Source of the DNA: Desulforhabdus amnigena
GTDB taxonomy: Bacteria; Desulfobacterota; Syntrophobacteria; Syntrophobacterales; Syntrophobacteraceae
Direction of reading: 5' to 3'
Length of the DNA: 64,000 nucleotides
Assembly (NCBI RefSeq): GCF_027925305.1
Contig: NZ_BSDR01000001.1
Span: 1-64,000, forward strand
Position numbers and translations under genes: made by a program. The notes below the pieces were generated by a model that had not been told where the DNA came from, did no database searches, and saw nothing but the letters and a program-made list of their open reading frames with translations. Below, in pieces: positions 1-64,000 of this stretch. How positions within the stretch are numbered: the first letter of the stretch is position 1; every line of letters begins with the position of its first letter.

Positions 1-558
1 CCCTATTTCCGCAAACGGTTTTCCCGCTGGATAGGCAATGAGCGCATCAGCCAGGAAATCTACTTCATGCCCTTTGCTCAGATCCTGGTTGCAGCTTTGG
101 CGAGCATGCCTCTCGTTCTGGCCATCGACGGGAGTGCTGTCGGCATGGGATGCACAGCCCTGGTCATTGGCATTGTCTACAAAAAGAGACTGTTTCCCCT
201 GGCGTGGATCGTCAGAGAAGGTAAGAAGGGGCATTTCCCTGAAGAAATCCATCTTGAACTTCTCGATCGTGTTCACTCCATCCTTCCCGCCGAGGCTCAA
301 ATCATCCTGGTAGGGGACGGGGAATTTGATGGTGTTGACTACCAAAAGACTGTCAACCAATGGGGCTGGCAGTATGTATCACGTACAGCTTCAACCATCA
401 TGCTCAGCACGGAGGATCACGAGTTCTCCTTTGAGGACATGGCCTGCAACCTCCAGGCGGGAGAAACGCTCGTTGCTCCCCAAGTCTCTTTTTCCAGGGA
501 GGAATATGGCCCTGTTACGGCCATCGCCTGGTGGGTGTTGTCTTGCAGAATGTCCTGA
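1..558 (+). pseudogene. Truncated IS4-like DDE transposase (5' end off window)
   Basis: The frame is open from the first base of the window, so the 5' end lies outside. The readable part carries two acidic DDE-type motifs, LAIDGS (about residue 42) and LVGDGEFDG (about residue 105), in the order expected for IS4-like transposases. The third catalytic residue, a glutamate further downstream, is absent. The protein reads like a transposase up to about base 535 (AIAWW) and then ends within nine residues, so the gene is cut there, most simply by the left edge of the next insertion element. It cannot encode an active transposase. The exact IS family is inferred from motif layout only. Confidence 0.7.
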
Positions 559-698
559 CCCCAAGATAGTGGTTTCGTTCACGATGTCTTGACTGAAAGC
601 GCGAACTGGTCAATTTATATGGACGGTTTGATGCAAGCGGATCGAGTGGATGGTGTAGGGGAAAAGAGTGCGGCAATCACTCCTTACCCCCGAACAAA

Positions 699-1172
699 GT
701 GGGTTCCCCCCCAACACAGAGCATTCCATTGATACTGTTCGTAAGCGTTGCAATCAAGAGTCTCGTTGAGCTCGGGCGTCGGTATGAGTGGCCCAAGGAC
801 CTGGTATGCCCCGAGTGTGGCTCTCGCCTGTGGGGCCATGGCTTCGTACAGGCCTGGTTTGATGGATGCCCGCAGGCGGTCCGGCTTGCCCGGTACCGCT
901 GCAGCCAATGTCGCAAGGTGTTCCGAGCCCGCCCGGTCGGCTACTGGAGCCGATTCCAGGCTTCCATTTCAGACATCCGTGAGAGCCTTTCCCATCGTTT
1001 GAGTCACCTCCGATGGCCATCCGGCCGTTCCCCTTCCCGTCAGCGCCATTGGCTGAGCGGCCTAAAAAAGCAGATCCTCGCCCGATGGGGTGCCGGCTGG
1101 GCGGGAAATTTTCTGGAAGCCTTCGATCAGTTATGCCGGGAGGGTATTCCCGCCGTGAGCCGGTCGATTTAA
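699..1172 (+). CDS. Zinc-ribbon protein of the insertion element
   Basis: The protein has two CxxC pairs, CPECGS (about residue 37) and CSQCRK (about residue 68), which should fold as a zinc ribbon like the small DNA-binding proteins or N-terminal domains of many IS transposases. A basic, Arg-rich C-terminal half follows. It sits just upstream of the DDE transposase in the same direction, with 112 bases between them, and probably belongs to the same element. The start is uncertain: the first start-like codon is a GTG at 699 without a clear ribosome binding site. It could be a DNA-binding accessory protein or a remnant of a larger transposase. Function is inferred from the ribbon and position only. 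Confidence 0.5.
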   Translation: MGSPPTQSIPLILFVSVAIKSLVELGRRYEWPKDLVCPECGSRLWGHGFVQAWFDGCPQAVRLARYRCSQCRKVFRARPVGYWSRFQASISDIRESLSHRLSHLRWPSGRSPSRQRHWLSGLKKQILARWGAGWAGNFLEAFDQLCREGIPAVSRSI

Positions 1173-1284
1173 TTCGGGCTCCCAGCCTCGATTGACACAC
1201 CCCACCGAAGCGTGCTTTTGCCTCCGGAGGCCCTTTCACGCTATTTCCTGGGAAAACCCAAAACACATAAAGAGGAGGTTTTCC

Positions 1285-2586
1285 ATGGATGAGCAGCAAC
1301 AAAAGGATGTGGCCGTATTCCGCTTTGGCGTCATCAGCGACTTTGTCACCCGAAACGCGATGGATCGTGGCGAGCAGGAGAGGCTCCTTACCGAAAAATG
1401 CGAACAGTCCTGGCAGATTCCCCACTCCAACCGCTCCCGCCTGGCCCGATCCACCATCCTCGGCTGGATCAAAGCCTATCGCCAGGGTGGCGGCAGACTC
1501 GAATCCCTTTACCCCGGCAGCCGAAACGACCGTGGGGTGAGCCGGATCATTGACGAGGAAACCGGGGGGCTCATCGCTCGACTGAGGGCCGGGATGCCCA
1601 AATGCTCCCTTCCCACATTGATCAAAGAGCTCGAGAAGCGAAAGCTCCTTCCCGCCGGTATGGTCTTGAGCGAAAGCACCCTCTACCGCTTTCTCAAACG
1701 CGAAGGGCTCCTCAAGGCGGCACCGCCCCCTGCCGTCGATCGCAGGAAATTTGAAGCCGAGCTCCCAAACGATCTGTGGCAAAGCGACGCCCTGCATGGC
1801 CCCCTGGTCATGGTGGGAGAGAAGCGGCGAAAGACCTACCTTTTTGCGTTCATTGACGACATGAGCCGTCTCGTTCCTCATGCCGCCTTCTTTTTAAACG
1901 AGAACCTCGACTCCTACCTGTGCGCACTCAGACGCGCTCTTCTCAAGCGTGGACTTCCCCGCAAGCTCTACGTGGACAATGGAGCCGCCTTCCGCTCCAG
2001 GCTCCTCCACGAGATCACGGCATCCCTTGGAATCGCCCTCGTCCACTCCAAACCCTACAAGCCCCAGGGACGCGGCAAAGTGGAGCGCTTCTTTCAAACC
2101 GTTAGAGCCCAGTTTCTTGCATCCGTTGAGGCAGACTCCCTCGAAGCTCTCAACGAGCAGTTCGACCAATGGGTCACGACCGTCTATCATCAGCGTCCTC
2201 ACGGGGGCACCGGAGAGCCTCCCCTGAAGCGATTTGCCGATCACATGGAATGCATCCGCCCCGCCCCTAAATACCTCGAGGACTACTTCAGGAAGCGCGC
2301 ACGAAGGAAAGTGGCAAACGATCGCACCGTATCGCTCAACGGTAGACTCTACGAGGCTTCTGTCGCCCTCATAGGATCCCAGGTCACCCTCCTCTACAAC
2401 GAGGACGATCCCACCCGGGTCGAAGTCCAGCTCGGGGGCCAATCCCACGGCTTTCTCACCCCCCTTGATCTCAACGTCAACTGCAGGGTGCGCCGCAACC
2501 ACTCGACCGGCCTCGTGATCGAAAACACCGGCAAACCGGCCATTTCTTCCGGCAGGCTTTCCTTCTCCAATCGGGAGGACCAGTAG
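1285..2586 (+). CDS. DDE transposase with Mu-type C-terminal domain
   Basis: A 433-residue transposase. An N-terminal helix-turn-helix region (SRLARSTILGWIKAYRQGG) binds DNA. The integrase core (about residues 150-320) shows the three DDE motifs: WQSDALHGP, YVDNGAAF and the glutamate in GRGKVERFF. A beta-rich C-terminal domain (from about residue 345, NGRLYEASVALIG) matches the Mu-transposase C-terminal barrel. The start at 1285 is chosen because AGGAGG sits seven bases upstream; a longer frame extends upstream to 1192. The gene is intact and ends directly against the ATPase start, a spacing typical of Mu/Tn7-like transposase-ATPase pairs. All catalytic residues are present, so this part may still be functional. 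Confidence 0.85.
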   Translation: MDEQQQKDVAVFRFGVISDFVTRNAMDRGEQERLLTEKCEQSWQIPHSNRSRLARSTILGWIKAYRQGGGRLESLYPGSRNDRGVSRIIDEETGGLIARLRAGMPKCSLPTLIKELEKRKLLPAGMVLSESTLYRFLKREGLLKAAPPPAVDRRKFEAELPNDLWQSDALHGPLVMVGEKRRKTYLFAFIDDMSRLVPHAAFFLNENLDSYLCALRRALLKRGLPRKLYVDNGAAFRSRLLHEITASLGIALVHSKPYKPQGRGKVERFFQTVRAQFLASVEADSLEALNEQFDQWVTTVYHQRPHGGTGEPPLKRFADHMECIRPAPKYLEDYFRKRARRKVANDRTVSLNGRLYEASVALIGSQVTLLYNEDDPTRVEVQLGGQSHGFLTPLDLNVNCRVRRNHSTGLVIENTGKPAISSGRLSFSNREDQ

Positions 2587-3305
2587 ATGAAGCCCTCCTA
2601 TCTCACTTTCTTCGGTTTCCTCCATGAGCCCTTTGGCGCAGACATCCGGATCGATCAGATCCTTCAAACCCCCGAAGTGCTCGCCGTCTCGGACCGGCTC
2701 GAATATACCGTACGCCTTGGCGCCATCGGCCTGGTTACAGGAGATGTCGGATCAGGCAAATCGACGGCCTTGAGATGGGCTCTGAGCCGCCTCCATCCTT
2801 CCGAGTACCGTCCCCTGTGGATCACCGCCTCATCAGACGCCAAATCCTCGAGCTTGCCTGCAACCGCAAACAAAGACCCGTGCTCGTCGTCGATGAAGCC
2901 TCTCTTCTAAGGATCGAAGTCTATGCCGAGCTCCATACCCTCACCCAGTTCGAGGGCGACTCCAAACCTTACCTGCCCATCATCCTGGCCGGCCAGAACA
3001 ATCTGGTCGATCTCCTGCTCTACCGGACTTCCGTCCCCCTGGCATCGAGAATCGTTTCCCGCTGCCACCTCCAGGGTATCACACGAGAGGACATGGACCG
3101 CTACCTCAACCACCATCTCAAAATCAGCGGAGTCTCCCAGCAGATCTTTGCCGATGCGGCCGTTACCGCCATCCAGCAAGGCTCGGGGGGATTGCTCAGA
3201 CGAGCCAGTCATCTCGCCCGGGGCGCCCTCATCGCTGCTGCACATGAAAAAAACCAGATCGTTTCGGCCGAGCACGTGCGCATCGCTTCAACCGAGCTCA
3301 TTTGA
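2587..3305 (+). pseudogene. ExeA/TniB/MuB-like AAA ATPase, internal deletion and frameshift
   Basis: The first frame (2587-2910) begins MKPSYLTFFGFLHEPF and contains the Walker A motif GDVGSGKS. The second frame (2775-3305) resumes at about base 2829 with LIRRQILELACNRKQRP and contains the Walker B motif PVLVVDEAS, followed by LAGQNNLVDLL and the sensor region. Between TASS and LIRRQ, related ATPases have about 25-30 more residues (family knowledge), so a deletion of roughly 80-90 bases that is not a multiple of three has removed them and shifted the frame. In Mu- and Tn7-like systems this ATPase activates the transposase and selects targets; here it is inactive unless complemented elsewhere. 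Confidence 0.8.
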
Positions 3306-3364
3306 TGTGAAAACCGGCAAGGCGTCTGCCCGGGGCGCCTTGCCCCCCCAAAGGAGCCTCTCCC

Positions 3365-4138
3365 ATGGAAAAGCTCTTTCAAAAGATGGCCTGATACTTC
3401 CTCAACCTTTGGCAACTCGGCGTCCTCGATCCACAAAAGGGACTGTGGACCGTAAAACCGGCTCTCGAGAAGATCGCCTACCTCAGATCCCAAAATGCCC
3501 GGGGCTGCCACATACTCATAAAGCCCCTCTGCATCGACCATTACCTCCTGGCCGACGACATTGACCGACAAACCCTTCTGCGACACCACTGCTTCCCCTC
3601 CGGACAGTGGAAACCCGCTCGAATGATCGTTGAGACCTCACCGGAAAACTTCCAGGTATGGGTTCACTCCAGCAGAGCATTGTCCCTGGAAGAAAAACGC
3701 ATGTGGCTTGAAAGAATGCGAAGCGATCCGGCAGCACATCCCAAAAACCGCTGGGGGCGCTGTCCCGGCTTTCGCAACACCAAGGAAAAGCACCGCTCCC
3801 CTACGGGACGCTTTCCCCTTGCAAGGCTCATCTGGATCGACTGGGACTCGCAGGCCGACATCCCCCTGCTTGTCCCGGAATCAAAACCATCCCTCCTTTC
3901 CCATCCCTCCCGAAGGGGGTCTGTGTGCCATCCGGCTGATCCCTGCCGATACCATTTCAAAAAAGACAATGAGTCCACAACCGACTTTGCTTATGCACTC
4001 TCTCTGGCCAGAAGAGGCTTCTCGGACGATCAGATCCGGCAGCGCATTCTCTCGGAGAGAACCGACTGGAGCAATCATAAGGGGGAAAAAGAATCCAAGA
4101 CTACCTCGATCGCACCATCGGTCGTGTCAAACAGGTAG
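3365..4138 (+). pseudogene. RepB-type DNA primase-like protein, premature TGA at codon 10
   Basis: From an ATG at 3365 the frame reads MEKLFQKMA, then TGA (3392-3394), then continues open to 4138. The downstream sequence has hallmarks of the RepB/MobA-type primase domain: LLADDID (acidic metal site), MIVETSPENFQVWVHS, and RCPGFRNTKEKHRS, in the family order. The 171-residue frame from ATG 3623 could only give a fragment lacking the DDID site. Such primases normally act in plasmid replication, so one inside a transposase-ATPase operon is unusual. The TGA is probably TGG to TGA decay; no selenoprotein logic applies at this position. The C-terminus after about residue 240 is not recognisable. 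Confidence 0.65.
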
Positions 4139-4176
4139 TCAACAATTCCTGAGCCCGCTATTGAATGTCAAAATAG

Positions 4177-5043
4177 CCTGGTCGACTTTCCCTTCAATCC
4201 AGAATAATCAGAACCAAAAGGTCAGATCAATTTGAGAGGCAACACCGGGTCTCGGGCAAGCTCAAGCAGACGGTGCTCGCGTGCCTGGCTCCCCCGAAGG
4301 TACAGACCAAAGCACGCTTTATGAATGTGCACCGCCTTATCAGATGGGCAGACCAACTGCTCAGACTCTCTCCTGCCGGAGGTGCCCGGAAGGGCTCCAC
4401 CCTCTCAAAGCTGCGAGCTTGTCTGGACCGGCTGCCCTCATGCAGGGCTTTCATCAAGCGATTCCGAGACGATGCCGTACCACTGCTCGAGTGCCAGAGG
4501 ATTTTCAAGGCTCGAGGGCTAAGTCACTCCACGATAGCCCAGTGCGAGCCATTTATCCAGGCCATCGGCTCAAGCCCTGTTCGCCGTGAGTTCGTCGCCT
4601 ACCTGCAAAACCAACTCCAAATCGCTGCCAAGCTTGGTCTGGATCATATCGGTCTGCCAGTGACCTCCGATCCAATCGAGTCGCTTTTCGGACTGGGAAA
4701 GTTTCACGGCACGGGAGAGATCAAGGATGCCAATCGTATCGCCCTTCGCCTGCCCGCCCTGTGCGGCACTCCCACCCGGGCCGAAGCGGAGCAGGTGATC
4801 AAGATCAGCGTTGCCGAAGAGCAGCAGATCACTGGCCGCTTCACCTCTTTGGTCAAACAGAGACGAGAGGTGCTCCCACATCCTGACCGTCTCGAGAGCT
4901 TGAGCACAGAGCAGGCTGGGACTCACCTCGAACTCATTGCCAGTGCCAAAAACCGGGAAAATAACGGAAAAATACTACATATTCCAATATCTTACAAGGA
5001 AACCCATGGCCCACAGCTACAGTGTCAAACAGGGCATGGCTAG
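4177..5043 (+). pseudogene. Probable transposase C-terminal remnant, family not assigned
   Basis: The frame is open from 4177 without a sensible start (the first start-like codon is GTG at 4273), and coding-like sequence begins around QHRVSGKLKQTV, so the N-terminal part is missing. It has an SDPIESLFGLGKFHG stretch followed by a helical tail. A serine/acidic residue plus ESLFG motif close to the C-terminus resembles the last catalytic segment of some DDE transposases, and the neighbourhood is full of IS remnants. I cannot name the family. The last 30 residues read poorly, so the 3' end may also be truncated. Confidence 0.4.
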
Positions 5044-5453
5044 GCGCAAAATGCCCACACATGGGCCATTTTAGAATGGTAGGAGCATTGCTTCCCAGTG
5101 CCGGGGGTCAAAAACCAGTCAATGGGCGTTCGCCGATTTGGACGCCCTACCCTACGAAAAGCACTCAATGAGAAGCTTCAGACAGCAAAGGCTGATACGG
5201 GAATCATTTCTCATGAGGGGAGTATGGAGGGCACTTTTCAAAATGAGAACTGCTGCTTTGGTGTCAAACGGCCTGGTTGGTGCTGCAGATTAACAAAAGG
5301 TTGCTCTATCCGAGATGATTTACCAACCAGAGAACTTATCTTGAAAGTTATGGTTATGGAGATGGTTATCGCAGGCCATCCAGGCGAGGGGTCCAGATAT
5401 CCTCTGTGGCTTGGCGCGGGACATGGAAGATACATTCATTGAAGGAGATTAAC
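5044..5453. other. Intergenic stretch after the IS remnants
   Basis: No convincing gene is seen on either strand. The segment contains IS-like debris and ends in the leader of the SGNH-hydrolase gene, whose GAAGGAG ribosome binding site lies at 5441-5447. A short reading frame at 5098-5442 on the plus strand has no recognisable product. Confidence 0.5.
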
Positions 5454-6503
5454 ATGATACACAAAAAATGTTTAAAAAAAGACATGTTCTTGTGGTCTTT
5501 GGCGATTCTGGGGGCAGCCATGCTGACTTTGCTCTCCCCAGCTTCAGGACGTACCCAGGAAGCATTGTCGAAAGACGATCCCTCTCCGCCTGCGAAAACG
5601 GTAAAACTTATTTTCATTCACCATTCCTGTGGTCAAAACTGGCTCGACGATGCCAACGGCAGGTTGGGACTGGCACTGCGCCGCAACAATTATTTCGTCA
5701 GCGATACCAATTATGGCTGGGGGCCGCCTGACCAGGATGTAGGGGAAGGAAGTATCGGTGACCATACCGACATCGGCCACTGGTATAATTGGTTTGTGGG
5801 CCCTCATCGACTCGAATATCTCAACGCACTTTATGCCGAGACCGGCCAGTATTCCAGTTATTCCCGCCTTTCCAAGATTCCTCCGGGCAAGAACAAAATC
5901 ATCCTCTTCAAATCCTGTTTTCCCAACTCGAACCTTGGAGGCAATCCCAAAGACGCGCCTACCAAGGGGAAAAATCCCCTGAGGGGTCAGGATTGTGGAT
6001 CTTCCCATATGACCGTGGCAAACGCCAAGGGCATCTACAAAGACCTCCTCAAATACTTCGCTACACGCCAGGACAAGCTCTTCGTCGTCATCACCGCCCC
6101 GCCGTTGACAACCGACTCCACTACACCTTCACAGGCCGCCAATGCACGGGCGTTCAATCGCTGGCTGGTAGAGGAATGGCTGAAGAAGTATCGGCATAAA
6201 AATGTGGCCGTCTTTGATTTCTTCAATGTGCTCACCAGCAATGGCGGCAGTGCCGATTACAATGATTCCAAGTCCGCCAAAGGCAACCATCATCGCTGGT
6301 GGCAAGGCGCCTGCCAGTATCTGCAAACCGTCAAGAAAAATACTGCAGCTTATCCTTCCTGTGAGGGTGACAGCCACCCCAGCATTGCAGGAAATCGTAA
6401 GGCCACTACAGAATTTGTAAAAATGTTAAATGTTTATTACCATCGCTGGCAGGACAGTCTGACTGCTTCAAGACTTACTGAAATCCCCGCTGCCAGTCAG
6501 TAG
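5454..6503 (+). CDS. Exported SGNH/GDSL-like hydrolase
   Basis: A 349-residue protein with an N-terminal signal or anchor (MIHKKCLKKDMFLWSLAILG) and a probable cleavage region near PASGRTQEAL, so it is likely periplasmic or lipid-facing. The mature part opens with a beta strand and KLIFIHHSCGQNWL, where the nucleophile serine of SGNH enzymes is expected. Near the C-terminus it has EGDSHPS, matching the D-x-x-H catalytic pair of this superfamily. TAPP and FNRWLVEEW segments between them fit the alpha/beta fold. Start at 5454 is supported by GAAGGAG. It stands alone between IS remnants and palindromic repeats. The substrate cannot be inferred. Confidence 0.6.
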   Translation: MIHKKCLKKDMFLWSLAILGAAMLTLLSPASGRTQEALSKDDPSPPAKTVKLIFIHHSCGQNWLDDANGRLGLALRRNNYFVSDTNYGWGPPDQDVGEGSIGDHTDIGHWYNWFVGPHRLEYLNALYAETGQYSSYSRLSKIPPGKNKIILFKSCFPNSNLGGNPKDAPTKGKNPLRGQDCGSSHMTVANAKGIYKDLLKYFATRQDKLFVVITAPPLTTDSTTPSQAANARAFNRWLVEEWLKKYRHKNVAVFDFFNVLTSNGGSADYNDSKSAKGNHHRWWQGACQYLQTVKKNTAAYPSCEGDSHPSIAGNRKATTEFVKMLNVYYHRWQDSLTASRLTEIPAASQ

Positions 6504-6553
6504 GGAACCTGGCCTCATCTTCTCGGAGTAGAGCTCCGGGATCACTTGAAGTA

Positions 6554-6666
6554 AGAACCTATCCAGAAACCACCTGTGGACTTTGCGACACCCCCCTTGG
6601 TCCCCCCTTGAGGGGGAATTAAAGGGGGGGGGTCCGCTGCCGAGGTAGGTTTTTGGATAGGCTCTA
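6554..6666. repeat. MITE-like element with imperfect terminal inverted repeats
   Basis: The left end AGAACCTATCCAGAAACC (6554-6571) and right end GGTTTTTGGATAGGCTCT (6649-6666) are imperfect reverse complements. Inside is a second palindrome made of C-rich (CCCCCCTTGGTCCCCCCTTG) and G-rich (GAATTAAAGGGGGGGG) arms. It has no coding capacity. The structure fits a small non-autonomous mobile or intergenic repeat. Confidence 0.65.
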
Positions 6667-6773
6667 AGTACAGCTCCACGCAAATAAGCGATCAATTTCC
6701 AGCCCGTCATTTCCTCAAGCTTCAGGCGGGAATGACGAATGGGATTTTGTGCACCCATTTACCCGTGTATTTT

Positions 6774-6846
6774 GGTAGGAGCGGTATTCTGCCGCGACAA
6801 GGTTGTGCGGTTGCCGGTTCCTGTCACAGCCGGAAGTCGTTCCTAC
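6774..6846. repeat. REP-like imperfect palindrome
   Basis: GGTAGGAGCGGTATTCTGCC (6774-6793) is matched by the reverse complement of the segment ending GTCGTTCCTACA (6835-6846). The arm sequence GTAGGAGCGG is typical of bacterial extragenic palindromes. It lies just beyond the 3' end of pstB and could act as a transcript-end structure. Confidence 0.5.
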
Positions 6847-6887
6847 AAAAAAATGGCCGTTTATTTACAGTTTTCGGTACTGAGCCG

Positions 6888-7658
6888 TTAAAAAGCCTCT
6901 TCGATGAGTCGCCTGAACATGGTTTCATCTTGTAAGGCTTGCCTGTCCATCTCCTGGGCGATTCGCCCCTCCCGAAGAATAAAGAGCCTGTCTGCGAGCC
7001 GCTTCGCCTGGCCCAGGCTGTGTGAGACGGCCACTATGCAATAGTGTTTCTTGAGACGCAGGAGGAGTTGCTCGATTCTGTTCGCCGCTCTGAAATCCAG
7101 TGACGCAGTGGGCTCGTCCAAAAGGAGCGCCTGAGGTTGAAGCGCCAGGGTACGCGCAAGGCAGAGACGCTGCTGCTGTCCCCCCGAGAGAGTCGAAGCG
7201 TCGTCGCGAAGCCTCTCTTTGACCTCATCCCAAAGGGAAGCCTCCCGAAGGGCCCATTCCGTGTGCTCGGACAGAGCCTGCCCCCTTAGGCCAAGGGTCA
7301 CCTTCAGTGGCATAGTGATGTTCTTCTCAATGGAAAAGGGGAGGATCGCCGGAGTTTGAAAAACCATCCCCACCCGCCTCCTGAGCTCATTTGGTGAAAT
7401 GGAGCCCGCATAAATATCCCCGCTCATTCCGTCGAAACGAACCCGAATCGTCCCCTTCGTGCAGCAGTCCGGGGAGCATTCGTTGAGACGGTTGATGGCC
7501 CTCAGGAGGGTTGATTTTCCGGAACCGGAATGTCCTACGATGATTATAAGTTCGCCGGGAAAAACAGAAAGGCTCACATCTTTCAGCACGACTTTCGCCG
7601 CAAAATGAACGGAGAGGCGTTCGATGGCGATAACAGGTTCCACTATTTTTTCTTCCAT
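6888..7658 (-). CDS. pstB: Phosphate ABC transporter ATP-binding protein PstB
   Basis: A 256-residue ABC ATPase that energises phosphate uptake at the inner membrane. Visible motifs are Walker A GHSGSGKST (about residue 42), Q-loop in GMVFQTPAILPF, signature LSGGQQQR, Walker B LLLDEPTASLD and the switch histidine in AVSHS. Length and the PNELRRRVGMVFQ stretch fit PstB and close phosphate/tungstate-type ATPases. Its start overlaps the end of pstA by 16 bases, so it is the last gene of a pstSCAB operon. No phoU follows; the downstream side holds only repeats. Confidence 0.88.
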   Translation of the reverse strand: MEEKIVEPVIAIERLSVHFAAKVVLKDVSLSVFPGELIIIVGHSGSGKSTLLRAINRLNECSPDCCTKGTIRVRFDGMSGDIYAGSISPNELRRRVGMVFQTPAILPFSIEKNITMPLKVTLGLRGQALSEHTEWALREASLWDEVKERLRDDASTLSGGQQQRLCLARTLALQPQALLLDEPTASLDFRAANRIEQLLLRLKKHYCIVAVSHSLGQAKRLADRLFILREGRIAQEMDRQALQDETMFRRLIEEAF

Positions 7659-8521
7659 CGCTTTTCAGCACTTCTTTGCACAAACACAGCAGTGAGGAAC
7701 AAAACTCCAGTCAAGGTCAGGAGAACAAGGGCGGTTCCAAATGCCTGTTCCAGTTCGAGTGGAGTCTTATGTTCCGCCGCAAGGTAATAGATTCGAAATG
7801 GCAGCGCCTCGAACTTGCCCCACAGGCTTTGAGGCACACCTGCTTGCGCGACGACGCCCGTTAGAAGGATGACCGCCGTGTCCTCAGAGGCCCGTCCAAT
7901 GGAGAGGATAACACCGCTCAAAATCCCCCGGCTTGCCAGAGGCAGCAATACATGGCGAATGCTTTGCGACTTTGTAAGTCCCATTGCTGGCCCGAGCACG
8001 CGAAGGTGTTCCGGTACGGCATCCAATGAGGTTTCCGTAGTTCGAATCACGTAAGGCAAGACGAGGAGGGCAATGCACAGGCTTGCGAGAAAAAGGCACG
8101 TTCCAGCTTCCGGAAAAATGGTTTTCCTCAAAAACAAAATGAGGGTAAACCCGAAAAGACCCATAACAATGGATGGAGTTCCTGAGAGAAGATCTATGGC
8201 AAAACCCAGAAAGACTCGAAGGCGCTTCGGCGCATATCCGGAAAGATAGACCCCGCTTGCGATTCCAACAGGGATCGATAAAAGTGATGAAAGGGCCACC
8301 AGTGAAAAGGTTCCGGCAACAGCGGGCCAGATTCCATCAAATACCGGTTTTCGCCCCGTAATGGCGTCAAACCAGGGTGTTTCGCCGAAAAACAGGCTGG
8401 CATTGATGCTTCCGATTCCCCGAAGCAGCAGAAAAACGACGAGGATCGCTACAGTCAGCAGGATTCCCGTCCCTGAAAGCCAGGCAAGACAAGTGAAGAA
8501 CCAATCGGATCTTTTAGGCAT
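7643..8521 (-). CDS. pstA: Phosphate ABC transporter permease PstA
   Basis: A 292-residue inner-membrane permease with about six hydrophobic segments. The first is at residues 10-32 and the binding-protein-dependent transport (EAA-like) loop is visible as LDAVPEHLRVLGPAMGLTK. It pairs with PstC to form the phosphate channel. It overlaps pstC by 8 bases at its 5' end and pstB by 16 bases at its 3' end, so translational coupling is likely. Position and sequence both fit PstA rather than another permease. Confidence 0.88.
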   Translation of the reverse strand: MPKRSDWFFTCLAWLSGTGILLTVAILVVFLLLRGIGSINASLFFGETPWFDAITGRKPVFDGIWPAVAGTFSLVALSSLLSIPVGIASGVYLSGYAPKRLRVFLGFAIDLLSGTPSIVMGLFGFTLILFLRKTIFPEAGTCLFLASLCIALLVLPYVIRTTETSLDAVPEHLRVLGPAMGLTKSQSIRHVLLPLASRGILSGVILSIGRASEDTAVILLTGVVAQAGVPQSLWGKFEALPFRIYYLAAEHKTPLELEQAFGTALVLLTLTGVLFLTAVFVQRSAEKRWKKK

Positions 8522-9425
8522 GCGGGGAACGCCCGGATTTTTTCGCGGCTTTCCTGATGAGGAGGTTTACCGCGCCGGCAAGAAGGAAGAGGATAAGGCC
8601 TGATGCAAAAACGGACTGGTAGGCCATGCTCCGGCTGTCGGTCGCAAGAACGAGGGCGATATGGGAAGTGAGCGTGCGGACGGATGCAAAGAGTGAATGC
8701 GGGAGCTGAGGAGCGTTGCCTGCCAGCATGAGAGAGATCAGAGTATCCCCAATGGCTCTTGCAAATCCCAGGACAGCTGCAATGACGAGTCCTTCGCCTG
8801 CTGCCGGAATGAAAACATGGCGAACCTGCTGCACGGCAGTGAATCCCATTGCCTCCGACGTCAGGCGAAGCGTCGGGTCGAGTTGCTCGAGCCTTGCATG
8901 GAATACAAGGACAATGGTGGGAAGAATAAGCAGGCTCAAAGTCAGGGTCGCTGTAAGGAGAGAAAAACCTGATCCGCCATCAAAACAGTCCCTCACTCTG
9001 GGTACGAGCAGAAAAACGGATACAAAACCGTAGACGACGGTAGGAATACTCGTCATAAAGCGGATCAATGAAAGGAAAAATTGTGCGACGCGCCTGGGTG
9101 CAAGGGCGTAGATGAGGCAGCAAACGCCAATGGCCGGGGGAAAGGCAAGAACCAGAGCCGACAAGGAGAGGCAGAGGGAGGCGGCACACATGGGTAGAAT
9201 GCCGTACTTTCCGCCGAAGGGCTGCCACTGCAGCGAGAATATTTCGTAAATCCTCCCCTCCGTGAAAAGAGGAGAGGAAAAGTACACAAGCAGAAAGAGG
9301 ATCGAAAAGATCGTTACAGCGGAGACCGATGTGGCGATCAAGAGTATCCCTTCAACCCATTTTTCGGAAATTCGGTTACGGGCGATTGCTACCGGCCTCT
9401 CCTCTTTATACGCGGTAGGCATCAT
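8514..9425 (-). CDS. pstC: Phosphate ABC transporter permease PstC
   Basis: A 303-residue permease with six predicted membrane spans. The cytoplasmic coupling loop reads ARLEQLDPTLRLTSEAMGFT and is followed by an AIGDTLISLMLAG segment typical of PstC. The first 20 residues are basic and precede the first span. It overlaps the pstS stop by four bases (ATGA) and pstA by eight, so the four genes form one transcript starting at pstS. It acts with PstA as the membrane channel of the high-affinity phosphate importer. Confidence 0.88.
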   Translation of the reverse strand: MMPTAYKEERPVAIARNRISEKWVEGILLIATSVSAVTIFSILFLLVYFSSPLFTEGRIYEIFSLQWQPFGGKYGILPMCAASLCLSLSALVLAFPPAIGVCCLIYALAPRRVAQFFLSLIRFMTSIPTVVYGFVSVFLLVPRVRDCFDGGSGFSLLTATLTLSLLILPTIVLVFHARLEQLDPTLRLTSEAMGFTAVQQVRHVFIPAAGEGLVIAAVLGFARAIGDTLISLMLAGNAPQLPHSLFASVRTLTSHIALVLATDSRSMAYQSVFASGLILFLLAGAVNLLIRKAAKKSGRSPHA

Positions 9426-10267
9426 TTCGTCTGAAGCGGAATGTATCCATGTTTCTTTACGATCTCAGCCCCTTCGGAGCTCATGACGTAATCAATAAAA
9501 GCTTTTACCAGCTTGGATGGTTCCCCTTTCGTATTCATGTAAAGCTTTCGAACAACCGGATAGCTCCCATTCATGGCGTTTTCCTGTGTAGCGGCAACAC
9601 CATCCAAAGCGAGGGCCTTAATGCTTTGATCCACATGGCCAATGCTCACATAGCCTATGGCATCCTTATCCTGGGATACCGCAACTTTCATCGCGCCGTT
9701 GGATGGAACGATATTCGTCGCTGTCGCCACAGGGCCCTTCTTCAAAAGCTTTTCCCAAAATACCTCGCGAGTCCCACTGGCCTCATCACGGCCAAAGAGA
9801 TGGATCGGTGCATCTTTCCCGCCGACATCCTTCCAATTGGCGATTGTGCCTGCAAAGACGTCTTTAGCCTGCTGCGCTGAAAGCCCTGTGAGGGGATTGT
9901 CCGGATGGACCACTATGGCAACACCGTCCAGCGCGAACGGGTAGGATTTGAGGCCGTACTTGCTGATCTCATCTTCCGAGAGCGGCCGACCGGTGTTTCC
10001 TATATCGACAAGACCTTCGCCGACCTTCTGAACTCCAATGCCTGATCCTCCGCCTTCAATTGTAATGCGGATTTTCGGATTGTATGTCATGATGGCTTTC
10101 GCTGCATCGTTCATGACCGGTATGTGGGCCGTTCCGCCAGCGATGTTGATCGTCCCTTCAAGTCCCGCAAAAGAGTCGAGATCACCGCACAAGGCAGGAT
10201 TTGAAAAAAACAGCAATCCCATCAGAACCAGAACCAAAAGGGTGGACACTCCTCCGTTTTTTCCCAT
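9422..10267 (-). CDS. pstS: Periplasmic phosphate-binding protein PstS
   Basis: A 281-residue substrate-binding protein. An N-terminal signal peptide (GVSTLLVLVLMGLLFFSNPA, cleavage near ALCGDL; a cysteine there leaves open a lipoprotein form) exports it. Phosphate-contact motifs of the PstS family are visible: EGGGSGIG, NTGRPLSEDE, and GRDEASGTREVFW. It captures phosphate in the periplasm and delivers it to PstCA. It is the first gene of the operon, with about 600 bases of upstream sequence where its promoter must lie. I could not find a clear Pho box. Confidence 0.9.
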   Translation of the reverse strand: MGKNGGVSTLLVLVLMGLLFFSNPALCGDLDSFAGLEGTINIAGGTAHIPVMNDAAKAIMTYNPKIRITIEGGGSGIGVQKVGEGLVDIGNTGRPLSEDEISKYGLKSYPFALDGVAIVVHPDNPLTGLSAQQAKDVFAGTIANWKDVGGKDAPIHLFGRDEASGTREVFWEKLLKKGPVATATNIVPSNGAMKVAVSQDKDAIGYVSIGHVDQSIKALALDGVAATQENAMNGSYPVVRKLYMNTKGEPSKLVKAFIDYVMSSEGAEIVKKHGYIPLQTK

Positions 10268-10897
10268 GCTTTTCCCTCCTCAAGACAGTTCAAAGACTAT
10301 ATTGCCATTTTGAAAGTTTGTTGCTGGCAAACAGGCACATGCTATTCTTTCTCGATATTTTGTTCTCCTGTCCGTTCGTGCCGAGGTATCGAAGCATGAG
10401 CAGACTTGATCCTCTTATACGGAGCTGAAATGCCGATTTTGAGATACCAGAAGGGTATAGGAAGAATCGGGAGGTTTTTCAAATTGGAAATATCAATTGA
10501 ATTTTTGTTAAATTATCGTTAAAGGCGATACATCATTATGGTCGATACATGCTTTGTCTTCAAGCAGTAACTGGCTGGACCGGGCGGACGAATCGATAAG
10601 GCGGACCAGTCAACATATCAAAGGAAGCCCTATGGTTTTCGTTCATTCGATTGAGATGGGGTTGTTCGCACATACGCCCCAAAAGCAGGACAGCAAAAGG
10701 GGGGAGTGGTCTGTTTTGATCACTTCCCCTTGAACTTTCCGGTTGGTAGCGAATGGTTCGCCCCTACCAGCTTCCGATTCAGAAGTATTTCCTGAAAATG
10801 GCCCTCGTGTTGGAATCCGCATTGCATGCATGTTCCGTAATTCGACGAGGTTAGGGTATTGACTGTGTAGTAAATTTAGCATAACATATTTTAAATA
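10268..10897. other. Intergenic region between the divergent pstS and kup transcripts
   Basis: No gene is supported. It must hold the minus-strand pst promoter and the plus-strand kup promoter. A palindromic piece GGTAGCGAATGGTTCGCCCC (10744-10763), followed by TACC, resembles common extragenic GGTAGGGGCGAACC-type repeats. An AT-rich stretch at 10860-10896, just ahead of the riboswitch, is a good place for the kup promoter. Confidence 0.5.
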
Positions 10898-11030
10898 TTG
10901 CCGAATCCTGCATGAACAGGAGCGGGGGACCCGGTTTTTTGGGGCGTATCTCCTTTTGAAGGAGTAGAGCAAACTCTTCGGCTCGAGCCCGTCAGCTAAC
11001 CTCGCAGGTGTCGAAGGGTAGAGCTATCCG
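10898..11030 (+). promoter_or_regulatory. c-di-AMP riboswitch (ydaO/yuaA class)
   Basis: The leader of kup contains the conserved blocks of the ydaO/yuaA riboswitch in order: GCGGGGGACCCGGTTTTTTG (10922-10941), GGGGCG, a variable hairpin (CTCCTTTTGAAGGAG), and then CGAGCCCGTCAGCTAACCTC (10984-11003) and GCAGGTGTCGAAGG. This class binds cyclic di-AMP and is classically found before potassium-transport genes and cell-wall genes, where the ligand turns expression off. Its place directly before kup strongly supports the call. Confidence 0.93.
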
Positions 11031-11040
11031 GAGTTGTCCG

Positions 11041-11091
11041 GGGAGGTCTATCCTCCTAACAATCTAACGATTGAGCTTCGGAGGCTTTCAG
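11041..11091 (+). promoter_or_regulatory. kup ribosome-binding region with pairing sequences
   Basis: GGGAGG (11041-11046), CCTCC (11052-11056) and the kup Shine-Dalgarno GGAGG (11080-11084) are mutually complementary. CCTCC can pair either with the upstream GGGAGG or with the Shine-Dalgarno itself. No run of T follows that would make an intrinsic terminator. This suggests the riboswitch acts on translation; it is inferred from base pairing only. Confidence 0.5.
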
Positions 11092-13077
11092 TTGAAAAAA
11101 CTTTCTTCCTCTAATGGCGGAAATCCGTCTTCCTTACATCCACTTCATTCCCTGGAATCGTCTAAAAGTCATCCTTCAGCCGAAATTGAAGCTTTGAACA
11201 GCGGCGTTTCGCCCCGGGCGAGGACACTTGCTCTGGCACTGGGAGCCCTCGGGGTGGTTTATGGGGATATTGGTACGAGTCCTCTTTACGCTGTCAAGGA
11301 ATGTTTTCACGGATTGCATGCAATTGCCCTGAACACAGGGAATATTCTTGGAGTACTATCGCTTATTTTTTGGTCGCTTACCATGGTGGTGAGCATAAAG
11401 TATGTGGCTTTCATCTTGCGTGCGGACAACAACGGAGAGGGGGGAATCTACGCCCTCCTTGCACTCATTCCCGTAAGCAAAAGCTCGATTCCGACGCGCA
11501 TTCATTCTGCTGTGGTTATCGCTGCCATATTCGGTGCAGCTCTCCTCTACGGGGATGGCATCATAACTCCGGCCATCTCTGTACTCTCCGCCATTGAGGG
11601 CCTTAAGGTTGCAACAGAATCTGCATCTTCTTTTATATTGCCTCTTACCTGTGTCGTACTTCTGTTGCTCTTTCTGGTGCAGCGGCATGGTACAGCTGGG
11701 ATCGGGAAGGTCTTCGGCCCCATCGTCCTCATCTGGTTTGCAGCGATTGCAGCACTCGGTATTGCTGCAATCAAGTCAAATCCCCATATATTGATCGCAT
11801 TAAACCCTCTTTATGCCATATCCTTTTTTGCTGAAAACAGGTTACATGGCATGGTGGTGCTTGGATCGGTCGTCCTTTGCATAACAGGAGGTGAAGCGCT
11901 TTATGCAGATCTTGGGCACTTCGGGACCAAAGCCATTCGGCTCTCATGGTTTTCCATCGCTTTTCCTGCACTTCTTCTCAATTATTTCGGGCAGGGCGCG
12001 CTTCTTCTCGACAATCCGGATTTTGCTTTCAATCCCTTTTATGGATTAGTTCCAAAATCTTTTCTCTATCCCATGGTTGCATTATCCACTATGGCGACAG
12101 TCATCGCATCGCAGGCGATGATCACCGGAGTCTTTTCCCTCACGCAGCAAGCGGTGCAGCTTGGATTTTCTCCCCGCATGCACATCGTGCATACTTCTTC
12201 CGAAACCCGGGGCCAGATCTATGTCCCTCACATAAACTATGCTTTGATGCTCGCCTGCATCGGACTTGTGCTTGCCTTCCGGGAGTCGAGCCGTTTGGCA
12301 GGAGCATACGGCATTGCGGTTACTGCAACAATGGGGATCACATCGGTTCTTTACTTTTTCGTCACTACCCGGAGATGGCAGTGGTCGCTCTGGAAGGCTA
12401 TTCCATTGGTGGGCATCTTCATTGTCTTTGATCTGGCCTATTTCGGTTCAAATCTTTTGAAGCTTGCTGATGGAGGGTGGTTTACACTCGCTGTCGGGGC
12501 AGTCATCATGATTGCCATGACCACATGGCGGGATGGACGGGCTGAGCTTGCGAGGAAGATGTTGAGCACAAGGTTTCCGCTGAGCCTTTTCATAGAGGAC
12601 GTTGCACAAAAGAATCCGCAGCGGGTCCAGGGGACAGCCGTTTTCATGACGGTTTCTCCGGTTGGGACCCCTTCGGCGCTCCTGCATCACTTCAAGCACA
12701 ATCATGTGTTGCATGAAAAGATCATTTTGCTCTCGGTCCGCTCTGTAGATTTTCCAACGTTACCGGACGATGAAAGACTCAACATGGAGGATCTGGGCCA
12801 GGGGTTCTACAGGATTGTTGCGTTCTATGGATTCAGGGAAATGCCTGACGTTCCGGAAGTATTGAAAATGGCTTCCCGTTTTGGAATTCAGATTGAGCCC
12901 TCTGCTACAACCTATTTCCTGGGGCGTGAGACACTGCTTACTACCGGGGACTCGAAAATGATGCAATGGCGCAAGACGCTTTTTTCCTTCATGTCAAGAA
13001 ATGCCTGGACCGCACCGGCCTACTTTGGCATTCCATCGGACCGTGTGATCGAAATAGGTGTGCAGATAGAACTTTGA
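11092..13077 (+). CDS. kup: Kup-type potassium uptake permease
   Basis: A 661-residue inner-membrane K+ transporter of the KUP/HAK family. The signature GVVYGDIGTSPLYAVKECF lies in the first membrane span. About 12 hydrophobic segments follow to residue ~450, then a cytosolic C-terminal domain ending DRVIEIGVQIEL, as usual for Kup. The TTG at 11092 is chosen over TTG 11071 because GGAGG is placed seven bases before it. It is a single-gene transcript under a c-di-AMP riboswitch, so uptake should fall when c-di-AMP is high. Family length is about 620-680, which it matches. Confidence 0.93.
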   Translation: MKKLSSSNGGNPSSLHPLHSLESSKSHPSAEIEALNSGVSPRARTLALALGALGVVYGDIGTSPLYAVKECFHGLHAIALNTGNILGVLSLIFWSLTMVVSIKYVAFILRADNNGEGGIYALLALIPVSKSSIPTRIHSAVVIAAIFGAALLYGDGIITPAISVLSAIEGLKVATESASSFILPLTCVVLLLLFLVQRHGTAGIGKVFGPIVLIWFAAIAALGIAAIKSNPHILIALNPLYAISFFAENRLHGMVVLGSVVLCITGGEALYADLGHFGTKAIRLSWFSIAFPALLLNYFGQGALLLDNPDFAFNPFYGLVPKSFLYPMVALSTMATVIASQAMITGVFSLTQQAVQLGFSPRMHIVHTSSETRGQIYVPHINYALMLACIGLVLAFRESSRLAGAYGIAVTATMGITSVLYFFVTTRRWQWSLWKAIPLVGIFIVFDLAYFGSNLLKLADGGWFTLAVGAVIMIAMTTWRDGRAELARKMLSTRFPLSLFIEDVAQKNPQRVQGTAVFMTVSPVGTPSALLHHFKHNHVLHEKIILLSVRSVDFPTLPDDERLNMEDLGQGFYRIVAFYGFREMPDVPEVLKMASRFGIQIEPSATTYFLGRETLLTTGDSKMMQWRKTLFSFMSRNAWTAPAYFGIPSDRVIEIGVQIEL

Positions 13078-13236
13078 AAAATCACTCGGCAGCGGCCCCT
13101 CCCTTCTTCGAGGGTGCTGCTGCCTGGAATGGCAATTCATAGGAAGAGGCAGATCGGGATTCTTCCCCGACATGGGGAAAAAGAAGACCCCCGACCTGCC
13201 TTTTTATGTTTCCTTTTGCCCCTCCGGTCACGGGGA

Positions 13237-14277
13237 TTAGTAGCCTTCTTCTTGAGCCAATTCGGATGTCTTCACCTTGTCTTTGAAGAAATGATAGACC
13301 CATGACTGGTAGATGATGATGATCGGAACGAAGATTAGGGCCACGCCCAGCATGATTTTCAGGGTGAGGGGGCTAGACGCGGAATTGAAAATCGTCATGC
13401 TGTAGGCGGGATTGATGCTCGATGGGAGCAGATTCGGGTAGAGGCCGGCCACGCCAAAGAGAGTGACTCCCACGATGAGGGTGCAGGAAGCAAACCAGGT
13501 TTTCCACCAATGCCCTCTGGCCATATAGATGCGAAGCATGACCAGCGCTCCAACGGCGATGAAGGGAATGAGGACGATGGGAACCATGAAGAGAAACGGG
13601 TTCTGAAGATAGTTGTCGTAAAGCCGCGTGTAAAACCACGTACAAACCAGGAACGCTACGGCCACGACGGCAAGAGCGATCCAAAGCTTTCCCGCCAGGG
13701 CCGCGGACCTGTCGTGCAGTTCCCCTTCGGTTTTCACTGCCAGCCAGACAGCGCCATGCACCGTGAAAAGGAGCGTAAAGAAGATCCCTCCCAGGAGTCC
13801 GTAGGGATTGAGCAGAGAAAAGAGATTTCCCTGAAAGACGCCGGCTTCATCGATGGGGATTCCCTGGAAAATGTTGGCAAAAGCCACACCCAGCAGAAGG
13901 GCGGGTGCAAGACTTCCGATGAAAAGGCAGGCATCCCAGATGGATTTCCAGCGGGGATTTTCCACCTGGTGCCGGAATTCGTTGGCGACGCCACGCAGAA
14001 TGAGCGCAAAGAGGATCAGCATGAGCGCTGAATAGAGTCCGCTGAACATGACGGCGTAGGTGGCGGGGAAGGCTGCGAATGTGACACCGCCTGCAGTGAT
14101 GAGCCATACTTCGTTTCCGTTCCAGTAGGGCCCCATGGCATGGTAGACGACCCGCTTGTCCGTCTCGTCTTTTGCCAGAAAGGGCATCAGGGTCCCAATG
14201 CCGAGGTCGAAGCCGTCGAGCATGAAATAGATGGCCCAGAGAACGCCCCAGAGTACGAACCAAATGGATTCAAGCAT
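13237..14277 (-). CDS. cydB: Cytochrome bd oxidase subunit II
   Basis: A 346-residue membrane protein, second subunit of the cytochrome bd quinol oxidase. The N-terminus MLESIWFVLWGVLWAIYFML and the following DGFDLGIGTLMPF are diagnostic for CydB, as is GPYWNGNEVWL. About eight hydrophobic spans follow. It starts 18 bases after the cydA stop with its own GAGGG site, so the two are co-transcribed. No cydX-like small frame is obvious after it. In an anaerobe this oxidase scavenges O2 and protects low-potential enzymes. Confidence 0.93.
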   Translation of the reverse strand: MLESIWFVLWGVLWAIYFMLDGFDLGIGTLMPFLAKDETDKRVVYHAMGPYWNGNEVWLITAGGVTFAAFPATYAVMFSGLYSALMLILFALILRGVANEFRHQVENPRWKSIWDACLFIGSLAPALLLGVAFANIFQGIPIDEAGVFQGNLFSLLNPYGLLGGIFFTLLFTVHGAVWLAVKTEGELHDRSAALAGKLWIALAVVAVAFLVCTWFYTRLYDNYLQNPFLFMVPIVLIPFIAVGALVMLRIYMARGHWWKTWFASCTLIVGVTLFGVAGLYPNLLPSSINPAYSMTIFNSASSPLTLKIMLGVALIFVPIIIIYQSWVYHFFKDKVKTSELAQEEGY

Positions 14278-14295
14278 TTTCAGTCCCTCCTCGAA

Positions 14296-15612
14296 TCATG
14301 CAGCAACCGCTTCGGGTTGAGGACCCTTGCGCGCATGAGAGATGATGAGATAAAAGGCAACCGCACCCAGCAATGAATAGACCCCTATGAAGGCCAGGAG
14401 AGAGACGAAAACCTGTGAGGTCGCAATGGGAGAAACGGCATCGGAGGTTTTCATGATCCCGTAGACCACCCATGGTTGCCTTCCCACTTCGGCAAGGGTC
14501 CATCCCGCTTCGGCGGCCAGGTAGGGGAGGGGTACGGCGTAAAGCATGATTTTGAGGAAACCGGGGCTCTCTTCCAGCTTGTTGCGTCTGAACCATCCAT
14601 AAATAGTGAGAAACAGGAATAAAAATCCTAGTGCGATCATTATTCTGAAGGATACGAAAGAAAGGGTCACAGGGGGGCGCTCTTCTTTGGGAAAATCCTT
14701 GAGTCCCTTCACCGTAGCATTGGGAGAGTGGTAAGCGAGCATGCTCAGGGCGCCGGGCATACCGCCGAATTCGACGAGATTTTTTTCATTCTTCTCGTCG
14801 GGGATCAGGAAGAGATATTGCGGAGCCCTTTGAGTCGTTTCCCAGAGAGATTCCATGGCTGCCAGCTTGGTGGGTTGCACTTTGGCCACTTCAGCGCCGT
14901 GCATGTGTCCCTGGACCACTTCAACGATGGAAAAAATCAGGGCAAGAGCGAGTCCCATTCGAAATGATTTGGCGAAAAACGTGGTGTGCTGCTTTTTCAA
15001 GAGATGGTAAGCGCAAATGCTCATGACAAAGAAACCCGAAAGAATGTAGGCTGCGCTCAGAGTGTGTACAATGGTGTGCATGGCAAAAGGCTGAGTGATA
15101 ACTGCCAGGAAATCGGTGAGTTCCGCCCTGCCGTTGCGAATCGTGAATCCCACGGGATGCTGCATCCACGAGTTGGCAATGAGAATCCACCACGCTGAGA
15201 GGTTCGATGCGATGGCCACAAGCCAGATGGAGACAGCGTGCGCCTTGGGAGAAAGCCTGTTCCATCCGAACGCCCAGACGGCAATGAAAGTGGATTCCAG
15301 GAAAAAGGCGAGAGTGGCCTCTATGGCCAGGAGCGATCCAAAGATATCGCCTACGTAGGTGGAATATCGGGACCAGTTGGTTCCGAATTGAAATTCCAGA
15401 GTGATCCCTGTCACGACACCGATGGCGAAATTGATGAGAAAAATCTTGCCCCAGAACCTGGCCATTCTTTTGTACTCTTCATCGCCGGTTCTGACATAAG
15501 CGGTTTCCATGAGGGCAATGAGGATGGAAAGCCCTAGAGTGAGGGGGACAAAAAGGAAATGGAACATTGTTGCAGCCGCAAACTGAAGCCGCGAAAGCAT
15601 GAGAACGTCCAT
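14296..15612 (-). CDS. cydA: Cytochrome bd oxidase subunit I
   Basis: A 438-residue subunit that binds hemes b558, b595 and d and oxidises quinol to reduce O2 to water. The first-helix heme ligand is visible in TMFHFLFVPLTLG, and further conserved features are FQFGTNWSRYS, the Q-loop start (TKLAAMESLWETTQ), and GRQPWVVYGIMKT near the C-terminus. The Q-loop is short, so it is a CIO-like or short-loop enzyme rather than the E. coli long-loop form. A strong AGGAAGGAG site precedes the ATG. First gene of a cydAB operon. Confidence 0.94.
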   Translation of the reverse strand: MDVLMLSRLQFAAATMFHFLFVPLTLGLSILIALMETAYVRTGDEEYKRMARFWGKIFLINFAIGVVTGITLEFQFGTNWSRYSTYVGDIFGSLLAIEATLAFFLESTFIAVWAFGWNRLSPKAHAVSIWLVAIASNLSAWWILIANSWMQHPVGFTIRNGRAELTDFLAVITQPFAMHTIVHTLSAAYILSGFFVMSICAYHLLKKQHTTFFAKSFRMGLALALIFSIVEVVQGHMHGAEVAKVQPTKLAAMESLWETTQRAPQYLFLIPDEKNEKNLVEFGGMPGALSMLAYHSPNATVKGLKDFPKEERPPVTLSFVSFRIMIALGFLFLFLTIYGWFRRNKLEESPGFLKIMLYAVPLPYLAAEAGWTLAEVGRQPWVVYGIMKTSDAVSPIATSQVFVSLLAFIGVYSLLGAVAFYLIISHARKGPQPEAVAA

Positions 15613-15645
15613 AATCTCCTTCCTCTACTTTCTTCTGAAGAATGT

Positions 15646-15669
15646 TTTTGTACGTAGATACGTAAAAAA
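15646..15669. promoter_or_regulatory. TACGTA tandem palindrome before cydA
   Basis: TTTTTGTACGTAGATACGTA (15645-15664) followed by AAAAAAAGG gives two TACGTA palindromes spaced by GA, together forming a larger inverted repeat flanked by T and A runs. It lies about 35-55 bases upstream of the cydA start, where an operator would sit. It is not a Rex, FNR or ArcA consensus that I recognise. Confidence 0.4.
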
Positions 15670-15748
15670 AGGATGCAGAACAACAGACGAAAAAACTCAC
15701 AAGTTGCAGTATAGCCCAAGTCCTTTGCTGACTTTGAGCTGCAAACCG

Positions 15749-16186
15749 CTACAAGATCATTGCGGCGATTTCCTTGCCGTATCCCTGAGCCATCTGAATC
15801 CCGCCTCCAAGGGATGCCGACTTGAGCATAAGGGGGTACTTTGCCATCTTCATCTTGAAGACATTTTTCATGGTGTCGTAGATGCGGCCCGGAGCTTCTC
15901 CACTCCAACCGTATGCACCAAAAGAACCTCCCACTTTGCCCTCCAGGTTCGCTTTTTCCATGAGGAACAGGAAAGTTTTCATGGACTGGATCATCTCCCC
16001 ATGATAGGTCGCCGCGCCGAGAACGACGGCGTCATAGGTTGCGGGGTCAATTCCCTTTTTTTCGTATTCGTTGACATTGATCACCGTCACTTCCATTCCG
16101 GATAAACGCATTCCCTCCGCGATGAGATCCGCGATACTCTTTGTCTGATTGGTCCTTGTTGCGTAAACTACCAGTGCTTTTGCCAT
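15749..16186 (-). CDS. Flavodoxin
   Basis: A 145-residue flavodoxin, a soluble FMN electron carrier. The phosphate-binding loop appears near the N-terminus as VVYATRTNQTKSIA, a variant of the usual (S/T)xTGNT loop, and the isoalloxazine loops appear around VLGAATYHGEMI and SFGAYGWSGEAP. The start at 16186 is chosen because GAGGAGAATGAG precedes that ATG; a longer frame begins at 16246. It follows a small gene by 61 bases and the two likely share the sigma-54 type promoter at 16546-16562. The loop lacks the canonical glycine, so it may be a divergent clade. Confidence 0.85.
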   Translation of the reverse strand: MAKALVVYATRTNQTKSIADLIAEGMRLSGMEVTVINVNEYEKKGIDPATYDAVVLGAATYHGEMIQSMKTFLFLMEKANLEGKVGGSFGAYGWSGEAPGRIYDTMKNVFKMKMAKYPLMLKSASLGGGIQMAQGYGKEIAAMIL

Positions 16187-16247
16187 CTCATTCTCCTCTT
16201 TTCCTGAGTGGTAAAAAAAGATTAGAGCGTCCGGTTTTTGGGTCACT

Positions 16248-16484
16248 TTATTCCGTGAACATATATTGGGGATGAGGGTTGCTTTTTTCTCCGGAAGCTC
16301 TCTTTATGTGGTTTTCCCATTCCGTTTCAGCCAGCTTCTTGATCTTGTATGCTGAATCCCGCACGACCCCATAAAGCACACCGCAGCCCGTATCCTCTCG
16401 CATTCTGTCGCCTTCGTCAGCGATTTCCGTCATCTGCTTCACCAACTCCAACGTTTTTTGAATCATTTCGTCACATGGCTTCAT
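16248..16484 (-). CDS. Small conserved-looking protein before flavodoxin
   Basis: A 78-residue helical, charged protein beginning MKPCDEMIQKTLELVKQMTE, with one CGVLYGVVRDSAYKIKKL segment. I do not recognise the family. It has no signal or membrane span, so it should be cytosolic. It is the first gene after a sigma-54 type promoter (start about 62 bases downstream of the promoter's GC element) and directly precedes flavodoxin, which suggests a role tied to it, for example an oxidative-stress or redox accessory. That link is inference from position. Confidence 0.6.
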   Translation of the reverse strand: MKPCDEMIQKTLELVKQMTEIADEGDRMREDTGCGVLYGVVRDSAYKIKKLAETEWENHIKRASGEKSNPHPQYMFTE

Positions 16485-16545
16485 CGAGTCTTATGCTCCT
16501 CAAGTGAAATGGACTCTGACAAATGCGTTCCGTTTCCGATCCAAA

Positions 16546-16562
16546 AGGCAAGGTCCATGCCA
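16546..16562 (-). promoter_or_regulatory. Sigma-54 type promoter for the flavodoxin operon
   Basis: On the minus strand the sequence reads TGGCATGGACCTTGCCT. It keeps the invariant GG and GC separated by ten bases and matches TGGCAC-N5-TTGC at nearly all positions. It points at the small gene and flavodoxin, and a sigma-54 activator gene with repeat sites lies 100-250 bases upstream. Confidence 0.65.
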
Positions 16563-16662
16563 CTGTGGTTTTCGATGGGATGGGGTATATTAGAAAGAAT
16601 AGAAATATCGATAAATTATAGGTTTATTAGGTCTGTGATTCTCATGTTTCGGAAGCCGATGC

Positions 16663-16813
16663 TGAGACAGATGTGAGACACATTCGCAGAGAAGGGGGTG
16701 CCCCCTGTTCTATGAGAGCGTGTGTCATAGATCGTCTTTTAAAGATTGGGAAGCGGAAGCGACGGTCAGAATGTCTCAAGTTCCGGCATGAGACAAAAGT
16801 GTATCCTGAGACA
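16663..16813. promoter_or_regulatory. TGAGACA repeat cluster, probable enhancer sites
   Basis: Copies of TGAGACA lie at 16663-16669, 16674-16680, 16789-16795 and 16807-16813, and an inverted copy TGTCTCA at 16772-16778 makes a palindrome with the one at 16789 (10-base spacer). The cluster is about 100-270 bases upstream of the sigma-54 type promoter, the usual range for enhancer-binding protein sites. The 16776-16813 part lies inside the 3' end of the activator gene. Confidence 0.55.
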
Positions 16814-18176
16814 TTTTTTCATCATCCAGGAATCGGTATAAGGTGGCTCGTCCCACGCCAAGGAGTTTTGCAGCCTTGGATTTATTGCCTCCGCTCTGAG
16901 TCAGCGCGGCTGAAACGGATTCTTTATTCAACTTTCGTGAGGGTCCCGGTGGGCACGGGCAGTTTTCTCGGGCCTTCAGTTCGAGAGGCAGGTCTTCCGG
17001 GCGGATCACGCTTCCTCTGGATTTGACGAGGGCGAAGTGGATGGCGTTCTGCAGTTCACGAATATTTCCCGGCCATGAATAGTCCATCATGAGGGAAAGA
17101 GCATCCTGGGAGAGATTCGCCGCTTTCTGTCCGCATTCTGTGGCTTTTTGCAGGAAGTGTGCGGCTAGAAGAGGAATATCGTTTTTTCTTTCTCTCAGAG
17201 GCGGAAGACGAAGAGGGACCACATTGAGCCGGTAATAAAGGTCTTCACGAAAATTCTGCTTCTCCATTTCCGATTTGAGATCCCGGTTGGTGGCGCTGAT
17301 GATGCGCACATCCACTTTGATGGTCTCTTCTCCACCTACCCGCTCGAAGGTTCCTTCCTGGAGAACCCTCAGGAGTTTCACCTGCATGGCCTTGGGAAGC
17401 TCCGTCACTTCATCCAGGAATATGGTCCCCGTGTGGGCCAGTTCGAATCGACCTTTTTTGTCCCGAATGGCTCCTGAAAAGGCCCCCTTCACGTGGCCGA
17501 AAAGTTCGCTTTCCAACAAACCTTCGGGCAGCGCCCCGCAGTTGACGGGGACAAAGGGGCCTCCTCCCCGGCGGCTTTCATTGTGGATGGCGGTGGCCAC
17601 AAGTTCCTTACCCGTTCCGGTTTCGCCAAAGATGTGTACGGGAAAGTCGTTGGTTGCCAGTTCCCTGATCTGTTCAAAGATGGAAAGTATTTTATGGTCC
17701 TGACCGATGATACCGCTGAAATGGCTGATTTCGCCGAGCCGGATCTTCAGTCCGAGAAAATCAGTCATGTCCCGAAATGCTGCGAGGACTCCCACGAAAG
17801 AACCCGACTCATCACGCATTCCCGACACCGACATTTCAATGCATCGAGGTTCCCCGTTTTTTGTGAGAATATTGATCGTATAGCCGGCGTGGGAAAAGGA
17901 ATCGGGTGGACCGGAACAAAAAGAGCAGCGGTTTCCGCAGAATGGACTGCCGAAGACCTCATGGCAGTCTCTTCCTACGACTTCTTCTTTGGAGTAGCCG
18001 GTGATTTTTTCAGCCGCCCGATTGAAAAAGAGGATCCGCCTTTCTTTGTCATGGGCGATGATTCCCTCCAAGAGGTTGTCGAGGATGTGTTCGAGGTTCC
18101 TCTTGTCTGCCATCAATTGTTCGAGTGTCAGGGCTTTCATGCTTGAACCATTGGGTTGCGGAAAAGCAATGGCCAT
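16776..18176 (-). CDS. Sigma-54 dependent activator with PAS domain
   Basis: A 466-residue enhancer-binding protein. An N-terminal PAS domain (about 27-145) carries a cysteine-rich insert SPFCGNRCSFCSGPP that could bind metal or sense redox. The AAA+ domain (about 155-385) has Walker A GETGTGKE, the sigma-54 contact loop GAFSGA (usual GAFTGA), and Walker B GTIFLDEV. The C-terminus carries a Fis-type helix-turn-helix (NKSKAAKLLGVGRATLYRFL). The last residues are encoded by TGTCTCA repeats. An alternative start is ATG 18140. It follows the Hsp70 gene by 19 bases. Its most likely target is the flavodoxin operon downstream; this is inferred from the shared repeats. Confidence 0.9.
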   Translation of the reverse strand: MAIAFPQPNGSSMKALTLEQLMADKRNLEHILDNLLEGIIAHDKERRILFFNRAAEKITGYSKEEVVGRDCHEVFGSPFCGNRCSFCSGPPDSFSHAGYTINILTKNGEPRCIEMSVSGMRDESGSFVGVLAAFRDMTDFLGLKIRLGEISHFSGIIGQDHKILSIFEQIRELATNDFPVHIFGETGTGKELVATAIHNESRRGGGPFVPVNCGALPEGLLESELFGHVKGAFSGAIRDKKGRFELAHTGTIFLDEVTELPKAMQVKLLRVLQEGTFERVGGEETIKVDVRIISATNRDLKSEMEKQNFREDLYYRLNVVPLRLPPLRERKNDIPLLAAHFLQKATECGQKAANLSQDALSLMMDYSWPGNIRELQNAIHFALVKSRGSVIRPEDLPLELKARENCPCPPGPSRKLNKESVSAALTQSGGNKSKAAKLLGVGRATLYRFLDDEKMSQDTLLSHAGT

Positions 18177-18195
18177 GTTTCCGTATTGAATGATT

Positions 18196-21120
18196 TCAAT
18201 CGGTTGAGACGCTTCCCGGCGAAGAGAGAATCAACCCCGATGGAAGAGCTTCTCCAAAAATCCAGTCTTTTTCCCCGGTCATCAGAGCGATGTCCGGGTT
18301 GGAAAGCACTTCCCTGTAACGTTCGCTCTGAGGCAGGGGATCCAGCCATTGAGCCAGGCGGTCCCGGTCCTCCTGGGGCAAATCCCTTTCACGGTCTCCT
18401 GTGCGACGACCCAGTTGAAGCAACGCCTGAGCCAAGGCTTCTGTCGGCTCGAGGTCCAGGGACAGGAGGGTGTTCAGCCATAAAGAAGCTTCTCCACTGG
18501 GAACGACCAGATCGAGAGGCCCGTAAAAAGGAATCCTGGCACCCAATCTGCCGAGGGTCCACAGTTCCTGAGATTTGAATTTCCCTTTGCGGATTCTTTC
18601 CAAGGCGATGCGGCCGAGTTCCATTTTATTCTTTACCGGAAGGCGTTCAAAATTGGCCAGCGCCATCCAGATTTCGAGTTCTTCCTGAAGGCTCAGGCTC
18701 TTTAGAGGCCTTTTAGCGCCTTTCTTCTTTTTCTTATCCACCGGCTGAAGAATCGGCCATACCTGCTGAAAGATGTACCACTGATGCCCGGCTGTGAGTC
18801 CTCCTGCGACACGCCGCCAGAAAATCCACCATTCCGTGCGGTTCTGAGCCTGCCTCGCATATTGCAGCCCCTGGGGATAGATCTTCCAGATTTCTTTCAT
18901 GCGCCATTCATCCAGTGGATCTCCAAAGCCGGGACGCAGACAATATCCAAGTAAATTGAACCACCTGGCTTCATGTTGGGGAGTGAGGGCATTTTCCTTT
19001 TTGCATTCGAGGAGGGTGTCCGCCAATTTTCGAATGAGGGGCGTGGGCCAGTTTTCTTTCCCCAGTTCCAACAGGGTGACCAGGTTTTTGACAAGTTTTT
19101 CAGGCGAGTTGTCAGAGGATGTTTCCCCTTTTCGAAAAACCCCTTTGATCGCCGCCTGTGCCCGTTCGATGATTTCGGTATCGAGGGTTTCACCTGTAGA
19201 TACAGCAAGGGGTGCTTCCGGTTCGGCCGCCTGGCGCACGTCGAACTGCAATTGCCAGCGATGGGGGCTCTTCTGGGACTGACACCAGAGTTCCAGTGTG
19301 CCCACCTCCGTGAGGCGAATGGCGAGCAGAACGGGAAGCGCCTGGGCCGTGCTCTTCTTTCCGTAACGCAATACGGTGCGGATGGGAGGAAGTGGAGTGA
19401 TCTCATCCGGGGAAAGGGTCAGCACATCCCCCAGGTGGTCTCCCAAGCGGGTGCTGGAACTGAAGATCTGAAAAGCCACAGGCTGATTGGCGAGCACTTC
19501 GAATGCCGGCCGGTTCAGTTGTGCTTCGAAACCTTCCTCCGTGCCGCGCGGAACCAGGCAGACAGCGGGGTGCGTTCCGCCGCTTTCACCTTCCCTGGAA
19601 ACAGTGTTCACCTCCACGTAGTAAGATCTGGGACTGCCCGCCCCGATGCGCACTCCTTCTCCCTGGCGTACCAGGCCGTAGTAGGCCGCTCCAATGGCTA
19701 CAGCCAGTTCAGGACGTGTGTTTTCCAGCTCGATGGGGATCCAGCCTTCTTTTGCTTCCGCTTCAAACCAGTGCTTCACCACCTCCAGAATGCGACGGCG
19801 GATGGATACCGGGGTGAGAGCTCCTCCGTTGAAGAGTACAAAATCGGGATAGAGAGCGTCCCGCCCCGTTTCCTGCTGCAGAAGGGACCTGTAACGCTTC
19901 CAGAAGGCGGCAAGATGACGCGTGACGGCAGCATCCTGTACGAAAGGGAGCCCCCATTCCGTAAGCCCGGACCGGCGGCCGCCCCTGGGAACTTCGTCAG
20001 GGGAGACAAAGGGAAAGAAGCCTTCCAGAATCAGTGCTTCGACCTGGGCTTTCGTGAGGGTCCCTTTCAGGGTATCGGCAATGAGCTTCCTTCCGGTGCC
20101 CATAAGGGAGATCGTGAATGTGTCGGGTGCAGCTTCTCTTGCTGCGCTTTCAGGGGAAGAAGAGAGGGTGGGTTCGGCTTCACCCAGAAGGACCTCCTTT
20201 GCCTTCCGGCATTGGTGCCAAAGCTGATGCCACCTTTTGGTGTCGAGCTTTCCGGGTTCGCCCACGAGCTGCACTTCCAGGTGTCTGGCAAGAGAGAGAT
20301 CCATGTTGTCTCCGCCCAGCATCAGGTGATCCCCCACGGCGAGCCGATCGAACCGCAGCCCCTTTTCTCCCTCGCGAATGGCAATGATGGTGAAATCCGT
20401 CGTGCCTCCGCCCACGTCGCAGACCAGGATCATTTGCCCCGGTTGCATTTGCGTCTGCCAGTCGTCTTCGTGTCGGGCGAGCCAGGCATAGAATGCCGCA
20501 AGGGGCTCTTCCAGAAGAACGATCCTGGGAAGCCCCGCATTGCGTGCCGCTGTCACCGTGAGTTCGCGCGCCACTTCGTCGAAGGATGCGGGAACCGTGA
20601 GAATGACCAGCTGCTCTTCCAACCGGAAGCCTTCACGCCCACGTCCGATGATTTCGTTCCAGGATTCCCTCATGTGCTGCAGATACCGGGCGCTGGCGTC
20701 CACAGGCGAAACTTTCTGCACATCGGAGCCCGCTCCCCATGGCAATATGGCTCCCGTCCGGTCCACGCCGCCGTGGCAGAGCCAGGATTTGGCCGAGGAA
20801 ACCATTCTACCGGGCACGAGGGCCCCCTGTTCCCTTGCGAACTCCCCGACAGCGAAATTCCGTTTTGAGTCCCAGGGAAGAGCGGTGCTCTCGGGAGGCA
20901 ATTCATAAGGGCCCGGCAGGTAGAGAAAAGAAGGCAAAACCGGGCGGCGGCTTACTTCGCCTGGGGCGGTCAGCTGAGGGAATTCCAAGAATTGAATTTC
21001 TCTGGGCTGTTTGTCTTTCCGGGACAGGTCGACATAGGCCAGGGCCGAATTGGTCGTACCGAGGTCTATGCCGACAATATATCGATAGGTAATATCCTCA
21101 AACTCAAACGGATTGTCCAT
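18196..21120 (-). CDS. Hsp70-like protein with DUF3731-type C-terminal region
   Basis: A 974-residue protein with a DnaK-like ATPase domain: phosphate loop VGIDLGTTNSALAY (residue ~15), phosphate 2 region VCDVGGGTTDF, and adenosine-site motif NGGALTP. After the ATPase and a beta-sandwich-like part (to ~residue 640) comes a long helical domain with NLLGYCLRPGFGDPLDEWRM and RRVAGGLTAGHQWY, which I associate with the DUF3731 domain. It is not DnaK proper; it lacks the standard substrate-binding domain and an acidic EEVD-like tail. It follows a second Hsp70-like gene by 35 bases and a DUF2760 gene, so the three form an operon. The client is unknown. Confidence 0.82.
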   Translation of the reverse strand: MDNPFEFEDITYRYIVGIDLGTTNSALAYVDLSRKDKQPREIQFLEFPQLTAPGEVSRRPVLPSFLYLPGPYELPPESTALPWDSKRNFAVGEFAREQGALVPGRMVSSAKSWLCHGGVDRTGAILPWGAGSDVQKVSPVDASARYLQHMRESWNEIIGRGREGFRLEEQLVILTVPASFDEVARELTVTAARNAGLPRIVLLEEPLAAFYAWLARHEDDWQTQMQPGQMILVCDVGGGTTDFTIIAIREGEKGLRFDRLAVGDHLMLGGDNMDLSLARHLEVQLVGEPGKLDTKRWHQLWHQCRKAKEVLLGEAEPTLSSSPESAAREAAPDTFTISLMGTGRKLIADTLKGTLTKAQVEALILEGFFPFVSPDEVPRGGRRSGLTEWGLPFVQDAAVTRHLAAFWKRYRSLLQQETGRDALYPDFVLFNGGALTPVSIRRRILEVVKHWFEAEAKEGWIPIELENTRPELAVAIGAAYYGLVRQGEGVRIGAGSPRSYYVEVNTVSREGESGGTHPAVCLVPRGTEEGFEAQLNRPAFEVLANQPVAFQIFSSSTRLGDHLGDVLTLSPDEITPLPPIRTVLRYGKKSTAQALPVLLAIRLTEVGTLELWCQSQKSPHRWQLQFDVRQAAEPEAPLAVSTGETLDTEIIERAQAAIKGVFRKGETSSDNSPEKLVKNLVTLLELGKENWPTPLIRKLADTLLECKKENALTPQHEARWFNLLGYCLRPGFGDPLDEWRMKEIWKIYPQGLQYARQAQNRTEWWIFWRRVAGGLTAGHQWYIFQQVWPILQPVDKKKKKGAKRPLKSLSLQEELEIWMALANFERLPVKNKMELGRIALERIRKGKFKSQELWTLGRLGARIPFYGPLDLVVPSGEASLWLNTLLSLDLEPTEALAQALLQLGRRTGDRERDLPQEDRDRLAQWLDPLPQSERYREVLSNPDIALMTGEKDWIFGEALPSGLILSSPGSVSTD

Positions 21121-21155
21121 TCACTCTTTTCCAGATGATCTCTCTGCCGCAAAAA

Positions 21156-22982
21156 CTACTCTTCTTCCCGTTCCCGAAGATTGAATTCCAGCTTCCAGCG
21201 CCGCTCTTCGTCGCGTGCCACGCACCAGAGCTCCAGTGTGCCGACCTCCGTCACCTTGCTTTCGAGCCATACGGGAATGATATTGCCCCCGGCTTCGGCA
21301 TCGCTTGCGGGGAGCACCGTTTCCATGGTGGTCACTTCTTCGATTTCACCGCTCCAATCTTCCACGATTTCACCGATCTGATCCTTCTTACGCAACGTGG
21401 AAGAGAGCAGGTGAAATACGGCGGGTTCTCCCACTACCAGGCCGAATTCTCGTTCCCGAATGTCCGCTTCGGTCCCTTCTTCCATGCCGAAGGGAACCAC
21501 GCACAGCGCTTTCATGGGTGTGGGAATGCCGGGCACGGCGGGCATGGAACTCTCGATTCCAATGTAGTAGGGACGGCCGACACCGCCGCGGATGCGAATG
21601 CCCCGCCCGAGCCTCGCCAGCCCATAGTAAGTTGCACCGTGAGCCACAGCCAGGTCGAGATCTTCCGAAGCCAGTTCTCTCAGTTCCTGATCCGGATTCC
21701 AGTTCTTCAAGACGGTAAGGATTCTCTGGCGGATCAGCTCGGATTTCATGACCCCCCCGTTGAAAAGCACGGCAGTGGGATAGGGAACGGTGGAACCGGT
21801 TTCTCCATTACCCCCCTGAGCCTGACGCCCGAGAAAACGGGCCAGATGGCGCGTCACCGCTGGGTCTGATTCATAGGGAAGGCCCATTTCCCGAATGCCT
21901 ACCCTGGGTTTTTCCACGGGGTAATCGGTTTTTCCGGTGATAGGGAAAAAACCGTTGAGAAGGATTGTGTCCACTTCCTCCCGTGAAAGTTCCGTGCGGA
22001 TGGTTCCGCCGATAAGGGAACTGCCCCGTCCCAGGATGACGATGGGTTCGGATTGGGCGTCGGGTTGAGCCAGGAGGCGCTCTTTGGCCACCCGGCAGCT
22101 GTGAACGAGTCCTCGAAACTGCCATGCATCGAGCTTGGTGCCTTTTTGGGCCAGTTTGGCCTGGACGGCGTAAGCGAGAGTCAGGTCCATGTTGTCGCCG
22201 CCAAGGAGGATATGATCACCCACGGCCACGCGGCGTAAAGCCAGCTCCCCTTCTTCTTCCGTGACCTGGATGAGGCTGAAGTCTGTTGTCCCGCCCCCGA
22301 GATCACACACCAGGATGGATTCCCCCACATGGACGGCCTTTCGCCACCGGTCCTTGTGGAACTCAATCCATGCGTAAAAAGCCGCCTGGGGTTCTTCCAG
22401 CAGGGTTGCATTCTGAAGACCCGCGGACTGGGCGGCTTTGACGGTCAATTCTCTTGCGACGGCATCGAAAGAAGCGGGCACGGTGAGGTAGATTTCCTGC
22501 AACTCGAAGCGTGCGTCGGCATCGTTCGTGGCCATTTCATGATTCCATGCGTCCCGCAGGTGCTTCAGAAACATGGCGGAAGCTTCCACGGGAGACATGC
22601 GCCTGGCATCGGAAGGAGCGTCCCAGGGAAGGATAGGGGCCGTGCGGTCCACTCCGCTGTGGCTCAGCCAGGATTTTGCCGATGAAATGAGGCGGTTGGG
22701 AATTTCTGCGCCGCGTTTCCGCGCGAATTCGCCAACGGCCACATCCATTCCGTTCTCCCAGGGAAGTGCCAGGCTTCCTTGAGGGACATCATGGGGTCCC
22801 GGTAGAAAAACAAAAGATGGAAGCAGTGCCTGGGACTGGATTTCACTGGGATTCACAACCTGGGCGACCTGAAAAACGCGGATTTCCGGTTCCTGGTCTT
22901 CAATGATGTGAGCTTCCGTATATGCGAGGACACTGTGTGTCGTGCCTAAATCAATACCGATGATGTACTTGGGACTGCTCAA
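21156..22982 (-). CDS. Hsp70-like protein, ATPase plus short C-terminal part
   Basis: A 608-residue protein with the Hsp70 nucleotide-binding domain: IGIDLGTTHSVLAY at residue ~8, VCDLGGGTTDFSL at ~210 and VLFNGGVMKSELIRQRIL in the adenosine site. The C-terminal ~150 residues are beta-rich; there is no helical lid. It begins at a TTG supported by AGGAGGAG. It lies between DUF2760 (upstream) and the 974-residue Hsp70-like protein. The N-terminal halves of the two are clearly similar (both have SSAKSWL.GGVDRT-type and EEP.AAFYAW segments), so they arose by duplication. The chaperone role is inferred from family. Confidence 0.83.
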   Translation of the reverse strand: MSSPKYIIGIDLGTTHSVLAYTEAHIIEDQEPEIRVFQVAQVVNPSEIQSQALLPSFVFLPGPHDVPQGSLALPWENGMDVAVGEFARKRGAEIPNRLISSAKSWLSHSGVDRTAPILPWDAPSDARRMSPVEASAMFLKHLRDAWNHEMATNDADARFELQEIYLTVPASFDAVARELTVKAAQSAGLQNATLLEEPQAAFYAWIEFHKDRWRKAVHVGESILVCDLGGGTTDFSLIQVTEEEGELALRRVAVGDHILLGGDNMDLTLAYAVQAKLAQKGTKLDAWQFRGLVHSCRVAKERLLAQPDAQSEPIVILGRGSSLIGGTIRTELSREEVDTILLNGFFPITGKTDYPVEKPRVGIREMGLPYESDPAVTRHLARFLGRQAQGGNGETGSTVPYPTAVLFNGGVMKSELIRQRILTVLKNWNPDQELRELASEDLDLAVAHGATYYGLARLGRGIRIRGGVGRPYYIGIESSMPAVPGIPTPMKALCVVPFGMEEGTEADIREREFGLVVGEPAVFHLLSSTLRKKDQIGEIVEDWSGEIEEVTTMETVLPASDAEAGGNIIPVWLESKVTEVGTLELWCVARDEERRWKLEFNLREREEE

Positions 22983-23020
22983 AATATTTCTCCTCCTTGG
23001 GGATTTTCCGCGTCCGCCCT

Positions 23021-23836
23021 CTACGACTCACCCACTTCCACTTCCGCGGGAGCCAGTATCCAATCTTTCCGGGGTTCTGCAGTGGATTGAGGAAGATCGA
23101 TGCGCATGACGCGCCATCCGCGGTGCCGAAGGGCTCCCTTGAAGGGGGGATTACCCGACACATTGCCCGTCAGGCGGATGGCTCTGGAATCGAAATCCGG
23201 GGGGACGGTCACCTGGGCGCCTTCCGCTTCCTCGTAAACGGGCTTCATCTCGACATGTTCGGCAAGGGCGTCTTTACAACCTTGATGGATGCTGCGAACG
23301 GCGGCTCCAATCTGCGCGTCGTCATAATTGCTGAGATCTTCTTGCAGAAAGTCAATGAATCGTCCTTCCCTCTGCAAGATGGAGAGGATCTGAACCGCCG
23401 GTTGAGGGGATGGCGGCGCTTTTTCTTTTTCAGGAGCAGGAATTTTCTCGGCTTCTTTTTCGGTCTTCTTCGCCCTCTTAGCGCTTTCGACCGGTGGCGC
23501 CATGGTTGGAGTCATTTCCCTTTGCACCCGTTTCACCAGACCTCGGCCTTCCAGCAGAATGAAGAGCCAGAGAACGAGAGTGATGAGGCCTCCGGCTCCG
23601 AATACCACCGGCATCAAATACTGGTGCGCCTGATCGGAGAGCTGTTTCAAGTTCATGAGTCCGACACGGGCGTCCTCGGGCAGGGTCACCGCTCCCGATG
23701 TCAGCAGAGGGTCCAGCCACTCCTTGAAAGCCAGGAGGATTTGCTCCGATAGAAGGAAAAAGAAGCCAACCAGAATGCCATTCCATACAATGCAGGACAA
23801 AAAAGACTGCAGGGTCCAGATTTTCTTCGCTCGCAT
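23021..23836 (-). CDS. DUF2760 membrane protein, partner of the Hsp70 pair
   Basis: A 271-residue protein with two N-terminal membrane spans (about residues 12-37 and 73-95), a Lys/Glu/Pro-rich linker (about 105-145) and a C-terminal soluble domain with LQREGRFIDFLQEDLSNYDD, the core motif of DUF2760. This domain is regularly found beside Hsp70-like genes (family knowledge). The domain likely sits on the cytosolic side and could recruit the Hsp70-like ATPases to the membrane; this is inference. A GGAGAG site precedes the ATG. It is the first gene of the three-gene operon. Confidence 0.8.
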   Translation of the reverse strand: MRAKKIWTLQSFLSCIVWNGILVGFFFLLSEQILLAFKEWLDPLLTSGAVTLPEDARVGLMNLKQLSDQAHQYLMPVVFGAGGLITLVLWLFILLEGRGLVKRVQREMTPTMAPPVESAKRAKKTEKEAEKIPAPEKEKAPPSPQPAVQILSILQREGRFIDFLQEDLSNYDDAQIGAAVRSIHQGCKDALAEHVEMKPVYEEAEGAQVTVPPDFDSRAIRLTGNVSGNPPFKGALRHRGWRVMRIDLPQSTAEPRKDWILAPAEVEVGES

Positions 23837-23952
23837 GCTCTCTCCTTTATCAGCAATGCTTTAAAACGCAGAATAGAAAAATTAAAAAAGATCATACCGC
23901 ACAAATTAATTCAAAAGGGCGTTCAACACAAGCTGTACGGGAATTTTTCAAA

Positions 23953-25254
23953 TCATGGGAAACCATGGAGCACGAAAAAGTAGAGGCAGCCGACCAGGAT
24001 GAGAACGCAACTGGGACCCCAGAGATGGCGGTAGACCGGTGCCAGGGGAGTTCCAAAGTATTCGTTAGAAAGAAGAAGGCATAGATGAAGGGGCGAAAGA
24101 AGAACCCCCACAAAGCCGCTCACCAGGGCGAGCATCATATAGGGAAGCATGAAATGGACTTCTCCGGCCGATTGGATGAGAGATACAAGGATGGGAAAGG
24201 TGGTCCCTACGAAGGCGATAGTGATTCCCACAATGCTTCCCACAAAAAAGGGAAGGATGATGCAGATGGGCATGAGGGGGATGCGCCAGCGTATCAGTTC
24301 CTGGCTGATGGCTTCCACCGCGTGGCTGTCCTCGAGCATCCCTTTGAAAACCAGAATGGCGCCCACCATATAAAATATGTTGATGAGCCGCTTCTGTAAA
24401 AGGATCTGCCGCTTTTGCGCGGCGGAGAGGCGATTTTCACGCCAGACCCATGCGATGGCCACCAGGAGGGCGAAAATCAGGCCGATCTCCTGAGTGATGG
24501 CTATGGCGTGGGGGGTGAGTAAAAGCGTCAATAAATTCCCGGAACCGAGACCCAGACCGATAACGATCAGGATAGGCAGCAGTTCTTTCAGAAAGGGTTT
24601 CAAGGGAGGACGGGGAACAGGCGGTGCACATTCTTTGGCTGTCCCTCCGTTTCGCAGAGCCTTCAATGGCCAGTAACCCGCAGCCAAAGCGATGAGGGTC
24701 AGGGGGAAGAGGAAAAGCACGAAGGTCCAGAGGTCCAGATCTGCGAGGGTCATGGTGAGCAGGACTCCGGGGTAGAGCGGCCACCAGTATTCCCATATGT
24801 GACGGAACCAGTAATTGATGTAGCTCAACTGGGATGTGGATAGGTTCAAACATTTTCCCAGTGTTTTCACCATGGGGGCGGAAAAAATAGCCCCTCCGGG
24901 CATGGGGAGCAATCCGATAAGGGCCGGGAATATGACGAGATTGATGCTGGGTTTTGTGATAATGCCTTGAAATCGATGGAGAAGCCTCTTCATCTGTCCC
25001 GCCAGTTCCATACTGTGACTGAGTACGAGAATGAGAGAAACGATGATAGCTAGAGAAAGCGTTTTGGGATGGCTGAAGGAGAGAAAAATGGATCGGATCA
25101 GTGAGAGGGGAGAAAGACCAAAAAACAATCCCAGTGCGACGGCCCCCAGAAAGAACGCATTTCCAAGGGAAAAACCCTTTCGAATGGCAAGCAGGAGGAG
25201 CATGAAAACCATGAGAACGCGAATGAATGCGGGAACTGTATCTAAAAGAGCCAT
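23953..25254 (-). CDS. DUF401 family membrane permease
   Basis: A 433-residue integral membrane protein with about 10-11 hydrophobic segments beginning MALLDTVPAFIRVLMVFMLL. The stretch GLLPMPGGAIFSAPMV and the mirror-related later segments fit the DUF401/ion-transporter (IT) superfamily of permeases, including ArsB/TRAP-like carriers. The substrate is unknown. The start at 25254 is chosen for GGAAGATC before the ATG; a longer frame begins at 25338 inside what looks like repeat sequence. It stands alone, with DUF2760 117 bases downstream in the same direction. Confidence 0.75.
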   Translation of the reverse strand: MALLDTVPAFIRVLMVFMLLLLAIRKGFSLGNAFFLGAVALGLFFGLSPLSLIRSIFLSFSHPKTLSLAIIVSLILVLSHSMELAGQMKRLLHRFQGIITKPSINLVIFPALIGLLPMPGGAIFSAPMVKTLGKCLNLSTSQLSYINYWFRHIWEYWWPLYPGVLLTMTLADLDLWTFVLFLFPLTLIALAAGYWPLKALRNGGTAKECAPPVPRPPLKPFLKELLPILIVIGLGLGSGNLLTLLLTPHAIAITQEIGLIFALLVAIAWVWRENRLSAAQKRQILLQKRLINIFYMVGAILVFKGMLEDSHAVEAISQELIRWRIPLMPICIILPFFVGSIVGITIAFVGTTFPILVSLIQSAGEVHFMLPYMMLALVSGFVGVLLSPLHLCLLLSNEYFGTPLAPVYRHLWGPSCVLILVGCLYFFVLHGFP

Positions 25255-26005
25255 GATCTTCCATATTCTGTAAGAGAGTGAGTGGCTCTTGAAATCCCCA
25301 TTTACCACGGAGACACAGAGACCACAGAAGAATCCCATAAGAATTCCAAAACTTTGCCCGCCGTGGTGAATAACGGGATATTAGAATCCGCCGACTCCCT
25401 AAGTGCTTGAAGAGCAAATGAAGCCAAAACCCAAGCTTTTGCTCTTTAACAGACACATATGAGGAATTCAAGGAGCGAATCTCACAGCCTCTCAAGAGAA
25501 ACAGCCTCGGTCTGGAATGGGCTGCTATCAGCCACGAATCAAAAATAAAAGGTCTGTTTTTTCTCAAAGCTTTCCATTCTATTTAAAACATTGAGATTCC
25601 GTCTGCCACACTTCCTCATGCTGCTCAGGGGGTGCGAAGCTTCAGTTGTTGCAATTGGTTTTTGAAGATTTAAAGTAAAGCTCAAGTGGTAGGTGCGGTT
25701 GCGCTTGTTTACATGCTTCACTGGGCAAAGATCGTGACCGGCTACGTTGCAAAACGCCTGAAGTCCCGCTGGAGAGGCCGTCGAGGGAGAAAAGCAGTGT
25801 AAAGTTCAAACGAAACCTCCATCCTTGTTTTTATGCTCTTTTTCTAATTTTATCATTGACATATCGTATTCAATTCCTTAGGGTTAAATTTCATTTAATG
25901 AGTAATACTTATAAATGCCATCCCCAAAACACCGTCCGGCAACATCGATCCTGATGAGGTTCCAAAACATGACTGCATGGAAGATAGAAAAGGTGGAAGT
26001 TTTTT
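25255..26005. other. Gene-poor stretch upstream of the nrfH remnant
   Basis: No supported gene. A half copy of the ACCACGGAGACACAGAG repeat lies at 25304-25328; a fuller palindromic copy is at 61101-61202. The rest is AT-rich, with several stops in every frame, and may hold the promoter for the DUF401 gene at its left end. Confidence 0.5.
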
Positions 26006-26240
26006 GTGGGGATACTCATGCTGGTTGCTGCTGGGGGGCTGTTTTTGGGTTTCGGCCCACCCCGTCTGCTGGCCAAAACGGAGACGCCGCTTTTCTGTGC
26101 CTCCTGCCATGTCATGCAGTCCCAGTTTGATGCCTGGTTTCACGTAGGAGCCCATCGCACGATCCAATGTGTCGATTTGTCGGTTGTGCCATCTCCTCCA
26201 TAAGAACATGGGCGTTTACAATGAACTGTCCCTCTTTTTT
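26006..26240 (+). pseudogene. nrfH: NapC/NrfH-type cytochrome c remnant, frameshifted
   Basis: From GTG 26006 (preceded by AAGGTGG) the frame gives a membrane anchor (MLVAAGGLFLGFG) and then the first heme site CASCHVMQSQFDAWFHVGAH, very like NrfH/NapC small subunits. At CVDL the frame is lost. Removing one T near 26173 restores CVDC and a run LLHKNMGVYNELSLFF that resembles the next family segment, but the gene then ends. NrfH anchors nitrite reductase NrfA to the quinone pool; no nrfA follows. This is a decayed 5' remnant. The rest of the gene has been lost or replaced by the CBS gene leader. Confidence 0.6.
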
Positions 26241-26265
26241 CATATCCAAGAAAGGAGAATTAAAC

Positions 26266-26856
26266 ATGGCAGAAGAATATAAAGTAAAAAAAATTATGTC
26301 CCGTATCGAAGAATACAGCACGGTTGGCGAGGACGACCGGCTTTGCGATGCTCTCAGAATTTTGAAGGAAAATTATGCCAGGATCCAGGCTCATGAACCC
26401 GGCAAGTATCACAAGACGCTCTTCGTCAAAAATGCCGAGGGGAAAATCGTCGGAAAATTCTCCATATTCGATCTGATCAGGGGGCTTGTGCCCGAATCGG
26501 CCAGGAAGACGAATTTGTCGCATTTACATTACCGAACGATCTCATTGAGAGCCGAGGACGCCTCTAAACAAATAGAAGAAATCCAGAAGCGTTTTCAATG
26601 GTTGGACAGCAGTTTTTTTGATTTGGTCAAAAGGGAAACCCAAAAGAGGGTCAAGGATGTCATGTCCCCCATCGACCCTTTGTTGGAAGAGGAGGATACG
26701 ATCAACAAAGCGGTCTACCTCATGTTCAAGGAAAACATCAGGCAGCCCCTGGTGGTCCGTGAAGGAAAAATCGTCGGGGTGGTCAACCTCATAGGGGTTC
26801 TGGAAGAAGTTCTCAAGATTGCAGGAGATCAATGCTTTTGGGAAGGAATTGTATAG
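26266..26856 (+). CDS. CBS-domain pair protein
   Basis: A 196-residue soluble protein composed of two CBS motifs (about residues 5-85 and 130-195), each opening with a VKKIM/VKDVM-type signature and containing GKIVGKFSIFDL and GKIVGVVNLIGVL. Such pairs bind adenosine nucleotides and act as energy sensors. It has no catalytic domain attached, so it is a free-standing Bateman module whose target protein is unknown. AAAGGAG lies before ATG 26266. It stands alone between the nrfH remnant and an IS200 element. Confidence 0.85.
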   Translation: MAEEYKVKKIMSRIEEYSTVGEDDRLCDALRILKENYARIQAHEPGKYHKTLFVKNAEGKIVGKFSIFDLIRGLVPESARKTNLSHLHYRTISLRAEDASKQIEEIQKRFQWLDSSFFDLVKRETQKRVKDVMSPIDPLLEEEDTINKAVYLMFKENIRQPLVVREGKIVGVVNLIGVLEEVLKIAGDQCFWEGIV

Positions 26857-26965
26857 CATGCGTACTGCTTGAAATGCCATGAACCACGCCGTCCTTCTTT
26901 CAGTTGGGCATTGAGAACCCTTCTTTTCTCGATTCAAAACGGTCCGATATAATTAATTTTGGGTA

Positions 26966-27590
26966 AACCCCCGGCTCTGCCGGGCGACTCCCAGAGTTTG
27001 ACATTTCCGGGAGTATACGAAAGCTTCCCTCCTGTGAACCGCTCAAAGTTTACAGAAAGGAAAGCTTTCGTATGGACGAATACCAAAGCCTAAGCCACAC
27101 GGCGTGGGACTGCAAGTACCATGTGGTATGGATTCCCAAATACCGAAGGAAGACCCTCTATGAAGAGCTCCGAAAGCATTTGGGGCAGATATTCAGAGAG
27201 CTTGCGATGCAGCGTGAGAGCAAGATAGTGGAAGGTCATCTGCTGGTGGACCATGTCCACATGCTCATCAGCATTCCACCCAAGTACAGCGTTGCCCAAG
27301 TGGTGGGTTTCATCAAGGGCAAAAGTGCCATCCACATTGCAAGGAGCTTCCTTGGTCAGAGGAAGAATTTCACTGGCCACAATTTCTGGGCGCGCGGATA
27401 CTTCGTGTCCACGGTGGGTAAAGATGAGAAGATGATCCGCGAATATATCAAAAAGCAGGAAACCGAGGATCGCAGACTCGATCAACTGCATAAGTTCAAG
27501 TAGCCGCCACCTTTAGGTGGCCAATGGTTTACAACCGCTTTGAGCGGTCCATATTTTCAAGCCTCCGGCTTTGCCGGAGGTATTTGACTC
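26966..27590 (+). mobile_element. IS200/IS605-type insertion sequence, single-gene form
   Basis: The element has one transposase gene (27072-27503) flanked by short GC hairpins. The left-end hairpin CCCGGCTCTGCCGGG is at 26970-26984. Right-end hairpins are ACCGCTTTGAGCGGT (about 27534-27548) and CCTCCGGCTTTGCCGGAGG (27562-27580). Subterminal hairpins without terminal inverted repeats are diagnostic of IS200/IS605 elements, which move as single strands. Exact ends are approximate. Confidence 0.8.
27072..27503 (+). CDS. tnpA: IS200/IS605 family transposase TnpA
   Basis: A 143-residue HUH single-strand transposase. The metal-binding HUH motif is visible as VDHVHMLIS (about residue 60), and the catalytic tyrosine lies in EKMIREYIKKQE (about residue 124). 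The N-terminus SHTAWDCKYHVVWIPKYRR is typical. Length matches the family (130-150). Intact, with hairpins on both sides, so the element may still be mobile. No tnpB companion is present, as in the IS200 type. Confidence 0.93.
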   Translation: MDEYQSLSHTAWDCKYHVVWIPKYRRKTLYEELRKHLGQIFRELAMQRESKIVEGHLLVDHVHMLISIPPKYSVAQVVGFIKGKSAIHIARSFLGQRKNFTGHNFWARGYFVSTVGKDEKMIREYIKKQETEDRRLDQLHKFK

Positions 27591-27649
27591 ATGAAATCAA
27601 TCAAATAGCGGCTCTGTTGCAGAGGGTCTGCCCTGCCTCGGAGCCGGGC

Positions 27650-28198
27650 TCACCCTTTCTGTCCTGCAAGGCTCGCCTTCAGTCTGGAGTACCATTCAAA
27701 GCGATTCATGACCATGGAATAAAGCATCCGGACAGCGATGTACAACAGGAGGAAAGAAGCAAAATAGTGCACGGTGCTGCCCAAGAAGGGGAGACGGAAG
27801 GAAAGTTCCAGGGGCGCATCGGCGAAACGCAGGTGCATCCAGGCCAGAACGAAGGGCATGGGCCAGATGGAGACGCAGAAGATGGCCGCTCCGAGGGAGA
27901 AGGAATGGCCGAAGGCATCCAGCGCCTGGCGGTTCACGGCTTTGTAGCTCTCTTTGTCGCCAAGTCTGAGGGCTTTTTCAGACAGGTTGTGATGGTGGTT
28001 CATCTCTTCCTGGATTTTTGCCAGGTGCCGACGGTTGAAGAAAGTTACGGCCAAGGCGGAGAAATCGCCGAGGACCACGCATTGAAGGGCAAGGATCACG
28101 GTTCCCAGAATATAACCGGCTACAGGGGAAGGCGGCCATCGGAAGGGGGCGATGAACCAGGGGTCGAAGAACAAGAGAAGGGGTGTGATTGAGTTCAT
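27650..28198 (-). CDS. Small membrane protein, DUF106/EMC3-like
   Basis: A 182-residue protein with three hydrophobic segments (about 28-50, 93-117, 145-165) and a charged loop between the first two: FNRRHLAKIQEEMNHHHNLSEKALRLGDKESYKAVNRQ would make a coiled coil. This layout, a cytosolic helical hairpin followed by a span ending in Pro (WPMPFVLAWM), resembles the DUF106/EMC3 branch of the YidC/Oxa1 insertase superfamily. I am only moderately sure of the family. Its ATG lies one base after the T-tract of a terminator hairpin, so its ribosome site (GGAG) is inside that hairpin. TauE lies directly upstream. Confidence 0.6.
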   Translation of the reverse strand: MNSITPLLLFFDPWFIAPFRWPPSPVAGYILGTVILALQCVVLGDFSALAVTFFNRRHLAKIQEEMNHHHNLSEKALRLGDKESYKAVNRQALDAFGHSFSLGAAIFCVSIWPMPFVLAWMHLRFADAPLELSFRLPFLGSTVHYFASFLLLYIAVRMLYSMVMNRFEWYSRLKASLAGQKG

Positions 28199-28236
28199 AA
28201 AAAAGGCTCCGGACTTTCTGGCCCGGAGCCTTTTTT
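28199..28236. terminator. Bidirectional intrinsic terminator
   Basis: AAAAAAGGCTCCGG (28199-28212) is complementary to CCGGAGCCTTTTTT (28223-28236) with a 10-base loop. On the minus strand it ends the tauE transcript with a T6 tract. The downstream gene begins immediately after the tract. Confidence 0.9.
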
Positions 28237-28260
28237 AGGCGCGTAGGGCCGGTTATATTG

Positions 28261-29412
28261 CTAGCCGAGCATTTTGATATTGAAAAAACCTCTCAAGACA
28301 TAATCCACGCCGACATAAAGCGCAAGCACGATGAACAGGCGCTTGAGCCATATATCAGAGAAGTACTTGGAAGTCTTCGGTCCGATGATGGAGCCCACCG
28401 CGATGCCCACCAGTTCCAGGCCGATCAAAACCCAATCGAACTGAACACCCTTGGTGATCAGGGTAACGATACTTGTGATCATGCTGATGAGCACTGCCAG
28501 GGCCGAAGTTCCGGCTGCCAGGTACATGGGCAGTTCGGCGACGCTGGTCAGGAAAGGCACGAGGAGAAAACCGCCGCCCACGCCGAGGAACGCGGCCACT
28601 GCCGAAATGACTACACCACCCAAAAGAGGAATCAGGGGATTGAATTTGAATTCGACTCCGTAGAAAGTGAATTGGACTTCGGCCGCGGAAAACTTGGTCA
28701 CTTTGACGCCAAGGGCGGCCGTATCGATCTTTTCGCCGCTCTTCTGCCTTTTCACGCTTTCTTCGAAAGCCTGGGCTGCTGCCTTGGCTTTTTTCTTACT
28801 GGCCTGTCCGGCGGCGGAGGTTTCATAAAAAAGGTAGATGCCGAGAGCCAAAACGAAAAGCCCGAAATAGCCTTGATACTGGGAGAAGGAAATCTTGCCC
28901 GCGGTGAGGGTGACGGAACCCCAAGCGCCGAGGATGGAGCCGATGCCCAGAGAGATGGCCAGGGGTACGACCAGACGGCCCATTCTATAATAGTTGAAGG
29001 ACGAGATGAGAGCGGAGAGCCCCACCAGATATTGGTTGGAGCCTCGAATCGAATCGGTGATGAATTTGTTCAGGGAGGGAGCGGTTTCCTTGAAGGTCTT
29101 GGCGTAGCCGCCGAGCCCGAAGACGGTCATGTGCCCCACGCCGGCCATAACCCCACCGAACGCGCCCACTGTTGAAAAAATCCAGCCGACCCACACCGCC
29201 CAGAGGAACGCCACGATCAGGTTCACTTGAGGGCCACCCGGAATGCCGAGGAAACCTGTGGGCTGGCTGGGGTCAATTTGGCCTTTGCCTGTGCCCTGGG
29301 GTGCAGAGGCGATGGCATCCTTGAGTTTGTCCGCCCAGGCTGGTTCGAACCACATTCCGACGGCCAGAATTGCCAGCATAGTAAAAAAGAAAATCCTTTG
29401 ATTTTTCGTCAC
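28261..29412 (-). CDS. TauE/SafE family transporter
   Basis: A 383-residue membrane protein of the sulfite/organic-acid exporter TauE/SafE family. An N-terminal signal or anchor (ending EPAWAD) precedes a polar stretch, then about eight hydrophobic spans. The family signature appears twice as GAFGGVMAGVGHMTVFG and FLGVGGGFLLVPFLTS, the second being the canonical GGG(F)LxVP repeat. A Lys/Ala-rich loop (about residues 195-225) separates the halves. GTG 29412 is chosen because GGAGGTGTACA precedes it. In sulfur-metabolising Desulfobacterota such proteins are thought to export sulfite or thiosulfate-type anions; the substrate is not provable here. Confidence 0.85.
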   Translation of the reverse strand: MTKNQRIFFFTMLAILAVGMWFEPAWADKLKDAIASAPQGTGKGQIDPSQPTGFLGIPGGPQVNLIVAFLWAVWVGWIFSTVGAFGGVMAGVGHMTVFGLGGYAKTFKETAPSLNKFITDSIRGSNQYLVGLSALISSFNYYRMGRLVVPLAISLGIGSILGAWGSVTLTAGKISFSQYQGYFGLFVLALGIYLFYETSAAGQASKKKAKAAAQAFEESVKRQKSGEKIDTAALGVKVTKFSAAEVQFTFYGVEFKFNPLIPLLGGVVISAVAAFLGVGGGFLLVPFLTSVAELPMYLAAGTSALAVLISMITSIVTLITKGVQFDWVLIGLELVGIAVGSIIGPKTSKYFSDIWLKRLFIVLALYVGVDYVLRGFFNIKMLG

Positions 29413-30396
29413 TGTACACCTCCATTTAATCAATAAGTATGGATCTTGAAATAATGCTCGATTCACTCAAAAAACTAAAAAACAAAAGTCCTCCGCACCT
29501 CCTTTCGTTAGCTATTTCATATGCTTATAAATGAAGTTCCAATAGCCTTCATCAATATGACGGTAAATTCTTTGCAGCCTTGAAGCAAGCCCTGTGCCAA
29601 GGTCTTTTCCAATTACCCGAACCTCCTCGCGCAGTGCTTTCCAGAAGATGTGTTGACAATGTTTCAGGGCAGGCTTTGTTTTTATTTTCTCAACTGCCGT
29701 GTCATGCAGAGGTCTTCTTAAATGAAAAGATGGCAAACGAAAAAAAGAAACCCGCCTCTGGAAATGAAAACCTGTTGTGGCATGATCAATCTTGTAAACC
29801 AAAGAGAAAAAATGCATCAAAATTCTTGCAGTCTTTTTTACTAGAAAATTATTTACCTATGATTACAATAATTTGAATTTTTGGCAAGAAAATATTTGCA
29901 CCGCAATATATTTAATGCATGTTGGAGGAAATATCTTGAGATCAGGGAAATAGTCGAATGGAAAAAACAGACGCTTGTAGTGGGTGCTGTTACCGTAAAA
30001 ATATGTCGTCTGCAGGTCGGGATTACTTTCCATGCGTTGGATGTCGGGTTTTCAAATCCGACCGTCGTTAAATTTGAAAGGAATTCACGTTTTCAAGAGA
30101 GTTGCATCTCCTTTTATAGAAGCGTTTTACCTGGAGAATTTCCCTTATTTCAAGGATTGAAGCCCGCCTGGGACCGCATGAGACTCCATTCTTCACTCGA
30201 GTCCCTCCTTGGTATGAAATTTGCCTTTGCCTTGAAACTGTCTCTTTGCTTCGCTGAACAAACTACGAAGTGAGGGGAAGGTGCTGATTTTTATATTATG
30301 GTTAGGAGCTGTGAACAACCGGAAAGCAAGGCCACAGATCGCGCTGTGAGCTGGACCTTTTTGGAACCATTCAACACACAACGCAGGGAGGATCTC
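29413..30396. other. Gene-poor stretch, possible small ORF at 29512-29820
   Basis: A minus-strand frame at 29512-29820 ends with a protein-like helical segment (ALREEVRVIGKDLGTGLASR, then LQRIYRHIDEGYW), but its N-terminal half is not convincing and it lacks a ribosome site. It may be a remnant. The rest (29830-30390) contains AT-rich sequence and the promoter region of the DUF169 gene. Nothing else is supported. Confidence 0.35.
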
Positions 30397-31191
30397 ATGG
30401 GCAAATTGAGCTACAAAGAAATGCAGCAGGTCTTGATGGATGAACTGCGACTGATGCACTATCCTATTGCTGTCAAGTTTTTTTTCAAAGATGAAGAGCT
30501 GGCGGAATTTCGAAACAACGTGGATCACTTCGAACCGACGAAGCCCATGACCTTTTGCCAGTGGGAAATCGCTCCTCGCATGAAAGGCCAGACTATCCTC
30601 GCCACCAAGGAACTTTTGGGCTGTTCCAATGCCGCTTACGTGTTTGGACTGATACCTCTCACTGAAAGTGAAATCAAAGGCCATCTCAAGTACACGAAAA
30701 ATATTGAACAGGCTGAGCGTTTCGTGAAGACTAAATCCCGACTTCCGGAAGGAGCTCTCAAAGCCGTGGCGGTTTCTCCCCTTGGGGATTCCTACTTTCC
30801 TCCCGATACGGTGCATTTCTACTGTGACAACATGCAAGCCTATCATTTGGCTGTGGATTATATGGCTGCCATGGACATTCATCCACTGCGGACAAACATC
30901 ACCATGAATTCATCGGCCTGCAGCGGAAACGTCTTCTCTTATTTGGAAAAGACCGCCAATATGCTGCCTGCGTGCAGTGGAAGTTACAATGCTGGAAAAA
31001 CCGAACGAGGGGAGATCAACTTTATCATTCCCGGCGAGCACATCGAACCGACGGTACAGCGACTGCTCGATCGTAAAGCCCAATATGGAAGCAGTTCTGT
31101 AACTCGACCTGGGGATCATTTCCCCGGCGCTGATGTGTGCAAGAACTGCCCTCTCATTGTTTTTAAGAAGGGTAAAAAGGGGGGAGAATAG
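30397..31191 (+). CDS. DUF169 family protein
   Basis: A 264-residue soluble protein beginning MGKLSYKEMQQVLMDELRLM, with YPIAVKFFF and CQWEIAPRMKGQTILAT, matching DUF169 proteins common in anaerobes. Conserved cysteines include a CSGNVFSYLEKTANMLPACSG region and VCKNCPLIVF at the C-terminus, which could hold an iron-sulfur cluster or metal. The ATG at 30397 has GGGAGG upstream. A strong hairpin follows, so it is a single-gene transcript. The biochemical function is unknown. Confidence 0.8.
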   Translation: MGKLSYKEMQQVLMDELRLMHYPIAVKFFFKDEELAEFRNNVDHFEPTKPMTFCQWEIAPRMKGQTILATKELLGCSNAAYVFGLIPLTESEIKGHLKYTKNIEQAERFVKTKSRLPEGALKAVAVSPLGDSYFPPDTVHFYCDNMQAYHLAVDYMAAMDIHPLRTNITMNSSACSGNVFSYLEKTANMLPACSGSYNAGKTERGEINFIIPGEHIEPTVQRLLDRKAQYGSSSVTRPGDHFPGADVCKNCPLIVFKKGKKGGE

Positions 31192-31234
31192 ATAAAGAGT
31201 TTGGAGTGTACCCGCTGAAGGGAAAGAAATGACA

Positions 31235-31279
31235 AGCCGTTATTACTCCCCGTGGACCTTATGGGGAGCAATAACGGCT
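31235..31279 (+). terminator. Hairpin after the DUF169 gene
   Basis: AGCCGTTATTACTCCCC pairs with GGGGAGCAATAACGGCT (one mismatch) around an 11-base loop. It is 43 bases after the DUF169 stop. A T6 run follows only 18 bases later, so it may be a terminator or a transcript-stabilising hairpin. Confidence 0.6.
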
Positions 31280-32527
31280 ATGGAATAGATTAAAGTTTTT
31301 TGTAAGAGGGTATCAGTCAACGTTTCTCCCATCATTTTTCTGGACCATTCCAAATCCAGAGGCTGGATTGAATTGCTTTATTAAGGACCTCCTCCCGTTT
31401 TCGATCCATCAAGTGTCGCAAAATCCCGTCTGTGCCCTTTCCCGCTGCAGGATGTTGAAGCAAGCACCATTGAAATTGGCTACAGTTTTTATGAGTGTTG
31501 TCTTGAGTGTTGCTTGCATGATTGCCTTTTGCCTTGGCAAAGCGAGGGTTACTTTGTTCTGCATGGATGAATCTCCCCGAAATACTATGAAGTTTCTAGT
31601 GGATTAATCAAAATTTGGCTGGGATTTTGCTTCTGCCATTTGCCGTGGAGTGAAAAGAAATTCTAAAATGAAAGCCTATTCTGTTATGGCACTCTATACG
31701 GCGGCGAAAGTTATCACCCTCGAACGATTCAATTCCTCCCCCGATGGGGCAGGGAGGTGTACAACCGAGAACGCATCCCCCTGAATCTCCTTTCAAAGAG
31801 GGACTTCAAAACATGCCAGACATACAGATTACTTCTGCCGCGATGTTCTATAGGGAGAGCTGTTGATAATGATTGTCCGCTCTGTTGCCACGAGTCAAGG
31901 CAGGATCCTTTGGCGTCATGGTTTTGGCTGATGATTACTTGCATTGACATATAGGGGTGGCAATTGAGGAAACTGATTCCCCCAGCCAGGTTTTTACAAT
32001 ATTGTATAACAGTCCCATCGTCATTTTCATGAAGGTAGGAGTTCGAATTTTATAACAATATTAGTATCTTCCTGTGTTTCTTAAAGGATTCGGTCTTAGG
32101 ATGTCGGGATTTGGGTTGCTTTTACCAAGGAATTGACTATTCTGGTGCGTCAATGAGTTCGGGTTTCATGATATGCATGCGTAGTTACCTTATCTATTCA
32201 AAATGATTTTAATGAAATAGCATTATAAGTGTTGGAAATAGCAAATGGTTTAAAGGCCGTGTCGGATAGCTGACAAGTGTCTTGCCCTTGTGATGTCTTA
32301 TAGCGTGGTATTGGGGCTGAATGGAATTGGCGTGAAGAAAGGCAAAGGTCTGCTTGGTTACGATGGATAGGTCTTAGGGGGCTGCCGGGGGCTTTTGTTT
32401 AATTTTTCATGGTGATAATGAGTGGAATATTCGAGGGTGGAAGTTCGATTTGGAAATCAACTGAGGGATGAAAAATAGCCTTTGCGCCTAAAAACAAAAG
32501 ATCTTTTAGAGGAGGAGGATGTGAGTG
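31280..32527. other. 1.2 kb AT-rich intergenic region
   Basis: No recognisable gene in either direction despite the length. A 51-codon frame starting near 31450 has one hydrophobic segment and no good ribosome site. Short palindromic AATATTGT motifs occur at 32000-32060. The right end contains the GGAGGAGGA ribosome site of the lytic transglycosylase. It could hold an unannotated small RNA or a decayed gene. Confidence 0.4.
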
Positions 32528-34087
32528 ATGGTTGAGACTCGTTGCGCTTTGAACTGGTTGTATTGGCAGTTGTACTTAAACAGAAATCTTTCATTTACAA
32601 AAGCCACAAACTGGATCAAATTTCCGCTTTTGAGCCTGGCCACGTTGCTAGCGGTTGGATGTTCGACCACCTCCACTCAGCAAGTGCCACCTTCTTCCCT
32701 CACGGAACAACCCAAAAATAAAGTAGGAGCACTTCATGGCTCCTTCTCACCTCTTGAAAACAATGCCTCTCCAAAGTCCGAACTTGCCGTTCCAGATCAT
32801 CCCTCCATTGATTCATGGACCATCTATTATACCGAAAAGAAACAAAAATCATTTCAGACACTTCTCAAACGGGCTGAGGTATATGTTCTTCCGGTTCAGG
32901 AGATTTTCGAAGACCGGGGGCTTCCAAAAGATTTAGCTTATGTAGCCTTGGTGGAAAGCGGGTTCTGTCCGACCGCACGTTCCAGTGCAAACGCAGTAGG
33001 CATGTGGCAATTCATCTCGGCAACGGGAAAACGTTTTGGCCTGGAACAAAACCGCTGGGTAGATGAAAGGAGACATCCCTTCAAGTCCGCTCAGGCAGCT
33101 GCTGAATACCTGTCGGTTCTTTATGATCAATTCGGATCGTGGGAATTGGCTCTGGCCGCCTACAATGCCGGTGAAAACGCTGTTCAGGCGGCTCTTGATC
33201 AAAGTGGGCTCAGCACGTTCTGGGAGCTGAGACAAAATGGCTATCTTCCTTCGGAAACGAGGGATTATGTTCCCAAGTTTTTTGCAACTGTTCGTATCAT
33301 TCGAAATGCCACCCAGTATGGTTTTTTATATGAACCGAAGCCATATGACCCGCAGCATGAGACCGTAACTGTTCCGGGAGGAACGAAGCTTGCGTGGCTT
33401 GGCGAAAAAATAGGTGTTGATGCGTCAGTTCTCAAGAAATACAACCCTGAGCTGTGTTCTGCCACCACCCCCCCTATCGATGGCTATTCGCTCTGTGTAC
33501 CCGTTGGAAAGTCGGATACGGTTCTCGCTGTTCTGACGGATAGGTCCAACGAAACTAGGTCCGATGAAACTGTAGAGGTCACAGTGAAGGAAGAGCCCGA
33601 TCGTCCCAAGAACACCTGGTCGAAGGAATCTGAAAAGGTCGGCAGTGCTTCATCCGTGAAAAAAGATCCAAAACCTCTCCAGATTGCTTCTGCCAGACCG
33701 GCAAAGGATACTCCCCCCAGAGGGGTGAAAGTGAATCCGGCTTCCGTGAAGCAGAGTGCTCAGGATTATGTACAGCTTCCACAGGCAACACGTGTGGCGA
33801 AAGTAACCCAGGCTTCTTTGAAACAGAATTCAAACAGCGTTCGCTCCATATCCACAGCACAAAAGAATTCTTCACGTCCGGAACCAAAATCGCAAACAGT
33901 GATCTTCTATCCTGTGCACCGTGGAGATACAATCGAATCCCTGGCTAACCGGTTTCAGGTGTCCGTCAATACACTCTGTGCCACAAATAAACTGACTCGC
34001 ACCCAGAAGTTGACCCCTGGAAACACGCTCATCATCTGTACCGATGAGCACGATTCCGGGCGTTCTGAAAAGAAGCGGGCTGACTGA
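32528..34087 (+). CDS. mltD: MltD-like lytic transglycosylase lipoprotein with LysM
   Basis: A 519-residue protein with an N-terminal lipoprotein signal (lipobox LAVGC at about residue 40), a catalytic SLT domain (about 110-225; catalytic glutamate in ALVESGFCPTARSSANAVG followed by GMWQFI) and one C-terminal LysM domain (FYPVHRGDTIESLANRFQVS). A low-complexity Lys/Pro/Ser linker (about 345-450) joins them. It cleaves peptidoglycan glycan strands on the periplasmic face of the outer membrane. The ATG at 32528 follows GGAGGAGGA; a GTG three bases earlier is also possible. MltD of E. coli has two LysM domains, here only one is clear. Confidence 0.88.
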   Translation: MVETRCALNWLYWQLYLNRNLSFTKATNWIKFPLLSLATLLAVGCSTTSTQQVPPSSLTEQPKNKVGALHGSFSPLENNASPKSELAVPDHPSIDSWTIYYTEKKQKSFQTLLKRAEVYVLPVQEIFEDRGLPKDLAYVALVESGFCPTARSSANAVGMWQFISATGKRFGLEQNRWVDERRHPFKSAQAAAEYLSVLYDQFGSWELALAAYNAGENAVQAALDQSGLSTFWELRQNGYLPSETRDYVPKFFATVRIIRNATQYGFLYEPKPYDPQHETVTVPGGTKLAWLGEKIGVDASVLKKYNPELCSATTPPIDGYSLCVPVGKSDTVLAVLTDRSNETRSDETVEVTVKEEPDRPKNTWSKESEKVGSASSVKKDPKPLQIASARPAKDTPPRGVKVNPASVKQSAQDYVQLPQATRVAKVTQASLKQNSNSVRSISTAQKNSSRPEPKSQTVIFYPVHRGDTIESLANRFQVSVNTLCATNKLTRTQKLTPGNTLIICTDEHDSGRSEKKRAD

Positions 34088-34145
34088 GATGTAGGCTCTT
34101 CACAAATAAGCAAGGAAAAGGGTAGGGGAGATCGGCCGGTCGCCC

Positions 34146-35096
34146 CTATTTTTCTGCCGCCAGGCTTTCCGCAATTTCCATTGCTTTCATTTCCAATGCG
34201 CTTCCAATCTGCCCCTGCCGGGTCAGCAAAGACAATTTTTCCCGATCGATGATCGAAGGTTTTTCGCCTGCACGGCGAATCACGTCCACTTCGAGATCCA
34301 GGTAGCGGGCTCCGTAGGGGTAGAGTTCCACGGGAGTGTTTATGTTGAAGTATTCCCCGATGAGTTTTCCTTCTTTAGTGTAATAAGAATGCTTTACATA
34401 CCATGAGCCTTCGTGGACTTCCGTCAGACCATAGTCGCCTTGTTGAATGGGGATGTCGAGTCCGTCATACCTCCCTTTGGAGAAAAATCGCTTGAAAATG
34501 AGTCCCTGGCTATTGGATTTTATGAGTATCCCCTCTCTGGGGCGCATGGATTTTCCAGAAGGACGCACGTGCTCCATCTTTACGAGGCCACTTTTTTCGA
34601 TGGGCAGGAGGATCGTTTCCAGAAAAAGGTTTTTTTCAAGAGAATCCTTTTTCTCGGGATGGGCGGTGAGAAGGATTTCGGCTTTTTCCAGAGCCCGGCT
34701 GTTTATAATGCGCAGACGGTGGTGTCGTAAGAGGGTGGGGGTAACGGAAAACCGGATCGCGTCGAGCGTTGCTTTAGCCCCCCCTGGAAATTCAATGCCT
34801 GCCCTCACGAGACCTTCCTCTTCCCTTGCCGGACCTGATTCCAGCAAGACCGCATCGAGGAGTTGTTCCTGAAGGAAGGTGAGGAACTGGCAAAGGTTTT
34901 CAGGCGGACCGGAAATTTCTATGCCCTGCAAGTCATCTCGATCTCTTATAAAAAGGTCACACGGTTCACTGTTATGTTCAAGATTGAAACGTTCCCTTAT
35001 TTTAGCTGAAGGTTCAACAACATAATATCCCGCGTCCAGTAAAAGCTTCGTAAGAGCGGTGCTGTAAATGCTTCTGATTTTGATGCGAGCAGGCAT
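34146..35096 (-). CDS. DUF402 protein, RNase E/G- or FAU-1-like
   Basis: A 316-residue protein. The C-terminal part carries the DUF402 motif (GEYFNINTPVELYPYGARYL, DLEVDVIRR, then a SIIDREKL tail), as in archaeal FAU-1 and related RNA-processing proteins. The N-terminal and middle parts (SIYSTALTKLLLDAGYYVVE, then a long alpha/beta segment) resemble the RNA-binding S1/RNase E-G-like half. The ATG at 35096 is chosen for GGAGGTGATCGAC before it. It follows the RtcA-like gene by 23 bases in one operon, which supports an RNA role. The catalytic activity is not shown. Confidence 0.7.
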   Translation of the reverse strand: MPARIKIRSIYSTALTKLLLDAGYYVVEPSAKIRERFNLEHNSEPCDLFIRDRDDLQGIEISGPPENLCQFLTFLQEQLLDAVLLESGPAREEEGLVRAGIEFPGGAKATLDAIRFSVTPTLLRHHRLRIINSRALEKAEILLTAHPEKKDSLEKNLFLETILLPIEKSGLVKMEHVRPSGKSMRPREGILIKSNSQGLIFKRFFSKGRYDGLDIPIQQGDYGLTEVHEGSWYVKHSYYTKEGKLIGEYFNINTPVELYPYGARYLDLEVDVIRRAGEKPSIIDREKLSLLTRQGQIGSALEMKAMEIAESLAAEK

Positions 35097-35119
35097 GTCG
35101 ATCACCTCCAGCAATAGAG

Positions 35120-36175
35120 TCATTTCTCATTCGGTTTCAATCCGATTCCATCAATTCTTATCAGGTTGCCTTGTATCTCGGTTTTGGCTCCCAGGATCTT
35201 TTGTACGAGCCAAAGGTTCGATTGCACATGATCGGTCGCCATCGGGATCAGGTATTCCGTCCTTCCTTCAGCAAGCGCTGCAAAAAGAATGAGCTGATCT
35301 GCGAGATGACGATCTGTGGTGGCTCCCGTCCGAATATCTTCCAAAAGAGAAGAGACTACGAACCTCGCTATATTTTCAGACCTTCTTCCTCGCTTCCCCG
35401 CTTGATCAGCGCCCAGCAGACAACCTGTCTCCGTTTCGGCCACTACGAGAAGGGCAGCTCCTTTTTGAAGCGCAGTAGCATCCTCGATGACCTGGACACG
35501 TGCCCGGACTCCATGCTCCATGAGGAGTTTCTCACTCTGTCTCGCCATCCTCTCGGCAACTTTCTGTTCTTCCAAATGGGACGCGAGACAAATTCCTCGT
35601 ACTTCTTTCACTTTCCCCTGTTTCAGAAGTCGGATGGGTTCGAGAGGACCATTGAGCGGTTTCACTTTGAGCTGCAAATGTCCTCCCCCTTCGGGAACAT
35701 AGCCGGGACGCAAAATTTTTAGATCTAGTTCCGCGCCCATTCTTCTGATGAGAGGAAAGAGCACTTCCTGCATGTGAAAGGCGCTGGGTGCAAAGTCCTG
35801 GAATAATCCCCCTACAATGGAAAAAGAAGATTCCTTGTCGGCAAAGAGGGCAAGGGGCAATACCGTGAAAGCCAACATCGTCGTTGAACCAGCCGTGCCG
35901 ATATCCCAGCTGAAACTCCCCCCCCTCAAGCCTTTCCCCGGAAAATAGTAAATTTCCTGGGAACCGACCTCATCCCCCTCGAGGTGTCCTTTCGATAGCA
36001 TGCAACACGCCCGTAAGGCCTCTAAATGCTGGGGACGCAAACCGGGTTTGTCTCTTTTTGCTCGAATGTGGGTCAAGTGCAAAGGCTGGCCCTGCAGCGT
36101 TGCCAGGGCTGCAGAATATCGCAAAATGGTCCCGCTTCCCGAATACGTCGATCCATCAATGTGTATCACAGCCAC
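35120..36175 (-). CDS. RNA 3'-phosphate cyclase (RtcA)-like protein, variant active site
   Basis: A 351-residue protein of the RNA 3'-terminal phosphate cyclase fold. Family blocks are visible: an N-terminal IDGSTYSGSGTILRYSAAL, AKRDKPGLRPQHLEALRA, GTAGSTTM, RRGYVPEGGGHL-like GYVPEGGG, and a C-terminal ATDHVQSNLWL where the catalytic histidine is expected. In true RtcA the first block reads EGGGQ; here it is SGSGT, so two usually conserved residues differ while the histidine is kept. It may act on RNA ends in a modified way. GTG start; a downstream GTG is possible. It lies in an operon with the DUF402 gene. Confidence 0.8.
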   Translation of the reverse strand: MAVIHIDGSTYSGSGTILRYSAALATLQGQPLHLTHIRAKRDKPGLRPQHLEALRACCMLSKGHLEGDEVGSQEIYYFPGKGLRGGSFSWDIGTAGSTTMLAFTVLPLALFADKESSFSIVGGLFQDFAPSAFHMQEVLFPLIRRMGAELDLKILRPGYVPEGGGHLQLKVKPLNGPLEPIRLLKQGKVKEVRGICLASHLEEQKVAERMARQSEKLLMEHGVRARVQVIEDATALQKGAALLVVAETETGCLLGADQAGKRGRRSENIARFVVSSLLEDIRTGATTDRHLADQLILFAALAEGRTEYLIPMATDHVQSNLWLVQKILGAKTEIQGNLIRIDGIGLKPNEK

Positions 36176-36370
36176 CTCAATGTAAATGTCTTCACTTCAT
36201 CTGATTGATGCACGATGCTACTTTACTTTTAAGCATGATTGCAAGCCGAGAAAAGTAGTCGATAACTGTAGAGATTTGGCAACAAATCGCGCGCATCCGA
36301 TTTTTGACAACGATTCCGATCCTGGTTATGTTCTAAAATAATTCAAAAATTGTTCATGAGGAGGTCTAAC

Positions 36371-36784
36371 ATGTTTACATATCAGTTAAAAATACGTTTA
36401 TTGACGGTGTTGATCCTGTTTTTTTTCTTTGGGGTAGTCGGTATGGCAACGGAGGTTGATGTGCCGAGAATTTCAAAGGAGACACTGAAGTCGGAACTCG
36501 GCAATCCTCGGGTGGTTGTCATAGATGTGCGAACCATGGGCGACTGGCAGTCCAGCCAATGGAAAATTCAAGGGGCTGTGCGTGAAGATCCGGGAGATGT
36601 GGAAACCTGGCAGAATAAATATGCCAAAGATAGTAAAATTGTTTTGTATTGTACTTGAAGGCAGGAGGCAACGAGCGCCAGGGTGGCGCGTGAGCTGATA
36701 AGAATTGGATTTAAGGAAGTGTTTGTGCTTAAAGGCGGCTGGGATGCGTGGTACATCAACCGGTTTCCCATAGACAGAAAATGA
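36371..36784 (+). CDS. Exported rhodanese-like protein with candidate selenocysteine at TGA 36656
   Basis: Read through one TGA the gene gives 137 residues. The ATG at 36371 follows GAGGAGG. A signal peptide or anchor (LKIRLLTVLILFFFFGVVG) is followed by a rhodanese domain: ELGNPRVVVIDVRTMGDWQS, KIVLYCT, TGA, RQEATSARVARELIRIGF and FVLKGGWDAWYINRFP. In related single-domain rhodaneses the active-site loop reads YCSCPNEATSARVA, so the TGA stands exactly at the second cysteine. A GC hairpin 21 bases after the TGA fits the bacterial SECIS pattern. Coding quality continues unbroken beyond the TGA. I read it as a periplasmic selenoprotein; a pseudogene stop is the alternative. Confidence 0.7.
36667..36696 (+). 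promoter_or_regulatory. Bacterial SECIS-like hairpin in the rhodanese gene
   Basis: GCGCC (36675-36679), loop AGGGT (36680-36684) and GGCGC (36685-36689) form a perfect upper stem. Below it CG/TG, an internal loop and GGC/GCT extend the stem to 36667-36696. The loop starts 21 bases after the TGA and has G among its first two bases, both as in the bacterial SECIS model. Confidence 0.6.
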
Positions 36785-36916
36785 GGTTTTGAGTTCTACC
36801 GGGGACGAATATGAAGAAAGAATGGGTGAAGACCAACTCCATCAGAACCTTATTAATATTTTGCAGATGTCCATTCATGTTGAGATCTCGAAGCATGAAT
36901 CCGATCTTTTGTCATT

Positions 36917-38092
36917 CTATACTTCGAGAGGGATGTTTTTTGGTTTGAAAGCTTCTGGTCGGATACGCAAGACACACTGCTTCACATAATTATAAAATGC
37001 TTCGCTTTCCGCTCCGAAGTCGACTTCCAGTTCTGCTGTCAGGATGATCTTCTGAAAATACTCGGGAAGCCGCACAAAATCCTTTTCTGTGGTTATCAGA
37101 AACCGTGCATGGGTTTCACGCACGGCGGTCATGATGAGTTCGATTTCATGAGCACCGTAGGGAGAATGGTCCGGGAAATCCAGACACCGGCACAATCGCA
37201 GCCTCAATGCATCGAGAGACCGGAAGAATAATTCGGGGCGCGCAATTCCCGCGAAAGCTACAGCCGGCTGATTGTGAAACACTTCCGGCGGCAGTATTGG
37301 ACCTGCCAGTCCCTCCTTCAATCCCATCAATTGGTGACGGCATGAAAAAATCGGTTTACCAGGATAGTGTTCCCGCAAAAACTCTCGAGTCTTTGCGCAT
37401 CGTTTGGCATCATCGGCTCTCGTCAGTATGATGGCGTCGGCACGGTGGATGGCTTCGGGAGGTTCACGCAATGGACCAAGGGGGATGAGTCTCCCGTTTC
37501 CAAAGGGATGGTGAGCATCCAGGAGCAGAAGATTCAGATCGCGATTCAATTCAATGTGCTGAAAACCGTCATCCAGGAGCAGGACCATCGCTCCGGATTG
37601 GCCAATGGCCGCTTCTCCTGAGCGGGTGCGTTCCCGCCCCACCCAAACGGGGACTGCCTTGATTTTTCGAGCCATGAGGACGGGTTCGTCTCCGAATCGC
37701 TTCATTAGGGAGGCTGTCTGCCCTGATGTCGGAACCCGAACGACGTCATCTTGCTTCCTGCCGTATCCACGGCTCAGAATGGCAGTTGTGAAGCCGCGGC
37801 TGTAGAGGTTCCGAGCAAGCGACAGTGTAAGCGGGGTTTTGCCGGTGCCGCCGACTGCGAGATTCCCTACGCTGATCACGAATCGGGGAAGTTTTTTACT
37901 CCTCGCCTGTGCCCATGCCTGGTTACGCTGGAGCCCTCTGGCATAGAAGGCGGCGGCTAAAGACAGCAGAGGCCTCAAAGGATCAAACGCTGAGGAACAG
38001 CCGTGGGGTGAATACCAGGTGCGCAGAAGCCGGGAGACCATTCTGTGGCGCATCCCGGCTACGAACGCCGTGACAGAGGATAAAATCGACAT
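36917..38092 (-). CDS. lpxK: Tetraacyldisaccharide 4'-kinase
   Basis: A 391-residue membrane-associated kinase that phosphorylates the lipid A disaccharide precursor. It has a single hydrophobic segment near the N-terminus (FDPLRPLLSLAAAFYARGL), the Walker A motif GNLAVGGTGKTP and the LDDGFQH motif, all diagnostic of LpxK. The ATG at 38092 is one base after the octaheme cytochrome stop, so the pair is co-translated or at least co-transcribed. A longer frame would overlap that gene. Length is larger than the E. coli enzyme (328), mostly at the C-terminus. Confidence 0.9.
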   Translation of the reverse strand: MSILSSVTAFVAGMRHRMVSRLLRTWYSPHGCSSAFDPLRPLLSLAAAFYARGLQRNQAWAQARSKKLPRFVISVGNLAVGGTGKTPLTLSLARNLYSRGFTTAILSRGYGRKQDDVVRVPTSGQTASLMKRFGDEPVLMARKIKAVPVWVGRERTRSGEAAIGQSGAMVLLLDDGFQHIELNRDLNLLLLDAHHPFGNGRLIPLGPLREPPEAIHRADAIILTRADDAKRCAKTREFLREHYPGKPIFSCRHQLMGLKEGLAGPILPPEVFHNQPAVAFAGIARPELFFRSLDALRLRLCRCLDFPDHSPYGAHEIELIMTAVRETHARFLITTEKDFVRLPEYFQKIILTAELEVDFGAESEAFYNYVKQCVLRIRPEAFKPKNIPLEV

Positions 38093-38093
38093 T

Positions 38094-39422
38094 CTATTTC
38101 TTCCCGGAAATCTTTTTCTTTTCAACAGGCTTTTCCTGAGTCGAAGCGGATGGCGTTCTTGCCGCTTCTCGCCTCATTTGAGCCGCCATCTCTTTTATTT
38201 CCGAAAGATCTTGCTGCATCTCACTCCACCCATACCAAAAAGAGTACTCCGGATTGGCATGAAAAGTCCCCTGGAATGCTCTCATGCGGTGTTCCAGAAA
38301 CATCTTGAACAATTTTTGTTCTATGACCGTGGGGGCGTCATGGAATGTAAGGAGATCCGGGTAGGCATAAGGGTAACTCACCGGTTTCGCTAGAATGTTG
38401 TCTTTGTAGAGATCCGCCACGATCTGGATTCCTTGAGCCATCAGGCCATCGGCGCTCCGAATCATCTGATCGCCTTTTTCCAGCTCAGCTTTTGCAAAAT
38501 TGACCGAGTGACATTTCCGGCAGGTGCCGATCATTCTATCTCTCTCCTCCTGCCATGCTTCCTGGGTGAAGCGAACCATATCGGCCTGTTTTACAACATC
38601 CAAGCGTGCAGTAGGTTCACCGGAGGGATCGAGTACTCCGAGTGCCTTGAGGATAATGGTACGGTCTGATTCCCACTGGGGATCATCGGGCAGGGGGAGG
38701 CGGAGGGCGAGAAATCCCCAGGAGGTGCGTACTTCATGATCTCCCTCCTGCATGTGGCAGGTCTGGCAGGTGGGAGCCGCAACGGTTTCCGGAAGGACCT
38801 TGTTTTGTCTCAGAAGATAGCGGACACCGTGTTTGCTGGACGAATACATTTCCCACTGCGGGTGGTCTATCCCCATGTGACAGGTTTGGCAAGCCTGTGG
38901 GGAACGGGCTTCTTCCAGGGAGAAAAGATGACGGGTGTGGCACACATCGCAGGATGCAACGCCAAAAGCGGAATTCTTGTCTCGAAGGTCTTTGACTTCG
39001 GCTTCACTCTTAAGCCCATGCCGGTGGCAGGCCCCGCAGCCTTTCAACCCTTCTACTTGAGACATGGGCTGCCAGTGCAACGTCGGCATTGCCTTCATGG
39101 ATGCCCATGCCAAAGCATGCTTTCCGCTTTTGAATTGCTCTACCTGAGCTTCATGGCAACCGTTGCATTTGTCGGGCAGGGCGAGTTCAGCTTTTACAAC
39201 ATCGTCTTTGGACATGTGTTGATTACCATGGCATGAAGGACATCCTACATCGTTCTGGCTGTGCTTGCTCAGTTGCCAGTCCGAAACGATATTCGGGGTG
39301 ACCTGCTTGTGGCAATCCACACATGCTTGCCCCTGCATCTGTGTCTGTTGTCCGAAAGTGGAGCAAACCATTGAGATACCCGTCACGACGGCCAAAAAAA
39401 CAGGTAATGCAAAACGGGGCAT
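38094..39422 (-). CDS. Octaheme cytochrome c, hydroxylamine-oxidoreductase-like
   Basis: A 442-residue exported multiheme protein. A signal peptide (MPRFALPVFLAVVTGISMVC) precedes exactly eight CxxCH sites: CVDCH, CPSCH, CNGCH, CGACH, CDVCH, CQTCH, CQTCH and CRKCH. The C-terminal helical part has HRMRAFQGTFHANPEYSFWY, characteristic of the HAO/octaheme nitrite-reductase family. It probably reduces nitrogen oxyanions such as nitrite or hydroxylamine in the periplasm. The ATG at 39422 follows GGAGGAAGAG. It is followed one base later by lpxK. No clear crosslinking tyrosine of HAO is identified, so a reductase is favoured. Lys/Ala tail (EKKKISGKK) is unusual. Confidence 0.85.
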   Translation of the reverse strand: MPRFALPVFLAVVTGISMVCSTFGQQTQMQGQACVDCHKQVTPNIVSDWQLSKHSQNDVGCPSCHGNQHMSKDDVVKAELALPDKCNGCHEAQVEQFKSGKHALAWASMKAMPTLHWQPMSQVEGLKGCGACHRHGLKSEAEVKDLRDKNSAFGVASCDVCHTRHLFSLEEARSPQACQTCHMGIDHPQWEMYSSSKHGVRYLLRQNKVLPETVAAPTCQTCHMQEGDHEVRTSWGFLALRLPLPDDPQWESDRTIILKALGVLDPSGEPTARLDVVKQADMVRFTQEAWQEERDRMIGTCRKCHSVNFAKAELEKGDQMIRSADGLMAQGIQIVADLYKDNILAKPVSYPYAYPDLLTFHDAPTVIEQKLFKMFLEHRMRAFQGTFHANPEYSFWYGWSEMQQDLSEIKEMAAQMRREAARTPSASTQEKPVEKKKISGKK

Positions 39423-39733
39423 TCTCTTCCTCCTTTTGCTGGGGTGACGAAAAGGATTCGACCGAAGAAGATCGAGACATGAAAGGTGCGTGCCGATAGG
39501 ATGAAAATACGTTAGATCTCTAAAGTACGTCAATGTATTTTGCTTTCCTTGGTCGGAATTCCGTATGTTGAAGATTGAAAAATAGAAGTGTCTGTTTCAG
39601 CTGTCTGCCAATATGTTAGCTTGATTTTTTTATTGCAAAGAATGAAACTTCAAAGGGACATACCAATAAAGGGAACCTTGTTGCGTTTCGGTTTCGAAAT
39701 CTGATCGCGAGTTCAAGTTGAGAAAGGAGGTCT
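39423..39733. other. Divergent promoter region (octaheme cytochrome / trxB)
   Basis: No gene. It contains AT-rich sequence on both sides. On the minus strand CGGCACGCACCTTTC (about 39483) resembles a sigma-54 type element but lacks the GC at -12, so I do not call it. Confidence 0.4.
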
Positions 39734-40711
39734 ATGGTGTCGGAAAACGAGATGTATGATGTGATCATTGTAGGAGGGGGGCCTGCAGGACTCACTGCTG
39801 GTCTTTATGCCATGAGGGCTGCCTTGAAGACGGTCCTGATCGAGAAAGGGCTTGCTGGAGGGCAGGTGGCTATCAGTGACAGTGTGGAGAATTATCCTGG
39901 TATTGAGGAGATCAGTGGTTTCGATTTGTCAAACAAGTTCTTGCAGCATGCAAAGGCTTATGATTTGGAGGTGCTCCATCAGGAAGTCGTTGCCATTGAC
40001 CCCGGACTTGATTGTCATTCGGTCCAGCTTGCCAACGGCGTCACTTTGCGAGGGCATGCAGTGATTCTGGCAGCCGGGGGTAGCCCGCGAAAGTTGAATA
40101 TTCCCGGGGAAAACGAGTACTACGGCAAAGGGGTTTCCTACTGCGCCACCTGCGACGGTTTCTTTTTCAGAGGAAAAACCGTGGTGGTAGTGGGAGGTGG
40201 GGATACAGCCATGGAGGAGGCGCTTTATCTTGCCAAACTGGCAAAACATGTCTACGTGCTTCATCGCCGCGATGCCTTGCGGGCCAGCAGGATCCTGCAA
40301 CAGCGGGTCATGGCCGAGTGCAAGATCGAAATTCTCTGGAATACTATTCCAGTAGAAATCAAAGCCGATGAACACGGGGTCTGCGCGGTTCAGCTTCAGG
40401 ACACGAAGACGGGCGAACGGCGGGAACTGGCTACGGATGGTGTTTTTGTCTTCATTGGCTTTTTCCCCAATAACCAACTCGTACCCGCCGGCGTGAAAAT
40501 GAATGGGGATGGCTATGTGGTTACGGACGAAAAATGTGAAACCAATATCCGCGGCATTTACGTTGTGGGAGACTTGAGGGAAAAATATGCCCGACAGATT
40601 GTGATCGCGGCAGCGGATGGGTGCACGGCTGCCCTTGCTGCGGCGCACTACGTGGAATCCAAAAAAGCTTCATCGGAGGTCTGTGAAGCCCCGACAGGTT
40701 TGTTCAAGTGA
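39734..40711 (+). CDS. trxB: Thioredoxin reductase
   Basis: A 325-residue FAD/NADPH enzyme that reduces thioredoxin. FAD loop VIIVGGGPAGLTAGLYA at residue ~10, the redox-active CATCDG (about residue 140), NADPH loop VVVVGGGDTAMEEALYL and a C-terminal GIYVVGDLREKYARQI. Length and order match TrxB. ATG has GAAAGGAGG upstream. It is a single-gene transcript ahead of a TIGR02757 gene 98 bases later, and contributes to the thiol redox group of this region along with glutaredoxin and FTR. Confidence 0.94.
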   Translation: MVSENEMYDVIIVGGGPAGLTAGLYAMRAALKTVLIEKGLAGGQVAISDSVENYPGIEEISGFDLSNKFLQHAKAYDLEVLHQEVVAIDPGLDCHSVQLANGVTLRGHAVILAAGGSPRKLNIPGENEYYGKGVSYCATCDGFFFRGKTVVVVGGGDTAMEEALYLAKLAKHVYVLHRRDALRASRILQQRVMAECKIEILWNTIPVEIKADEHGVCAVQLQDTKTGERRELATDGVFVFIGFFPNNQLVPAGVKMNGDGYVVTDEKCETNIRGIYVVGDLREKYARQIVIAAADGCTAALAAAHYVESKKASSEVCEAPTGLFK

Positions 40712-40809
40712 TCTTCTCCTGAAGGTATTCCCTGTTTCTAAACTGGGAATATGAGCAGGGCAGGTCCGGAAATATGGTTTAACCCGATTCATATCTGATA
40801 CGGACGTGA

Positions 40810-41622
40810 TTGTTGAAAGTTTGTCTGCCTTTAGAGTTTGACAGGGGAGTTCTCGAGACCCTTTATGAACGGTATAATCGACGGGAGTATATTCATCCCG
40901 ATCCGCTGGAGTTTCTTTATCGCTACGAAAGCATCGCCGACCGGGAAATCGTTGGAATAGTAGCTGCATCTCTTGCTTATGGGCGGGTGAATCAAATACT
41001 CAAAAGTGTTTCCCTGGTTCTCGACAGGATGGGACCGTCACCTTTCCAATACATTCAGAAAAATTCTCTGGAGAATTTTCAAAGATCTTTCAAAGACTTC
41101 AAACATCGTTTCACAACAGGCGATCAATTGTCCGGTTTTTTAAAAGGGATAAAAGGGATTGTTGAGCTCTACGGCTCACTTCAGTCCTGTTTTCTGTCCG
41201 GACTAAGGGAATCAGACTCAACGGTTCTTCCCGCTCTCACGGCTTTTGTGAAAGAATTGAATGCCTGTGCCGATTGCAACATGAGCATGTTCTTGCCCTC
41301 TCCCGGTAAAGGGAGTGCCTGTAAGCGCCTGAATCTTTTTCTGCGCTGGATGGTGCGCTGTGACGATGTGGACCCCGGCGGATGGAGAGGAGTCAGTCCG
41401 TCACGTTTGATCGTCCCATTGGATACCCACATGCATAGAATTGGACGGATGCTGGGACTCATATCTCGAAAGCAAGCGGACATGCGGGCTGCTCTGGAAC
41501 TGACGGACAAATTCAAGACTATTTTTCCGAGTGATCCGGTTCGCTACGATTTTGCATTGACTCGCCTGGGAATTCGGAACGATTTGAGCCTTGCCCTAGC
41601 GGTCAGCGGCTCGCATGATTAA
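40810..41622 (+). CDS. TIGR02757 (DUF2400) family protein
   Basis: A 270-residue soluble protein with YNRREYIHPDPLEFLYRYES near the N-terminus, SLAYGRVNQI and a C-terminal SRLIVPLDTHMHRIGRMLGL segment, all typical of the TIGR02757 family, which resembles helix-hairpin-helix DNA glycosylases. The function is unknown; nucleic-acid binding is a guess from the fold. The start is a TTG (40810 or 40813) because a TGA lies immediately upstream; no good ribosome site. The family is often near DNA-repair genes; here the neighbours are redox proteins. Confidence 0.75.
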   Translation: MLKVCLPLEFDRGVLETLYERYNRREYIHPDPLEFLYRYESIADREIVGIVAASLAYGRVNQILKSVSLVLDRMGPSPFQYIQKNSLENFQRSFKDFKHRFTTGDQLSGFLKGIKGIVELYGSLQSCFLSGLRESDSTVLPALTAFVKELNACADCNMSMFLPSPGKGSACKRLNLFLRWMVRCDDVDPGGWRGVSPSRLIVPLDTHMHRIGRMLGLISRKQADMRAALELTDKFKTIFPSDPVRYDFALTRLGIRNDLSLALAVSGSHD

Positions 41623-41641
41623 ATGATAAGGCAATGCCGAG

Positions 41642-41779
41642 ATGAACAGGAACAGTAAGGGTGCATTGACGAGTTTCAAGTTTATGGTCTTACCGCTTCT
41701 CATTGCGATGTTTATGATTGGATCATGCGCGGTGTGGGTTCGGCACAAATCGGTTTTCTGTAGACAAGACAAAAGATGA
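41642..41779 (+). CDS. Short lipoprotein-like peptide
   Basis: A 45-residue frame, MNRNSKGALTSFKFMVLPLL followed by IAMFMIGSCAVWV. It has a basic N-terminus, one hydrophobic core and a lipobox-like IGSC, so it looks like a small lipoprotein or signal-anchored peptide. It fits between TIGR02757 (19 bases upstream) and glutaredoxin (12 bases downstream). There is no strong ribosome site, and the function is unknown. Confidence 0.4.
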   Translation: MNRNSKGALTSFKFMVLPLLIAMFMIGSCAVWVRHKSVFCRQDKR

Positions 41780-41791
41780 GGGAGGCTGAAT

Positions 41792-42046
41792 ATGAGTGGT
41801 TGTGACGTGAAGCTTTATGCCTTGAGTACATGTATTCATTGTAGAAATACCAAGGAATTCTTGAAGAGTTGTGGCGTCGGCTATGAATGTATAGATGTTG
41901 ACAAGCTGGACGGTGATGAACGTAAAGCGATCATCGAGGAGATCAAGAAGATCAACCCGAGCTGCTCCTTTCCTACCCTTGTCATTGGAGACAAAATCAT
42001 CGTCGGATTCAGGGAAGATGAAATCAAGGAGGCCCTCAATCTATGA
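41792..42046 (+). CDS. Glutaredoxin-like protein
   Basis: An 84-residue thioredoxin-fold protein with the active site CIHC at residue ~17 (KLYALSTCIHCRNTKEFLK) and a cis-proline region SFPTLVIGD. It likely exchanges electrons with the downstream ferredoxin:thioredoxin reductase chain, since their frames overlap by four bases. Ribosome site GGAGG precedes the ATG. A CxxC glutaredoxin of this kind is typical of anaerobes that lack glutathione. Confidence 0.88.
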   Translation: MSGCDVKLYALSTCIHCRNTKEFLKSCGVGYECIDVDKLDGDERKAIIEEIKKINPSCSFPTLVIGDKIIVGFREDEIKEALNL

Positions 42047-42384
42047 TGACGGTGGAGCAACTCTATGAAATGTTGAAAAAGGTGCAGGAACCAAAGGGCT
42101 ACTACTTCAATAAGAACAAGGAAAAGGTCTTCGCACTTCTTGAGGGTCTGCTCATCAATAAAGAGCGTTATGGGTATATGGCGTGTCCCTGTCGGTTGGC
42201 ATCGGGGGACAGGGAGTGGGACAAGGATATCACCTGCCCCTGTATCTATCGGGAACCTGATGTAAAAGAGTATGGGAGTTGCTATTGCAACCTTTATGTA
42301 TCCAAAGAATGGAACGAAGAAAAAGTAGCGTGCGTTTATGTGCCTGAGCGCCGGCCGGTGGAAAAAACTTTGGGCAAACTCTAA
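42043..42384 (+). CDS. Ferredoxin:thioredoxin reductase catalytic chain
   Basis: A 113-residue protein with the FTR-beta signature: CPCR (about residue 46), CPC (about 66) and CYC (about 79) carrying the 4Fe-4S cluster and the redox-active disulfide. The canonical third motif is CHC; here it is CYC, so a histidine usually near the active site is replaced by tyrosine. It transfers electrons from ferredoxin to disulfides. It overlaps the glutaredoxin stop by four bases, so glutaredoxin is the likely partner. No FTR variable chain is nearby. Confidence 0.87.
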   Translation: MMTVEQLYEMLKKVQEPKGYYFNKNKEKVFALLEGLLINKERYGYMACPCRLASGDREWDKDITCPCIYREPDVKEYGSCYCNLYVSKEWNEEKVACVYVPERRPVEKTLGKL

Positions 42385-42404
42385 TAAAACTGTAAAGGAC
42401 GGCT

Positions 42405-42773
42405 ATGGAAAAGCAAAAACTACTGTTTATTCTTTCGAAGGGTTTTGAGAAGTCTGGTGGAGCCACACGGGCCATGCAGTTCGCATCCATCGCAGCACAA
42501 ACCGGAAACCACGTTGAAGTATTTTTGATCGATGACGCGATTCACTGGGCTCAGATCGGTATGGCCGAAGGGATTCGATCTTCAACGGGAGAACATCTCA
42601 AAGATCTTCTGGACGATTTGATTGTTCATAAAAGTCCCATTCATGTTTGTAAAGCGTGTGCCGACAAGCGTCTTATCTCTCCGGACGATCTGATTGAAGG
42701 GGCGAAGATATCCTCCGGAGCGGATCTGGTTAAAATGATGGTGGACCCTGAGTATAAGGTTTTCACTTTCTGA
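42405..42773 (+). CDS. DsrE/DsrF-like family protein
   Basis: A 122-residue soluble protein of the DsrE fold (KLLFILSKGFEKSGGATRAM). A cysteine pair lies in VCKACADKRLIS, in the position of the conserved sulfur-carrying cysteine of DsrE/TusD proteins. It follows the FTR chain by 20 bases in one operon with glutaredoxin. It may carry sulfane sulfur or act in disulfide chemistry; the exact partner is unknown. GTAAAGGACGGCT precedes the ATG. Confidence 0.82.
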   Translation: MEKQKLLFILSKGFEKSGGATRAMQFASIAAQTGNHVEVFLIDDAIHWAQIGMAEGIRSSTGEHLKDLLDDLIVHKSPIHVCKACADKRLISPDDLIEGAKISSGADLVKMMVDPEYKVFTF

Positions 42774-42845
42774 GTATTTGGGGTAGTAACAGGCCTTTTT
42801 AATCCTGGCCTGCGATGCGAATTTTGATCGTTTCTTTCCAAATAG

Positions 42846-42902
42846 ATCATCAGTGTGACTGCCTTGAAAGATGTGATTAATGATAGCGGTCACACTGATG
42901 AT
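42846..42902. repeat. Perfect 14-bp inverted repeat after the DsrE gene
   Basis: ATCATCAGTGTGAC (42846-42859) is repeated as GTCACACTGATGAT (42889-42902) with a 29-base spacer. A short CAGGCC/GGCCTG hairpin also sits at 42790-42812. The structure may end the upstream operon or bind a regulator; no T tract follows. Confidence 0.5.
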
Positions 42903-43091
42903 TTTCCTCTGATGAATCTTATTTCGTCCTTCTTCGGAAATGTTTTCTTATTTATCCATGTGATATTTGAACTATTGCTTAAATTCATATCCCTCTTATA
43001 TTTACAGAGAACCCACGTTCTTTATCTTTCTATTCATTTCAATGAAGCGATATGTGTATATGGAAAGCCTTTCTAGAAAGGAGGGAATCCT

Positions 43092-43580
43092 ATGGACAAA
43101 AAACTCTTTGAACTCGCAGCAGACATTGTGCAGAGTCAGGTATCCCTGAATAAGATGACAGAGGAAGAAGTCGAATCTGCCTTGATTAGATTTTATAATG
43201 TATTGCACAAGATGCAGCATGCCGAAATGGAAGGCAAATCTCTTCCGATGGAAGGAATGAAACCGAGTGCGGTTTCTATGGAACCCGCTAAGGCGATAAG
43301 TCTCGATCCCCGTTCTTCGATCCAGGAGGACAAAGTGATTTGTCTGGAATGTGGGGCTGAATTCAGACAATTGACCGCAAACCATTTGCAGACCCACCAT
43401 CTCACTCCCCGGGAATACAAGAAGAAATGGGGATTTCCTTTGAAGCAACCCCTGGCTGCCAGGGTCTTGACCAGAATGCGCAGTCGTTTGGCGAAAAAGC
43501 GTGGTTTGCCCCAGAAACTCAAACAATATCTTGCCGACCGAAAGGAGAAAAAAATGGCCTTCGAATCCAATGCATCCTGA
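43092..43580 (+). CDS. Ros/MucR-family zinc-finger regulator
   Basis: A 162-residue transcription factor. The C-terminal domain has the prokaryotic zinc finger CLECGAEFRQLTANHLQTHH followed by LTPREYKKKWGFP, the Ros/MucR signature. The N-terminal half has ELAADIVQSQVSLNKM, typical of Desulfobacterota members of the family. The protein likely binds AT-rich promoter DNA. AAAGGAGGGAA precedes the ATG. Targets are not known. It stands alone between the DsrE operon and a pseudogene. Confidence 0.87.
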   Translation: MDKKLFELAADIVQSQVSLNKMTEEEVESALIRFYNVLHKMQHAEMEGKSLPMEGMKPSAVSMEPAKAISLDPRSSIQEDKVICLECGAEFRQLTANHLQTHHLTPREYKKKWGFPLKQPLAARVLTRMRSRLAKKRGLPQKLKQYLADRKEKKMAFESNAS

Positions 43581-43772
43581 TGGCTTTGAAGTGCATGGAT
43601 TGAGCAAAATTACCTATTTTGTAGCTGTTGATGGGATACTCTTTACATAGAAAATAGATCTCCGAGAGGCTTGTTTTCATCGTGCAGGGTGCCGCCATCG
43701 GAATGATAATTTATATGAAAATCCATGAGAAGGGCTTTTTAAAGGGGAGCGGAACGAAAAGAATCTCTCTTT

Positions 43773-44262
43773 CTAATTCCTTGCAGGGCAGAGTTCATAA
43801 AGGGATTCCAGTGCAAGGCGATGCATCCTTATGTCTTGCATGGTTTTGATGAATTGCCTATAAATAACGTTTGGTTCCGATTGGAGGAGTTCCATCTGGG
43901 CGTCGCAAATAAACCAGACGCATACATATGGGCGATGAAGACGGGGGAGTCGACATCCTTTCTCGCCCAAATAACGGCAGGTTTCCGACTTTGAAGTTCG
44001 TGTTTGTCCGGGCGGTATTTTGGTATGTATGTCCAGCCGTCAGGTAAAGCAGGTCTGTTTGGTTGAAAAAGACCTCGTATCCGGTACAGCAGGGATCTTT
44101 GCATGACGGGCATGTCTGTTCACAGTATCTGGTCATGATGGGGTCCAACCATTGAATGCCCCGGATGATCTGATCGATATGGACCATGACTTTTTTTTGA
44201 TCTAATTTCGATACTTCGTGCCTCAGGGTGTTTACGGTTTTCTGCCAATATTCATTGGACAT
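43773..44262 (-). pseudogene. YkgJ-like cysteine-cluster protein, one-base frameshift
   Basis: The start ATG 44262 (AGGATTCCC upstream) gives MSNEYWQKTV and CEQTCPSCKDPCCTGYEVFF, the first part of the Fe/Zn-binding YkgJ cluster. After HTYQ the frame must shift by one base near a TTTT run (44018-44021) to read IPPGQTRTSKSETCRYLGEK and then GCRLPRLHRPYVCVWFICD, the second cysteine half. Removing one T restores one continuous protein of about 163 residues. It may be a recent mutation, a sequencing error in the run, or slippage. It precedes nothing in operon; UspA is downstream of it on the other side. Confidence 0.7.
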
Positions 44263-44485
44263 GGGAATCCTGTAGCGTGCAGATTCCTCGATTTTCAAGA
44301 TGGATGGAACATGAATATCCTGATCCAAACACTGAAACAATCGCTTGTATCTCACCCCGACCGTTCTCATCTTTTCCGGGAATGTCATTTGATTTTCGCG
44401 TTGTCGCATTGCATGTCGACTCCCGCCTTTCTCCGAGTCCATCCATGCATGAAGATCCTCCTCATGAAAGATCGGCAAAAGGTTC

Positions 44486-44959
44486 CTAGCTGATGAAGTC
44501 GTGTTCTACGGCGCGCACAACCAGGACAGGACACGGTGCACTGTTCACTACGCTTTGAGCTACACCGCCGATGGAAGCATCGGCAAGGGCAGTATTCCCC
44601 TGGCTTCCCACCACAATCATATCTATGGAGAGTTCCTTAGCGACATTGATCACTTCTTCGGCGGGTTCCCCCTTGCGGATGAGGAATTCGACGTCCATCC
44701 CTTCACGCAGCTCTTCGGGAACAAACTCCTTCAGATCATTTTCTCGATCCAGCATCAGTTTTTTGAGCGCCTTCAGGAAATCGCCTTTATATCCTTTGCC
44801 GCTGAGTTGCTGCACCGCATCGATGATACGCTGGTTCACCATGTGCAGAAAGTAAACCCTTGCGTTTTGGCTGCGCCCGATTCCAAGACCGTAGTGTACC
44901 GCCTTTTCTGAATCCTTCGAAAAATCTACGAGCACGAGAATTTTTTGAACCGAAATCAT
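44486..44959 (-). CDS. Universal stress protein
   Basis: A 157-residue UspA-family protein. The start ATG 44959 has AGAGGAAAAACG upstream. N-terminal KILVLVDFSKDSEKAVHYG and the ATP-binding tail GSQGNTALADASIGGVAQSV (a G-2X-G-9X-G(S/T) variant), plus CPVLVV, are typical. It likely binds ATP and helps survival under stress. A longer frame begins upstream at 45043 but has no support. It is a single gene. Confidence 0.85.
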   Translation of the reverse strand: MISVQKILVLVDFSKDSEKAVHYGLGIGRSQNARVYFLHMVNQRIIDAVQQLSGKGYKGDFLKALKKLMLDRENDLKEFVPEELREGMDVEFLIRKGEPAEEVINVAKELSIDMIVVGSQGNTALADASIGGVAQSVVNSAPCPVLVVRAVEHDFIS

Positions 44960-45116
44960 CGTTTTTCCTCTCTTGTATCTGAGAATGCCGGTCGGGCTTG
45001 TGACCCGTCCTGTCGGGCCGGAGCGGCGCTCTCGGCCTCCCAATGGTATGGTCTGTTATCATCTACCGGGTATGCGAATCTAACAGCTGTTTATTACCAC
45101 AGATCGTGTCGGCTAT

Positions 45117-45770
45117 CTATCCTTCTGTCCATCCATTTAAGGGGCAGAAATCACAAAATGGCTTGCGCCGGCAGTAAAGATGTCCAGCTCGAACCAGCAA
45201 CGCATGATATTCTTGAAAATATTCCACATCCGGTTCCAGGCAATCCATGAAATAGTCTCTCAATTCATCATAACCAATGTCTTCTGCAACCCATCCATGC
45301 CGATGAAAAATACGGCAGGTGTAGGTGTCCACAACGAAAGAGGGTTGAAAAGCAGCGTAGAGAAGAATGCTGTCAGCCGTTTCGGGGCCGATTCCGTAAA
45401 TCTGCAGGAGTTCCTTGCGAAGGGGGCCCGTTTCTTGAGAGAGAAAAAGCGAAAGATCTCCCTGCCAACGGGTTTGAAGATGTTCGCAGAAGGCTTTCAG
45501 TTTGCGAGCCTTCTGATTGTAGTACCCTGAAGATCGGATCAAAAGGGCCAGCTCGGATTCCGAAAGGCGGTGGAGTGCTTCAAAGTCCAAGAGGTTGTTC
45601 CGGCGCAGACATGCAATGGATTGTTTTACATTCTTCCATGCCGTATTTTGCGTCAATATTGCTCCGATAATCACTTCTGTGGGGGTTTTGGCCGGCCACC
45701 ATTCTTGTGGACCAAAAGCTTCAAAGAGGCGGTCGAACACTCTTTGAATCAATTCTCGACGTGATGTCAT
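45117..45770 (-). CDS. Endonuclease III-like HhH-GPD protein
   Basis: A 217-residue DNA-repair-type protein. The helix-hairpin-helix is visible as LLQIYGIGPETADSILLYAA, where the usual lysine of EndoIII is replaced by glutamate; the catalytic aspartate is kept (VVDTYTCR). Three cysteines CRRKPFCDFC follow, but the fourth cysteine of the iron-sulfur loop is not visible. It looks like a monofunctional glycosylase or a branch lacking lyase activity. Start uncertain (ATG 45770; upstream ATG 45803 or TTG 45836, the last overlapping the methyltransferase stop). Forms an operon with that gene. Confidence 0.75.
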   Translation of the reverse strand: MTSRRELIQRVFDRLFEAFGPQEWWPAKTPTEVIIGAILTQNTAWKNVKQSIACLRRNNLLDFEALHRLSESELALLIRSSGYYNQKARKLKAFCEHLQTRWQGDLSLFLSQETGPLRKELLQIYGIGPETADSILLYAAFQPSFVVDTYTCRIFHRHGWVAEDIGYDELRDYFMDCLEPDVEYFQEYHALLVRAGHLYCRRKPFCDFCPLNGWTEG

Positions 45771-45832
45771 TGCATTCCGGTTCACGCTGTTTGAATATCG
45801 CATTCTCTCTATTTTTTTCCCTACAGGGGTTT

Positions 45833-46708
45833 TCAAGAATGACCCTCAAAAGAAACCTTTCCTTGTAGGTTGCCATCCCTGTTGCCAGCAAATCTTTCCT
45901 TGAATGCAGCATTCAAAACATACGATCTTTCGCCACGTGAAGAAAGCCAGCAGGAGCCATAAAAAGGGACATGTCCTACTCGAGGCGACAGGTCGCAGAA
46001 GAGAGGTGTTTGGATGGTTTGCAGCGGATAGTGGAGATCAATGCGCATGGCGATGAAGTACCCAAAGGGGTGGCAAGTGAAAAAACGGGATCTTTCCAGA
46101 TGATGAAGATACTTGAGAGCACCCAGTGGAAAGGTGAAACAGGTTTTCCATATAACTGGAACCTTTCCTGAAAGGATCTTTTGGATCAGAAATTCCAGCT
46201 CGAAAACACTGAAATAATGGGCATGATCGTAAAATGAAGGTCTCCATAAGCGGCTCAAACAATGCTGCATAAAGGCCAGAGAATATCTGTTCAAGACACC
46301 CACAAGGACATGCCGGCGGGCCACGCGAACGGCTTCCTGGAGAGCTTCTGTGGGATCATCTACGAATTCCAGAGTATTGATCAATGCAACTGTATCAAAG
46401 GAGTTGTCTTCATAAGGAAGATATTCCGCATGCCCATGATCTACCGTCACACAGCCTGGCAGGCGGCTTCGAGCGAGCTCCCGCATGGAAGGAGAAGGCT
46501 CCAGGCCGGTTGCCTGATGGCCTTGTTGACAAATCCATTCGAGGAAATGTCCGGTACCGCACCCCACTTCTAAAACATTCTGACGAGAAACGGGTGCCCA
46601 CAATCCACTGAAGAGTTCCGTTTCAATCTTCCATGCAGTTCGGCCCGGTTCCGATTGAAACCAGTCATCGTAGCGTTTTGTATCTTCAGAGCGAAATACG
46701 TAACCCAC
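45833..46708 (-). CDS. SAM-dependent class I methyltransferase
   Basis: A 291-residue protein with the class I SAM-binding motif I NVLEVGCGTGHFLEW at residue ~44, motif II DHGHAEYLPY and motif IV NSFDTVALINTLEFV. The substrate cannot be inferred. The start is a GTG at 46708. Its stop overlaps a possible start of the EndoIII-like gene, so the two are likely co-transcribed. A C-terminal extension (about residues 200-291) is unusual and may hold the substrate site. Confidence 0.8.
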   Translation of the reverse strand: MGYVFRSEDTKRYDDWFQSEPGRTAWKIETELFSGLWAPVSRQNVLEVGCGTGHFLEWICQQGHQATGLEPSPSMRELARSRLPGCVTVDHGHAEYLPYEDNSFDTVALINTLEFVDDPTEALQEAVRVARRHVLVGVLNRYSLAFMQHCLSRLWRPSFYDHAHYFSVFELEFLIQKILSGKVPVIWKTCFTFPLGALKYLHHLERSRFFTCHPFGYFIAMRIDLHYPLQTIQTPLFCDLSPRVGHVPFYGSCWLSSRGERSYVLNAAFKERFAGNRDGNLQGKVSFEGHS

Positions 46709-47123
46709 TGAAATAATATCCCCTTCGGATCCATTTTCCTACTGAGCCCCATCGTATGGCACAGGGGTTCAATTTGTATGGAGACCTCTGAGCGTATGAT
46801 GCGATAAGTCAGGAAGTATCCAAAGAGGGAGAAGGGGGTGTTAAAGCCCCTGTTTCTCCCCATGGGTTCATGACTTTTTTCTGTATGCGTCGCAGGAAAA
46901 ACCATTGAAAACAAGGCCTGCGGGCACGTGATCACAGAGTTCTATTCATCTGCCTGGGAACCTTATATGAAAAAAGGCCCATGGCTCATGATGACATTGC
47001 TTTTCAAGAGCATTTCGCGCTTTCCCTGTTGCCTTTTTTCATTTTTCGTTGTGACCGTTCTGGTCATGGGAGTTGAAAGGTTGTTTCAACTCAAGGCTGC
47101 ATGTTCCGAGGGATTATCCCAAA
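46709..47123. other. Intergenic region between the methyltransferase and ilvD
   Basis: No supported gene. A 69-codon plus-strand frame (46928-47137) with a hydrophobic centre runs into the 3' end of ilvD on the other strand and has no family signature, so I leave it out. Confidence 0.5.
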
Positions 47124-48794
47124 TCAGCGGCCTTTGATTTCAAGGACGGCGCCTCTAGCCCCTGAAGTCACCATTTGAGCGTAACGAGCGAGATATCCCT
47201 CTGTGATGCGGGGTTCGGGCGGATGCCAGTTTTGTCGGCGCCTGAGAAGCGTAGTCTCATCCACGAGCAATTCAATCTTTTTGTTCGGAATGTCGATGAG
47301 GATTTGGTCCCCTTCTTCCACCAATGCGATGGGGCCGCCTACAGCCGCTTCGGGAGATATATGGCCGATGGCGGCACCCTGGGTGCCACCGCTGAACCGT
47401 CCATCGGTTATGAGAGCAACGTCCTTGCCCAGCCCGAGTCCCATGATAGCTGCCGTCGGTGTGAGCATTTCCTGCATTCCGGGACCGCCCTTGGGGCCTT
47501 CATAGCGGATCACGACCACATCCCCGGGGTGAATCTGACCATCCAGAATAGCCGAGGCCGCGGAGGATTCGCTCTCATAGACGCGAGCTTTGCCCGTTCG
47601 TTGTAACATTTCCGGGGCGACGGCCGATTGTTTCACTACAGCTCCTTCGGGAGCCAGATTTCCATACAACACGGCGATTCCCCCTTGATCGTGATAAGCG
47701 CGCTCAATGGGGCGGATGATGTTCTGATCCAAGATACAGGCGTTTTGAATATTTTCACCCACCGTTTTTCCGCTCACCGTCATGCCATTCAGATGAATGA
47801 GATTGCGAGAGGAAAGCTCTTTCATGACCGCTTGAACGCCGCCTGCTGCATTCAAATCTTCGAGGAAGTGAGGACCTCCGGGCCGCAGACTGCAAAGATG
47901 GGGGGTGCGGGCACTGACGCTGTTGAAGAGATCAAGATCCAGGTCTATTTTTGCTTCATGGGCGATGGCGGGAACATGTAAAACGGTGTTGGTGGAACAC
48001 CCCAGAGCCATATCCACTGTCATGGCGTTTTCAAATGCTTCACGGTTTGCAATATCTCTGGGGCGAATGTTGCCGGCGACAAGATCCATGACCTTCATTC
48101 CTGCCGCTTTAGCCAGGCGGATTCTGGCCGCAGTGACGGCGGGAATGGTCCCGTTTCCGGGCAGAGCGATTCCCAGGGCCTCCGAGAGGCAGTTCATGGA
48201 ATTGGCTGTAAACATGCCTGCGCAGGAGCCGCAGCCCGGACACGCGCAATCCTCCAGCTCAGAGAGTTCCTCTGCGCTCATTTGTCCTGCCTTGAAAGAT
48301 CCCACTCCTTCAAAAACGGAAATGAGATCTATCTGTGTGTGCCCCTTTCGTCCCGCTTGCATAGGGCCTCCACTCACCAGAATGGTGGGAATGTTCAGGC
48401 GCATGGCGGCCATGAGCATCCCGGGAATGATTTTGTCACAATTGGGAATGAGCACAAGGCCGTCGAAGGGGTGGGCCATTGCCATGATTTCAACCGAGTC
48501 GGCGATGAGTTCCCGGCTGGCGAGGGAATAGCGCATGCCGGGGTGGTTCATGGCGATGCCGTCGCACACCCCGATGGTAGTGAATTCAATGGGGGTTCCT
48601 CCCGCAAGTCGAACGCCCGCCTTAACGGCTTCGGCAATTTTATTCAGATGAATGTGTCCTGGAATGATTTCATTGGCAGAGTTGGCGATTCCTATGAGCG
48701 GACGGTCCAGTTCTGTCTGGGTGTATCCCATGGCTTTGAAAAGTGAGCGGTGTGGCGCCTTTTCCACCCCTTTTTTCATTGCATCACTGCGCAT
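47124..48794 (-). CDS. ilvD: Dihydroxy-acid dehydratase
   Basis: A 556-residue enzyme of valine, leucine and isoleucine synthesis that dehydrates 2,3-dihydroxy acids. Iron-sulfur cysteines are visible in [11 protein letters not shown] and [17 protein letters not shown], and the start of the family in [15 protein letters not shown] and [15 protein letters not shown]. The C-terminal [17 protein letters not shown] and RRRQNW tail is typical. The ATG has GGAGAAAAACG upstream. It is a single-gene transcript here; the other ilv genes are elsewhere. Confidence 0.95.
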
Positions 48795-49318
48795 TTCGTT
48801 TTTCTCCTCTCGGAAAATGGAATTTTTGAAGCTGAAGACTCGGGGTCGGTCTGTGTCTTCTTATAACCGAAGTGTCCGACGAATGAAAATTGAAGTTTTT
48901 CTGCCATTCTCCTGCAGACATGACTTCAAGCTCTGCGGAGCGCCAGGAACACACGTCATTTTGAAAATGTTTTTTAGAAGCCGTTTTTCGGACATGCCCT
49001 TCGGATTTTTTCCTCCAAAAACCTTCAGAAGACGGCTGAATTACCGGTTCCCCTCTACCGCCTCTGTACAAATTCAGCTGAAATCTTTGCACACTACGCC
49101 CTATGGCTCATTAAATGCATCTTCAAAATCTTAAGGCTTGGCACCCGTCTGAAAAGCGAACCAAAAGTTACTGTATCCTCAATAGCATTAGCAAGGGGAA
49201 AAGGAAATATTTGACCTAAGTCTTTTTCGTAAAAAAAATTGACACTCCTTATTGCAGATTTTATAATCGAAGCGATTTTATATGACTTTGTAATTATATG
49301 TTACTGGAGGATTTTTTT
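48795..49318. other. Divergent promoter region (ilvD / MerR)
   Basis: Nothing coding is supported in this 524-base segment. It should hold the ilvD promoter (minus) and the merR promoter (plus). The right end is very AT-rich (49200-49310) with TTGACA near 49239 and TATAAT-like TTATAATC near 49260, a good sigma-70 type promoter for the MerR gene. Confidence 0.5.
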
Positions 49319-49762
49319 ATGGAAGTACAGCATCAGAAGGCTCTCTATCCCATTGGCATTGTGGCAGAATTGCTTAACATTCATCCGAGGACCCTCAGGA
49401 TTTACGAAAAAGAGGGGTTGATCAGGCCCGCCAGGAGGGGGGGGAAGCGGTTCTATTCCAACAACGATCTTCAGTGGCTCAAATGTCTGCGCAAGCTTCT
49501 CACTGACGATGGTCTCAATATTGCGGGAATCAAAAAGCTTTTGACCATTGCGCCCTGCTGGAACATCCGGGGATGCGGTGAAGAAATCCGCAAACAATGC
49601 CCGGCAATACTCAATTTCCCCGTTCCCTGCTGGGACCTTGTTCCCCGCATTTGCAAGGAAAGCGGCCGGAACTGTTCTGAATGCGAAGTATATCTCAAGA
49701 AAATGAACCATGTCATGATGGGAAGATGCTTCGACGACAAGGCGTCCAGCAAGAACCTATAA
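49319..49762 (+). CDS. MerR-family regulator with cysteine-rich C-terminus
   Basis: A 147-residue regulator. The N-terminal MerR winged helix (YPIGIVAELLNIHPRTLRIY) resembles HspR-type members. The C-terminal half has eight cysteines (APCWNIRGC, KQCPAI, PVPCWDL, RICKESGRNCSECEVYL), which could bind metal or an iron-sulfur cluster. The ATG at 49319 has CTGGAGG upstream. The radical SAM gene starts 11 bases after its stop, so they form an operon and it may regulate it. A sigma-70 type promoter is visible just upstream (TTGACA about 49239, TATAAT-like about 49260). Confidence 0.82.
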   Translation: MEVQHQKALYPIGIVAELLNIHPRTLRIYEKEGLIRPARRGGKRFYSNNDLQWLKCLRKLLTDDGLNIAGIKKLLTIAPCWNIRGCGEEIRKQCPAILNFPVPCWDLVPRICKESGRNCSECEVYLKKMNHVMMGRCFDDKASSKNL

Positions 49763-49773
49763 GGCAAGAATGT

Positions 49774-50760
49774 ATGAAAACCGTGTTTGGTCCCGTTCCG
49801 TCCCGGCGTCTGGGGCGATCCCTCGGGATCGATGTCATTCCGGCAAAAACCTGTACCTACGATTGCCTGTACTGTGAATCTGGGCGTACCACGCACCTCA
49901 CGGTCAGGCGGCAGACCTTTGTAGAGCCCGATCAGGTCATGCACGATCTGGAGGATTACTTCGGCTCCCATCCTCATGGCGCGGATGTACTTACCTTTTC
50001 GAGTGCCGGTGAACCGACGCTGTATGAACCTCTGGGATGCCTGATTGCAAGCATTAAAAGGCGTTTTCCCGACCTTCCCGTGGTTGTTCTCACGAACGGC
50101 TCCCTCCTTTGGGATGCCCGGGTGCGGCAGGATCTGTCGGCTGCCGACCGGGTCGTTCCATCCTTAGATGCAGTGACTCCGGAAATTTTTCAAAGGATCA
50201 ACCGTCCGCACCCCCATCTGGACCTTTCCATTCTTTTGGAGGGGTTGGAAGCCTTTGGCCACGAATACCGGGGGCAACTACACCTGGAAGTGATGCTCGT
50301 TTCAGGAATCAATGACCATTCCGGCGAGCTGACGGCAATACGCAGGGTGATCGATCGACTCCATCCGGACCGCATCGAACTCAACACTGTAGTCCGCCCT
50401 CCAGCTTATGCCGACGTTCGAGGGCTTACAGGCGCGGAAATGGAGAAAGCGCTTTCTTTTTTCCCTGCCGATCGGAGCCAAATCATCGGCCGGTTTCAGG
50501 GATCTGCTCCAGAGAGTCAAAGTGCGGATCTTGAATCGCGTGTTTTGGAACTGGTGGAGAGGCGTCCCTGCACGCTTGCAGAGATGGCCGCGTCCCTGGG
50601 TGTCCCCGCCGAAGGCCTGCATGCGACCATCCAGACCCTGCAAAAAGAAAATCGATTGCTCCGCTATCTTTTCAACGACCTGGAGTATTTTTGCTCCAGA
50701 GCAAGGGAAAGGGATTGCCTTTCAGCGAAAAGTCCCTGCGAAAAGATCATGTCCGGATGA
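49774..50760 (+). CDS. Radical SAM protein with C-terminal winged helix
   Basis: A 328-residue protein. The radical SAM cluster motif CTYDCLYC (C-x3-C-x2-C) lies at residue ~27, and SAM-binding sites SSAGEPTLYE and VVLTNGS follow. The last ~70 residues (SRVLELVERRPCTLAEMAAS) look like a winged-helix DNA/RNA-binding domain. It resembles COG0731-type enzymes of unknown substrate. The start ATG 49774 follows the MerR stop by 11 bases. The operon pairing with a cysteine-rich MerR suggests redox or sulfur control. No partner enzyme is visible. Confidence 0.83.
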   Translation: MKTVFGPVPSRRLGRSLGIDVIPAKTCTYDCLYCESGRTTHLTVRRQTFVEPDQVMHDLEDYFGSHPHGADVLTFSSAGEPTLYEPLGCLIASIKRRFPDLPVVVLTNGSLLWDARVRQDLSAADRVVPSLDAVTPEIFQRINRPHPHLDLSILLEGLEAFGHEYRGQLHLEVMLVSGINDHSGELTAIRRVIDRLHPDRIELNTVVRPPAYADVRGLTGAEMEKALSFFPADRSQIIGRFQGSAPESQSADLESRVLELVERRPCTLAEMAASLGVPAEGLHATIQTLQKENRLLRYLFNDLEYFCSRARERDCLSAKSPCEKIMSG

Positions 50761-50940
50761 TTTTCTGAGCCCTTCTCCTGTTCGAAAAGTTGGTGAAAAG
50801 CCTCCAGTGAATTTTTCCATCATTCCCGCGAAGGCACAGTAGCATCGATTCAAATATCCGGGCAAAGTTTCCAGGCATTTTGTGAAATCCGTTCATCCTT
50901 TCCCGCAAGGTAAGGACTCGTGTTCTTAAAAACTTTTCTG

Positions 50941-50964
50941 TTGCCCCCGCGAAGGCGGGGGCAA
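50941..50964. repeat. REP-like GC palindrome
   Basis: TTGCCCCCGC (50941-50950), GAAG, GCGGGGGCAA (50955-50964) form a perfect hairpin between two convergent genes. A related half-site CATTCCCGCGAAGG occurs at 50821-50834. No T tract follows, so an extragenic repeat is more likely than a terminator. Confidence 0.6.
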
Positions 50965-51032
50965 TGGAGGGCACTTTTTCAACGGCTCGCCGGAAATCTG
51001 GATTTTATCTAAAGCAACTCGGGGGAAAAATC

Positions 51033-53777
51033 TCAAGGAGTTTGCACGTCGCTCTTTGGGGGCGGCGGGGGCAGGATTTCCACCGGGTTTTCGGGCAAAG
51101 TGCGCGCGATCAGTGTATAGGAGAACAGATCCCCGGCCAGCTCCTGAATGTCTTTGATGCTGACCGATCGAATCAGGTCCGGATACTTTTTGTCATAATC
51201 CCATCCCAGGCCGAGGACTTCGTTGATCACCGCACTTTGGGACTGTGCATCCAGGCTTTCCAATTCCATGTGGTGCAGAGTGATCAGCATCTCCTTGACA
51301 TTTTCAAGTTCTTGGGGCGACACGGGTTCCTCCCTCAAGCGCTTGAGATTCGCCAATATGATTTCCTGCACCTTGTCGAGGTTTTTCAAGGTCGTTTGCG
51401 TCAAGATGCCGAAAAAACCAGCCCGTATCCCATAGAAGGGAAAAGCCCCCACCACATACACCAGATCTTCCTTGCCTCCGCGCAAAGCATCAAAGAGACG
51501 TCCACCGGGGTACCCCTGGCCCGAGAGAATGGCATCCAGAACATCCAGAACGGGTTTGCGTGAACTGTCGATGTCGAGTCCGTTGGTGCCGATGAAAAGA
51601 GCGGCTGCGCTCTTTTCGCTTTTCTTCTCGATGACCCGGTCAGACTTGAGCGGGTGCGTTTCTTGCGGTGCCGGCGCGAGCGATAATGGACGATCCGTCC
51701 AGGAGCCGAAAAGCTTCTGAATTTTTGGAAGCAGTTTGGACGTATCCGTGTCGCCGTACACTGCGAGCACCGACTGATGCGGGTTTACCATGCGGTGATA
51801 AAAGGTCTGAATCTGCTCTCTCGTGAAGGACTGGACGGATTCTGCAGTCCCCAGCCGGTCGTTTCGATAAGCACTGTGCTGAAAGTAATTCTTTTTGAAG
51901 AGCTGGAGCACCTCAAATTGCCAATTTTCGTCCTGCCTTTGTATCGCCAGAAGGGTTTCCTGCCGTTTTTTCTCTATCTCCTCCGCAGGAAACTGAGCAT
52001 TTTGTACAATATCGGAAAGGATATCGAGCGCCAGGTCCAGGTCATCTTTCAAAACCTTGATCGATACATGGTAAGTGTTGTTATCCGACCTGCTTTCGAG
52101 ACTTCCTCCAACCTCTTCTATCGCCTGATCGATTTGCTGTTTGGTCCTTCTGGATGTTCCGGCAGTCAAAAGGGAAGCCGTAAAGGAGGAAATACCCTGG
52201 TCGTTGAGGTTTTCCAGCAGGAGTCCTCCCTTGCCGTAGAGGTGGATTGTGACCAGGGGCAAGGTGGAATCCTGTTTCAGAAGCACCTTGAGTCCATTCT
52301 GCATTTGATGCGTCTGTACCGCTGATGCCTTCAGCGAGGAGGATTCTTCGGGCTTTACCTCTGAAGCAGCAAGTGTTTCCCTGGTTGTTTCCGGCTGTAT
52401 GACGGCCACCGTGCGACGCTCCATGGAGAGGTACCGTTGAGCGACATCCTGGATTTGTTGCGGTGTTACCTGGCGGATTCGTTCCACATAGGCATCATCG
52501 AAATAGGGATCGGCAGTGTATAAATAGGAGGAACCCAACGAAGAGGCAAGGGCGGAAACGGTTTCCTTTTCGAAGACGTGCTGCGCGATGACGCTCTTTT
52601 TGGCTTTTGCCAGTTCTTCATCCGTTACCGTTTCTTTTTTGAAACGGTCGATTTCCTCTTCCACACTCTTCAGAACTCCGGGCCAATATTGTGGAGCCAG
52701 AGTCAGAGAGATAAAGAATTGTCCCTGAACGAAATCAGGAGTCCAATTGCTGGTTCCCACACTGAGAACCCGGTTTTCCTTGTCCTTTAGACGGGAGTAG
52801 AGACGGCTCGTGCGCCCATCTCCCAAAAGGAGGGCAAGGACATCCAACGCGTAAAGATCCTCGTCATCGATTTTTACGGACGGAAAGCCCACTATGGCCT
52901 GAGTGAGCCGTGCGATAGGCAGTGTTTTCTCTTCCCATCGTGGACCGACCTGAAGAGGTTCCTGGGGCAGTACCACCGGCGGGCTGCTCTTTCGCTGGAA
53001 ATTCTTGGTTTTTTCTGCAACGAACGCGGCAACGTCGTTTGGAACCACGTTGCCCGCTACGACAACAACCATATTATCCGGCCGATAACGTTCGGAATAA
53101 TATCTTAGAAGCGCATCGCGGTCCAACTGAACAAAAAGCTCTTCGTATCCTATCACCGGATTTCTGACGGGATGCACCTGATAGGCCGTCTGGATGAAGG
53201 TTTTCCACAATTCTCTGTCGGGATCGTTTTCCCCCATCTTGATTTCCTGTTGAATGACGGCCTTTTCCCGTTCCACCTGCTGAGGATCGAGAACAGACTC
53301 ACTCACGTAAGAGAGCAGAAGATCCAGAGCATCCTTCCAATGCCCTGCTGACGTATCGATATAATAGATGGTTCGTTCGTAGGAAGTAGCGGCATTGGTC
53401 GATCCTCCCATTTTCTCAAGCCTTTCTTTAGCCTCAGCTTCAGTAAACGACTTGGTAGAACCGCCGGAGACCACATGCTCCAGGTAATGGGAAATGCCCG
53501 TCGAGAGATAGTCACCTTCATAGATCGATCCGGTACGCACAACGACACGACTGGAGACCACGTTCACATTTTCTTGCTGCCTGATCAAAACAGTAAGGCC
53601 GTTTTTCAGGACCAGAAAAAGATCCCCCGGCCTGGATGCGATCGTCCTTTGTACGGAGGCTTGGAGAGAAGCAGGAAGTTGAGGGACTTGTTTCGGCGTA
53701 TTCGAAGGGTAGCCGGGTTTTCCTGAGGCAAGCAAGAACAATAGAAAGAACACTCCAGGCAGATGTCTTATCGTCAT
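51033..53777 (-). CDS. Exported M16 family zinc protease, two-domain
   Basis: A 914-residue pitrilysin-type peptidase. A signal peptide (HLPGVFFLLFLLASGKPG) precedes the N-terminal M16 domain with the zinc motif HYLEH in GISHYLEHVVSGGSTKSFTE and the distal glutamate in EREKAVIQQEI. The second M16 domain (about 480-900) starts YGKGGLLLENLNDQGISSFT and lacks the HxxEH, so it is the non-catalytic half. It is probably periplasmic and degrades small peptides. It has AAAGGATG before the ATG. It is a single gene. Confidence 0.88.
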   Translation of the reverse strand: MTIRHLPGVFFLLFLLASGKPGYPSNTPKQVPQLPASLQASVQRTIASRPGDLFLVLKNGLTVLIRQQENVNVVSSRVVVRTGSIYEGDYLSTGISHYLEHVVSGGSTKSFTEAEAKERLEKMGGSTNAATSYERTIYYIDTSAGHWKDALDLLLSYVSESVLDPQQVEREKAVIQQEIKMGENDPDRELWKTFIQTAYQVHPVRNPVIGYEELFVQLDRDALLRYYSERYRPDNMVVVVAGNVVPNDVAAFVAEKTKNFQRKSSPPVVLPQEPLQVGPRWEEKTLPIARLTQAIVGFPSVKIDDEDLYALDVLALLLGDGRTSRLYSRLKDKENRVLSVGTSNWTPDFVQGQFFISLTLAPQYWPGVLKSVEEEIDRFKKETVTDEELAKAKKSVIAQHVFEKETVSALASSLGSSYLYTADPYFDDAYVERIRQVTPQQIQDVAQRYLSMERRTVAVIQPETTRETLAASEVKPEESSSLKASAVQTHQMQNGLKVLLKQDSTLPLVTIHLYGKGGLLLENLNDQGISSFTASLLTAGTSRRTKQQIDQAIEEVGGSLESRSDNNTYHVSIKVLKDDLDLALDILSDIVQNAQFPAEEIEKKRQETLLAIQRQDENWQFEVLQLFKKNYFQHSAYRNDRLGTAESVQSFTREQIQTFYHRMVNPHQSVLAVYGDTDTSKLLPKIQKLFGSWTDRPLSLAPAPQETHPLKSDRVIEKKSEKSAAALFIGTNGLDIDSSRKPVLDVLDAILSGQGYPGGRLFDALRGGKEDLVYVVGAFPFYGIRAGFFGILTQTTLKNLDKVQEIILANLKRLREEPVSPQELENVKEMLITLHHMELESLDAQSQSAVINEVLGLGWDYDKKYPDLIRSVSIKDIQELAGDLFSYTLIARTLPENPVEILPPPPPKSDVQTP

Positions 53778-53913
53778 TTCTTCATCCTTTTTTTAAATTT
53801 CACCGACCGAATCAAAACACGAGTGCATGCTCTTTTGCAAGCGCTTCACGGTATGAATCTCGGATTCCAAAGGGAAAGCGTCTTGGAAAACAATATAAAG
53901 ATTTTGAGTTTCT

Positions 53914-54693
53914 TTACAAGAAGCCGGTCTGGATCAAGTGGCAGATAAGGTGATGGCGGTGCTGAGTTCCCTCGAGACTCTTCCAACGGGCAGGAGGACG
54001 TTCCAGTTGAATGAGCTGCCATTGGCCATTGCCATAAGCCCATACAACTGAAATGTCGTCGAGTTGCGCCATGCGCAGGAGACGGCGCGTGGCCTGAAGG
54101 ATTTCGCTTAAACTTTTGTGCTCCAGGGGTATGGGTTCCAGAGTAGGATCTTCCGCCGTTGCTGTTTGGCGGAGTGCTCCCACGCATTCATAATGAACAC
54201 AAATGAATCGAATACGTTCAATCCAGTCTATAGCCTCCTGAATGATCAGGGGATTGTGATCGAACGCATGTTGTTCCAAATCCTTCATGTTGCGAATGAT
54301 GCGAGGAGCAAGGGGCGATGCGCGGGGACCGATGGCCAGAAAAGGAAATCGAAAGTCCCTGGGAATCGACTGCTTCTGTTTCCATCCGAAATAGATACGG
54401 GTACGCGGATGAGGCCATTTGAGGTATTGAAACAGAAGCATTTGATGGAGATTGGAACGTTGGTAAAGGTAGGTGGAAGCATGAGGAAAAGTAGGTGTGC
54501 CCACAGCCTCAAAAAGGCCTGCAAAACGGGGCGTGGGGAAGAAAATCCTGTGAGCACACCTTAAAAGTTTTTTTTCTTCAGCCGAATAATCTTCAAAAGA
54601 GGCACGAATTCCAATGGTCATCACCGAAGGGCAAAAACGAAGAAACGGCGCCAGTGCTAGATGAGTTTGTTTCATCCAATTTTTTATGTTCAC
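53914..54693 (-). CDS. Degenerate ATP-grasp (RimK-like) protein
   Basis: A 259-residue protein with the ATP-grasp middle and C-terminal layout: LLFQYLKWPHPRTRIYFG (usual P-x-T region), NPLIIQEAIDWIERIRFICV (usual iiQEfi....R(l/i)) and DDISVVWAYGNGQWQLIQLE (strand near the metal site). The P-loop-like lysine segment of active enzymes is replaced by FPFLAIGPRASPLAPR, so ATP binding may be altered. The start is uncertain (GTG 54693, ATG 54675, or ATG 54621). It lies just after the helicase gene (minus), beyond its hairpin. Function unknown. Confidence 0.5.
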   Translation of the reverse strand: MNIKNWMKQTHLALAPFLRFCPSVMTIGIRASFEDYSAEEKKLLRCAHRIFFPTPRFAGLFEAVGTPTFPHASTYLYQRSNLHQMLLFQYLKWPHPRTRIYFGWKQKQSIPRDFRFPFLAIGPRASPLAPRIIRNMKDLEQHAFDHNPLIIQEAIDWIERIRFICVHYECVGALRQTATAEDPTLEPIPLEHKSLSEILQATRRLLRMAQLDDISVVWAYGNGQWQLIQLERPPARWKSLEGTQHRHHLICHLIQTGFL

Positions 54694-54769
54694 ATCAAAG
54701 TGTGAGGTGAGTGAACCGCAAACGAACAGAAGATCCGGTTAATGGAGGGCCGAAGGCTGGAGGATGTTC

Positions 54770-54813
54770 CGTTCCGGCATTGCGGGCTGGAAGTACCCCG
54801 CAATGCCGGAACG
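54770..54813 (-). terminator. Long perfect hairpin after the helicase gene
   Basis: CGTTCCGGCATTGCGGG (54770-54786) pairs exactly with CCCGCAATGCCGGAACG (54797-54813), loop 10 bases. It starts two bases past the helicase stop. No T tract follows on the minus strand, so it may be a stabilising or extragenic palindrome as much as a terminator. Confidence 0.6.
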
Positions 54814-54815
54814 AA

Positions 54816-56255
54816 TCAGTTGAGGTTGGGATTGAGAAGCACTTCGGGATGCACTCCATAATTGTAGCTCCGCATTCGGAAGTAATTTTCCAGCAGACCG
54901 ATCCTCTGATCCACATAATCGTAAATCTTGAGCTTTCCCCCTTCACCGTTGCCATTGGAATGAAGATCGCGAATGGCGTTTGCCAGAGCTTTGCGAAAAT
55001 AAATGGGGACGGTCAAGAAAAGAACGTTGGAATGCAACTGCGCCGAACATTCTGCCAACACCTGAGGGGTCACGAAAACGGCCGAAGGTCCGGATGGAAG
55101 TGATATTTCACAATGCTTGGAGCCGTTATTGGAGTTTCCATCGGCTTCTTCCCGCAGAGCATCACTTTTCTGTTCATAGACATGAATCGGGATATCTCGC
55201 TGACTCAGTTCCTGTCGCAATATCCGGTCATATTCTTCCCCTGCCGAAAGCACTAGAAGCGCACGAGTCGCTTTCTTGAGCTCTGTCTCTATGTCGTCTG
55301 CGATGATGCGGATTCGATCCTTGTCCTGCATCATGGTATGCAACATTGGAACATAATCGGCTCTGGACCGATATGGGTATTCAAATTCTGTCGGGCGTGC
55401 GACGATATGGGCATGAATGATCCCTCGCCCTTCGCGAGCATCCTTTTCATTGATAGCATAAACCACATCCCCGATATAAAAGTAAATGATCCTGGAAAGG
55501 CGGTCTTTGTTGCGCTGTACCGTGCTGGAAAGTCCGAGCATGTACCGGGTGTCGAAATTGGGAATAAGATGTGTAATGACCTTGGGTGGACACCGCTGGC
55601 ATTCGTCCACTATGAGATATCCCACTTGATCCGCTATTTTTTTCCAGTGACGCATCACTTCACCGGTGTGCGCGATGGTGATCCTTTTGCCCACCCGGTG
55701 TTCACCTGTAGAAAAGATCCCTACTTCTGAACTGGGGATTTGCAGGAAGTTTTCAATCTTTGCAAGCCAACCCTCCAGCAATTCGAGCTTGGGGATGAGG
55801 ATAAGGGCAGGTTGCCGCCGCTGAGCAATGGTATAGAGCGCGATAACCGTCTTGCCACTTTTGTGTCCACCTGCCAGTGTGGCAAAATCGCGTTCCAGAA
55901 CCGCTTCCGCAGCATCCTGCTGGTAGCTTTTGAGCTCGCCGTGGAATTCAAAAGGAAGAGGATCGAAATAACGCCTGCGATCCACCAGCCGATAGGGCTG
56001 TTGAAATTTTTTGCACAGTTCCAGCAGCTGATCCAAAAAGCCCCTGGGAAGGATATAGCTGCGTCCTTTCTGGCGTAAGCAGCTGATTTGCGGCGGAATA
56101 CTTCCTATCCATTCGCCCCGGTTGTGTCGAAGCTCATAATCCGGGTTCGTGAAAACCAATCGTTCATGTATTTTACGTTCTAGTTGAGGATTCAACCCTT
56201 CAGCAGGAATTTTGATACATTCCGCGATCAATATATTCAGCATTTTTACAAACAT
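54816..56255 (-). CDS. SF2 DEAD/DEAH-type helicase
   Basis: A 479-residue superfamily 2 helicase. The Q-like motif and Walker A are visible as LKSYQQDAAE and LAGGHKSGKTV, motif II as YLIVDECQRC (DECQ in place of DEAH), motif III as GLSSTVQR. The C-terminal RecA half is present but weaker (PSAVFVTPQVLAECS). The arrangement resembles phage-type UvsW/ERCC3-like helicases. The GTPase-like or nuclease partner is not visible. ATG 56255 is chosen for AAAGG upstream. It might act in DNA repair or defence; there is no nearby system to confirm. Confidence 0.78.
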   Translation of the reverse strand: MFVKMLNILIAECIKIPAEGLNPQLERKIHERLVFTNPDYELRHNRGEWIGSIPPQISCLRQKGRSYILPRGFLDQLLELCKKFQQPYRLVDRRRYFDPLPFEFHGELKSYQQDAAEAVLERDFATLAGGHKSGKTVIALYTIAQRRQPALILIPKLELLEGWLAKIENFLQIPSSEVGIFSTGEHRVGKRITIAHTGEVMRHWKKIADQVGYLIVDECQRCPPKVITHLIPNFDTRYMLGLSSTVQRNKDRLSRIIYFYIGDVVYAINEKDAREGRGIIHAHIVARPTEFEYPYRSRADYVPMLHTMMQDKDRIRIIADDIETELKKATRALLVLSAGEEYDRILRQELSQRDIPIHVYEQKSDALREEADGNSNNGSKHCEISLPSGPSAVFVTPQVLAECSAQLHSNVLFLTVPIYFRKALANAIRDLHSNGNGEGGKLKIYDYVDQRIGLLENYFRMRSYNYGVHPEVLLNPNLN

Positions 56256-56726
56256 TATAGAATACCTTTCACAACTGAAATCCCGATATAATTGATCGGC
56301 ACAATAAAGCATGCCTATGAAACATTTGTTCCCTACTTTTCCCCCTACGGTCTAGCCGTCCCGGGAAGGAATTCCATTGTAGGATGTGCTCTTCCGCGTA
56401 TGCATTTACACATCATCTATTTTGGAATGCACATGCAGAAAACCGCTTCCCTTTCTATCGGATTAAAATCGCCAGTTCTTTAATGGGCGCCCGGGGGGCG
56501 GAAAAAAAGAAATACAAACTATAGTATAATAGTATAAAATATTTATTTTGCCAACCTGCGGGCTTTGGAAAATCCCAGGGAAACAAATCCTCTTTCCATT
56601 CGCAAACATGTAGAGCTTACAAATTGACACGTGGTTTTGAATCTAATATTGTCGCGAATTGATTTTGCGGTGCACAGCATGGGCTGCATTCGAAAACAAC
56701 CAGCTACAGACGAAAAAGGAGCCCCC

Positions 56727-57044
56727 ATGGAAGATTCTTCTCACGATCATCTTCAAATTTTAGGACAATTGGCGCTCGAATACGAGCAAAAACAAAAGGA
56801 GCTTCAAAAGATTATTCAAGATGCCGATCCCGACAGGATTTTACAACAACTCGTCTTTCGGGCGGAACTCACCACCGATCATTTTCGAAGCGCACAGCGA
56901 GTCCTCCTGACTCTTCTTTGTGCAACCGATGAAAATAGAAAGGATGAAGTGAAAAAGGCCGCAATCGCTCTTTGCCGCTGTTTCGATGAGATGCGGATAC
57001 TGTTTCAATCTTTGGCGGATCGATCTTACAAAATCCAAAAATAG
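56727..57044 (+). CDS. Small helical protein of unknown function
   Basis: A 105-residue, almost all-helical charged protein (LALEYEQKQKELQKIIQD) with no signal or span. I do not recognise the family. ATG 56727 follows AAAAAGGAG with seven bases spacing, so it looks real. It lies opposite to and convergent with mltA. Coiled-coil propensity and small size suggest a structural or adaptor role. No operon partner. Confidence 0.5.
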   Translation: MEDSSHDHLQILGQLALEYEQKQKELQKIIQDADPDRILQQLVFRAELTTDHFRSAQRVLLTLLCATDENRKDEVKKAAIALCRCFDEMRILFQSLADRSYKIQK

Positions 57045-57059
57045 ATCTCTTGTCGATGC

Positions 57060-58253
57060 CTAATCTACTCTTTTCCCTTTGGGCAGCAAGAAATAGAGTC
57101 TGCCTGGATGTTTGAGGCGGCCGGCCGTCCATTCGGCAGTTTCTCCGCTGCCACAGAATAAATCAGCCCTTCCGGGTCCTTTGATGGCCCCTCCCGCATC
57201 CTGGTTCAGGACCCATCGTTGCAATGGTTCCCACCCCAGAACTTGACCATCGGTATTCAGACGGGGCTTCTTCGTCTCAAGAAAGGCCAAAGCCCCTCCC
57301 GGATGAAACTGGGGGTCGGTCGCGATGGACCGCCCGGCTGTCAACGGCACATTGATGCTTCCCAATGGCCCATCTTCAACCCACCGAAAAAACACATAAC
57401 TTTCATTTTGCCAGAGAATTTCATCCTGCTCGTCAGGGTGAGCCTGCAAATAATCTCTGAGAGATTGAAGCGTTAATTCTTCAGCACTCATCGCGCCTTT
57501 TTCAATAAGATATTTGCCGATGCTCTTGTAAGGCCGCCCGTTGGCACCGGCGTATCCCACGCGGCGAAACTGCTCGCCCGGCAACCGAAGCATGCCGGAT
57601 CCCTGTATCTGCAGGAAAAAAACATCTATGGCATTGCTGAGCCAGGCCAGCTGGCAGCCATAAGGTTCCAGTTTCTTTTTTCCATCGATTTCCATTCGAG
57701 TATAGTATGGAACAATGCGATTTCCCTCCATTCGACCTACCAGCCGCTGCCCGGAAAATTTTTCCGCATTGAAAGATGCGAGATCAATCGTTATCAGGTC
57801 GGGGGGGATACCATAAATGGGATATCGAAAAACGTTGTCCGGTTCAATCCTGGCATCGAGAACGGGTTCGTAATATCCGGTAACGAGGGACTCCCCGCTC
57901 GATTCCGAACTGCAACTTCGGTAGATATCAAAGATTTCTGCAATGGAAGCAGAATTCAGTTTTCCTGAATCCATGAGCTGCAAGAACTCAAGCAAGACGG
58001 CTTTGAGCTCCTCTGCGGTAACAGACATCTCTCCCAGCACAAAGGTTTTCGTTCCCGGAATACGGCTATAAAAAGAGAGACTTCTCCTTATGGCTGTCCG
58101 AAGCGACTCGGAATCCAGGTCATCCGCAAAATTCGGGATTTCCGTGATGGGGACCGGCTCAAAACCAGGGGACTTCACTGGTTTTTCAGAAATCTGCTGA
58201 GAGCAGCTCAGGAGAAGGATCAGAAAAAGCCCCCATAGGATGCTTCTTTTCAT
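57060..58253 (-). CDS. mltA: Membrane-bound lytic transglycosylase A
   Basis: A 397-residue lipoprotein. The lipobox LLLSC is at residue ~16. The MltA domain shows LVTGYYEPVLDARI, YPIYGIPPDLITIDL and DVFFLQIQGSGMLRLP. The C-terminal 3D domain carries the catalytic aspartate region WVLNQDAGGAIKGPGRADLF, with NQDAGG in place of the usual AQDTGG. It cleaves peptidoglycan glycan chains. The ATG at 58253 is chosen to give the lipobox at the proper place. It is a single-gene transcript. Confidence 0.9.
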   Translation of the reverse strand: MKRSILWGLFLILLLSCSQQISEKPVKSPGFEPVPITEIPNFADDLDSESLRTAIRRSLSFYSRIPGTKTFVLGEMSVTAEELKAVLLEFLQLMDSGKLNSASIAEIFDIYRSCSSESSGESLVTGYYEPVLDARIEPDNVFRYPIYGIPPDLITIDLASFNAEKFSGQRLVGRMEGNRIVPYYTRMEIDGKKKLEPYGCQLAWLSNAIDVFFLQIQGSGMLRLPGEQFRRVGYAGANGRPYKSIGKYLIEKGAMSAEELTLQSLRDYLQAHPDEQDEILWQNESYVFFRWVEDGPLGSINVPLTAGRSIATDPQFHPGGALAFLETKKPRLNTDGQVLGWEPLQRWVLNQDAGGAIKGPGRADLFCGSGETAEWTAGRLKHPGRLYFLLPKGKRVD

Positions 58254-58294
58254 ATACTCTGCAAGGATAAAATTAAAATTTTCGATCATCATGT

Positions 58295-58348
58295 AAAAGC
58301 GGCGTTCTCGCCGTAACTAAAGACAATGGCGTCGAGAACGCCGTTCTT
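58295..58348. repeat. Imperfect palindromic repeat upstream of mltA
   Basis: AAAAGCGGCGTTCTCGCCG (58295-58313) pairs imperfectly with GGCGTCGAGAACGCCGTTCTT (58328-58348). It resembles the GGCGAGAACGCCGC-type extragenic repeats. It lies between ahcY and mltA on the minus strand. Confidence 0.55.
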
Positions 58349-58495
58349 GCAAAAGTGGGATTATCAACCATTGCGAGCGTGACTCCGCCAGGAAATGATA
58401 CGCTCGCTGAATCCTTCTTTTGATGGACCGTAAAACCACCGTTCCATCCATTTCCCTCTTTTATTTGTGAGCCATCAGCTATGAACCATGAGCCA

Positions 58496-59761
<1,266 letters not shown>

Positions 59762-59890
59762 TCAATATGAAATGGCAGATCGGTTTTTTTTCGCCCGACG
59801 CTCTTATGCCGGGAAAGAATCCCGGCCTACATTTTCATGCTCTGTTGTGGCCTTTCCGGGTCCCGCCGGACTTCGTCGGCCCTCGAAACC

Positions 59891-61060
59891 CTACAGTCCG
59901 GCTTTCTCGCGAAGTACTTCCACCATGTCGGTCTTTTCCCAGGAAAAATCGGGATCGTTCCTTCCAAAATGCCCATAGCATGAGGTCTTTTTATAAATCG
60001 GGCGAAGCAATCTCAAATGGCTGATCATGTTGGAAGGTTTGAAGCTGAAGAGTTCTCTGACGATTTCCGCAATGCGGTCGGGAGCGATTTTACCTGTTCC
60101 AAATGTATCGATCATGAGAGAAACGGGCTCTGCCACACCGATGCTGTAGGCTACCTGCACTTCGACCCTGTCTGCGAGGCCGGCGGCAACAATGTTCTTG
60201 GCCACGTAACGGGCCATATAGGATGCCGTACGATCCACCTTGGAAGGGTCTTTGCCCGAGAAACATCCACCGCCGTGGCTTCCCTGTCCGCCATAGGTAT
60301 CGGCAATAATTTTCCTGCCCGTCAATCCGCAGTCTCCCATGGGGCCGCCAATGACGAAACGGCCGGTGGAATTGATGTAAAACTTGGTTTTTTCATCAAT
60401 GAATTCCGCCGGAATCACTTTTTTGATGACCTCTTCGATGATGCCTTCCCGGATATTCTTGTAGGAGACATTAGGGGTGTGCTGTGCGGCAACGACAACG
60501 GTGTCGACGCGCTTGGGTTGATGGTTGTGATACTCTATCGTTACCTGGCTTTTTCCATCGGGGCGCAGAAACTCGAGAACCCCGTGCTTGCGAACTTCTG
60601 CAAGCTTGCGTGTGATGCGGTGAGCGTAATAGATGGGCATTGGCATGAGAACGGGGGTTTCGTTGCACGCATAACCGAACATCAAACCCTGATCGCCGGC
60701 TCCCTGTTCTTCGAACATTCCTTCCCCGGGATTGACACCGATGGCAATGTCGGGAGATTGTTTGTCGATGCTGGTCAACACCGAACAGGTTGCCCAGTCG
60801 AAGCCCATTTCAGAATCGTTGTATCCAATTTCCTTAATGGTCTGGCGGACGATTTCCGGAATGTCCACCCAGGAAGATGTGGTGATTTCTCCTGCAACGA
60901 AGGCCAGCCCCGTGGTCACAAGCGTTTCACAGGCTACCCGTGCTGTCTTGTCTTGATGGATGATGGCATCCAGAATGGAGTCCGAGATCTGGTCGGCGAC
61001 CTTATCGGGGTGCCCTTCTGTTACGGACTCTGAAGTAAACAAAAAATGGCTCATGGACAT
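59891..61060 (-). CDS. metK: S-adenosylmethionine synthetase
   Basis: A 389-residue enzyme that makes SAM from methionine and ATP. The N-terminal [18 protein letters not shown], the methionine/ATP loop [12 protein letters not shown], and [20 protein letters not shown] are diagnostic, followed by [19 protein letters not shown]. The start ATG 61060 follows AGGAGAAG with seven bases spacing. The ahcY gene follows in the same direction, so SAM synthesis and recycling are linked. No SAM riboswitch sequence was recognised in the leader. Confidence 0.95.
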
Positions 61061-61100
61061 GATTGAACTTCTCCTCTTCAAGTCGGCCAATTGGCTCGAC

Positions 61101-61202
61101 ATTGTCAGATTTCATCTAAACCACTGAGACACGGAGAACACAGAGATTTCATTTGAAAGTCTTTCTCTGTGCCCTCTGTGTCTCTGTGGTTCATGTGACA
61201 AT
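61101..61202. repeat. Palindromic 'ACCACTGAGACAC' repeat
   Basis: AACCACTGAGACACGGAGAA and the rest of the left arm to 61146 are matched by TCTCTGTGCCCTCTGTGTCT and the rest of the right arm (61164-61191). Outer ATTGTC/GACAAT extends it. A half copy of the same motif is at 25304-25328. It lies in the metK leader region, so it may affect that gene, but it looks like a dispersed repeat. Confidence 0.7.
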
Positions 61203-61512
61203 GTCGCATTAGAATCAACAATGAAGCTTGTGGATCCAGTGCGCCTGAGAAATGGTGCATCAGCACACCGAATCTTTCAATGCTTCGTCGCAAATGAGAA
61301 AAAGGGCAAACTCCTCGTTTCAGCCGATAACCGCACTTTCTGACGGCTGCTGTTTCAGGCTCGAACGAAGTGAAAGCACCAAGAAAATCATTTTCGATGT
61401 GGAGTGAAGCCGGTCCACCTTAAAAAATCAAAATGAACCTCTTCACGCCCTGCAAATGTACTTTCTGCAAGCCCATCCCCATCGGCGGACGCAAAGGTCA
61501 GACCATTCGGCT
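61203..61512. other. Intergenic region between metK and DUF502
   Basis: No gene supported. It contains the promoter and leader of metK at its left side together with the repeat before it; no riboswitch consensus is seen. The right side contains the 3' end of the pan operon transcript. Confidence 0.5.
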
Positions 61513-62226
61513 CTATGGGGCAATATCCGAACCGCAGACTGAAGATTCCTCTTCTTCCTTCGCGCCGGGAACGGGAATGGTGTGCTTTTTCGAAGCGAAC
61601 CTTTCACACCCGTATTCCGGCGTGACCAGCCCCCCCGAAATGATCAGTTTGAAGGCGTCTTCAACAGTCATTTTCAGAGGGACGACATCTTTTTCAGGAA
61701 TGAGAAGATAGAACCCTGAAGTGGGGTTGGGCGTTGTGGGTAAGAAGACATTGATGACCCGCTCCTTGGTGAGGTCCTGGACCTCTCCCGAGGCGACACC
61801 CGTGACGAACCCCAAGGCATAGATGCCTCGCCGGGGATATTCTATGAGCACGACTTTTTTGAAGCCTTTGTAGGACTCGGAAAAAATGGCAACCAGGAGT
61901 TGCTTGACTGCCGAATAGAGAGGGCGCACCAAAGGAATCTGGTAAACAATTCGCTCTCCGAACTCGACGATGCGTCCCCCGAGATAGTTCTTCACCAAAA
62001 GGCCGGTAAAAAAGATCAACAGTAAAACAAGGACAATTCCAAGCCCCGGAAGGGGAAAAGGAATGTAGTTCTTGGGATTGTAACGCGTGGGAATCAAGTT
62101 GAAAACCCGGTCCGCATGGGTAAGCAAAAGCATCACCACATAAACGGTGATGGAAAGGGGAACCACCGTCAGCAGACCGGCAATGAAATAGTTCCGAATC
62201 TTATCTTTTATTTTCTTGAGCAACAA
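61513..62226 (-). CDS. DUF502 membrane protein
   Basis: A 237-residue protein with two N-terminal membrane spans (residues ~13-35 and ~57-78) and a soluble C-terminal domain. [37 protein letters not shown] and GFVTGVA are the DUF502 signature blocks. It is probably a transport-related membrane protein of unknown role. Its 5' end overlaps panD by 19 bases, so it is the last gene of the panC-panD transcript. The link to pantothenate is positional. Confidence 0.87.
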
Positions 62227-62603
62227 AGCTGTGCCTGTATCTTCGTATTGGGTTTATATGGCTTGTTGTCCTTGCCCAAAAAAACGACTTTGGGCTCGTG
62301 GTTTGCTATTTCATTTTCTTCATAATGGCCGTAGGTGACAATGATGATAAGATCACCTTTTGCACCCATTCGGGCTGCAGCTCCGTTGAGACAAAAATCG
62401 CCTTTTCCCGCCGGACCTGGAATGGCGTAGGTATCAAACCGCGCGCCATTATTGATATTGAAGACTTTGATCTGTTCATAAGTCAGAATATCGGCAGCCT
62501 TCATCAATTCTTCGTCAATGGTAAGGCTTCCTTCGTAGTTGAGGTCGGCGTCAGTCACTGTCGCACGATGGATTTTGGACTTGAGCATCAAACGTTGCAT
62601 CAT
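62208..62603 (-). CDS. panD: Aspartate 1-decarboxylase proenzyme
   Basis: A 131-residue pyruvoyl enzyme that decarboxylates aspartate to beta-alanine for pantothenate. The self-cleavage site is visible as [10 protein letters not shown] (Gly-Ser, about residue 24), and the family blocks [19 protein letters not shown] and [10 protein letters not shown] follow. Length is standard (126-131). AGGAGGAAATG precedes the ATG. It follows panC by 40 bases and overlaps DUF502 by 19 bases. Confidence 0.94.
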
Positions 62604-62643
62604 TTCCTCCTGGAGTTTTGTTATTCAGCTTGAGAGCCACGGT

Positions 62644-63495
62644 TCATTGGGGAATATTTAACACGCAGTTATCGATAAGGCGAGTTGTACCCAAAAAAAC
62701 TGCAAGAGCAAGCAGTGTGGGGCCATCGATTCTGGAGACCTCTTCGAGGGTCTCGGGATGACGGAGTTCCGCATAATCGATTCGCATGTCTTTGCCGGCT
62801 TTCAGGATTTCTCTGACGCGCTTCAGGATGATATCACTGCGCCGTTCTCCACTTTGAATCAGTGTTTGAGCTTCCCTGAGGGATTGACTCAGGCGTAATG
62901 CTTCTTGTCTCTGCTCAGAGGTCAAATAGACGTTCCGGCTGCTCAGAGCCAGCCCATCCGATTCTCTGACAATGGGATGGCCAAGCACCTCAACATCCAT
63001 ATTGAGGTCTTTGACCATTCTACGGATGGTCACCAGTTGTTGGAAGTCCTTTTCACCAAACATGGCCACATGGGGTTTCACGATATTGAAAAGTTTGTTG
63101 ACCACCGTGGTCACTCCACGAAAATGCCCTGGCCGGCTTTTGCCGCAGAGCGGAAGCGTCACTCGCGTGACATCCACATAGGTCTGATATCCCTCAGGGT
63201 ACATTTCAGCGGCTTCAGGTGAAAAAGCGGCATCCACTCCCACCTCCGTCGCCAGACGAATGTCATTCTCAAAGTCCCTGGGATATCTTTCAAAATCTTC
63301 ACCTGGGCCGAACTGCGTCGGGTTGACGAATACACTCATTACCACAATATCTGCATGAGTCCGGGCTTTCTGCATCAGAGTCAGATGTCCCGCATGTAGA
63401 TAGCCCATGGTGGGCACCAGAGCGATTCTTTTTCCCTCGCCGCGCCACATGTCGGCTTGCTGCTGCATCTCGGAAACACTTTCGATGATGCGCAT
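62644..63495 (-). CDS. panC: Pantothenate synthetase
   Basis: A 283-residue enzyme that joins pantoate and beta-alanine with ATP. The nucleotide-binding loop PTMGYLHAGH, VFVNPTQF and GEKDFQQLVTIRRMV are diagnostic, followed by GLALSSRNVYL. The ATG at 63495 is chosen for AAAGGAG upstream. It is the first gene of the panC-panD-DUF502 operon; panB is not in the window. Its length matches the family. Confidence 0.94.
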   Translation of the reverse strand: MRIIESVSEMQQQADMWRGEGKRIALVPTMGYLHAGHLTLMQKARTHADIVVMSVFVNPTQFGPGEDFERYPRDFENDIRLATEVGVDAAFSPEAAEMYPEGYQTYVDVTRVTLPLCGKSRPGHFRGVTTVVNKLFNIVKPHVAMFGEKDFQQLVTIRRMVKDLNMDVEVLGHPIVRESDGLALSSRNVYLTSEQRQEALRLSQSLREAQTLIQSGERRSDIILKRVREILKAGKDMRIDYAELRHPETLEEVSRIDGPTLLALAVFLGTTRLIDNCVLNIPQ

Positions 63496-64000
63496 GAATT
63501 CTCCTTTTTGTTGAGTCGAAAACAGGAACTTGCATGCACACAAACAACAAAAGCCTTCGGGACTTGGGGGTCCGGAAGGCTCATCGTACCGGCGCGTGTT
63601 CCATTTTCACAATAGCCTTTCATCTTTCCCGGTGATTTCGTCTCGGTTCCTGTTGAATTGGATCCAAGCGAAATGAAATCCCGCAGACCGGCTGTTCAGT
63701 ACCAAGGAGCCTGCTTTTTGTCAAGAATTATATCGGATTGGGAAGATTTGAACCAGGCTTTGAAAAGAACTTTTTGCCCGGCGAGGATGACGGGAACCGG
63801 AAGAAGACCCTCCCCCTCATTCGATGAATTCGCCTCCCATCGCATCTTTATCTTGATAAAGGGTTAACTGATAGTATACAAAGTTTGATAAATCTTCACG
63901 CATGGGTTCAAGAACATCCATCTGTGAGTTCTTTGAATGTTGAAAGGGGTCTCGGGTTCACCAGAACTTACAAACCGACAGAAAGGGACAAATGATGAGC
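63496..64000. other. Divergent upstream region; possible gene start at 63992
   Basis: No gene is supported within the segment. It should carry the pan promoter on the minus strand. At the right edge, GAAAGGGACAA is followed by ATG at 63992 (plus strand), which could be the start of a gene that continues beyond the window, but only three codons are visible. Confidence 0.3.

Follow-up and report, generated by a model that had tools for sequence, protein, structure and literature searches.

The window, i.e. the whole stretch of 64,000 nucleotides at the start of contig NZ_BSDR01000001.1 of Desulforhabdus amnigena, contains a gene for a potassium importer of the Kup family. Its product exceeds the cut-offs of the K_trans (PF02705, 626.3 bits), K_trans_C (PF22776, 165.4 bits) and TIGR00794 (594.5 vs 539.6 bits) models, the narrower PRK10745 model not being reached (721.3 vs 883), so that the original prediction was right to link a riboswitch to kup. 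The open frame opens at TTG 11071, but the start is most likely TTG 11092, since an ATG with its own GGAGG aligns at this position in the nearest relatives; the Shine-Dalgarno sequence GGAGG (11080-11084) is then separated from the start by a 7 nt spacer. Locally, kup is alone on its strand, as the genes on either side run in the opposite direction: upstream of the leader lie ABC transporter genes (6888-10267, minus strand; a solute-binding protein, two permease subunits and an ATPase), and downstream of kup, the genes of cytochrome bd subunits II and I (13237-15612, minus strand).

Scanning the window with Rfam yielded a match to RF00379 (c-di-AMP, ydaO/yuaA) on the plus strand of the kup leader, covering positions 1-134 of the 134 in the model with an E-value of 2.5e-23 for the window. 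It is the sole Rfam family at its gathering score in the window, and the only match to RF00379 in the whole 4.54 Mb genome. The original prediction had placed the leader in the ydaO/yuaA class; the match is full-length, and its score, rather than falling far below the family cut-off, is 102.8 bits, where the gathering score is 38. To judge by this match, the kup leader clearly carries a complete, genuine c-di-AMP riboswitch aptamer, ahead of a gene of the K+/osmolyte handling class, and is predicted to bind c-di-AMP. The second kup gene of the genome (G000:C1:417979-419325; L150, L151) has no upstream RF00379 match at E-values up to 1, and a genome of the same genus (G001) has two aptamers, each ahead of kup (L010, L018).

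Between the aptamer and the gene we distinguish five segments (A to E), which are predicted to form two alternative folds, denoted ON and OFF by the proposed state of kup translation. The features of the locus, all on the plus strand, are:

10859..10887, +: promoter-like site TTGACT-17-TAACAT ahead of the aptamer (consensus scan, 9 of 12 matches)
10889..11025, +: c-di-AMP riboswitch aptamer (RF00379, 102.8 bits), its last bases overlapping the expression platform
10973..10980, +: loop of an aptamer hairpin (ACUCUUCG), which supplies the 5' strand of the pseudoknot and pairs with 11012-11019 (fixed-register pairing in 39 leaders)
11012..11019, +: segment A as the 3' strand of the pseudoknot (CGAAGGGU; swap test and fixed-register count)
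11015..11022, +: segment A forming the 5' arm (AGGGUAGA) of the hairpin proposed for the ON state, 8 bp with 11047-11054
11022..11035, +: segment B, the anti-Shine-Dalgarno strand (AGCUAUCCGGAGUU, A11026 bulged), 13 bp with 11074-11086 (covariation)
11037..11046, +: segment C, pairing with B in the ON hairpin (11037-11045) and with D in the OFF fold (11041-11046; folds)
11047..11057, +: segment D, of which 11047-11054 pairs with A (ON) and 11052-11057 with C (OFF; pairing and folds)
11060..11073, +: small hairpin CAAUC/GAUUG inside the OFF fold (fold)
11074..11086, +: segment E, the Shine-Dalgarno sequence and the bases around it, which B covers in the OFF fold (covariation and folds)
11092..13077, +: kup, Kup-family potassium importer, TTG start, 661 aa (PF02705, PF22776 and TIGR00794 over cut-off)

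The promoter-like site is to be read with the fact that the count of such sites is no better than chance (one found vs 0.5 expected in shuffles). The 13 bp between B (11022-11025 and 11027-11035) and E span all of GGAGG, and the 8 bp between A and D involve the stretch UCUAUCCU of the latter. Five bases, 11015-11019, are contested between the pseudoknot and the A:D helix. The A:D and B:E helices, in turn, share base 11022 and cross, and hence are mutually exclusive as nested helices.

The use of such an aptamer had been taken to imply that c-di-AMP is made in this host, and a diadenylate cyclase gene was to be looked for. A profile search of the genome revealed a 483-aa frame with a DAC domain (127.2 bits, cut-off 27) and a YbbR domain (59.6 bits), CdaA_N scoring 23.7, just under its cut-off of 23.8. 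As the score of the CdaA equivalog model TIGR00159 (178 bits) does not reach the cut-off (188.8), we call the protein CdaA-like. Its translation contains DGA and RHR, which we take to be the catalytic motifs; the genome also encodes a 7TMR-HDED/7TM/HD protein (a 7TM-HD phosphodiesterase), presumably of the PgpH architecture. Synthesis of c-di-AMP is thus well supported by the genes, yet not surprising, because both parts are already in print: Deltaproteobacteria are named among c-di-AMP makers (PMC5575661), and ydaO-class switches ahead of ktr, trk, kdp and kup are predicted in phyla including Proteobacteria (PMC6488665). In a second protein (L002, G000:C1:522932-526168, frame 1438-2778, minus strand), a DACNV sensor domain scores 111.4 bits, whereas the DAC-like end, which reads DGA and RHHS, is degenerate and stays under the cut-off at 23.4 bits; this protein is possibly an altered cyclase. 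Among 59 relatives, RF00379 was found in 15 and a DAC match in 55; all 15 aptamer carriers, this genome included, also have the DAC match, while 40 relatives have DAC and no detected aptamer. Being near-universal in the group, the cyclase tells little about the switch itself.

For comparison of the platforms, the fetched loci yielded 136 aptamer-core matches. Of these, 69 were kept and 67 dropped: 66 lacked the required combination of a Shine-Dalgarno sequence, a start and an open frame of 35 codons or more within the set range, and one contained an N. With one leader added by hand (L018) there were 70, in 59 of which the start lies within 92 nt; 39 representatives of these 59 compact leaders, under 75% identity, were used in a partner-swap test. 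Some real translational leaders, such as L034, are missed because of the Shine-Dalgarno filter, and most leaders were fetched with a pattern in which the first bases of A are set to GTCGA. In the swap test, the pairing energy of each leader's own partners is compared to that of partners swapped between leaders (5000 permutations), kinship between the leaders being ignored. Columns were counted on an alignment of 35 of the 59 leaders (A1), which were picked for a regular platform before counting, favouring a common register; the 24 left out comprise 11 of the Desulfovibrionales type (GACCTCC) and 13 irregular or near-duplicate ones. Since the register of A:D differs among leaders and gaps of the MAFFT alignment interrupt A, counting by columns was confined to B:E and D:E, and the pseudoknot was scored by script in a fixed register.

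In the 39 leaders, with kinship ignored, the strongest signals were observed for the loop and A (z = -8.3) and for B and E (z = -7.7), none of the 5000 permutations being as good in either case. The pseudoknot in its fixed register has 93% of cells paired and 26 standard pair types, compared to 40-64% and 17-23 when slid. For B:E the signal persists when the Shine-Dalgarno core is cut off (z = -3.5, 4/5000; 39 leaders). On A1, 77.4% of B:E cells are paired, compared to 73.0% in shuffles (0/500 as high) and 31-58% in slid registers; the covariation score of 0.200 is reached by none of the 500 shuffles, and there are 28 cells changed on both sides (9/500) and seven double-change pairs (63/500). 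The A:D signal, calculated for A and the mid-part holding D, is weaker (z = -3.2, 5/5000; 39 leaders). In subsets, loop:A and B:E hold everywhere with z of -5.0 or stronger; A:D is seen in the 18 non-kup leaders (z = -3.2, 3/5000), and in the 21 kup leaders alone, where D varies little, it drops to z = -1.2 (610/5000). Control pairings that are not expected to form yielded z = +1.0 (A:E), +0.9 (loop:B) and 0.0 (loop:mid). An early idea of pairing between A and B was ruled out by the same test (z = +0.4, 39 leaders). The B:C pairing has no covariation support (z = 0.0, 39 leaders) and is kept in the model because both segments are conserved and pair in the predicted folds. Sequence and comparison together show that the co-evolving helices are loop:A, B:E and, more weakly, A:D, and that the Shine-Dalgarno sequence sits in a conserved, covarying helix.

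The original prediction had described the switch differently, as three mutually complementary hexamers hiding or freeing the Shine-Dalgarno sequence. All the quoted blocks are present (GGGAGG at 11041-11046, CCTCC at 11052-11056, GGAGG at 11080-11084), and sequestration of the Shine-Dalgarno sequence is still predicted; the choice of the strand is not supported, as the co-evolving partner is 11022-11035, absent from the three blocks. In the OFF fold, as predicted, an inner hairpin joins the first two blocks. If CCTCC were to sequester the Shine-Dalgarno sequence in competition with GGGAGG, one could point to the complementarity and conservation of the strands, with 93.1% of cells pairing in the 35 leaders. 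Both sides, however, are nearly invariant, and covariation on A1 is no better than in shuffles (205/500); own partners pair worse than swapped ones in the 39 leaders (z = +2.3; 4954/5000 as good or better) and in the 21 kup leaders (z = +2.9). Hence we rejected this pairing as a supported sequestering helix. Choosing complementary blocks by eye from a single leader can point to the wrong strand: CCTCC is conserved but does not covary.

Folding bears on the same question. The fold of the whole leader barely beats shuffles (z = -1.73, 11/200 as good), and the strength of the evidence thus comes from the covariance-model score and the relatives, as folding of a single sequence adds little. The free fold of 11012-11103 is the ON hairpin, with A:D outside and B:C inside (-31.5 kcal/mol); if 11012-11019 is kept unpaired, mimicking the pseudoknot, the OFF fold is obtained, with B:E outside and C:D (11041-11046 with 11052-11057) inside (-30.7 kcal/mol). 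The two differ by 0.8 kcal/mol. As A is moved into the pseudoknot in the window sequence, the Shine-Dalgarno sequence pairs with B at 0.95 rather than 0.06, and the fraction of it that is unpaired drops from 0.45 to 0.05; in the ON state this fraction is only 0.45 because of a weak local hairpin around the Shine-Dalgarno sequence. With A free, a fold with CCTCC on the Shine-Dalgarno sequence (D:E) costs just the same 0.8 kcal/mol, being equal to the B:E fold at -30.7 kcal/mol. With A in the pseudoknot, however, it is 4.9 kcal/mol worse (-25.8 vs -30.7), and pairing of the Shine-Dalgarno sequence with the mid-part does not exceed 0.04 in the window ensemble. Taking these folds and the swap test together, we consider sequestration by CCTCC improbable, and retain B as the anti-Shine-Dalgarno strand.

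The same calculation for the other leaders gave a less uniform picture. In 18 of the 39, B:E pairing is above 0.9 already with A free; blocking A cuts the accessibility of the Shine-Dalgarno sequence by more than 0.02 in 15, and in two the accessibility rises. Equilibrium folding thus shows no switch in most leaders, and a co-transcriptional step would be needed. When the leaders are ended before E, 35 of the 39 fold with at least three expected A:D pairs. This level is reached by 90% of real constructs, 76% of those with a foreign A, and 63% of those with a shuffled mid-part (on average 6.2, 4.9 and 3.9 A:D pairs, respectively). The ON hairpin, in our model, would form first in transcription and be undone when the ligand holds A.

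The direction of control may be deduced from the topology of the helices and from the published Bacillus members of the class. Since 11015-11019 can pair either in the pseudoknot or in A:D, and the A:D and B:E helices cross, stabilization of the pseudoknot predicts OFF; also, c-di-AMP represses kimA and kdp in Bacillus via the same class (PMC5575661, PMC6488665). The reverse, with c-di-AMP binding exposing the Shine-Dalgarno sequence and turning kup on, could arise if platform bases besides A invaded the aptamer as well, and seems to us very improbable given these observations. The reading in which the c-di-AMP riboswitch turns off kup translation is, in our opinion, probably correct.

Control by transcription termination, intrinsic or Rho-dependent, would make the helix on the Shine-Dalgarno sequence a side effect. 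We observed no intrinsic terminator-like site in 10700-11200, and none between the aptamer and the kup start, in agreement with the translational rather than intrinsic-terminator platform predicted originally; a second test at the kup locus found none either. More widely, a survey of 395 genomes of the phylum detected RF00379 in 51, with 50 above the cut-off, and the 43 loci fetched from this survey and that of the relatives form several fractions. In the first group (n = 21) the B:E helix is at least as stable as -12 kcal/mol, three of these loci being also terminator-flagged, at 89-120 nt. The second (n = 10) carries the terminator flag and no such helix, and suggests that termination does operate elsewhere in the phylum; the remaining loci (n = 12) show neither feature in these tests. 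Among the kup-linked loci, however, 16 of 19 have the B:E helix at this energy or better. Termination as the means of kup control is thus the least probable of the alternatives, and we keep to control at the level of translation.

Leaders with the B:E helix also include records of Planctomycetota, Phycisphaerales, Phycisphaerae and a planctomycete (L056, L057, L108, L127), with kimA-like genes, typed by a short motif in the script, behind L057 and L127. In the Desulfovibrionales-type leaders (L034, L041, L067, L077, L085, L140 and similar ones), a near-perfect inverted repeat ACCTCCGGTAC / GTACCGGAGG surrounds the Shine-Dalgarno sequence; judged from its sequence, it is a simpler form of the B:E helix. 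In several Syntrophobacteraceae the aptamer is also situated ahead of a membrane-protein gene with the motif ITLMDEFTSIFY (L004, L009, L011, L012, L013, L014, L016, L022, L027).

Compared to the systems described, the kup leader shares with the RF00379 class the complete aptamer and the K+-importer target, whereas the host here belongs to Syntrophobacteraceae and control is predicted at translation and not by a terminator. PMC6488665 describes a terminator-type member of the class that is turned off by c-di-AMP. The Bacillus thuringiensis kdpFABC riboswitch, as presented there, has the same aptamer class, a K+ uptake target and the expected repression by c-di-AMP, but uses an intrinsic terminator, in contrast to the kup leader. 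PMC10907184 groups ydaO with switches whose ligand-bound aptamer docks a downstream strand. The 'interdomain docking' riboswitches considered there (preQ1-III, cobalamin) are similar in that the ligand-bound aptamer recruits a downstream strand to a loop; in the kup leader, however, the recruited strand would be an arm of the hairpin that otherwise occupies the anti-Shine-Dalgarno strand, and not the Shine-Dalgarno sequence itself. A literature search for translational platforms of this class and for Deltaproteobacteria/Syntrophobacter did not yield this arrangement; the primary papers (Nelson 2013, Block 2010 and three structures of 2014) lie outside its coverage and may describe it. As far as searched, then, this is a known riboswitch class with a well-conserved translational platform for which we found no description.

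We propose the following scheme. Without c-di-AMP, the nascent leader would fold A and B against C and D into one long hairpin before E is transcribed, leaving the Shine-Dalgarno sequence outside, and Kup would be made. When c-di-AMP holds the aptamer and the pseudoknot, A (11015-11022) would be unavailable to D (11047-11054); the ON hairpin would fail, B (11022-11035) would pair with E, C would pair with D, and the ribosome would be kept off. High K+ would raise c-di-AMP, and further K+ import would be shut off. The broader claim, that the five-segment translational platform is a conserved and widespread one among c-di-AMP riboswitches, set kinetically rather than at equilibrium, and present in Desulfobacterota and in Planctomycetota records in front of kup and kimA-like genes, we regard as evenly balanced.

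The strand common to the pseudoknot and the hairpin pinpoints the bases to mutate. If correct, the scheme would describe at the level of single bases how a sulfate-reducing lineage may use c-di-AMP to control the translation of a K+ importer, whereas this riboswitch class was worked out in Gram-positive systems.
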